A stretch of DNA of 29,548 bases. Source: an uncultured Erysipelotrichaceae bacterium. GTDB taxonomy: Bacteria; Bacillota_I; Bacilli_A; RF39; UBA660. Shown here piece by piece: positions 1 through 29,548 of this stretch. Position 1 is the first letter of the stretch; each line of letters starts with the position of its first letter. The position numbers were made by a program, and so were the translations under genes. Location: assembly GCA_902768065.1 (NCBI GenBank), contig CACXJP010000008.1:1-29548 (forward strand), read 5' to 3'. The notes below the pieces were generated by a model. It searched no databases. It worked only from the letters and a program-made list of their open reading frames with translations, and was not told the DNA's origin.

Positions 1-1
1 T

Positions 2-184
2 TATAAAGGTGATGTTCCATGTATAGAAATAAATATAGAAGAATTGAATCCATATAATATTGCAAATATAATCTACTTCTTTCAATTATCCGCAGCATTC
101 TCTGCATATCTATTTGGCGTAGAGCCATTTGATCAACCAGGTGTTGAAATATATAAACAAGAAGTAAGAGAGTCTCTAAACTAA
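2..184 (+). CDS. pgi: Glucose-6-phosphate isomerase, C-terminal end (partial)
   Basis: The window opens inside this gene; about 60 C-terminal residues are visible, ending at TAA 182-184. The segment FGVEPFDQPGVEIYKQ is the characteristic C-terminal helix of Pgi, the cytoplasmic enzyme interconverting glucose 6-phosphate and fructose 6-phosphate in glycolysis. Upstream residues QLSAAFSAYL also match the family. Catalytic residues lie outside the window, so activity cannot be judged. The stop is one base before the next gene's ATG, which suggests co-transcription with the PAP2 gene, although no functional link is evident. Confidence 0.88.
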   Translation, partial: YKGDVPCIEINIEELNPYNIANIIYFFQLSAAFSAYLFGVEPFDQPGVEIYKQEVRESLN

Positions 185-185
185 T

Positions 186-815
186 ATGAAAAAAAGAAAA
201 ATAATGGGACTCATTCTTTTAATAGGTTTTATTGTTTTAACAATATTGTTACTTACAAATAATATTTCATCATTTGATGATTTTATATATAAATACTTTT
301 TTCAAATGAGAAATAAATTTTTTGATATATTCTTTATTTTCTTCACAAGATTAGGAGATATTATTCCAGTAACAATAATAACAATATGTCTGTTAATGAT
401 TTTTAATAAAGAAGATAGATATATTTTGGGAAGTAGTATGATAATTACATTGCTTATTAATCAAGGACTTAAATATATTATTCAAAGACCACGTCCACCT
501 CTAGAAGAAAGATTAATATCTCAAAGTGGTTATTCCTACCCAAGTGGACATTCAATGATGGCAATGTGTTTATATGGAGTTTTGATATATTTAATTAATA
601 CAAAGTTAAAAAATAAAAAGCTTAAAATAATATTAACAATAATTTTATCAATTATAATTTTATTAATTGGAGTAAGTAGAATATATGTAAGAGTACATTA
701 TCCAAGTGATGTATTAGGTGCTTATCTCCTAACAATTCTGATATTAATAATAAATATAACATTAATAAATAATCATATTAGGGGGAATATGAATGAAAAG
801 GATGATGATAAGTAG
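186..815 (+). CDS. PAP2-family membrane phosphatase
   Basis: A 209-residue integral membrane protein with about six hydrophobic segments and the complete three-part PAP2 signature: KYIIQRPRPP (KX6RP), SYPSGHS (PSGH) and SRIYVRVHYPSD (SRX5HX3D), including both catalytic histidines. Family members remove phosphate from lipid phosphates or undecaprenyl pyrophosphate at the outer membrane face, so recycling of the peptidoglycan carrier is one plausible role; the substrate cannot be read from sequence. It begins one base after the pgi stop with only a weak ribosome site, and its last 23 bases overlap the next gene, which suggests translational coupling. Confidence 0.88.
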   Translation: MKKRKIMGLILLIGFIVLTILLLTNNISSFDDFIYKYFFQMRNKFFDIFFIFFTRLGDIIPVTIITICLLMIFNKEDRYILGSSMIITLLINQGLKYIIQRPRPPLEERLISQSGYSYPSGHSMMAMCLYGVLIYLINTKLKNKKLKIILTIILSIIILLIGVSRIYVRVHYPSDVLGAYLLTILILIINITLINNHIRGNMNEKDDDK

Positions 816-1467
816 TTTTTATAATACTTTAATAGATAAAGAAGATGCTATTCCTATGTCAACTATGTTAGAAATAGATAAATTAAGAAAAAAAGGAATA
901 CTCTTTTCAGTATGTACAAATAGAGATAAAGAAGATGTTTTATATTATAATCATGACTATCCATTTATAGATTATATTATTTCTTTTAATGGGAACTATA
1001 TATATGATGTAAACAATGATAAATGTATATATAGTAACCCTCTAAAAACACGTGTTATTAAAGAGATAGAAAAACTATTTAATGACTCTAAGATGATATA
1101 TTATAAAGAAGATAATATGGTATATAAAATAGAAATAGAAGTCAGTAAAAAGAAAATATGTACAATAAATAAATTGTCTAATATTGATGTATATAGTTCA
1201 ATATTTAAATATAATAAAGAATATTTTATTGAAATAACTTCATCAAATATAGCAAATGCAGTAAAATACTTATCAACAAAATTAAAATTATCACCAACAG
1301 ACATTGCTTCTGTTATAGGAAATCTATCAGAAAAAGAATTAATAGATAATATTGAAAATACTTATGTAGTAAGCAATTCTCCTAAAGAATTAAAAAAATT
1401 AACAAGTAAAAAAACTAAATCAAATAATTCTAAAGGAGTAGAAAATATTATAAAAAAATATAATTAA
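793..1467 (+). CDS. Cof-type HAD-like protein lacking catalytic residues
   Basis: A 224-residue protein whose layout matches Cof-type (class IIB) HAD phosphatases: an N-terminal strand and TLID turn, a FSVCTNR motif-II strand, a DYIISFNGNYIYD segment like the family's 'NGA' region, and a C-terminal GVENIIKKY like the usual DGVA..I ending. Motif I, normally DxDGT/LL, reads SSFYNTLID, so both nucleophile/acid aspartates are gone. Motif IV, normally GDxxND, reads GNLSEKE. It is therefore probably catalytically dead, either a binding or regulatory remnant or a decaying gene with an intact frame. The start at 793 has a GGGGG ribosome site seven bases upstream and overlaps the PAP2 gene. Fold assignment is fairly safe; function is unknown. 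Confidence 0.7.
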   Translation: MKRMMISSFYNTLIDKEDAIPMSTMLEIDKLRKKGILFSVCTNRDKEDVLYYNHDYPFIDYIISFNGNYIYDVNNDKCIYSNPLKTRVIKEIEKLFNDSKMIYYKEDNMVYKIEIEVSKKKICTINKLSNIDVYSSIFKYNKEYFIEITSSNIANAVKYLSTKLKLSPTDIASVIGNLSEKELIDNIENTYVVSNSPKELKKLTSKKTKSNNSKGVENIIKKYN

Positions 1468-1497
1468 TAGAATACTAGTTATAGTATTCTATTTTTG
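1468..1497 (+). terminator. Intrinsic terminator after the HAD-like gene
   Basis: A ten-base-pair stem TAGAATACTA / TAGTATTCTA with loop GTTA, followed by ATTTTTG, directly after the stop. It closes the pgi-PAP2-HAD unit. Confidence 0.8.
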
Positions 1498-1504
1498 TTA
1501 TAAT
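1496..1504 (+). promoter_or_regulatory. Extended -10 promoter for the rluD-nagZ operon
   Basis: TGTTATAAT is an extended -10 (TGnTATAAT) directly after the terminator U-run, with no convincing -35. It would start transcription near 1511, just ahead of the ribosome site GGAGGGG before ATG 1527. Confidence 0.55.
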
Positions 1505-1526
1505 ATGTATAGATGGAGGGGATACT

Positions 1527-2375
1527 ATGAAATTAATAGTAGAAAAAGATGGTGAATTATTGGACTATCTGTATAGTAAATTAGACATGCCAAAAAAAAG
1601 GATTAAACAATATTTAACTCATGGAGCTATATTTGTAAATAATAATAGAACCACTAAGTATAATTATAAATTAGTGCCAGGTATGAATATTGTAATAGAT
1701 ACTGATAATAAAAATAAAAAGACTTTACCATTTGATATATTATTTGAAGATGACCATATTATTGTAGTAAACAAACCAAGTGGACTCCTTACAATTGCAA
1801 CCAATAAAGAAAGAGATAAAACTTTATATCATATAGTAAGAGAATATCTAGTTAGTAAAGATAAAAATTCAAGAGTTTTTATAGTTCATAGATTAGATAA
1901 AGATACAAGTGGAATAGTAGTTTTAGCAAAAGATGAAAAAACAAAAAATAAGTTACAAGAAAATTGGAACGAATATGTTTCATTAAGAGAATATATTGCA
2001 ATTGTATATGGACAAATGTCAAAAGAAAGCGATAGGATTGTTCAGAATTTAAAAGAAACAAAAACAAATTTAGTATATGTTTCTAGAAATGATGATGGAA
2101 AAGAAGCTATAACTAATTATAAAGTTATAAAAGCAAATGACAATTATTCAGAACTATCAATTAACATAGAAACAGGAAGAAAAAATCAGATAAGAGTTGC
2201 AATGGCATCAATAAAACATCCGATAGTTGGTGATAAAAAGTATGGAGATCCAAAAGATAAGGAATCTAGATTATTCCTTCATGCAAATAGATTAAAAATG
2301 TATTATCCAGAAATAAAAAAAAAATTATTGTTTGAAACACCAATTCCAAATGAATTCAAAAGAATAATAAAATAA
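1527..2375 (+). CDS. RluA/RluD-family 23S rRNA pseudouridine synthase
   Basis: A 282-residue protein with an N-terminal S4 RNA-binding domain (residues about 1-60, including RIKQYLTHGAIFVNN) and a catalytic domain carrying the family signature HRLDKDTSGIVVLAK. The first Asp after HRL is the catalytic aspartate; GRKNQIRV and KYGDP follow as expected. Members isomerise uridines to pseudouridine in 23S rRNA. An S4 domain fits RluC/RluD rather than RluA, but the target uridines cannot be assigned. It is the first gene after its own promoter, and the next gene starts 10 bases downstream, so an operon with nagZ and two further genes is likely. Confidence 0.9.
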   Translation: MKLIVEKDGELLDYLYSKLDMPKKRIKQYLTHGAIFVNNNRTTKYNYKLVPGMNIVIDTDNKNKKTLPFDILFEDDHIIVVNKPSGLLTIATNKERDKTLYHIVREYLVSKDKNSRVFIVHRLDKDTSGIVVLAKDEKTKNKLQENWNEYVSLREYIAIVYGQMSKESDRIVQNLKETKTNLVYVSRNDDGKEAITNYKVIKANDNYSELSINIETGRKNQIRVAMASIKHPIVGDKKYGDPKDKESRLFLHANRLKMYYPEIKKKLLFETPIPNEFKRIIK

Positions 2376-2385
2376 GGAGAATTAA

Positions 2386-3546
2386 ATGAAAAAAATAATT
2401 TCCCTAATAATAGTTATAATAGTTTTATTGGTAGGATTCTATATAATTGAAAACAAGTATGGATTGTTAGAAAAAAAGAATCTATCATCAAATAAAACAA
2501 AAAAGAAGTATAAAGAAATTTCAGATGGAATTTTTAAAGATTATTATAAACAAGCTCAGGATATGGTAGATGAAATGACTATTGAAGAAAAAATAGGTCA
2601 GCTTTTCTTAGTCAGATATGAGAAAAATGATACTACATACTTGAATAATTTTTATCCAAGTGGATATATTCTATTTGCCAAAGACTTTAATAATCATACA
2701 AAAGAACAAATGGCTAAAGAACTAAAGGATTTACAAGGAATAAGTAAATATCCTCTAATATTAGGCGTTGATGAAGAAGGTGGCTATGTTACAAGAGTAA
2801 GCAGATACCCAGCTTATAGAAGTGAAAAATTTAAATCGCCAAGAGATTATTATCTTGAAGGCGGTTATGATTTATTAGAACAAACAGAAAAAGAAAAAGC
2901 TGAACTTCTAAAAAGTATAGGTCTTAATCTAAATTTGGCACCAGTTGCAGATATATCAACAAATGAGGATGACTTTATATATATAAGAACATTTGGTGAA
3001 GATGCAGATAAAACAAGTGAATATGTAACAAAAATGGTTGGTTATGCTAATAGTAATAAGATTAATTCTACATTAAAACATTTTCCGGGCTATGGAAATA
3101 ATACAGATACACATACAGGAGTAGCAATAGATAAAAGAGAATATAGCGCCTTTGAAGAAAATGATTATAAACCATTTGAAGCAGGAATTAAAGCTAATGT
3201 ACCATCTATCTTAATATCTCATAATATTGTTACCTGTTTAGATGAAAACACACCATCATCTTTAAGCAGTAAAGTAATAGGTGAATTAAGAAATAAATTA
3301 GGTTTTACTGGAATAATAATGACAGATGATTTAGCAATGGATGCTGTAAAAGAATATGTTGATAATGGAAAAGCTGCTACAATGGCAATAAATGCTGGGA
3401 ATGATATGATTATAACAAGTGATTTTATGTCAATGAAAAATGAGCTTATTAATTCAGTAAAGAGCAAAGAAATATCTGAAGATACAATAAATAAGGCCGT
3501 AACAAGAGTTATTGCTTGGAAGTACTACAGTGGTTTATTAAAATAA
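2386..3546 (+). CDS. Membrane-anchored GH3 beta-N-acetylhexosaminidase (NagZ-like)
   Basis: A 386-residue glycoside hydrolase family 3 protein with an N-terminal membrane anchor or signal (residues about 3-21), so the catalytic domain lies outside the membrane. Family landmarks in order are VDEEGG, the acid/base loop KHFPGYGNNTDTH (from about residue 230, with the D-T-H dyad), and the nucleophile segment IMTDDLAMD (Asp about 314). NagZ enzymes release N-acetylglucosamine from muropeptides; in Gram-positives the exported form works in cell-wall recycling. It has a single catalytic domain of usual length without a C-terminal extension. The role in wall turnover is inferred from the family. Confidence 0.87.
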   Translation: MKKIISLIIVIIVLLVGFYIIENKYGLLEKKNLSSNKTKKKYKEISDGIFKDYYKQAQDMVDEMTIEEKIGQLFLVRYEKNDTTYLNNFYPSGYILFAKDFNNHTKEQMAKELKDLQGISKYPLILGVDEEGGYVTRVSRYPAYRSEKFKSPRDYYLEGGYDLLEQTEKEKAELLKSIGLNLNLAPVADISTNEDDFIYIRTFGEDADKTSEYVTKMVGYANSNKINSTLKHFPGYGNNTDTHTGVAIDKREYSAFEENDYKPFEAGIKANVPSILISHNIVTCLDENTPSSLSSKVIGELRNKLGFTGIIMTDDLAMDAVKEYVDNGKAATMAINAGNDMIITSDFMSMKNELINSVKSKEISEDTINKAVTRVIAWKYYSGLLK

Positions 3547-3556
3547 GAGGAATAAT

Positions 3557-4237
3557 ATGAAAAAAGTATATTACAATGCATATGATGAAAGATATAAAAA
3601 AGTTCACGAAAAAAAATTATCTTGGACAGTAGATAACAACTCAGAAATTATAGAAAAAACTATAAATAAATATAATATATCTAAAGATTCAATAATATTA
3701 GAAATTGGCTGTGGAGAAGGTCGAGATGCCAGATATTTATTGAATAAAGGATATAATGTATCTGCAACAGATGTATCTAAAGAAGCAATTAGATATTGCA
3801 AAGAACACGATAAAGAACATTCGACCAATTATAGTGTCTTAGATGTATTAGATAATAGTGATAATCAAGAATATGACTTTATATATTCTATTGCTTGTAT
3901 TCACATGTTAGTACCAGATGAAGATAGAACTAAGTATTACGACTTTATATATAATCATCTAAAAAAAGATGGATTAGCATTAATACTAAGCATGGGTGAT
4001 GGACAAATAGAAAGTAAAAGTAATATTTCAGATGCGTATAATGAAGTCAAAAGAGTTCATACAGAAACAAAAGAAGAAATGCTTTTACCAGCAACAAGTT
4101 GTAGAATTGTAAATATGGATAATTTTATAAAAGAAGCAAAAAGTAGTAATTTGAAAATATTAGAATCTGGAGTAACAAGCATTATTCCAGAATTTAATGA
4201 GATAATGTATATTGTTGTAAAAAAGGAGTCAGTATGA
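3557..4237 (+). CDS. Class I SAM-dependent methyltransferase
   Basis: A 226-residue Rossmann-fold methyltransferase. Motif I is ILEIGCGEGRDARYL (SAM-binding glycine loop), followed by an acidic strand end NVSATDVS and a YDFIYSIACIHM segment. The layout resembles TehB-like or UbiE-like small-molecule methyltransferases, but nothing identifies the acceptor. The stop overlaps the next gene's start (ATGA at 4234), showing translational coupling. It is the third gene of the 1527-4626 operon. Confidence 0.8.
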   Translation: MKKVYYNAYDERYKKVHEKKLSWTVDNNSEIIEKTINKYNISKDSIILEIGCGEGRDARYLLNKGYNVSATDVSKEAIRYCKEHDKEHSTNYSVLDVLDNSDNQEYDFIYSIACIHMLVPDEDRTKYYDFIYNHLKKDGLALILSMGDGQIESKSNISDAYNEVKRVHTETKEEMLLPATSCRIVNMDNFIKEAKSSNLKILESGVTSIIPEFNEIMYIVVKKESV

Positions 4238-4626
4238 GTAAGAAAGAATTGATAGATAAGATGGAAAAATCAGATTTTATAAATAATAATAATTATAAAG
4301 TAGTTGAGGTTATTGAGGGAAAGAAAGCTATTCTAAAAGGATTAATAACAGAAACATCGAATAATCCATATAATATAGCACATGGAGGATTTGTATTTGG
4401 ATTAGGTGATACAGCAATGGGAATAGCCGCAGCATCAACTGGTAGAACAGCAGTTACTCTTTCAGCAACTATAAACTATTTAAAACCATCAACAGGTAAA
4501 TACTTGATTGCAGAAGCAGAAATAATAAGAAGTGGTAAAACTACTTGCTATTTAAGAACAAACATTTATAATGATAAAGAAAATCTAGTAGCTACAATGG
4601 ATTCAAATTATTACTATGTTAAGTAA
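4234..4626 (+). CDS. PaaI-type hotdog-fold thioesterase
   Basis: A 130-residue single-hotdog protein. The NIAHGGFVFGLGDTAMGIA segment carries the HGG-x(6,8)-D active-site pattern of PaaI-like acyl-CoA thioesterases, followed by the SATINYLKPSTG strand and the R-G-K-T strand typical of the fold. Such enzymes hydrolyse acyl-CoA thioesters, often to relieve stalled aromatic or fatty acyl-CoA; the substrate here is unknown. It overlaps the methyltransferase by four bases and ends the operon. Confidence 0.83.
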   Translation: MSKKELIDKMEKSDFINNNNYKVVEVIEGKKAILKGLITETSNNPYNIAHGGFVFGLGDTAMGIAAASTGRTAVTLSATINYLKPSTGKYLIAEAEIIRSGKTTCYLRTNIYNDKENLVATMDSNYYYVK

Positions 4627-4699
4627 ATGTAAAGGGAGCAGATGAATATGTTAATTTACATGTAAATATATCTACTTTCTTTTATTTGAAAAAAACAAG

Positions 4700-4708
4700 T
4701 GTTATAAT
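4700..4708 (+). promoter_or_regulatory. Extended -10 promoter before the PP2C gene
   Basis: TGTTATAAT is an extended -10 (hexamer 4703-4708). It predicts a start near 4715, downstream of the in-frame TTG at 4686, which supports the later ATG at 4746 as the translation start. Confidence 0.6.
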
Positions 4709-4745
4709 ACAAAATAGATTAATATTTATTAGGTTGGGGATCAAA

Positions 4746-5546
4746 ATGAAATTACTACAGACAGAAACAAATATAGGTTTAATAAGAAAAACAAATGAAG
4801 ATTCCGTAATTGCCATTAATCATCCGAAACAAAAAGATATTATTTTAATGGCAGTAGCAGATGGAATGGGCGGGAAAGAACATGGTGATCTTGCATCAAA
4901 CTATGTAATAAAGACCTTAGAAAAATGGTTCAAAGAAAAAGATCCTAAAACACTTAATAATATTAATAAAACTGAGGAATTATTAGAAAATCTTGTATAT
5001 AGAATTAATGAAGATTTGATAAAAAAATATAAAGAGAATCATACAGGTACAACACTTTGTCTTGCACTAGTTAATAAAACAAAGACTCTATTTATTAATG
5101 TAGGAGATTCAAGAGGATACATTTATAAAAATAACAAATTAATTCAAGTAACTGAAGATGATTCAGATGTTTGGTTTTATTACAAATATGGTGCTTGCAA
5201 AAAAGATGATTTAAGATATTTCTTTAATAATAATATAATAACCGCATGCATTGGACTTACAGAAGACTTATGCAAAGTATCTTCTTATATAGTTGATAAC
5301 GATTATGATATAGCAATGTTATTTACAGATGGTGTGACAGATATTATAACTGACAAAAAAATTCTTAAATTAATTAAGAAAAATGCTAAAAGAAGAATTC
5401 TTGCTAGTATCATAAATGAGGCAGTTAATATAGATCAAAATCTAAGAATACCATTACGTCTAAAAAGAAAAAAATATTCAAAATATATTCTTCCATTTAA
5501 GGGAAGAGATAATGCCACAGGTGCAATATTTATAAAAGAAGTATAA
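4746..5546 (+). CDS. PP2C-family serine/threonine protein phosphatase
   Basis: From ATG 4746 (ribosome site GGGGA) this is a 266-residue PP2C phosphatase; the upstream in-frame TTG at 4686 is rejected because it precedes the promoter. Conserved blocks are TNEDS (residues about 16-20), VADGMGGKEHGD (about 38-48, metal-binding Asp), GTTLCLALV, INVGDSRGYIY, FTDGVTD and a terminal GRDNAT, so the metal-binding set looks intact. It removes phosphate from Ser/Thr of proteins using Mn2+/Mg2+. It sits beside type VII secretion genes, and the EssC here has an FHA-like N-terminus, a fold that can read phosphothreonine. Control of secretion by phosphorylation is therefore conceivable, but no kinase lies in this window. 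Confidence 0.85.
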   Translation: MKLLQTETNIGLIRKTNEDSVIAINHPKQKDIILMAVADGMGGKEHGDLASNYVIKTLEKWFKEKDPKTLNNINKTEELLENLVYRINEDLIKKYKENHTGTTLCLALVNKTKTLFINVGDSRGYIYKNNKLIQVTEDDSDVWFYYKYGACKKDDLRYFFNNNIITACIGLTEDLCKVSSYIVDNDYDIAMLFTDGVTDIITDKKILKLIKKNAKRRILASIINEAVNIDQNLRIPLRLKRKKYSKYILPFKGRDNATGAIFIKEV

Positions 5547-5588
5547 TTATTATAAAAATTCTCACTATATTAATAGGAGGATTTTTTT

Positions 5589-6095
5589 ATGAAAAAAACA
5601 ATATATTTATTTATTATTTTGTTAATTATACTTACAGGATGTAAGAGTGTTAATAACACACCAACTAAGAGGGTAGAATCATTTTTAAGTGATTATCAAA
5701 ATCTTAATCCAAGTGTAATTGAAAGACTGGATAATGAAATAAATAAAGAAAAACTATCAAAGGACCAAAAGAAAAAATACAAAGATTTAATGAAAAAACA
5801 ATATCAGAATTTATCATATAAAATAGAAAAAGAAGAAATATCTGATAAAACAGCAACAGTTGATGTGGAAATAGAGGTACTAAATTATAATTATTCCATC
5901 TTAAACTCTAAAAAATACTTTAAAGAGCATCCTGATGAAATAGATAATTATGAAGAATATATGCTAAAAGAATTAGAAAAAGTGTCTAATAAAATTAAGT
6001 ATTCAATTAGCTTTAACCTTACAGAATATGATGGATTATGGGAATTAGATGAAATAGATAATTATACAATTAGAAAAATACATGGATTATACTAG
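5589..6095 (+). CDS. Lipoprotein of the type VII secretion locus
   Basis: A 168-residue predicted lipoprotein: a short basic start, a hydrophobic core and lipobox LTGC (Cys18). The mature part is highly charged and helical at first (residues about 25-75), then has alternating strands (KTATVDVEIEVLNYN, YSISFNLTEYDGLWELDEID). This helix-plus-sheet pattern resembles NTF2-like/DUF4878-type lipoproteins, but I do not recognise the family firmly. A strong ribosome site AGGAGG precedes the ATG. It lies between the PP2C gene and the WXG100 genes, so involvement in secretion at the outer membrane face is possible, by position only. Confidence 0.6.
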   Translation: MKKTIYLFIILLIILTGCKSVNNTPTKRVESFLSDYQNLNPSVIERLDNEINKEKLSKDQKKKYKDLMKKQYQNLSYKIEKEEISDKTATVDVEIEVLNYNYSILNSKKYFKEHPDEIDNYEEYMLKELEKVSNKIKYSISFNLTEYDGLWELDEIDNYTIRKIHGLY

Positions 6096-6127
6096 TGTAA
6101 AGGGTAGGCTATATACATTTTTTTTTA

Positions 6128-6155
6128 TTGAATATTGTTAAGACTATGCTATAAT
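6128..6155 (+). promoter_or_regulatory. Strong promoter for the WXG100 gene pair
   Basis: TTGAAT (6128-6133), a 16-base spacer, then TATAAT (6150-6155) with an upstream TG (extended -10, TGCTATAAT). Transcription would begin near 6162, giving a leader of about 50 bases to ATG 6211. It looks like the strongest promoter of the locus, as expected for abundant secreted substrates. Confidence 0.75.
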
Positions 6156-6210
6156 TAACATATAAGATACTATGAGAATATGTTCTCTAATATGGAAGGT
6201 GGTGAAAATA

Positions 6211-6519
6211 ATGGCTTTAGATATGTCTAATGCTACATATGCAAGAAGTACAAGCGGAGCAAAGAAATTAAAAGAAACTTCATTCGCACAAGATATTGCA
6301 AAATTAAGAAAAGCCGTAACTGGTGATAAATATTCAAATATTAAGAAAGCTGTTGATGCAAACTGGGTTGGTGCTGATGCAAATGATTTCTTAAATGATA
6401 TAGCAAAATTAAGAAATGATATATTAGATAGAATTAGTAAATTACAAAAATGGTTTGATCAAGCAGTTGATTCAGAAGCAAAAGAATTTGCTTCATTCCA
6501 ATCAAAAAATGTTAAATAA
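6211..6519 (+). CDS. WXG100-family type VII secretion substrate
   Basis: From ATG 6211 (ribosome site GGAAGGTGGTG) this is a 102-residue, all-helical acidic/basic protein with no signal peptide. It has the classic WXG100 plan: two helices joined by a turn at mid-protein with W52-V53-G54 (NWVGADANDF). An in-frame ATG at 6172 would add 13 residues but has no ribosome site. WXG100 proteins are exported as helical-hairpin dimers by EssC-type ATPases and often act as partners for toxins. The next gene encodes a probable dimer partner, and essC-esaB lie immediately beyond on the other strand. No YxxxD/E tail is evident here. Confidence 0.85.
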   Translation: MALDMSNATYARSTSGAKKLKETSFAQDIAKLRKAVTGDKYSNIKKAVDANWVGADANDFLNDIAKLRNDILDRISKLQKWFDQAVDSEAKEFASFQSKNVK

Positions 6520-6546
6520 TTATAAATAATAAAGGAAGTGATTAAG

Positions 6547-6867
6547 TTGGCAGATATTACTGGTATTAACATAGCCAAAGTAGGAACAATTAAAGAAGCA
6601 ATCACTGCTTGGCGTAAAGAAATTGAAGCAGTTGATATTATTTCTTCATCAAAACAAGTCGCAGTAGCTGTTAAAGGAACTAATAAAGAAGCAGAAGTTA
6701 AATCATTGTGTCAATCTATGACATCATACGTTAAGAATTTAACTAGAAAATTAGAGGACTATAACAAAAGATTAGATGAAGTTATAGCTGCTTATAAGAA
6801 AAATGATTCTACAGCATCAAAAACATTATCTGATGCAAAAGTTGCAGTAAATCAATTAAAGAGCTAA
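6547..6867 (+). CDS. WXG100-like partner protein with YxxxD tail
   Basis: The ribosome site AAAGGAAGTG (6531-6540) points to a TTG start at 6547, giving 106 residues; the GTG at 6538 lies inside that site. The protein is helical and of WXG100 size, but the central turn reads V42-K43-G44 (AVKGTNKEAEV) instead of W-x-G. A YKKND sequence (Y83-D87) matches the YxxxD/E export signal of type VII substrates, which the neighbouring WXG protein lacks. The two are therefore a plausible heterodimer, one carrying WxG and the other the export signal, as in EsxA/EsxB-like pairs. The family assignment is inferred from size, fold pattern and context. Confidence 0.65.
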   Translation: MADITGINIAKVGTIKEAITAWRKEIEAVDIISSSKQVAVAVKGTNKEAEVKSLCQSMTSYVKNLTRKLEDYNKRLDEVIAAYKKNDSTASKTLSDAKVAVNQLKS

Positions 6868-6886
6868 TATATGTGCTCTTTTTTTA
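6858..6886 (+). terminator. Terminator of the WXG100 operon
   Basis: Stem AAAGAGC / GCTCTTT with a ten-base loop, followed by a T-run. It overlaps the stop codon of the second WXG-type gene. Confidence 0.75.
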
Positions 6887-6888
6887 TG

Positions 6889-6916
6889 AAAAAAAACAGA
6901 CATATTTGTCTGTTTT
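6889..6916 (-). terminator. Terminator of the essC-esaB operon
   Basis: A ten-base-pair stem AAAACAGACA / TGTCTGTTTT with a four-base loop. On the minus strand it runs into eight U residues, ending transcription that comes from esaB. With the terminator at 6858-6886 it insulates the convergent operons. Confidence 0.75.
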
Positions 6917-7175
6917 ATTTTGATAATAATACTAATAAAGTACCATTTCTAATATTTGTATTTGCAAGAAGAATGTCTGAGGTATAGAGCTCTTTAGTAG
7001 TTAAATTATATAATCTATTATCTTTTGATAATGTGAATTCACCATCGGTTAATTCATTTATTAATTTGTTTAATAGGATGATTATATTTCCGATTTTTTT
7101 ATTAATTGGTAAATAGACATCAAAGTTTTTATCTATTTCTGGTACATTAATATTAACTAATACTTTATTATTCAT
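6915..7175 (-). CDS. esaB: YukD/EsaB ubiquitin-like type VII secretion protein
   Basis: An 86-residue protein with a beta-grasp pattern: opening strand KVLVNINVPEIDKNFDVYLP, a central helix KIGNIIILLNKLINEL, then strands ending NIRNGTLLVLLSK. The 'G-x-x-L' ending and length match EsaB/YukD, the small ubiquitin-like cytoplasmic component of Firmicutes type VII (T7SSb) systems. It starts two bases after the essC stop, with its AGGAGG ribosome site inside the last codons of essC, so the two are one translationally coupled operon. EsaB is required for or regulates T7SS activity in studied species; the mechanism is not settled. Confidence 0.82.
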   Translation of the reverse strand: MNNKVLVNINVPEIDKNFDVYLPINKKIGNIIILLNKLINELTDGEFTLSKDNRLYNLTTKELYTSDILLANTNIRNGTLLVLLSK

Positions 7176-7177
7176 AA

Positions 7178-10100
7178 TTAATCATCCTCCTGAGGAATTG
7201 TTCCAATACCCCTTAAAACAACATTTTCATTATCAGTACTACAATATACAATTCCATTAAAGTCCTCATTTATCTCACCTTTAGTTAATTTGTCATATGA
7301 AATTGCAGCTTGGCTTTCAATATCAGTACCTACCCAAACTCCAACATTTTTATTAACTTGCTTTTTATACCATTCTTCATCCATTGTTTTTCTAAATGCT
7401 GAATAGTTGTCAATTATAATAAAGCTAGATTTTTTGTATGCATCAACATTATCAAATATTTTAAATAAGTATTCAATTCCTTCATCTAAAACTTTGTCAT
7501 ATATTCGACCTATACCAATAATTAAATAAATAATATTTTTTGTTTCTTCTTTTTCCTTGATAGTTATACTTTTTATAGATTTTGTGAACTCATCACCCAT
7601 ATAATCATCAATTTCACTAGGATCATCAATTGCACCAGCAAAGTCAATTATTCTTAATTTTGACTCTTGTACTAAGCTTAATACTTTAACCAACTCATTA
7701 AGAAAATTCTTTTCATTGATAATATAATTTCCAATTATTTGCGTAATCTTATTTTTCATTAAATCTAATGAGAACACATTTGCATCTTTAATATTAATTC
7801 CCATAGGAACAGATGATAGGTTGGTTATGTAAGGTGCTATAGTATCTGCAGTAACAACAGAAGGTATGACTGGTATTTTAGGAGCCTTTTTCTGTGATTT
7901 TGAAAGTGTTTCAGCTGCTGATTTTATCGCATCATTTATTTTATCTTTGTAGTAAATATATGCTCCTTGGAATTCATATGCACAATCATCAATTACACAT
8001 AATCCTCTAGAGTATTCTTTCTTTGGTATTAATCCATCTCTTGCATCAAGTATATACTTATAATCAAAAGAATCAGACATTTGCAAAGTAATTTTATTAG
8101 TAAAGTATTGTTGTGTAATACCAATCATAGAATTAGAAGCTACTATAGAAGTAATAAATATTATTCCATATTTTGAAGACTCTCTTAAGATATGAGCTAT
8201 AATATCAACATAATCAGAATAAGACTCAGCAAAAGCATCCCATCCATTTAAAACTACTAATATAGTTGGAAGCTTTTTACCACTATTTTTAATATAATCA
8301 TTGTAAGAACCACCATATTCAGAAAACAATTCTTTTCTTCTAATTTGTTCTCTTTCAAGCATTACAATTAAACTTTTAATTTTATCATTATCATCTATTA
8401 ATGCAACATCACCGACTTGAGGCATATCCTTTAGATTTTTTATTATTTCAGCTCCAAAGTCTAATATATAGGTATTTACCTCATCTGATGTATGATATAA
8501 GAATATAGAATAAAGAATAGTCATTATCAAATTTTCTTTTCCAGAACCAGCAAGTCCATATATTAATAGATTACCACCATTAGAAAGGTCAATAGAGAAT
8601 TGACCCTGAAATTGTTTCTCGGGATCATCATATTCTCCAACTAGTGGACAAATATTATACTTTTCGGCCTTGTAATTATATTTCTTTAGTAAATTAGATA
8701 TATATAATGTCGCAGGCAAGCTTGGTAACCACATAGACCTACAATCAATCTTTTCACGTTTAGCGATATTATAAAGAGTTTGAACTATATTTGTTAATTG
8801 TTCTCCATGATTTTCTTGGCTTTCTTCCTTTATATCATTAATACTATTTATAACTTCACCAACATTATTAACTAAATCAATTGAGTCGTCTATATTCTTT
8901 ATAATATGATCAGTAGGGTTATATTTAGCACCAGCCCAAGCCGATTGCCCTAATTCAAACGACTCGTTAAATCCAACTTGTAAATAGAAACGACCAGTTT
9001 CTTTTATTTCAGCTGCTTCAGGTCTCCTTAATAATTCTCTAGAATCTTCAGCTGTAGCAACTTTTAAACATACTTTAAAACGTGAGTTAGACCATATTTG
9101 ATCATCAACAACACCAGCTGGTTTTTGTGTTGCAAGAATTAAATGTACTCCAAGAGAACGTCCAATACGCGCTGTTGAAACTAAAGCCTCCATAAAGTCT
9201 GGTTGTTGAGACTTAAGTTCAGCAAATTCGTCAGATATTATAAATAGGTGAGACATTGGTTCTTTTACTTTTCCTTCTCTATAATACTTTTGATATTTGT
9301 AAATATCAATTGTACTTTCATTTAATGAATCTCTTGCTTCATTAAACATTCTTTGTCTTCTTTTTAACTCTGAATTGATAGAAACCAAAGTTCTATTCAT
9401 TTCGCTAACATCTAAATTTGTGATTGTTCCAGCTAGGTGAGGAAGTTTTATACCGGATTCTTTATTTTCAAAAGCTCCTGCTAGACCTCCACCTTTATAA
9501 TCAATCAAAACAAATTGTACTTCATATGGATGGTAATTAACTGCCATTGACAATATAAAAGTAATAATAAATTCTGATTTACCAGAACCAGTAGAACCTG
9601 CAATCAAACCATGTGGGCCACTTGCTTTTTCGTGTAAATCCAATTCAAATATTTTTCCATCTTCATGTACTCCTATTGGAGCGGCAATAGAATTTGTTGG
9701 ATCATTTTTTGCCCATCTATTTAAAATATTTAATTGTTCAATTTTTCCGACTTTATACATTTCCAAAAAAGCAAATGATTTTGGTAATTTACCTGCAGTA
9801 GATTCTATTGCAAGTGGAATGTTTGCAATTACATTGGCATAGTTTTTTATATCATCATATAATAAATCTGGTTTAAAAGAATTTTGTTCATCATTTTCAT
9901 TAATATTTTTATTAATTATTCCACAAGCTTCATTTGATATTTGAACAATATTATCACATTTACTTGGAACATTCTGCATTGTAGGTTCAATCATCATCAT
10001 AGAAAAGCCCGCATTATAAGGATGATTAAGTATTTTTTGGAAAATTCCCAATCTCTTAGATGCAACATAGTTATCAGTTATTATTAAATAATACTGGTCA

Positions 10101-11803
10101 AAGTTTTTATAGGCTTCATCTAGATTGTTTTCACCGCTCTTTTGCTTATCTTCAAATTTTTCTCCATCTTCATCACCATTTTTCTGATTCATAAAATCCC
10201 ATCTACTTTGGTATATCTTTTCAAGGTAATTAGATAATTGCTTTGCTTCATCTTCATTTTCAGAATAGAATCTAAATTTTCTTGTTTCATTGTGACAGTG
10301 AGGTAAATATTTCAAGAATTTCCACTGATTTGAATTGTCTTCAGTAGTGAAAACAACTATTTTTAAATCATTACCACTGTAATAAGAAATAAATTGAAGT
10401 AGTAAAAAGTCAATAAATTGCTTTTTATAAGTATAATCATATGAAATAATAAATGGTAAAACATTATTTTTAGTAAGAGATATTGTAATAGGAACTTGCT
10501 CTAGTATCCATTTTTGTTCAGATAATTCCTGAGCCTCAGCATTTAAAACATCTTTATCAATGTCATAAGCTAACTTATTTGTTGATAATTTAATAGCTGC
10601 CTTTTGATTACCTATACCTAATCTTACATTTAAAAAATCACTATCACTTATTTCTCGACTCCACAGCTTATTTGAATTATTAGTAATAAATTCTTTTAAT
10701 TGATCTTGGTTGAAATAGTTATCAAATAAAATCTTTGTTTCCTTCTGAATTTCTTCATTTACTTCGTTTCTAACTTTATCCAAATAATCTCGATATGTTT
10801 TTTTTCTATGTGCTTCTCTCTTGTTTGTAAGTCGTTTAGAGTAATTAGAAATAATAATTGGTAAAACCATAGTTCCTAATACCATAGTAACACATAGAAC
10901 TATCTCAGCAGATGCATCAACTAATGCAACTTTTCCAGATGTTACCCTTGAAACTGTAACCATACCTGTAAATAAAGAAGAGAACCCCATTACTGCAGTA
11001 GAACCTACACTCAAAATGGCAGGCATCTTATCTCCTTCAACTATTTGAGGAGGTCTTTCTATAAATATTTCCTTTTCTTCAATTGCTTCTTTTAGTCTAG
11101 GAGTGTGGAAGAATACTTGATTGTCATTATACAAAACTACAGATTTTTCTGTATCTTTAACAGGGGTATATTTATTTATTTCTTCAGTTCCATCAGAATA
11201 ACTTTGATATTGAGTTAGATTTGTCATTACTTTTCCAGAAAAGTTATTAAACCTAATAAAGGTATCCATCCATATTATTTTCAACCCATTAGTAAAAATA
11301 ACATCACCCATATTTAGAATTGTTTTTCTAACTCTATAATTATTCACATAAACTCTAGTTGGCTCAAACCCGTTATCTTCAAGAACCCAAAGATTATTTT
11401 GTTTATATATCTTTAATTCTGGTGAGCCAACATTTACATTGTCATATAGGATTTCACAAGGGCCACTTCTTCCAATTGTAAGCTCCATTCTTGTTGATAG
11501 ATCATAATCAAAAAATGTTTGATGTTCATCTACGCAATATAAAAAAACTTTATCAGTTAAATCACTAAACTGAATAGAGTAGATAGAATCATTTTGTACA
11601 ATTTCTTTGTCAATTTTATTAATGTCTTTAAAAAAAGTAATATCTGGAGTACTTTCTATAACCCAGTTATTATTATCTGCCATAAAAGTAATAGTTTCTT
11701 CTTCACCAGAATAGTGAACATAATTAATTAAAAAGGCATCTTCAACTTTATTAGGCAATAAATAAGTAAATATTTTATAATCATCAACTAAGTATAACTT
11801 CAT
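7178..11803 (-). CDS. essC: EssC-type FtsK/SpoIIIE ATPase, motor of type VII secretion
   Basis: About 1541 residues from ATG 11801-11803 (ribosome site AAAGGGT); an upstream GTG lies inside that site. The order is typical of EssC/YukBA: N-terminal beta-rich region and FHA-like domain (LTIGRSGPCEI; about residues 1-230), two membrane segments (about 265-325), then three FtsK/SpoIIIE domains. ATPase 1 has Walker A GSTGSGKS (about 734) and Walker B FVLIDYKGGG, and looks active. ATPase 2 has GLAGSGKE (about 1081), where Glu replaces the usual Ser/Thr, and a weak Walker B (LVVLNGWDAF). ATPase 3 (about 1350 on) lacks a Walker A, so both look degenerate, as is common for C-terminal EssC domains. It pumps WXG100 substrates across the membrane. 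EssA, EssB and EsaA are not in this window. Confidence 0.92.
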   Translation of the reverse strand: MKLYLVDDYKIFTYLLPNKVEDAFLINYVHYSGEEETITFMADNNNWVIESTPDITFFKDINKIDKEIVQNDSIYSIQFSDLTDKVFLYCVDEHQTFFDYDLSTRMELTIGRSGPCEILYDNVNVGSPELKIYKQNNLWVLEDNGFEPTRVYVNNYRVRKTILNMGDVIFTNGLKIIWMDTFIRFNNFSGKVMTNLTQYQSYSDGTEEINKYTPVKDTEKSVVLYNDNQVFFHTPRLKEAIEEKEIFIERPPQIVEGDKMPAILSVGSTAVMGFSSLFTGMVTVSRVTSGKVALVDASAEIVLCVTMVLGTMVLPIIISNYSKRLTNKREAHRKKTYRDYLDKVRNEVNEEIQKETKILFDNYFNQDQLKEFITNNSNKLWSREISDSDFLNVRLGIGNQKAAIKLSTNKLAYDIDKDVLNAEAQELSEQKWILEQVPITISLTKNNVLPFIISYDYTYKKQFIDFLLLQFISYYSGNDLKIVVFTTEDNSNQWKFLKYLPHCHNETRKFRFYSENEDEAKQLSNYLEKIYQSRWDFMNQKNGDEDGEKFEDKQKSGENNLDEAYKNFDQYYLIITDNYVASKRLGIFQKILNHPYNAGFSMMMIEPTMQNVPSKCDNIVQISNEACGIINKNINENDEQNSFKPDLLYDDIKNYANVIANIPLAIESTAGKLPKSFAFLEMYKVGKIEQLNILNRWAKNDPTNSIAAPIGVHEDGKIFELDLHEKASGPHGLIAGSTGSGKSEFIITFILSMAVNYHPYEVQFVLIDYKGGGLAGAFENKESGIKLPHLAGTITNLDVSEMNRTLVSINSELKRRQRMFNEARDSLNESTIDIYKYQKYYREGKVKEPMSHLFIISDEFAELKSQQPDFMEALVSTARIGRSLGVHLILATQKPAGVVDDQIWSNSRFKVCLKVATAEDSRELLRRPEAAEIKETGRFYLQVGFNESFELGQSAWAGAKYNPTDHIIKNIDDSIDLVNNVGEVINSINDIKEESQENHGEQLTNIVQTLYNIAKREKIDCRSMWLPSLPATLYISNLLKKYNYKAEKYNICPLVGEYDDPEKQFQGQFSIDLSNGGNLLIYGLAGSGKENLIMTILYSIFLYHTSDEVNTYILDFGAEIIKNLKDMPQVGDVALIDDNDKIKSLIVMLEREQIRRKELFSEYGGSYNDYIKNSGKKLPTILVVLNGWDAFAESYSDYVDIIAHILRESSKYGIIFITSIVASNSMIGITQQYFTNKITLQMSDSFDYKYILDARDGLIPKKEYSRGLCVIDDCAYEFQGAYIYYKDKINDAIKSAAETLSKSQKKAPKIPVIPSVVTADTIAPYITNLSSVPMGINIKDANVFSLDLMKNKITQIIGNYIINEKNFLNELVKVLSLVQESKLRIIDFAGAIDDPSEIDDYMGDEFTKSIKSITIKEKEETKNIIYLIIGIGRIYDKVLDEGIEYLFKIFDNVDAYKKSSFIIIDNYSAFRKTMDEEWYKKQVNKNVGVWVGTDIESQAAISYDKLTKGEINEDFNGIVYCSTDNENVVLRGIGTIPQEDD

Positions 11804-11831
11804 AATATACACCCTTTATCCTATTCTATAT

Positions 11832-11840
11832 TATATTATA
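11832..11840 (-). promoter_or_regulatory. Extended -10 promoter for essC-esaB
   Basis: On the minus strand TGGTATAAT forms an extended -10 (hexamer at 11835-11840, TG at 11842-11843), giving a start near 11828, just ahead of the essC ribosome site. No clear -35 is visible. Confidence 0.55.
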
Positions 11841-11895
11841 CCATACATATTGTAATAACACTATAATAATAAATAAAAAATATAGTTAAAATAAA

Positions 11896-11924
11896 ATGAC
11901 AATTTAAAAATTATTTGCTATAAT
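11896..11924 (+). promoter_or_regulatory. Promoter of the HerA-like gene
   Basis: ATGACA (11896-11901), a 17-base spacer, then TATAAT (11919-11924) with an upstream TG. The start would be near 11931, leaving a leader of about 16 bases with AGAGGTGG as ribosome site. It is divergent from the essC promoter, about 60 bases away. Confidence 0.7.
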
Positions 11925-11946
11925 GAATTAGAATAGAGGTGGTTAT

Positions 11947-14067
11947 GTGCTAGGTAAAATAGATGAAATAATAGACAATAGCGTAATAGTTAACTTAGAT
12001 ATTGATATAACCGAACAACCTAACTTGGTTAATTTGCACGTAGTATTTGAAGATGGAGACAACAGAGTTGTTGGAGAAATTGTTAATGTCAACAAAAAAA
12101 TACTAAAAGCAAATATAGTTGGTGAAATAAAAGATAAATTCTTTTCTCCAGGAAGTAGTACAAAGCCATCATTTAAATCAAAAGTTAGACTTGTAAATAT
12201 GGAAGAATTAGAATTGTTATTGGGAAGCCAATCAGTAAAACAAGGTCAAACAAACTTTGGAACTAGTAATATATACAAAGGATATAAAATAAATGTTCCA
12301 ATTAATGATTTCTTTAGTAATCACTTTGCGGTACTAGGAAATTCAGGAGCAGGTAAGAGTTGTACTGTTGCATCAATTTTTCAAAAGCTATATACAAGTA
12401 GTCCAACACCACCAATAAACTCAACACTTTTCTTCTTTGATGCCTATGGTGAGTATACAAATGCCTTTGGTAAATTGCATGAACATAACTCTGCATTAGA
12501 TTATAAGGTATACACAACAAATGTTTATAATCCTGAAACAGAAGTGTTAAAAATACCTGTATGGTTACTTGATGTTGATGATTTTGCATTATTATTAGAT
12601 GCAAACAATCCATCTCAGTTGCCAATTATTGAAAAAATGTTAAAACTTGTTACTATTCTTACTGGAACAACACCAGAAGTAATAAAAAGAAAAAATGATA
12701 TTATTGCAAGAGCACTACAAGATATAATGCTATCAGGAAATGATTCAACTAAAATAAGAGACCAAGTAATTGCAGTTTTAACAAAGTTTAATACAACAGA
12801 ATTAAATTTAAATAGTCAAATAGTTCAACCAGGATATGTTAGAACTCTTAAACAATGTTTATATGTTGATAAACAGGGAAAAATGCAAGAAATGGAACTT
12901 GTTGTTGAATTTATTAGAAGTTATATTATAGAAGAACAAGCAGAAGTTCCTGAAGATGCAAAAGCAAAGTATTATACATTGATGGACTTAGAAAACGCTA
13001 TGGATTTTGCACTTATTAGTGAAGGTATGCTTAAAAGTGATAAAGTCTTTGATATGGCTAATGTACTTAGTGTTAGATTACATACTTTAGCAACAGGAGA
13101 AAATTCTGTCTACTTCTCATATCCAGAATATGTAACAAGAGATGAATATCTAAAAAGATTAATAATAAATAATAAGACAAATACAAGATGTCAAATAGTT
13201 AATTTCAACATTAACTATGTAGATGATAGATTAGCCAAATGTTTTACAAAAATATTATCAAGAATGCTATTCTTAAAAGCAAGTACAATCAAACCAAGAG
13301 GATCAAGAGCATTCCATATTATAATTGAAGAAGCACACAGATATGTCCAACACGATAAAGATGTAGAATTATTAGGATATAATATATTCGAAAGAATTAC
13401 TAAGGAAGGTCGTAAATATGGAACGTTCTTAATACTTATTACACAAAGACCATCAGAATTGTCTGATACATGTATTTCTCAATGTGCAAACTTCGTTATT
13501 TTAAGAACATTACACCCAGTTGATTTGAAATATATTCAAGAGATGGTTCCAAATATTTCACAAGAAGTAGTTCTGCAATTAAAGAATCTTAAACCAGGTA
13601 ATTGTATTGCCTTTGGTATGGCATTTAAGGTTCCAATTACAATGTATATTGATTTACCAGACCCACGTCCATTATCAAATAATGTCGACCTAGAAAATGT
13701 TTGGTATAATGAAATTGCTGAAGAAACAAATGATGGGGCAGGGCTAAAACTAGGAGTAAATACTCCTCAGAATTCTCTTGCTGGAATGAATATGGTGCAA
13801 GAAGTAAGACCAATGCAAAATGGATTGAATCAACAAATACTTGGTTCAAATAATAGAATGATGCCACAACAACAAGTAACTGCTCAATATCAACAAATGC
13901 CTCAAACTGTTGCTGTAAGACCAAATGTTCAACCAACAACACAAGTATTAGGATCAAATCCTCAACAAGCAATGGTGAGACCAGGAACACCTCCAATGAC
14001 AAGCCAACAAGCACCACAACCAAATATAAATATGATGCAACCTGGACAAAATATACAAAATCAATAA
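11947..14067 (+). CDS. HerA/DUF87-type hexameric ATPase with Q/P/M-rich tail
   Basis: A 706-residue ATPase. The N-terminal beta-barrel-like HAS region (about 1-100) is followed by Walker A GNSGAGKS (about 131-138), a FFDAYGEY segment, Walker B with IIIEEAHRY (about 458-466), a sensor strand LITQRPSELSD and an R-finger-like ILRTLHPVD. This is the HerA/FtsK-clade pattern of DNA-pumping ATPases that usually work with NurA nucleases or defence effectors; no nuclease is adjacent. From about residue 597 the protein changes to a roughly 110-residue low-complexity Gln/Pro/Met/Asn tail with near-repeats QILGSN and QVLGSN. The start is GTG at 11947 after AGAGGTGG. A role in DNA processing is inferred; a link with the adjacent T7SS is only positional. 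Confidence 0.8.
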   Translation: MLGKIDEIIDNSVIVNLDIDITEQPNLVNLHVVFEDGDNRVVGEIVNVNKKILKANIVGEIKDKFFSPGSSTKPSFKSKVRLVNMEELELLLGSQSVKQGQTNFGTSNIYKGYKINVPINDFFSNHFAVLGNSGAGKSCTVASIFQKLYTSSPTPPINSTLFFFDAYGEYTNAFGKLHEHNSALDYKVYTTNVYNPETEVLKIPVWLLDVDDFALLLDANNPSQLPIIEKMLKLVTILTGTTPEVIKRKNDIIARALQDIMLSGNDSTKIRDQVIAVLTKFNTTELNLNSQIVQPGYVRTLKQCLYVDKQGKMQEMELVVEFIRSYIIEEQAEVPEDAKAKYYTLMDLENAMDFALISEGMLKSDKVFDMANVLSVRLHTLATGENSVYFSYPEYVTRDEYLKRLIINNKTNTRCQIVNFNINYVDDRLAKCFTKILSRMLFLKASTIKPRGSRAFHIIIEEAHRYVQHDKDVELLGYNIFERITKEGRKYGTFLILITQRPSELSDTCISQCANFVILRTLHPVDLKYIQEMVPNISQEVVLQLKNLKPGNCIAFGMAFKVPITMYIDLPDPRPLSNNVDLENVWYNEIAEETNDGAGLKLGVNTPQNSLAGMNMVQEVRPMQNGLNQQILGSNNRMMPQQQVTAQYQQMPQTVAVRPNVQPTTQVLGSNPQQAMVRPGTPPMTSQQAPQPNINMMQPGQNIQNQ

Positions 14068-14099
14068 TAAGGATTTTACACTAATCCTTATTTTTTTTT
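14066..14099 (+). terminator. Terminator of the HerA-like gene
   Basis: Ten-base-pair stem AATAAGGATT / AATCCTTATT with a seven-base loop, followed by a run of nine T (counting stem bases), starting at the stop codon. Confidence 0.85.
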
Positions 14100-14107
14100 A
14101 ATAAGTA

Positions 14108-14136
14108 TTGACAATTAAAAAAAATATATATAAAAT
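14108..14136 (+). promoter_or_regulatory. Consensus promoter for the large noncoding RNA
   Basis: Perfect TTGACA (14108-14113), an exact 17-base spacer, then TAAAAT (14131-14136). Transcription should start near 14143. No gene begins within 700 bases, so this strong promoter drives an RNA. Confidence 0.8.
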
Positions 14137-14142
14137 AAATGT

Positions 14143-14751
14143 ATCAATAGTAGAAGAGTAGTTATTGATTATATATCAATAACGGTACGGGATGATTTGC
14201 ATAATAGTCTATATGATACAATTTTATGCTTAGAAAATTACTAAGTTCTTACAATTTTTTGAACTAACGTTTCTATAGATTACGTATCTATAAAAAATAA
14301 AGCTTTAATACTTATTTTATATAAGATAATGATTCAAGGCTTAGAAAATTACGAATTACTAAGATAAGAGCTATAATAGTTCAATGCCTGATTATATTCA
14401 GGATAAGAATTTAAAATTTGGTATACTAAGTGTATATTTCAAAGTAAAAGGCCAATGTTTATTTTGATTACGTATCAATTTAAAGTAATGTTCGGTACTT
14501 TAGAAATTTCGAATTACTAAGTATATAAAAAAATTGTATTCGTAATTGTGTCGTATCGATTGTCTTTCAAATCACATTTATACTTTTTAATACTATTGTA
14601 CATGAAACAATGTTGTGTTAGAGAAGGAAAACTCGAAAGCACTATTACGAAATAGCTAATCGAATAGTAGCTTAAAAACCTGGGTTAAGGAAATCATGAG
14701 CTTTAATTCATTATTAAAAAACATAGAATTACGCACTCTATGTTTTTTTTT
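14143..14751 (+). ncRNA. Candidate large structured noncoding RNA (about 600 nt)
   Basis: This stretch has its own promoter and terminator but no ORF with a ribosome site. Two hairpin types recur three times in alternation. Type A has loop UACGU or UAUAU: TTATTGAT/ATCAATAA (14162-14182), TATAGAT/ATCTATA (14274-14292) and TTGAT/ATCAA (14464-14478). Type B has CTTAG...CTAAG: 14229-14245, 14340-14363 and 14498-14521 (the last with a bulge). The 3' part has further small stems (CTATT/AATAG 14642-14655, GCTA/TAGC 14655-14671). The self-complementary ACGU in the type A loops could make kissing contacts. Size and complexity recall ornate large RNAs such as ROOL, GOLLD or OLE, but I cannot assign a family. 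RNase P RNA and tmRNA hallmarks are absent. Confidence 0.65.
14716..14751 (+). terminator. Terminator of the large noncoding RNA
   Basis: Stem ACATAGA / TCTATGT extended by A5/T5, loop ATTACGCAC, and a T-run. It ends the roughly 600-nt transcript cleanly before sepF. Confidence 0.85.
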
Positions 14752-14807
14752 GTATTTTAATCTTTTTCTTTTCTTATTTTTGTGTTAAAATGATATATAG
14801 TAATCGG

Positions 14808-14813
14808 TATAAT
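14808..14813 (+). promoter_or_regulatory. Probable -10 of the sepF promoter
   Basis: TATAAT at 14808-14813 with only a weak TTAAAA 17 bases upstream. It would place the start near 14820, with ribosome site AAAGGAG before ATG 14845. Confidence 0.45.
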
Positions 14814-14844
14814 ATTAATAATTGGTATAAAAAAGGAGAAATAT

Positions 14845-15279
14845 ATGAAAGATAAATTAAAGGGATTTTTTGGTGGGGATTCAAATAATGATCAGATCCA
14901 ACAAGAAGATGATTTCTATACAACTTCAAGAGAGGATTATCATGAACAAAATGGAATAGCAGGTTCAAAAATGATGTTACTTGAGCCACGTGCTTACTCA
15001 GAAAGTCAACAAATTGCAGATTATCTAAAAAATAGAAGTGCAGTTGTTGTTAACTTAAAGAGAGTAACTCCAGATCAAGCAAAAAGAATCGTTGATTTCC
15101 TATATGGTACTATTTATGCAATAAATGGTGATATTCAAAAATTAGGTGGAGGAATTTTCTTGTGTACTCCAAACAATGTAACAGTTGATGGAAAAATAAG
15201 TGAGGAACAAGCAAATCAATCTAATGAAAAAAAAGGAAAAAAGGAAAAACAAGCAGAAGAGGATGAAGATTTCTTTTAG
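14845..15279 (+). CDS. sepF: SepF, cell-division protein anchoring FtsZ
   Basis: A 144-residue SepF. The N-terminal [11 protein letters not shown] is the amphipathic membrane-binding helix, followed by an acidic linker (about 12-45) and the compact C-terminal domain (about 48-120) with the diagnostic [24 protein letters not shown] and [18 protein letters not shown]. SepF polymerises into rings and links FtsZ filaments to the membrane at the division site. A charged Lys/Glu tail ends the protein. In many Firmicutes sepF lies in a ylm cluster ending divIVA-ileS; the same order is kept here, but without ylmG and ylmH and with extra genes inserted before ileS. Confidence 0.92.
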
Positions 15280-15324
15280 TAACTAAAATAAAAAGGGGCA
15301 TAAAATCTCAATCGAGGTGATTAT

Positions 15325-15741
15325 GTGGAAAAATTTAGTTATGAACAAAATGGATATAGTCGTAGTGATGTTAATCAATTTATAAGTGAAGTTATAGTGG
15401 AAACTGAAAAACTTATTTCAGTTGTAAAGAAACAGAAACTAGAAATTGCAGAATTAAAAAAAGAATTGGATCATTACAAGAGTTCAGAAGGAATACTAAA
15501 TAATTTAATTATTACAGCAACAGAAGCAAACAAAGAATTAAAAAGCTTCGTTCAAGAAGAAAAAGAAGAAATAATTATATCCGCAAAAAATAATGCCTCA
15601 AAAATAGTAAATGAAGCTCTTTTAGAAGCTAAAAGACAAGAAGATAGAAAAAATGAATTGCAAGAAGAAATAAGCAGTTTAAAAAGAAAATTGAGAAATA
15701 TTATTGATGAACAAGAAGAGTTAATAAGTAATATTGATTGA
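15325..15741 (+). CDS. divIVA: DivIVA-family coiled-coil protein
   Basis: A 138-residue protein from GTG 15325 (ribosome site CGAGGTGA). The N-terminal segment FSYEQNGYSRSDVNQFI matches the DivIVA lipid-binding domain, although the first residues are shorter than usual. The rest is almost entirely coiled coil (about 35-70 and 75-135, rich in Glu/Lys). DivIVA proteins sense curved membrane at the septum and poles and recruit other factors. Position directly after sepF supports the call. The GTG overlaps an out-of-frame ATG (ATGTG), as at the herA-like start. Confidence 0.8.
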   Translation: MEKFSYEQNGYSRSDVNQFISEVIVETEKLISVVKKQKLEIAELKKELDHYKSSEGILNNLIITATEANKELKSFVQEEKEEIIISAKNNASKIVNEALLEAKRQEDRKNELQEEISSLKRKLRNIIDEQEELISNID

Positions 15742-15745
15742 TCTA

Positions 15746-15774
15746 TTGAAAAAAAAGGAAAAATATGGTATAAT
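15746..15774 (+). promoter_or_regulatory. Promoter of the Mn2+ riboswitch transcript
   Basis: TTGAAA (15746-15751), a 17-base spacer and a perfect TATAAT (15769-15774). The start near 15781 falls right at the 5' edge of the riboswitch aptamer. The -35 begins four bases after the divIVA stop. Confidence 0.8.
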
Positions 15775-15780
15775 ATATCT

Positions 15781-15892
15781 TCGTAAGAGGGAGTAGTTCC
15801 ATATTATATATGAAATAATTCAACAATCGATATTATATATCTGGATTATTTATAAAGAACAAGACTTTTATAGAAATATAGAAGTCTTTTTT
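15781..15892 (+). promoter_or_regulatory. yybP-ykoY-type (Mn2+) riboswitch
   Basis: The leader fits the yybP-ykoY architecture. P1 pairs TAAGAG (15784-15789) with CTTTTA (15865-15870). The L1 motif GGGAGTAG (15789-15796) matches the family's GGGGAGUAG. P2 is a small hairpin (15797-15814). P3 pairs AATAAT (15814-15819) with ATTATT (15845-15850), enclosing TCAACAATC, a GATAT/ATATC hairpin and TGG, equivalent to the family's UCGUCA...CGG internal loop. L3 is AACAAGA (15858-15864), against the family GCAAGA. The P1 3' strand also forms the terminator stem, so metal binding should prevent termination and switch the downstream lipoprotein gene on. Recognised by eye; a covariance search was not possible. 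Confidence 0.8.
15861..15892 (+). terminator. Riboswitch-controlled terminator
   Basis: A 12-base-pair stem AAGACTTTTATA / TATAGAAGTCTT closed by a GAAA tetraloop, then TTTT. Its 5' strand includes the L3 and P1 3' bases of the riboswitch, so the two structures exclude each other. Confidence 0.85.
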
Positions 15893-15923
15893 ATATTTTC
15901 AAAAGGCTTCTAAGGAGGTTTAT

Positions 15924-16607
15924 ATGAAAATAAATAAATTAAAAGTAACAGAAAATTTAAAAAGAATAATTTGTGTACCATTTGTAGGATTAATTATGGC
16001 AACAAGTTTTTCAGGATGTAGTGAAAAGCAACAAATAGTCACCATAGAAGATGGAGAATATGACGATAAGGTATTTGATGAAGGAGAACATATTATTTCT
16101 ATTGAAATAAATGATCCGACAAAGGAGAATATCCAATATGAATATCATGAAGGGTATAGACCAGTAGGTATTTCAACAGAAGCATATGGACATTATGGAT
16201 ATGATTTTGGAAAGGCACATATATTGTATGTAAATGAATATCCAGTAAAATGTAAAGCAACATATCAGAAAGATTCGGAGTTATTTTATACTGATTTTGG
16301 TGAACCATTACAATATGAAAGAGAAAAAACAGAGACTGGTTCAAAATGGGAAGAATTTAATGCTGGAGAGCATATTATTTCCATTCCATTAAATAAACAA
16401 GAGTTAGAAAACTACCAAATAGACTATTATGATGGATATGAACCAATAGGTATTGCTACATCTTCATATGGACATTATGAGTATAGCTATGGTGGAGGAT
16501 GTATATTATATACAAACACTGAAAAAGTAAAATGCATCAAAGATGAAAATGGTAATTATACATCTTTTGGAATACCAAAAGAAGATGCAAAAAGTTTAAA
16601 AAAATAA
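15924..16607 (+). CDS. Riboswitch-controlled lipoprotein with duplicated domain
   Basis: A 227-residue protein with a basic start, a hydrophobic stretch and a lipobox-like FSGC (Cys32); Phe at -3 is slightly atypical. The exported part is a tandem duplication: residues about 54-129 and 148-219 share GEHIISI, an N/QY-x-Y-x-x-GY-x-P-x-GI-x-T core, YGHY-x-Y, the strand ILY-x-N, VKC and a terminal YT-x-FG-x-P. Each copy holds a conserved Cys (110 and 204) and a His-rich YGHY turn that could bind metal. The upstream riboswitch implies induction by manganese. I do not recognise the family. Outer-surface metal binding or sensing is an inference. Ribosome site AAGGAGG. Confidence 0.7.
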   Translation: MKINKLKVTENLKRIICVPFVGLIMATSFSGCSEKQQIVTIEDGEYDDKVFDEGEHIISIEINDPTKENIQYEYHEGYRPVGISTEAYGHYGYDFGKAHILYVNEYPVKCKATYQKDSELFYTDFGEPLQYEREKTETGSKWEEFNAGEHIISIPLNKQELENYQIDYYDGYEPIGIATSSYGHYEYSYGGGCILYTNTEKVKCIKDENGNYTSFGIPKEDAKSLKK

Positions 16608-16625
16608 ATAAGGGGTGAGATTGTA

Positions 16626-16823
16626 ATGAGTAAAAAAAAGAATAAATACATCTTGTTAAAGTTATTAATTTTAAAAAATACAATAGAAAGACTATATTTA
16701 ATTAGTCATAGATTCAAAGAACAAAAACAGGATGAATTTGATATTCCTAATCCAAATACAATAATAGAAGAGTATGAATATCCAACAACTGATTCTCCTA
16801 GTGATTTAAACAAAACATTGTAA
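16626..16823 (+). CDS. Small basic protein of unknown function
   Basis: A 65-residue ORF with ribosome site AGGGGTGAG, 18 bases after the lipoprotein stop, so probably in the same riboswitch-controlled transcript. The first half is basic and helical (KKKNKYILLKLLILKNTIERLYLISHRFK); the second half is acidic and Pro/Asn-rich. There is no signal peptide, clear membrane span or known motif. The charge split and tight spacing support a real gene, but no function can be given. Confidence 0.5.
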   Translation: MSKKKNKYILLKLLILKNTIERLYLISHRFKEQKQDEFDIPNPNTIIEEYEYPTTDSPSDLNKTL

Positions 16824-16829
16824 AAACAG

Positions 16830-16858
16830 TTGTAAATAAATAAAAATTATGATATATT
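16830..16858 (+). promoter_or_regulatory. Promoter of the T-box leader
   Basis: TTGTAA (16830-16835), a 17-base spacer, then TATATT (16853-16858). The start would be near 16865, just ahead of T-box stem I. No terminator separates it from the upstream ORF, so readthrough from the riboswitch operon is also possible. Confidence 0.6.
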
Positions 16859-16863
16859 AATCC

Positions 16864-17079
16864 ACGAAAGCATGTGCGAAAGACGGAATATTTTGGAGTT
16901 TGTAGAGAGCCTATGTTTGGTGAAAATAGGTAACAAAAAAATATTCGGATCACTTTCAAGTTGCGATTTATGGATAAGATAAATACGGTAACGCGTTATA
17001 GTTTTTAAGGTAAGTATAACTTATAAATAAAGGTGGTACCACGAATAGATTCGTCCTTTCAGGATGAGTCTATTTTTAT
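16864..17079 (+). promoter_or_regulatory. Isoleucine T-box riboswitch
   Basis: A full T-box leader. Stem I pairs GAAAG (16878-16882) with CTTTC (16953-16957) and GAATATTT with AAATATTC, with AGAGAG and GGTGAAAATAGG elements in its upper part. The specifier loop reads GGATCA, placing ATC (Ile) at 16949-16951 followed by the usual purine. The antiterminator is exact: AAAGG (17029-17033), bulge TGGTACC (17034-17040), ACGAAT / ATTCGT, then CCTTT (17055-17059). The bulge T would pair with discriminator A73 of tRNA-Ile. Uncharged tRNA-Ile should stabilise it and allow transcription of the exchanger and ileS. Confidence 0.93.
17044..17079 (+). terminator. T-box terminator
   Basis: A 14-base-pair stem from AATAGATTCGTCCT to AGGATGAGTCTATT (two G-U pairs) with a TTTC-containing loop and a T-rich tail. 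It shares bases with the antiterminator. Confidence 0.88.
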
Positions 17080-17112
17080 TTATATATTCATAATATTTTA
17101 AGGGAGGGGTAT

Positions 17113-18063
17113 ATGTTAATTAGTATATTTTTATTAATAATTGGATTTGTAGTTCTAATAAAAGGTGCAGATATCTTTGTAGATGGAGCAAGTGGAATAG
17201 CAACAAATTTTAAAGTATCAAAGATGTTAATTGGTTTAACAATTGTATCATTTGGAACGAGTGCACCCGAATTTGCTGTATCTGTAAAATCAATAATTTC
17301 TCACAATGGTGATATAGTATTAGGAAACGTTATCGGAAGTAATATTCTAAACATCCTACTGATATTAGGTGTATCTGCATTAATACATTCATTAAATGTC
17401 AAGAATGCCACAGTAAAAAAAGAACTACCAATTACATTATTAATTACAACACTATTTGCAGTATTATTATCAGATAGTTTATTTGATAAAAATGTAGTGA
17501 ATGCATTTACAAGAAGTGATGGAATAGTATTAGTATTGTTCTTTTTAGTATTTATTTATTACCTAATAAAAATGTCAAGGAATAAAGTTGAAGAAGATAA
17601 TGAAATAAAAGATATACCATTAATAAGAGCAATTCTTTATACAATAATTGGTATAGTAGGAATTGTATTTGGAAGTAACTTTGTTGTTGAATCTGCAACA
17701 AATATTGCTCAAATATTAGGAGTAAGTGCTAGAATGATTTCTTTAACAATTATCGCCTTAGGAACATCTCTTCCTGAATTAGTAACAAGCGCAACAGCCA
17801 CAAAAAAAGGAGAATATGATATTGCAATTGGAAATGTAGTTGGAAGTAATATTTTCAATATTGGTATGGTTATAGGAATACCAGTATTAGTATTTGGAGG
17901 AATAGGTAAGATATCTTTTAGCTATATAGACTTAATTGTTATGATAGTTGCCGCAGTATTATTATTTATGTTCTCATTTAAAGATTATAAAATAACAAAA
18001 AAAGAAGGAATTATTTTCTTATTAGTATTCGCAATATATTATAGTTATGTCATATTTGCATAA
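17113..18063 (+). CDS. CaCA-family sodium/calcium-type cation exchanger (YrbG-like)
   Basis: A 316-residue, roughly ten-span membrane protein with the two inverted alpha-repeats of the CaCA superfamily: SFGTSAPEFAVS ... GNVIGSNILNI in the first half and ALGTSLPELVTS ... GNVVGSNIFNI in the second. The acidic residues within both GTS-x-PE motifs, which bind the cation, are present. Length and motifs match the bacterial YrbG group. The exported ion could be Ca2+ or another divalent cation such as Mn2+. It sits between the isoleucine T-box and ileS, so its expression should follow isoleucine-tRNA charging unless transcripts also enter from the Mn2+ riboswitch operon upstream. Ribosome site GGGAGGGG. 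Confidence 0.88.
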   Translation: MLISIFLLIIGFVVLIKGADIFVDGASGIATNFKVSKMLIGLTIVSFGTSAPEFAVSVKSIISHNGDIVLGNVIGSNILNILLILGVSALIHSLNVKNATVKKELPITLLITTLFAVLLSDSLFDKNVVNAFTRSDGIVLVLFFLVFIYYLIKMSRNKVEEDNEIKDIPLIRAILYTIIGIVGIVFGSNFVVESATNIAQILGVSARMISLTIIALGTSLPELVTSATATKKGEYDIAIGNVVGSNIFNIGMVIGIPVLVFGGIGKISFSYIDLIVMIVAAVLLFMFSFKDYKITKKEGIIFLLVFAIYYSYVIFA

Positions 18064-18092
18064 ATAACATTATGAAAGAAGGAGTGATTAAT

Positions 18093-21000
18093 ATGAAATT
18101 TAAAGAATTAGAAAAAGGTAAAACAAATGAAATAGAAACAAAATATGGAAAATACTGGGAAAAGAATAAAGTATTTGAAAAAAGTATTAAACAAAGAAAA
18201 AAGAACTTTGTATTCTATGATGGCCCAGCAACTGCTAATGGTATGCCTGGAATTCATCATATGATGGCTAAATTAATAAAAGATACAATTTGTAAATATA
18301 AAACAATGCAAGGATATAGAGTTGTTAGAAAAGTAGGTTGGGATACTCATGGATTACCAGTAGAAGTTCAAGTAGAAAAAGAACTTGGATTCAGTGGTAA
18401 GGGTGATATAGAAAAATATGGTATCAAAGAATTTAATGAAAAATGCCGTGAAAGTGTTTTCCAAAATGAAAAATATTTTACTAAATTCACAAAAGAAATG
18501 GGACAATTCATAGATTTAGATAATCCATATGTAACATATGATAATAATTATATTGAAACAGAATGGTGGATATTAAAGAAAATATTCGATGAAGGATATA
18601 TCTATGATGGATTAAAAATAGTACCATGGTGTCCAAGATGTGGAACAGGACTAGCTTCCCACGAAGTAGCTCAAGGATATAAAGAAATATCTGTAAATAC
18701 AGTATTTGTTCCATTTAAAGCAAAAGATGAAGATAATACATATTACTTAGTGTGGACAACAACTCCATGGACACTTGTTTCAAATGTTGCGCTTTGTGTA
18801 AATCCAAAAGAAACATATGTAAAATGCTTATCTAAAGGATATAATTTCATAGTTGCAAAAGCACTTGCAGATAAAATACTTGGAGATGAATATGAAGTAG
18901 TAGAGGAATATCTAGGAAAAGATTTAGAAAATAGAGAATATGAACAATTGATGCCAATTCTAAAAGTTCCAGAAAATAAGAAAGCCTTTATTGTTACATG
19001 TGCAGATTATGTAACTATGGAAGATGGTACAGGAATAGTTCATATCGCGCCTGCTTTCGGTGAAGATGACTATGAAGTTGGAATGAACTATAATCTTGCA
19101 ATGTTAAATCCAGTTGGAGAAGATGGATGCTACACAGAAGGACCATGGAAGGGAAGACTTGTTGTAGATCCAGAATTAGAAGTTGAGATAATCAAATACC
19201 TAGCAAAAGAAGATAAATTATTTAAAAAACAAAAAATGAATCATGATTACCCACATTGTTGGAGATGTAATACACCACTTGTATATTATTCAAAACCATC
19301 ACTATACATCAAAACAACAGCTAAGAAAGATGAAATAATTAAAGAAAATAAAAAGATAAATTGGTATCCAGATTATGTAGGAGAAAAAAGATTTGGAAAC
19401 TGGTTAGAAAATATGAATGACTGGGCAATCTCAAGAAATAGATATTGGGGAACACCAATTCCACTATGGAGATGTTCATGTGGTCATGATGAAATGATTG
19501 GTTCAAGAAAAGAACTTGTTGAAAAAGCAATTGAAAAGATAGACGAATCAATTGAATTACATAGACCATATGTAGATGACGTTCATATAAAATGTCCTCA
19601 TTGTGGAAAAGAAATGACAAGAGTAAAAGATGTAATAGATTGTTGGTTTGACTCTGGATCAATGCCATTTGCTCAATATCATTATCCATTTGAAAATAAG
19701 AAATTATTTGAAGAACAATTCCCAGCTGACTTTATCGCAGAAGGAATAGATCAAACAAGAGGATGGTTCTATTCATTACTAGTAATATCTACATTTGTAA
19801 TGGGAAAATCATCATACAAAAATGTTTTAGTAAATGATTTGTTATTAGATAAGTATGGACAAAAGATGCATAAATCAAGAGGAAATGCTATTTCTCCATT
19901 TGAAATAATGGAAGAATATGGTGCAGATACTGTAAGATTTTATATGTTACACACATCTCCTGTATGGACTCCATTAAAATTCGATGTAGATGGATTAAAA
20001 GAAATCTATTCAAAATATATTTCAACATTTAAGAATGCATATTCATTCTTTGAAATGTATGCTAATGCAGATCATATTGATCCAAGAGAATATGATATTC
20101 CAGTTGAAAAAAGAGAACTTATTGATAGATGGTTAATATCTAAATTAAATAAGTTAATCAAAGGAGTAAATGAAGCTTTTGCTGAATATGATTTAAATAA
20201 AGCGGTTAAATTAGTTGTACCATTCTTAAATGATGATTTATCAAACTGGTATATTAGGAGTAATAGAAGAAGATTCTGGGATTCAGAATTAACAGAGTCT
20301 AAAAAAACAGTATACTTAACAATGTATGAAGCTTTAGTTACTTTATGTAAATTGTGTGCTCCATTTACACCATTCTTGACAGAAGAAATTTACACAAAAT
20401 TAACAAGCGATAAATCTGTTCATCTTGCAGATTATCCAAAAGAAGAAGAAACTTTAATAGATGAAGCAGTTGAAGAAAGAATGGATTTAGTAAGAGATGT
20501 ATGCTCTTTAGGAAGATTTGCAAGAGAAGAAGCAAATATCAAAGTAAGACAACCAATAAGTAGTTTAATATTACCAAAAGGTGATGAAATGATAATTGGA
20601 GATCTTCTTCCAGTAATTAAAGAAGAATTAAATGTTAAAGAAGTATTATTTAAAGAAGATATGACTGAATACCTAGAATATGTTGTAAAACCAAACTTCC
20701 AAGTACTAGGTAAAACTTTAGGACCAAAAATAAAAGAATTACAACAAGTTTTATCAAAACTAACATCATCTGAAATAGCTAAGATATCAGAAGAAGGTCT
20801 AAAAGTAAAATTAGCTGGAGAAGACTTTGAATTAAATAATGAGAACACATTAGTTTCAATAAAACAAAAAGAAGGATATGCTTCAACTTCAAATAACAGA
20901 ACAATAGTAGTACTTGATACTGAATTAACAGAAGAATTAATCTTAGAAGGTTTAGCACGTGAATTTGTAAGAAATGTTCAAGCTCTTCGTAAAGAGAAAG

Positions 21001-21194
21001 ACTTCATAATCACAGATCATATAAAGGTATACTATAATGGAACAGATAAAGTAGAAGAAATGTTTAAGTTATATAAAGATTACATCATGGGAGAAGTATT
21101 AGGAGATGAACTTATTAAAGATATATCCCTAAAAAATAAATATCAACTAAATGATGAAGAAGCATATATAGATGTTGAAAAAATCAAAAAATAG
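18093..21194 (+). CDS. ileS: Isoleucyl-tRNA synthetase, IleRS2-like with GIHH motif
   Basis: From ATG 18093 (ribosome site AAGGAGTG) this is 1033 residues; an upstream in-frame ATG at 18072 lies ahead of that site. It charges tRNA-Ile in the cytoplasm. The catalytic core has MPGIHHMMA (G53-I54-H55-H56) in place of the HIGH motif, the KMSKS loop as KMHKS (591-595), a CP1 editing domain containing WTTTPWTL, and WAISRNRYWGTPIP. Length and the DWAISRNRYWGTP context fit the eukaryote-like IleRS2 branch, which is mupirocin-resistant. The GxHH swap is a described IleRS2 variant tied to very high resistance. Cys pairs (WCPRCG, HCWRC, CPHCG) suggest zinc sites. Expression is controlled by the T-box upstream of the exchanger. 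Confidence 0.95.
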   Translation: MKFKELEKGKTNEIETKYGKYWEKNKVFEKSIKQRKKNFVFYDGPATANGMPGIHHMMAKLIKDTICKYKTMQGYRVVRKVGWDTHGLPVEVQVEKELGFSGKGDIEKYGIKEFNEKCRESVFQNEKYFTKFTKEMGQFIDLDNPYVTYDNNYIETEWWILKKIFDEGYIYDGLKIVPWCPRCGTGLASHEVAQGYKEISVNTVFVPFKAKDEDNTYYLVWTTTPWTLVSNVALCVNPKETYVKCLSKGYNFIVAKALADKILGDEYEVVEEYLGKDLENREYEQLMPILKVPENKKAFIVTCADYVTMEDGTGIVHIAPAFGEDDYEVGMNYNLAMLNPVGEDGCYTEGPWKGRLVVDPELEVEIIKYLAKEDKLFKKQKMNHDYPHCWRCNTPLVYYSKPSLYIKTTAKKDEIIKENKKINWYPDYVGEKRFGNWLENMNDWAISRNRYWGTPIPLWRCSCGHDEMIGSRKELVEKAIEKIDESIELHRPYVDDVHIKCPHCGKEMTRVKDVIDCWFDSGSMPFAQYHYPFENKKLFEEQFPADFIAEGIDQTRGWFYSLLVISTFVMGKSSYKNVLVNDLLLDKYGQKMHKSRGNAISPFEIMEEYGADTVRFYMLHTSPVWTPLKFDVDGLKEIYSKYISTFKNAYSFFEMYANADHIDPREYDIPVEKRELIDRWLISKLNKLIKGVNEAFAEYDLNKAVKLVVPFLNDDLSNWYIRSNRRRFWDSELTESKKTVYLTMYEALVTLCKLCAPFTPFLTEEIYTKLTSDKSVHLADYPKEEETLIDEAVEERMDLVRDVCSLGRFAREEANIKVRQPISSLILPKGDEMIIGDLLPVIKEELNVKEVLFKEDMTEYLEYVVKPNFQVLGKTLGPKIKELQQVLSKLTSSEIAKISEEGLKVKLAGEDFELNNENTLVSIKQKEGYASTSNNRTIVVLDTELTEELILEGLAREFVRNVQALRKEKDFIITDHIKVYYNGTDKVEEMFKLYKDYIMGEVLGDELIKDISLKNKYQLNDEEAYIDVEKIKK

Positions 21195-21198
21195 TTGT

Positions 21199-21229
21199 AA
21201 AGACAGCGATAAGCTGTCTTTCTATTTGT
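21199..21229 (+). terminator. Terminator of the exchanger-ileS operon
   Basis: Nine-base-pair stem AAAGACAGC / GCTGTCTTT with a GATAA loop and a TCTATTT tail, starting just after the ileS stop. Confidence 0.8.
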
Positions 21230-21262
21230 ATATGTTAGTAATTATGCTGTTATAATAATAAC

Positions 21263-21367
21263 AAAGATAAAGATAGATATTTATGTTTATAAATCACGTT
21301 GTCGAAGAACACAACAAATGATCGAACTAAATTAAAATTATTAAGAGACATAAAGTCTCTTTTCTTT
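21263..21367 (+). ncRNA. Candidate small RNA of about 100 nt
   Basis: Between two terminators lies an extended -10 TGTTATAAT (21248-21256) with no good -35, then about 100 bases with no ORF, and a terminator stem AAGAGAC / GTCTCTT (21343-21361) with a T-rich tail. The body holds a hairpin GTTGT / ACAAC (near 21299-21315). It ends before the next gene's ribosome site, so it could be a free small RNA or a terminated leader. No known family is recognised. Confidence 0.4.
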
Positions 21368-21420
21368 TACTTTATTTATATCCATTTTTATTGTAAAATT
21401 ATTATAGGTAGGTGTCTGAT

Positions 21421-21696
21421 ATGATATTGGATTTAGATAAGATAAGAGAAATATATGGAGATAGTTCTATAGAAGAGTTAAATGATAATATTGAAACCTT
21501 ATCAAATAATATGAACTATTTAATTAAATTAGGATTTGGTGATGTATATGATACAGTATCTCTGTATCCTTATATGTTTCTAATAGAAGAGAAAACATTC
21601 AAAGAAAAAGTAAATGAGTTAATAGATAATTTAGGATATGATTACATAGAAATTCTTGAAGAAGACACTAGTCTTTGGGAGAATGTAAATGAATAA
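21421..21696 (+). CDS. Small helical protein, mTERF-like
   Basis: From ATG 21421 (ribosome site TAGGTAGGTG) this is 91 residues; a GTG nine bases upstream lies at the edge of that site. It is acidic and helical. The segment NYLIKLGFGDVYDTVSLYP followed by a hydrophobic turn and KVNELIDNLGYD resembles one mTERF-type repeat (helix, L-x-x-LGF, helix, YP turn, helix). The stop overlaps the next gene's start by eight bases, so the pair is translationally coupled and the products may work together. Function is unknown; the mTERF resemblance is by eye and tentative. Confidence 0.5.
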   Translation: MILDLDKIREIYGDSSIEELNDNIETLSNNMNYLIKLGFGDVYDTVSLYPYMFLIEEKTFKEKVNELIDNLGYDYIEILEEDTSLWENVNE

Positions 21697-23962
21697 AGAT
21701 GATAAACTAATAGAAGTAATAAATAAATATGGATTAAAATTTACCAAAAAAAGATTAGAACATATCCTTGATAATGCTAAATACCAAGAGGTTGACTATA
21801 TCTTAAACTATCTAATAAATGATCTTCATATAAGCCCAAGAAGTATAGAAAAATGTCCAAGTATTCTATATCGTAAGGTATCTGCAGTAAAAGAAAATTA
21901 TGAATTCTTAAAAAATAAACATTTATTTAATTATAATGTTGAAACATGCCTTCATATTTTAGCAACTAATCCAGAAGATCTTGAAGAAACTTATGATTGT
22001 GTTGCTTCAAATTTTGGAGAAGATATTATAAATAAAAATACAACGATACTTAGAATTTCAAAACAAAGAATAGAAGATATTAACTTATACTTTGGACAAT
22101 ATATAGATGATCAAACATTAATTGGAGCTTGTATTACAAACAGAACACTTATGGATATTGCAAAGATAATTCATACGTGTAGAAGAAATAACATAAAAGT
22201 AACTAGTACTGTCTTTAAACAAACTCCAGAAGAAGTAGAAAAGTTAATTAGATATTGTAAAAAAAATAACATAGAAATAACTGGAGGTATTTTTCATAAG
22301 AAAACTGAAGAATTAGATAAGTTGATTAAATATTGTACAAAAAATAATATTAAAATGACTAATAGTATGTTTTCCTGTCCATTAGATGATTTTATGGAAA
22401 TAGTTGAAACATGTAAAGAAAATAACATTGATATTACGGGAGTAGTATTTAGAAAAGATTCTGAAGAAATAGAAGAAATAATATCAATCTGTGAAGAGTT
22501 TAATTTACCAGTTAAACTAACAATGTTTAGATCAAATCCGGAGGAAATGAGAAGAATAATAGAGATTTGCAATAAATACAATGTAGAAATAAATGAATCA
22601 ATGTTCTCAAAAAGTTCAACAGAGGTAGAAAAGATAATATTAGTCTGTAGGAATAATAATATTTATCCAATTACGGGAAGTTTATTTAAAAAGAATGCAG
22701 AAGAATTAGAAAAAACAATTAAAATGTGTAAAGAATTGAATATACCAATAGAAGGTTCGGTATGCTACAGAACTGCTTCTGAAATTGAGGAAATAATAAG
22801 AATATGTAAATCAGAAAATATAAAACTACTTAATTCTATGTTTAAAAGAACACCCACTGAAGTTCAAGAAATAATTATAATAGCAAAACTAAATAAACTT
22901 GATATAACAGGAGGACTATTTAGAAATCCTCCAATTGATTTAAAGAGGACAATAACCGCTGCAAGAAGATCAAATATTCCATTTTCTTCTACAGTACTAA
23001 ATAGAACACCTCATGAAATAAAAAAGATAGTTAATATATGTAAAAATAGTGGAATACCTCCATTTCCAAATGCCTTTATGAGAAGCATAAAAGAAATCAA
23101 AAAAATAATAAGAATATGTAAAGAAAATAATATTCCTATCACAGGATCATTATTTCAAACAAATCCAGATAACCTTGAAAAAATAATAATGCTATGTCAA
23201 AAAAATAATATAAAATTAAGTAATGCAATGCTATTTAGGTCAGCAGAAGAAGTTGAGTTAATAATTAACATATGTGATCAATATGGTTTAGAATATCAAG
23301 ATGGTATATTCAAAAGAACACCAGATGAAATTCTAAAAATAATAGAGGTATGTAGAAATAATGATATTCCTATAACAAGTAATGTTTTTAGAAGAAAATA
23401 TAATGAGTTTATTGAAATTATTGAAGTATGTAATAAATTAGGATTAGATATAAAAGGAACAATTTTTAAAAGGAATGCCCAAGAAATAGAAGAAATATAT
23501 AATATTAACATGGAATTACTTGGTGAAAAGCCATCACCAAACACATTTAATAAGAAACCAGATGAGGTAAGAAAAATACTTGAGTTATGTCAAAAAAATA
23601 ACATAAAAGTAACAGGAACTATATATAGAAGACGAGCAGATGAACTTGAAGAAACTATAAATTATGTAAAAGATACCTTTGGACCAGAATATTTAATACC
23701 TCAAATAATTATTGAAGATAAAAATCATCTCCAGGTTGTTTTAAATTATTTCTTGGGAAAAGGACTTTTAAGTGTTATAATAAATAGCCCATCCATCTTA
23801 AGACTTACTATAACTGAAATAGTAGATAGAGAAAATTTCATAAGTAATTGTAATCAAGAATTAATAACTAGTGATGGAAAATTCAATCCTGTCTTTGGGT
23901 GGTCAAGAAAATTATATGAAAAAAAGAAAAAAGAATTAGAAGAAAGAAAAACTTTAAAATAG
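21689..23962 (+). CDS. Tandem-repeat solenoid protein (26-residue repeats)
   Basis: A 757-residue protein without signal or membrane segment. The N-terminal part (about 1-148) has mTERF-like helices (SPRSIEKCPSIL, YEFLKNKHLF). Residues about 149-645 are about 19 consecutive repeats, nearly all exactly 26 residues. Consensus by position: F1, R/K3, P5, E6-E7, I/V8, I11-I12, C15, K16, N18-N19, I20, I/V22, T23, then small polar residues at 24-25 and a hydrophobic at 26. Cys15 is kept in 16 of 19. A degenerate 20th unit and another mTERF-like piece (INSPSILRLTITEIVDRENF) follow. The regular helix-turn solenoid recalls nucleic-acid-binding mTERF, PPR or TALE-type folds, but I know no family with this exact unit. 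RNA or DNA binding is inference. Confidence 0.75.
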   Translation: MNKDDKLIEVINKYGLKFTKKRLEHILDNAKYQEVDYILNYLINDLHISPRSIEKCPSILYRKVSAVKENYEFLKNKHLFNYNVETCLHILATNPEDLEETYDCVASNFGEDIINKNTTILRISKQRIEDINLYFGQYIDDQTLIGACITNRTLMDIAKIIHTCRRNNIKVTSTVFKQTPEEVEKLIRYCKKNNIEITGGIFHKKTEELDKLIKYCTKNNIKMTNSMFSCPLDDFMEIVETCKENNIDITGVVFRKDSEEIEEIISICEEFNLPVKLTMFRSNPEEMRRIIEICNKYNVEINESMFSKSSTEVEKIILVCRNNNIYPITGSLFKKNAEELEKTIKMCKELNIPIEGSVCYRTASEIEEIIRICKSENIKLLNSMFKRTPTEVQEIIIIAKLNKLDITGGLFRNPPIDLKRTITAARRSNIPFSSTVLNRTPHEIKKIVNICKNSGIPPFPNAFMRSIKEIKKIIRICKENNIPITGSLFQTNPDNLEKIIMLCQKNNIKLSNAMLFRSAEEVELIINICDQYGLEYQDGIFKRTPDEILKIIEVCRNNDIPITSNVFRRKYNEFIEIIEVCNKLGLDIKGTIFKRNAQEIEEIYNINMELLGEKPSPNTFNKKPDEVRKILELCQKNNIKVTGTIYRRRADELEETINYVKDTFGPEYLIPQIIIEDKNHLQVVLNYFLGKGLLSVIINSPSILRLTITEIVDRENFISNCNQELITSDGKFNPVFGWSRKLYEKKKKELEERKTLK
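22133..23623 (+). repeat. About 19 tandem 78-bp units coding 26-residue repeats
   Basis: The DNA under residues 149-645 of the solenoid gene is a tandem array with a 78-bp period; three units (the first, the seventh and the eighteenth) are 81 bp. Units have diverged strongly at the base level, keeping mainly codons for F1, I11-I12, C15, N18-N19 and T23. The array therefore looks old and under protein-level constraint rather than recently amplified. Confidence 0.8.
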
Positions 23963-23971
23963 AGGTGGACT

Positions 23972-24397
23972 ATGCACACAGATGATGAAGAATTGATTGC
24001 ATTATTTAAAAGACTTGGAGTAGGAATACTAGTATTATTATTATTTTCTACAATATTTATAATATTTATATACAATAAGTTTTTACCCCATACTTCAGAA
24101 GTAATAACAAAGATAAACAATAATGAATCATTATATGTATTAGTAGATGATAATAGTTGTAAAACTTGTAAAAGAATAAAGGAAGTATTAAAGGAAAATA
24201 ATGTTAAATATTATGAAATAAATATAGATAAAGATAAACAGTATAAAGAGTTCTTACAAGCATTATCTATTACAGAAAATGAGATAGTAGTTCCTACACT
24301 TATGTACGTAAATAATGGTAGTTTGGACTCAACAATAGTAGAAATAAAAGATGAAGAAATCTTAAATGCATTTCTAGAAAATACAAAAGAAGAATAA
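23972..24397 (+). CDS. Membrane-anchored thioredoxin-like protein
   Basis: A 141-residue protein with one membrane span (about 15-37) and a short acidic tail before it, then a thioredoxin/glutaredoxin-like domain: strand SLYVLVDD, the redox motif CKTC followed by helix KRIKEVLKENN, strand VKYYEINID, and a VPTLMYVNNG segment that supplies the cis-proline (VPT). This is the expected small-thioredoxin plan with an intact CxxC. Topology (basic residues before the span) leaves open which side the domain is on; extracytoplasmic is more usual for anchored members. Partner proteins are unknown. Ribosome site AGAGGTGG, ten bases after the solenoid gene. Confidence 0.7.
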   Translation: MHTDDEELIALFKRLGVGILVLLLFSTIFIIFIYNKFLPHTSEVITKINNNESLYVLVDDNSCKTCKRIKEVLKENNVKYYEINIDKDKQYKEFLQALSITENEIVVPTLMYVNNGSLDSTIVEIKDEEILNAFLENTKEE

Positions 24398-24410
24398 TGG
24401 AGTTGATAAT

Positions 24411-25151
24411 ATGAGTAAAGTAGTTGCCTTAGTAACTGGAAGCAATAGAGGCATAGGAGCAAGTTGTATAGAAGAATTTGCAAAAAAAGGTGTAAATGTT
24501 ATAATAAACTACTGTCATCACGAGAAAGAAGCAAAAGATTTAGAAAAACATATTAAAGAAAATTATAATGTAGAAGTTCTAACAATAAAATGTGATATTT
24601 CTAAAGAAGATGAAGTAGAAGAAATGATTAATACAATAACTGATCATTTTGGAGGATTAGATATTCTAGTAAATAATGCTAGTGTATCAAGAGATAGTCT
24701 TTTGTTAGATAAGAATATTAAAGAATTTAAAAGAGTACTAGATGTTAACTTAATAGGTACATATCTATGTAGCAAATATGCCGGAAAAGTAATGTTAAAT
24801 CAAAAAAGAGGGAAAATAATTAACATTTCTTCAACAAATGCAATTGATACATATTACCCAGAAAGTTGTGATTATGATGCATCAAAAGCAGGGGTTATAT
24901 CTCTTACACATAATTTTGCAAGAGAGTTTGCTCCATTTATTAATGTAAACTGTATCTGTCCAGGTTGGGTAAAGACACCAATGAATAAGGGACTTAGTCT
25001 AGAGCAAATAGCAAAAGAAAAGAAAAAAATACTTCTTAATAGATTTGCAGAGCCAATTGAAATAGCTAAAATGGTAGTTTTCTTGTCATCATCAAATGCT
25101 GATTATGTAAATGATTCAATAATTAGGATAGATGGAGGAAAATACAACTAA
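24411..25151 (+). CDS. Short-chain dehydrogenase/reductase, FabG-like
   Basis: A 246-residue SDR. It has the nucleotide-binding TGSNRGIGAS, VNNAS after the fourth strand, NISS with the catalytic Ser, Y-D-A-S-K with the catalytic Tyr and Lys, and the CICPGWVKTPM and C-terminal IRIDGGKY segments. Length and motifs match 3-oxoacyl-ACP reductase FabG, but many SDRs of this type have other substrates and no fatty-acid genes are adjacent, so only the class is secure. It follows the thioredoxin-like gene by 13 bases. Confidence 0.85.
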   Translation: MSKVVALVTGSNRGIGASCIEEFAKKGVNVIINYCHHEKEAKDLEKHIKENYNVEVLTIKCDISKEDEVEEMINTITDHFGGLDILVNNASVSRDSLLLDKNIKEFKRVLDVNLIGTYLCSKYAGKVMLNQKRGKIINISSTNAIDTYYPESCDYDASKAGVISLTHNFAREFAPFINVNCICPGWVKTPMNKGLSLEQIAKEKKKILLNRFAEPIEIAKMVVFLSSSNADYVNDSIIRIDGGKYN

Positions 25152-25169
25152 CAGAAAGAAGGAATTACT

Positions 25170-26414
25170 GTGTATAAAGAATTAGGAATAAGTGAAAATG
25201 TTGTTAATTTAGTTAATAAATGTGAACAAGAGTGTCAGGAAGAGTTTAAGAAAATAGATGAAAGATGTAGTATAAATAGTCTAAAAGTATTAAATGCTTT
25301 CCATAAAAATAATGTTTCAGAATCATGTTTTAATGAAACAACAGGATATGGCTATAATGATTTAGGAAGAGATACAATAGAAAAAGTATTTAGTGATATC
25401 TTAGGTTCAAAAGATGCATTAGTTAGAAATCAATTTATCTCAGGATCTCATGCCTTAACAGTATGCTTCTTTGCACTATTAAGACCAAATGATTTATTAT
25501 TAAGTGTTTCTGGAACACCATATGATACTCTACATGAAGTTATTGGTATTAAGGAAAATGATAGTTCATTACAAAGCTTTGGGGTAAAATATGATGAGAT
25601 AGATTTAGTAGATAATGATTTTGATTACAATAGAATAAAAGAATATATTACTACAAATAAAGTAAAAGTAATAGAAATCCAAAGAAGTAAAGGCTATTCA
25701 ACCAGAAAAAGTATAAGTATAGATAAGATAGAAAAAGTAATTAAATTAATAAAAGAAATAGATAATAATATCATTGTAATGGTAGATAATTGTTATTGTG
25801 AAATGATTAGTGATAAAGAACCTACTGAAGTAGGTGCAGATATTATGGTAGGGTCACTTATAAAAAATCTAGGTGGAGGAATTGCTCCAAATGGAGCCTA
25901 TATCGCAGGAAGACATGATTTAATAGAATTATGTGGAGAACGTCTAACTCTACCTGGAGAAGGAAGAGAAGTAGGACCATCCCTAGGAATAAATAAACAA
26001 ATACTTCAAGGAATATATTTTGCTCCATCAGTAGTATCATCCGCACTAAAAACCGCAATTTTAGTATCAAAAGTATTAGAAGAGTTAGGATATGATGTAG
26101 AACCAAAATATAATGAAGAAAGAGTAGATATTGTCCAAAATATTATTTTTAGAGATAAAGATAAATTAATAGAATTTACAAGAGGAATTCAACAAGGATC
26201 AGCAATAGACTCTAATGCTATAGTAGAACCATCAGATATGCCAGGATATGAAGATCAAGTAATAATGGCAAGTGGCTCATTTACCCAAGGATCATCAATA
26301 GAATTATCCTGTGATGGACCACTAAGAGAACCATATATTGCATACTTCCAAGGTTCCCTAACATATGACTATGGAAAATTAGGATTAATGAAAGCCATAG
26401 AAAGAATAATATAG
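25170..26414 (+). CDS. YnbB-type PLP enzyme (methionine gamma-lyase / aluminium resistance family)
   Basis: A 414-residue fold-type I PLP enzyme from GTG 25170 (ribosome site AAGGAAT). Diagnostic pieces of the YnbB family are FNETTGYGYNDLGRD near the N-terminus, QFISGSHAL, LLSVSGTPYDTLHEVIG, the VDNCYCEM strand end, GSLIKNLGGGIAPNGAYIAG with the PLP-binding Lys, and GGS/FTQGSSIELSCDGP near the C-terminus. The family is annotated as methionine gamma-lyase or aluminium-resistance related; its physiological reaction is poorly defined, probably a C-S lyase acting on sulfur amino acids. Length is normal. It ends with a terminator, last in the run of genes from 21421. Confidence 0.85.
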   Translation: MYKELGISENVVNLVNKCEQECQEEFKKIDERCSINSLKVLNAFHKNNVSESCFNETTGYGYNDLGRDTIEKVFSDILGSKDALVRNQFISGSHALTVCFFALLRPNDLLLSVSGTPYDTLHEVIGIKENDSSLQSFGVKYDEIDLVDNDFDYNRIKEYITTNKVKVIEIQRSKGYSTRKSISIDKIEKVIKLIKEIDNNIIVMVDNCYCEMISDKEPTEVGADIMVGSLIKNLGGGIAPNGAYIAGRHDLIELCGERLTLPGEGREVGPSLGINKQILQGIYFAPSVVSSALKTAILVSKVLEELGYDVEPKYNEERVDIVQNIIFRDKDKLIEFTRGIQQGSAIDSNAIVEPSDMPGYEDQVIMASGSFTQGSSIELSCDGPLREPYIAYFQGSLTYDYGKLGLMKAIERII

Positions 26415-26438
26415 AATGCATATTCTATATTTTTTTTC
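26408..26438 (+). terminator. Terminator after the YnbB-type gene
   Basis: Ten-base-pair stem AATATAGAAT / ATTCTATATT with loop GCAT and an eight-T tail, overlapping the stop codon. Confidence 0.85.
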
Positions 26439-26464
26439 ATATATATTAGTGAACGGAGGCTAAT

Positions 26465-26968
26465 ATGTTAAATAAACAGAATCTATGGTTTATAACTTTA
26501 TTTAGTCTAATACTTATCTTAGGAATATACTATGTCACAATACCTAATGATGTATTAGAAAAAGTAAATAAAAAAGTAAAGAATAATGAAGAACAAGTAG
26601 TCGCAGAAGTAAAAGAAGAATTATCTCCTCTAGAAACACTAAGAGTAAGCAAAGAAACATCTAGAAAAGAAAAAATAGAGTCCCTAGAAAACACTCTAAC
26701 AAGTAATAATTTAACTACAGAAGAAAAGAATAATACTTATGAATTACTAAAGTATTATAATGAATTACAAGGTAAAGAAGAAAAATATGAAAAGAAATTA
26801 AAGAAAAATTTTGATCTAGATTGTTATACAAAAATAGATAATAGAAATATAGATATTATTTGTATTTCAAATGAGCATGATAGAAAGCTTGCTAATAGTA
26901 TAATGAGAACAATCCAAGAAGAGTATAAAGAAAAAATGAATATTGTAGTAAAGTTCCAAAAAAAATAG
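26465..26968 (+). CDS. spoIIIAH: SpoIIIAH-like stage III sporulation protein
   Basis: A 167-residue protein opening with NKQNLWFITLFSLILILGIYYVT, the signature N-terminal membrane span of SpoIIIAH, followed by a charged helical linker and a C-terminal ring-building-like domain (about 105-167, with helix NEHDRKLANSIMRTIQEEY and strand MNIVVKF). SpoIIIAH sits in the mother-cell-derived membrane and joins SpoIIQ across the intermembrane space to form the feeding-tube channel during engulfment. It normally belongs to the eight-gene spoIIIA operon; here it stands alone, next to gerE and gerM. Ribosome site CGGAGG. Confidence 0.75.
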   Translation: MLNKQNLWFITLFSLILILGIYYVTIPNDVLEKVNKKVKNNEEQVVAEVKEELSPLETLRVSKETSRKEKIESLENTLTSNNLTTEEKNNTYELLKYYNELQGKEEKYEKKLKKNFDLDCYTKIDNRNIDIICISNEHDRKLANSIMRTIQEEYKEKMNIVVKFQKK

Positions 26969-27024
26969 GTATATAACTTAAACACAAATATATATTATTC
27001 ATAATATATTATAGGTGATTTTAA

Positions 27025-27228
27025 ATGAATTACATTTTAACTCCAAGAGAAAAAGAAATATTTTGTCTATTGATTGAGAATAATAATACCAAAGATATTG
27101 CCCATAAATTAGGAATAAGTGAAAAAACAGTAAGAAACCATATATCCAATGTAATGCAAAAACTTGGAACCAAGGGAAGGGCAGCAACAGTAATAGAATT
27201 AATAAAACTAAAAGAATTGTCTATATGA
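27025..27228 (+). CDS. gerE: GerE-like LuxR-type HTH regulator
   Basis: A 67-residue stand-alone LuxR-type DNA-binding domain: LTPREKEIFCLL, then helix-turn-helix TKDIAHKLGISEKTVRNHISNVMQKLG, ending in a short leucine-rich helix. Length and absence of any receiver or ligand domain match GerE, the late mother-cell regulator that acts with sigma-K on spore-coat genes. Adjacency to GerM and SpoIIIAH supports this over a generic LuxR regulator; in Bacillus subtilis gerE and gerM are also near each other. Ribosome site TAGGTGAT. The TGA overlaps the upstream in-frame extension of the next ORF. Confidence 0.78.
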   Translation: MNYILTPREKEIFCLLIENNNTKDIAHKLGISEKTVRNHISNVMQKLGTKGRAATVIELIKLKELSI

Positions 27229-27275
27229 GCGTACTAAATAAGTACGCTTTTTCATATAATTATTTAGGTGATAGT

Positions 27276-28148
27276 ATGCAAATAGTAAGAAAGCTTTTTT
27301 ATACAACATTAACAACTTTCATTCTAATTTCTATATTGACAATAACTAGTATCAAAGACAACACTCTAAGGACAAATCTAGAACTTGAAAACATCATCAA
27401 TATGAAATCAAATTCAATTTACTTATTAAATAAAGATAATTATCTAACAAAAGTAGATATTTTTTTAGATAAAGACAAACCAAAGAACCAAGTAATAGAA
27501 ATAATAAACTATTTGAAAGAAAATAATAAAAAAATAGAATCAAATTACAAGGGATATATTCCTAGTAATACAGAAATATTAGATTTAGAAGTTAAAAATA
27601 ATATTTTGTATTTAAATTTATCAAAAGATGTCACAAAGAATAATATAGATATTGTAATACCAGGTCTTGTAAGATCACTTTTAGATATAAAATCAATTGA
27701 TAAAGTAAATTTAAAAATAGAAGGGAGTTATCTAAATAATTATGATTATCTATTAGATAATAAAATACCCATAAATAGTGAATATGAAATAGATAATAGA
27801 AAAAATATTAATGAGGTAATAATATACTATTTATCAAATGATAACAATTATATTCCTATAACAAAATACTTAAATGATGATAGGGAAAAAATAGAGGTAA
27901 TAATAGAAGAATTAAAAGAAAATAGTAATGATAATTTAATTAGTTATTTGAATAATAATATTAAATTAATAGACTATGCAGAAGAAAATGATATTTATTT
28001 TTTAAATTTTAATAGTTTTTTAAATGATGATGACAAAACATTAGATTACAATCTATATGAAATAGCATATTCAGTCTTTGATAATTATAATGTTTCATCA
28101 GTAATGTTTAAAATAAATGATAATAATCTAAAAATAATTCATAAATAG
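27276..28148 (+). CDS. gerM: GerM-like protein with two GerMN domains
   Basis: From ATG 27276 (ribosome site TTAGGTGAT), 290 residues with an N-terminal membrane anchor (about 8-25); the longer frame from 27225 lacks a ribosome site. Two related domains follow: about 40-150 (NSIYLLNKDNYLTKVDI ... NILYLNLSKDV) and about 180-290 (VIIYYLSNDNNYIPITKY ... IYFLNFNSFL). The pattern of opening strand, helix and 'V-x-x-x-x-LYLNLS' strand is that of the GerMN domain. No lipobox Cys is present, unlike the Bacillus subtilis lipoprotein. GerM there supports assembly of the SpoIIIA-SpoIIQ complex, which fits the neighbouring SpoIIIAH. Confidence 0.72.
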   Translation: MQIVRKLFYTTLTTFILISILTITSIKDNTLRTNLELENIINMKSNSIYLLNKDNYLTKVDIFLDKDKPKNQVIEIINYLKENNKKIESNYKGYIPSNTEILDLEVKNNILYLNLSKDVTKNNIDIVIPGLVRSLLDIKSIDKVNLKIEGSYLNNYDYLLDNKIPINSEYEIDNRKNINEVIIYYLSNDNNYIPITKYLNDDREKIEVIIEELKENSNDNLISYLNNNIKLIDYAEENDIYFLNFNSFLNDDDKTLDYNLYEIAYSVFDNYNVSSVMFKINDNNLKIIHK

Positions 28149-28180
28149 TAAAAAACACTTGTAATTAAAGTGTTTTTATA
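28149..28180 (+). terminator. Terminator of the gerE-gerM unit
   Basis: Ten-base-pair stem AAAAACACTT / AAGTGTTTTT with loop GTAATTA, immediately after the gerM stop. Confidence 0.8.
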
Positions 28181-28187
28181 TTATAAT
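28159..28187 (+). promoter_or_regulatory. tRNA-Arg promoter, nested in a terminator
   Basis: TTGTAA (28159-28164), a 17-base spacer and TATAAT (28182-28187). The -35 lies in the loop side of the gerM terminator. The start would be near 28194, about 15 bases before the tRNA. Confidence 0.65.
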
Positions 28188-28208
28188 CTTATTTGTCAAC
28201 GGAGTTAT

Positions 28209-28285
28209 GTCTGCGTAGCTCAGCTGGATAGAGCAATCGCCTTCTAAGCGATCGGTCAGGCGTTCGAGTCGCCTCGCGGACACCA
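28209..28285 (+). tRNA. tRNA-Arg(UCU)
   Basis: A complete cloverleaf. The acceptor stem GTCTGCG / CGCGGAC has one T-G pair, followed by A82 and an encoded CCA. The D arm contains AGCTCAGCTGGATAGAGC; the anticodon stem is ATCGC / GCGAT with loop CTTCTAA, giving anticodon TCT at 28243-28245; the T arm is GGCG TTCGAGT CGCC. The anticodon reads AGA/AGG arginine codons, the main Arg codons in this AT-rich sequence. The body is far more GC-rich than its surroundings. Confidence 0.96.
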
Positions 28286-28296
28286 TTTTGAAGATA

Positions 28297-28326
28297 AGAA
28301 ACATTTTTATAAATGTTTCTTTTTTA
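28297..28326 (+). terminator. Terminator of the tRNA transcript
   Basis: Ten-base-pair stem AGAAACATTT / AAATGTTTCT with loop TTAT and a T-run, 12 bases after the tRNA CCA end. Confidence 0.85.
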
Positions 28327-28386
28327 TTTTACAAACTGGAAATATTGTTATAAAATAATTTATATAGGGTAAAGGGAGAGATGGCG

Positions 28387-29232
28387 ATGACAGTTGTAAG
28401 CGGGAATATGTCAGTATTATTGTTTTTAGCAATTTTCCCAATAATAATAATATTACTTTTTGTCTATTATAACGATAAGAACAAAGAACCATTTTTTCTT
28501 CTATTAAGATTATTCCTCTCAGGATTTATTTCTTGTGGGATTGTCTTATTTGTTTCGGGACACTTAGAAACATTTGCAAGTGTTTTCTCCCCAACATCTT
28601 CAAAAAATATATATCAAACATTTATATATTCATTTGTTGGGGTAGCATTGGTAGAAGAAATATCAAAATGGTTTATGGTTTATGCTATAGGATATCATAA
28701 TAAATCGTTTGATGAAGTATATGATGGTTTAGTATATGCAGTATTTGTTTCATTAGGATTTGCATTTATTGAAAATATTCTTTATGTTTTAATAAGTAAC
28801 AGTATTTCTACAGCAATTGTAAGAGCACTATGTGCTGTACCAAGTCATGCCTGCGATGCAATCTTCATGGGACACCATCTTAGTTTAGCAAAACAATATG
28901 CAATGAAGGGAAACAAAAGGAAAGAAAGACAACAATTATTGCTAAGTATAATTATGCCAGCATTTATCCATGGAGTATATGATTTTTGTTTACTTTCAGG
29001 ATTTAAAATATTAATAATTGTTTTCGCAGCATTTATTGTATTTATGTATTTTATATCAATATCAACATTAAAAGATATGTCACTATCAAATAATCAAATT
29101 AGAAATCAAAAACATAAATATTGTAAAAATTGTGGTCAACTTATAAATCAACAAGAAGTATGTCCAAGATGTAATGCAAGACAAATCCCAGATAAAAACA
29201 ATACTTTTAAAATGGAAAGTAGGAAAATATAA
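28387..29232 (+). CDS. PrsW-family intramembrane protease with C-terminal zinc ribbon
   Basis: The ribosome site AAAGGGAG favours ATG 28387 over 28381, giving 281 residues. About eight membrane spans carry the PrsW/CPBP-like motifs: VEEISKWF (the EE pair), FAFIENILY, CAVPSHACDAIFMGHH and PAFIHGVYDF (conserved histidines). PrsW cleaves membrane proteins such as anti-sigma factors to start stress responses. After the last span there is a cytoplasmic tail (about 235-281) with a four-Cys zinc ribbon, YCKNCG ... VCPRCN, which is unusual in characterised PrsW but common as a small fused ribbon in Firmicutes membrane proteins. No sigma or anti-sigma gene is adjacent, so the substrate is unknown. Confidence 0.82.
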   Translation: MTVVSGNMSVLLFLAIFPIIIILLFVYYNDKNKEPFFLLLRLFLSGFISCGIVLFVSGHLETFASVFSPTSSKNIYQTFIYSFVGVALVEEISKWFMVYAIGYHNKSFDEVYDGLVYAVFVSLGFAFIENILYVLISNSISTAIVRALCAVPSHACDAIFMGHHLSLAKQYAMKGNKRKERQQLLLSIIMPAFIHGVYDFCLLSGFKILIIVFAAFIVFMYFISISTLKDMSLSNNQIRNQKHKYCKNCGQLINQQEVCPRCNARQIPDKNNTFKMESRKI

Positions 29233-29243
29233 AGGGTGATTAT

Positions 29244-29548
29244 ATGAGAAAAATTGATACAAAAAATAAACTAAAAGTATTTGTTCTAGTAGCAATAATA
29301 ATATTAATGATTGGATATACAATTGTTACAGCAACATTGATTTTTACCAAAAAGAATCCGGTTAACTTTTTCAATATTAAAATAGCAGATGAAAGTCAGA
29401 ATAATCCATCAAATAATAATGGAAAGACAAATAGCTATTATCCAACAAATCCAGGTAAGAACAATAAAGGCGTTCCGGAAGATACAGGATATTTTAATGT
29501 ACATTATGTATCAAGCAGTACTTCGCCAAAAATAACTGGAGGAACTGG
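29244..29548 (+). CDS. Membrane-anchored extracellular protein (N-terminal part)
   Basis: The window ends inside this gene; 101 complete codons are visible from ATG 29244 (ribosome site AAAGGGTGAT, 11 bases after the prsW-like stop). It has a short basic start, one membrane span (about 12-35), then a Ser/Asn/Pro/Thr-rich linker (NPSNNNGKTNSYYPTNPGKN) and the beginning of a folded part (TGYFNVHYVSSS). This is the plan of an anchored surface protein. No domain can be recognised from the visible part. It is probably co-transcribed with the PrsW-like gene. Confidence 0.6.
   Translation, partial: MRKIDTKNKLKVFVLVAIIILMIGYTIVTATLIFTKKNPVNFFNIKIADESQNNPSNNNGKTNSYYPTNPGKNNKGVPEDTGYFNVHYVSSSTSPKITGGT

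Follow-up and report, generated by a model that had tools for sequence, protein, structure and literature searches.

A 26-residue tandem repeat protein with an mTERF-like N-terminal domain and an acidic partner gene in Bacillota-type MAGs, a candidate modular DNA reader

The repeat gene, its partner and their surroundings

The ORF at 21689..23962 on the forward strand of the window (the whole stretch of 29,548 nucleotides that was analysed) has an ATG start and codes for a protein of 757 aa. Its N-terminal domain (about residues 1-144; 21689..22120, +) is mTERF-like, as judged from an alignment of 17 such domains (A3) and a profile search of PDB sequences, and is common to all the members found with 26- and 29-residue repeats. 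It is followed by an array of 20 units of 26 residues (residues 145-666; 22121..23686, +), apparent from both periodicity and predicted structure, and by a C-terminal cap (residues 667-757; 23687..23959, +) delimited by the invariant or nearly invariant columns of a second alignment (A2), in which F732, N733, F736 and G737 are kept in members with 26-residue units (type A).

Self-similarity of the protein is greatest at a lag of 26 residues (mean BLOSUM62 1.14), with lags 78, 52 and 104 next in order, against a best value of -0.42 over all lags in 200 shuffles. The units start at residues 145, 171 ... 641, the spacing being 26 in 17 of 19 cases and 27 in the other two, and are numbered here as I1-T2-G3-S4-V5-F6-x7-K8-T9 ... 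C20 ... N24-I25-P26. The original prediction, made from the window alone, had described about 19 consecutive 26-residue units; the array is confirmed, at 20. Its F1 is position 6 here, its position 2 is position 7 and its positions 24-25 are positions 3-4, where the list of residue pairs that it gave (ST, GG, NS, GV ... GT) had been read correctly. The cysteine conservation it noted also stands, with the count corrected from 16 of 19 units to 15 of 19 from residue 171 (16 of 20 when the unit at 145 is included) for Cys20. As for the mTERF-like flanks it proposed, the N-terminal one is upheld by the profile of the 17 aligned domains, whose best match among PDB sequences is MTERF3 (E 7.7e-4), with MTERF1/3/4 making up 11 of the 14 matches at E<=1, while the C-terminal one is only weakly so (hhalign against mTERF-type units, E 2e-4, probability 47%).

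Directly upstream, and absent from the original prediction, lies a partner gene (21421..21696, +) which runs 8 nt into the repeat gene and codes for an acidic protein of 91 aa (pI 4.1, net charge -16). No Pfam family was matched by this protein at E 0.01, and its profile gave nothing under E 0.16 among PDB sequences. Of 46 loci (the window and 45 others obtained with A3), 38 have a partner homologue next to the repeat gene, 37 of them matched by the profile of the 91-aa protein and that of L025 by the profile of the counterpart in loci with 29-residue units (type B). The partner precedes the repeat gene in most type A loci and follows it in type B loci and in some of type A; in L030 (coordinates 10001-11917) the type B array is apparently frame-broken near its end, so that its second piece lies between the repeat gene and the partner. 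No homologue was found by the profiles at L008, L012 and L041, and in the five type B loci without a match (L014, L016, L019, L020, L029) the contig edge precedes the expected place. Charge was counted for 27 partners, giving pI values of 4.1-4.8 and net charges of -6 to -16. The partners of the two array types are homologous by hhalign (P 2.6e-11), and a weak mTERF match at E<=1 occurs in 10 of 24 partners (best 5.9e-5).

When the partner profile was run against 20 genomes chosen from the loci, it gave 32 matches: 19 strong ones at repeat genes, 12 weaker ones elsewhere and a 63-base fragment at a contig edge. Ten of the 12 weaker places are small ORFs behind a large gene; eight overlap that gene, and the remaining two are separated from it by 1 and 323 bases (starts set at the first ATG). 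Their pI values are 4.2-5.6 in nine and 9.0 in L075. The other two lie inside ORFs of 385 and 386 aa, which we take to be tyrosyl-tRNA synthetases. Among the large genes, that of L069 (3760-5151) codes for a 463-aa protein with units of about 30 residues (LLTPxIWxSxYEEIxxILxMxEWNDxxF), a further repeat type. In L068 (5709-8551) the acidic ORF sits directly behind the gene of a helicase-like protein with HA repeats (PF03457, E 1.9e-54), which also matches PADLOC mREase_IV (E 1.4e-9). Proteins of 465 and 397 aa in L066 (3625-5296) and L067 (4809-6270) carry another long repeat (INELHRLP...FxDGxNQxxFY) and adjoin what is presumably ftsZ, and in L071-L075 the large genes code for proteins of 566-622 aa with stretches that look mTERF-like by eye. 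For the large genes of L066, L067, L070, L071, L073 and L075, Pfam gave nothing above cut-off.

Upstream of the partner gene, the only clearly conserved stretch across 10 loci (the window and nine others) is a block at 21389..21420 (+), TATAGTAAAAT-like and followed by ATAGG..GGTG. By its sequence the block looks like a -10 box and a ribosome-binding site, and since such an element would be kept for that reason anyway, no target site is inferred upstream; as a candidate autoregulatory target it is a possibility. Elsewhere in the window, on the other strand at 6172-11812, there are two small ORFs (115 and 109 aa, neither with a match in Pfam) and a gene for a 1544-aa FtsK/SpoIIIE protein (Pfam FtsK_SpoIIIE), presumably a type VII secretion locus. 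Sporulation genes (SpoIIIAH-like and Germane-domain) lie close downstream of the repeat gene at 26465-28148.

Database matches, family and distribution

No Pfam or NCBIfam family credibly describes the 757-aa protein. A match to FAD_binding_4 is above cut-off (48.8 vs 26.4 bits, E 7.7e-13), with a best stretch of only 22 residues of the 139-position model, and the matches to EexN (31 residues) and PADLOC Cas2 (30 residues) are similarly short. Relatives match differing, unrelated families, and the Pfam and NCBIfam matches were for this reason judged to be effects of repetition and composition. A role as a defence system was set aside, the protein having only weak, short PADLOC matches (Cas2, AbiEii) and the partner none. 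In PHROGs only families of unknown function were matched by the 757-aa protein, its partner and relative P0085, with an additional weak match named RNA polymerase beta subunit for P0008, and the search of PDB sequences with the 757-aa protein returned nothing under E 0.042.

Relatives of the protein number 72 among the 7,993 candidates scored with phmmer, and 157 proteins share the N-terminal domain of relative P0010, of which 120 are among the matches listed. The scan of GTDB species genomes with A3 gave 45 loci, all from records titled MAG and named as Bacilli, Bacillota, Bacillales, Clostridia, Tenericutes, Lachnospiraceae or Erysipelotrichaceae, with animal gut in many titles; L002 is titled Actinomycetes, probably an error of label or binning. 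The family looks scattered, as A3 matches were obtained in just five of the 395 genomes in the class to which L032's genome (G013) belongs, including one weak and partial match, with at most 10 candidates scored per genome. The 20 genomes chosen from the loci have one to six repeat gene matches each, or one to five genes once same-frame fragments are merged, and G004, G012 and G017 have two or more repeat genes in a row. In L031, L035 and L038 and in genomes G012 and G017, rows of several repeat genes with differing arrays are accompanied by one partner gene. A mobile-element origin was considered and rejected, since P0010 has no match (tblastn) in 50,697 phage and 72,556 plasmid records and the A3 profile found no confirmed relative in IMG/VR.

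Two types of array, with units of 26 residues (type A) or 29 residues (type B), are found on one N-terminal domain. The kind of C-terminal domain usually follows the array type, L043 and L044 being cases of a type A array with a C-terminus that looks like type B. Orthologues of near-equal length (734-770 aa in L022, L032, L036, L040, L042 and L045) align with the 757-aa protein unit by unit and largely keep its synteny, which is ileS, partner gene, repeat gene, glutaredoxin-like gene, short-chain dehydrogenase and methionine gamma-lyase-like gene; the departures are in L032, where two additional ORFs precede the partner and a glutaredoxin-like gene was not detected, and in L042, with one additional ORF. 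Other members have homogenised arrays with lengths that step by 26 residues. Thus 21 proteins with identical first 140 residues are 419-523 aa long and have 13 distinct strings of position-7 residues, and a further set of 13 proteins, again with identical N-termini among themselves, has as many distinct strings. Most members of this kind are known only from public assemblies, probably of short-read metagenomes, and as short-read assembly can miscount or misorder near-identical units of 78 bases, these differences in array length and order are provisional, pending long reads. Judged by sequence, the proteins form an uncharacterised family in Bacillota-type MAGs in which an mTERF-like N-terminal domain, an array of units and a C-terminal cap are combined.

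Variation within the unit and predicted fold

The structure of the 757-aa protein is predicted with confidence (pLDDT 91.7, pTM 0.50) as a regular helical solenoid, in keeping with the TALE and mTERF likeness that had been foreseen for it. The one helix per unit foreseen with it gives way to two, a short helix and a 13-residue helix, in 17 of the 19 units from residue 171 of the model. In most units the short helix ends at or beside the variable residue after F, and the 13-residue helix with the cysteine follows. The best fold matches of the model in the PDB are TAL effectors and TALE-likes (dHax3, BurrH), with low TM-scores, together with MTERF1; the Foldseek matches at E<=0.001 are exclusively TAL effectors. 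DNA-bound MTERF1 is among the top fold matches, and MTERF4-type chains from mitoribosome entries are also present.

Entropy is highest at position 7 (3.16 bits, followed by 2.78 bits at position 11) in a set of 427 units from 52 proteins, which includes the degenerate first unit of many proteins. Near-identical units were compared as pairs from one protein with at most four differences at the other 25 positions. Of 303 such pairs, 218 differ at position 7 (1.43 base changes per codon); for the runner-up, position 4, the figures are 135 of 258 pairs and 0.63 base changes. Fifteen of 18 loci contribute to the 303 pairs, the majority of which are from L003, L004, L028 and L043, the 18 being the 29 loci with at least five recognised type A units minus 11 of the long fixed-array kind. 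Within single loci the highest entropy is that of position 7 in 14 of the 18, the exceptions being L006, L010, L011 and L024, with nearly the same protein in L010 and L011.

Between species the same position is held. In seven full-length orthologues with 20 units (the truncated L033 and L037 and the more distant L031, L035, L038 and L039 being left out), position-7 identity is 0.59 for the same unit against 0.09 for other units, a ratio of 6.3 (the next being 3.0, at position 3), and the excess mutual information is 1.27 bits, followed by 1.05 at position 3. A residue that varies between units and is yet kept in place between species is what would be expected of one that reads a fixed target. 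The three counts, entropy, near-identical pairs and orthologue conservation, agree in pointing to position 7 as the candidate specificity residue. The original prediction was right to look for a variable residue in each unit, with the correction that the strongest reader-like position is the residue after F, its position 2, and not its pair 24-25. Its position 24 (position 3) comes second by excess mutual information across orthologues, yet falls outside the eight most variable positions in near-identical units, whereas its position 25 (position 4) is second most variable there.

Among 955 distinct type A units from 167 proteins, chosen by likeness to a consensus with K8 and with position 7 left free, position 8 is basic in a fraction of 0.83 and acidic in 0.00, and position 7 is likewise acidic in 0.00; the acidic fractions at positions 11, 12, 14 and 18 are 0.58, 0.90, 0.62 and 0.49. 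Silent differences occur at other codons, which indicates that the units are not all recent copies.

The type B unit, with the 29-residue consensus SEEFKEHPELFTSxTLAHAKIEDIQKMIQ, is predicted to have three helices. Its position 14, set within an almost fixed LFTS-x-TLA, is T in 137, Q in 97, E in 79 and another residue in nine of 322 units from 52 proteins (not de-replicated), and differs in 144 of 211 near-identical pairs from the fetched loci. Position 18 is H in 204 units, then R, Y, S, N or K, and with differences in 64 of 207 near-identical pairs is fifth in rank. When the second helices are aligned by eye, positions 14 and 18 of type B fall on positions 3 and 7 of type A. In PF02536-type units the variable places are those of P-x-I-Y-z (2.79 and 2.45 bits in 53 pieces whose selection pattern fixes the neighbours), which by eye fall on positions 4 and 7 of type A. 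This correspondence is loose, the register having been set by eye only and type A position 3 being mostly G (671 of the 955 distinct units).

Interpretation and comparison with known systems

The 757-aa protein is probably a modular, sequence-specific superhelix of the TALE/mTERF kind that binds double-stranded DNA, with the acidic product of the overlapping gene as its partner. This reading draws directly on the array, the family, the pattern of variation and conservation, the charge pattern, the predicted fold and the gene pair. In the mechanism we propose, compact two-helix units of 26 residues would build a superhelix on the DNA, the short helix of each presenting position 7 to the bases, putatively one residue per base, and position 3 or 4 contributing less. 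Lys or Arg at position 8 would face the backbone, the acidic residues would lie on the other helix, and the mTERF-like N-terminal domain and the C-terminal domain would cap the array. The array of the 757-aa protein is fixed across its orthologues, and their presumed target is accordingly a single conserved site in the chromosome, perhaps the promoter of their own genes. Other members would vary the array. The acidic partner would be co-expressed and most likely regulates access of the array to DNA; it may act as a shield or cap for the array or link the array to another factor.

That the superhelix binds a conserved structured or single-stranded RNA such as rRNA, with position 7 reading RNA, is unlikely. 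MTERF4 has rRNA as its target, and with MTERF4-type mitoribosome chains among the fold matches, the array and position-7 residues fixed in orthologues would suit a housekeeping RNA target too. The top fold matches, however, are TALEs and DNA-bound MTERF1, the prokaryotic relative pTERF1 is reported to bind DNA with nanomolar affinity (PMC11417379), and arrays that vary in other members would be unexpected of an rRNA factor. Decidedly unlikely is a protein- or peptide-binding solenoid, whose variable surface would recognise proteins and whose main ligand would be the 91-aa protein: a basic residue occupies position 8 in 83% of distinct units, acid is nearly absent at positions 7 and 8, every Foldseek match at E<=0.001 is a TAL effector, and the array varies whereas the partner family is conserved. 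Alpha solenoids are frequent protein binders, and the partner's presence in 38 of 46 loci also speaks for this kind of binding. Passive hypervariability, in which the scaffold grows and shrinks by unequal recombination and position 7 is a tolerant surface site, would account for the 26-aa length steps among proteins with identical N-termini, but is very improbable given that orthologues keep position 7 unit by unit, that acid is almost absent there and that silent differences mark the units as not all recent copies.

Beyond the DNA-binding superhelix itself, a wider picture may be drawn tentatively, as a possibility rather than an expectation. Gut Bacillota may have a so far unrecognised natural system of modular DNA readers in which shared caps carry interchangeable arrays of 26- or 29-residue units, and related proteins carry other units, of about 30 residues in L069, each reading by one or two residues of a short helix. 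Arrays would diversify from strain to strain, with binding controlled by a dedicated acidic partner that other repeat proteins, among them the helicase-like protein with HA repeats, would share; T, Q and E of the 29-residue unit would then be the readable part of a base code. Were the DNA-reader interpretation to hold, Bacillota would have a reader with one residue per unit that is more compact than TALEs (26 against 33-35 residues), the link between mTERF and TALE proteins would be extended in bacteria, and the natural arrays, varied mainly at one residue on a near-constant frame, would amount to a ready-made library for reading the code. The conserved acidic partner would further point to a regulatory principle, of which we know no example from TALEs. 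Nor is it seen for pTERF in the sections compared here (PMC11417379).

The TAL effector model of Pfam is not among the best 25 of 28 matches of the 757-aa protein at E up to 10, nor among those of 10 relatives at E up to 0.01 (best 25 of 29 for one relative), and no PPR-type model is among the matches listed for the same proteins (best 25 of 28 for the 757-aa protein; best 25 of 29 for one relative). The TALE repeat is a unit of 33-35 residues with two helices, a variable residue between them and a conserved cysteine late in the second helix. In the predicted model the two-helix unit of the 757-aa protein has its variable residue and its conserved late cysteine in these places. The family differs from TALEs in its unit of 26 or 29 residues, in having in the 26-residue unit one dominant variable residue at position 7, with lesser ones at 3 and 4, instead of an RVD dipeptide at 12/13 and its alphabet, and in its mTERF-like N-terminal domain, its occurrence in Bacillota-type MAGs and its acidic partner gene. 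With mitochondrial MTERF1/3/4 the N-terminal domain shares profile similarity. The Pfam mTERF model, PF02536, gave one match in 10 relatives, to the N-terminal domain and below its gathering score, with 16.4 bits against a cut-off of 23.1 (best 25 of 29 matches for one relative).

Closer to hand are the pTERF proteins, tandem mTERF-like proteins from MAGs that are mostly of Bacillota (Hu et al., 2024; PMC11417379). As described there, pTERF1 from the ruminant gut binds ACTNNNAGTC with a Kd of 1.87 nM and pTERF2 binds another motif; the unit has three helices and an annotated mTERF motif, 3-11 units occur per protein, identity to eukaryotic mTERF is low, and the proteins are suggested to be reprogrammable, while the mTERF motifs of mitochondrial proteins are three-helix and not tandem (PMC11417379).

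PF02536 is above cut-off in 20 of 191 genomes in the order of L012's genome against none of 14 control genomes, and these repeat proteins, with units of about 35 residues by eye, are probably pTERF proper. Set against them by hhalign, type B gives E 5.4e-4 (probability 30%), the N-terminal domain 0.015 (3%) and type A 2e-4 (47%); homology with them is a possibility. A small acidic ORF (pI 4.1-4.5, net charge -13 to -22) is found near the PF02536-type gene in four of 10 fetched loci. The partner HMMs have no match among these small ORFs, hhalign of type A and type B partners against them is weak (P 0.0018 and 0.27), and they are for that reason likened to the partner in arrangement only. The p90 partner profile has one weak match (E 2.5e-7), to a 291-aa mTERF-like frame of L064.

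The original prediction held that no such 26-residue family was known; this remains true of Pfam and NCBIfam, and records found on prokaryotic or Bacillota mTERF, on metagenomic TALE-like DNA-binding repeats (2023 on) and on RF39 tandem repeats brought up no other such family that we recognised, while the published pTERF comes close with a different reported unit (PMC11417379). The comparison follows the published description, an accession not having been found in the main text passages compared (PMC11417379). Like pTERF, the family of the 757-aa protein has a tandem array, shows low identity to eukaryotic mTERF and occurs in Bacillota-type MAGs, and its type B unit also shows three helices in the predicted model. 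Unlike the three-helix pTERF with its 3-11 units, the 757-aa protein has 20 units of 26 residues with two predicted helices; PF02536 is not among the best 25 of its 28 matches at E up to 10, in contrast to the annotated mTERF motifs of pTERF, and it has a partner gene beside it, none being mentioned for pTERF in the sections compared (PMC11417379). As reported, pTERF is thus the nearest published relative of the 757-aa protein, with a different unit. With DNA binding and a base code as putative properties, the 26-residue array and its gene pair constitute a new repeat class within the TALE/mTERF kind of modular DNA reader.
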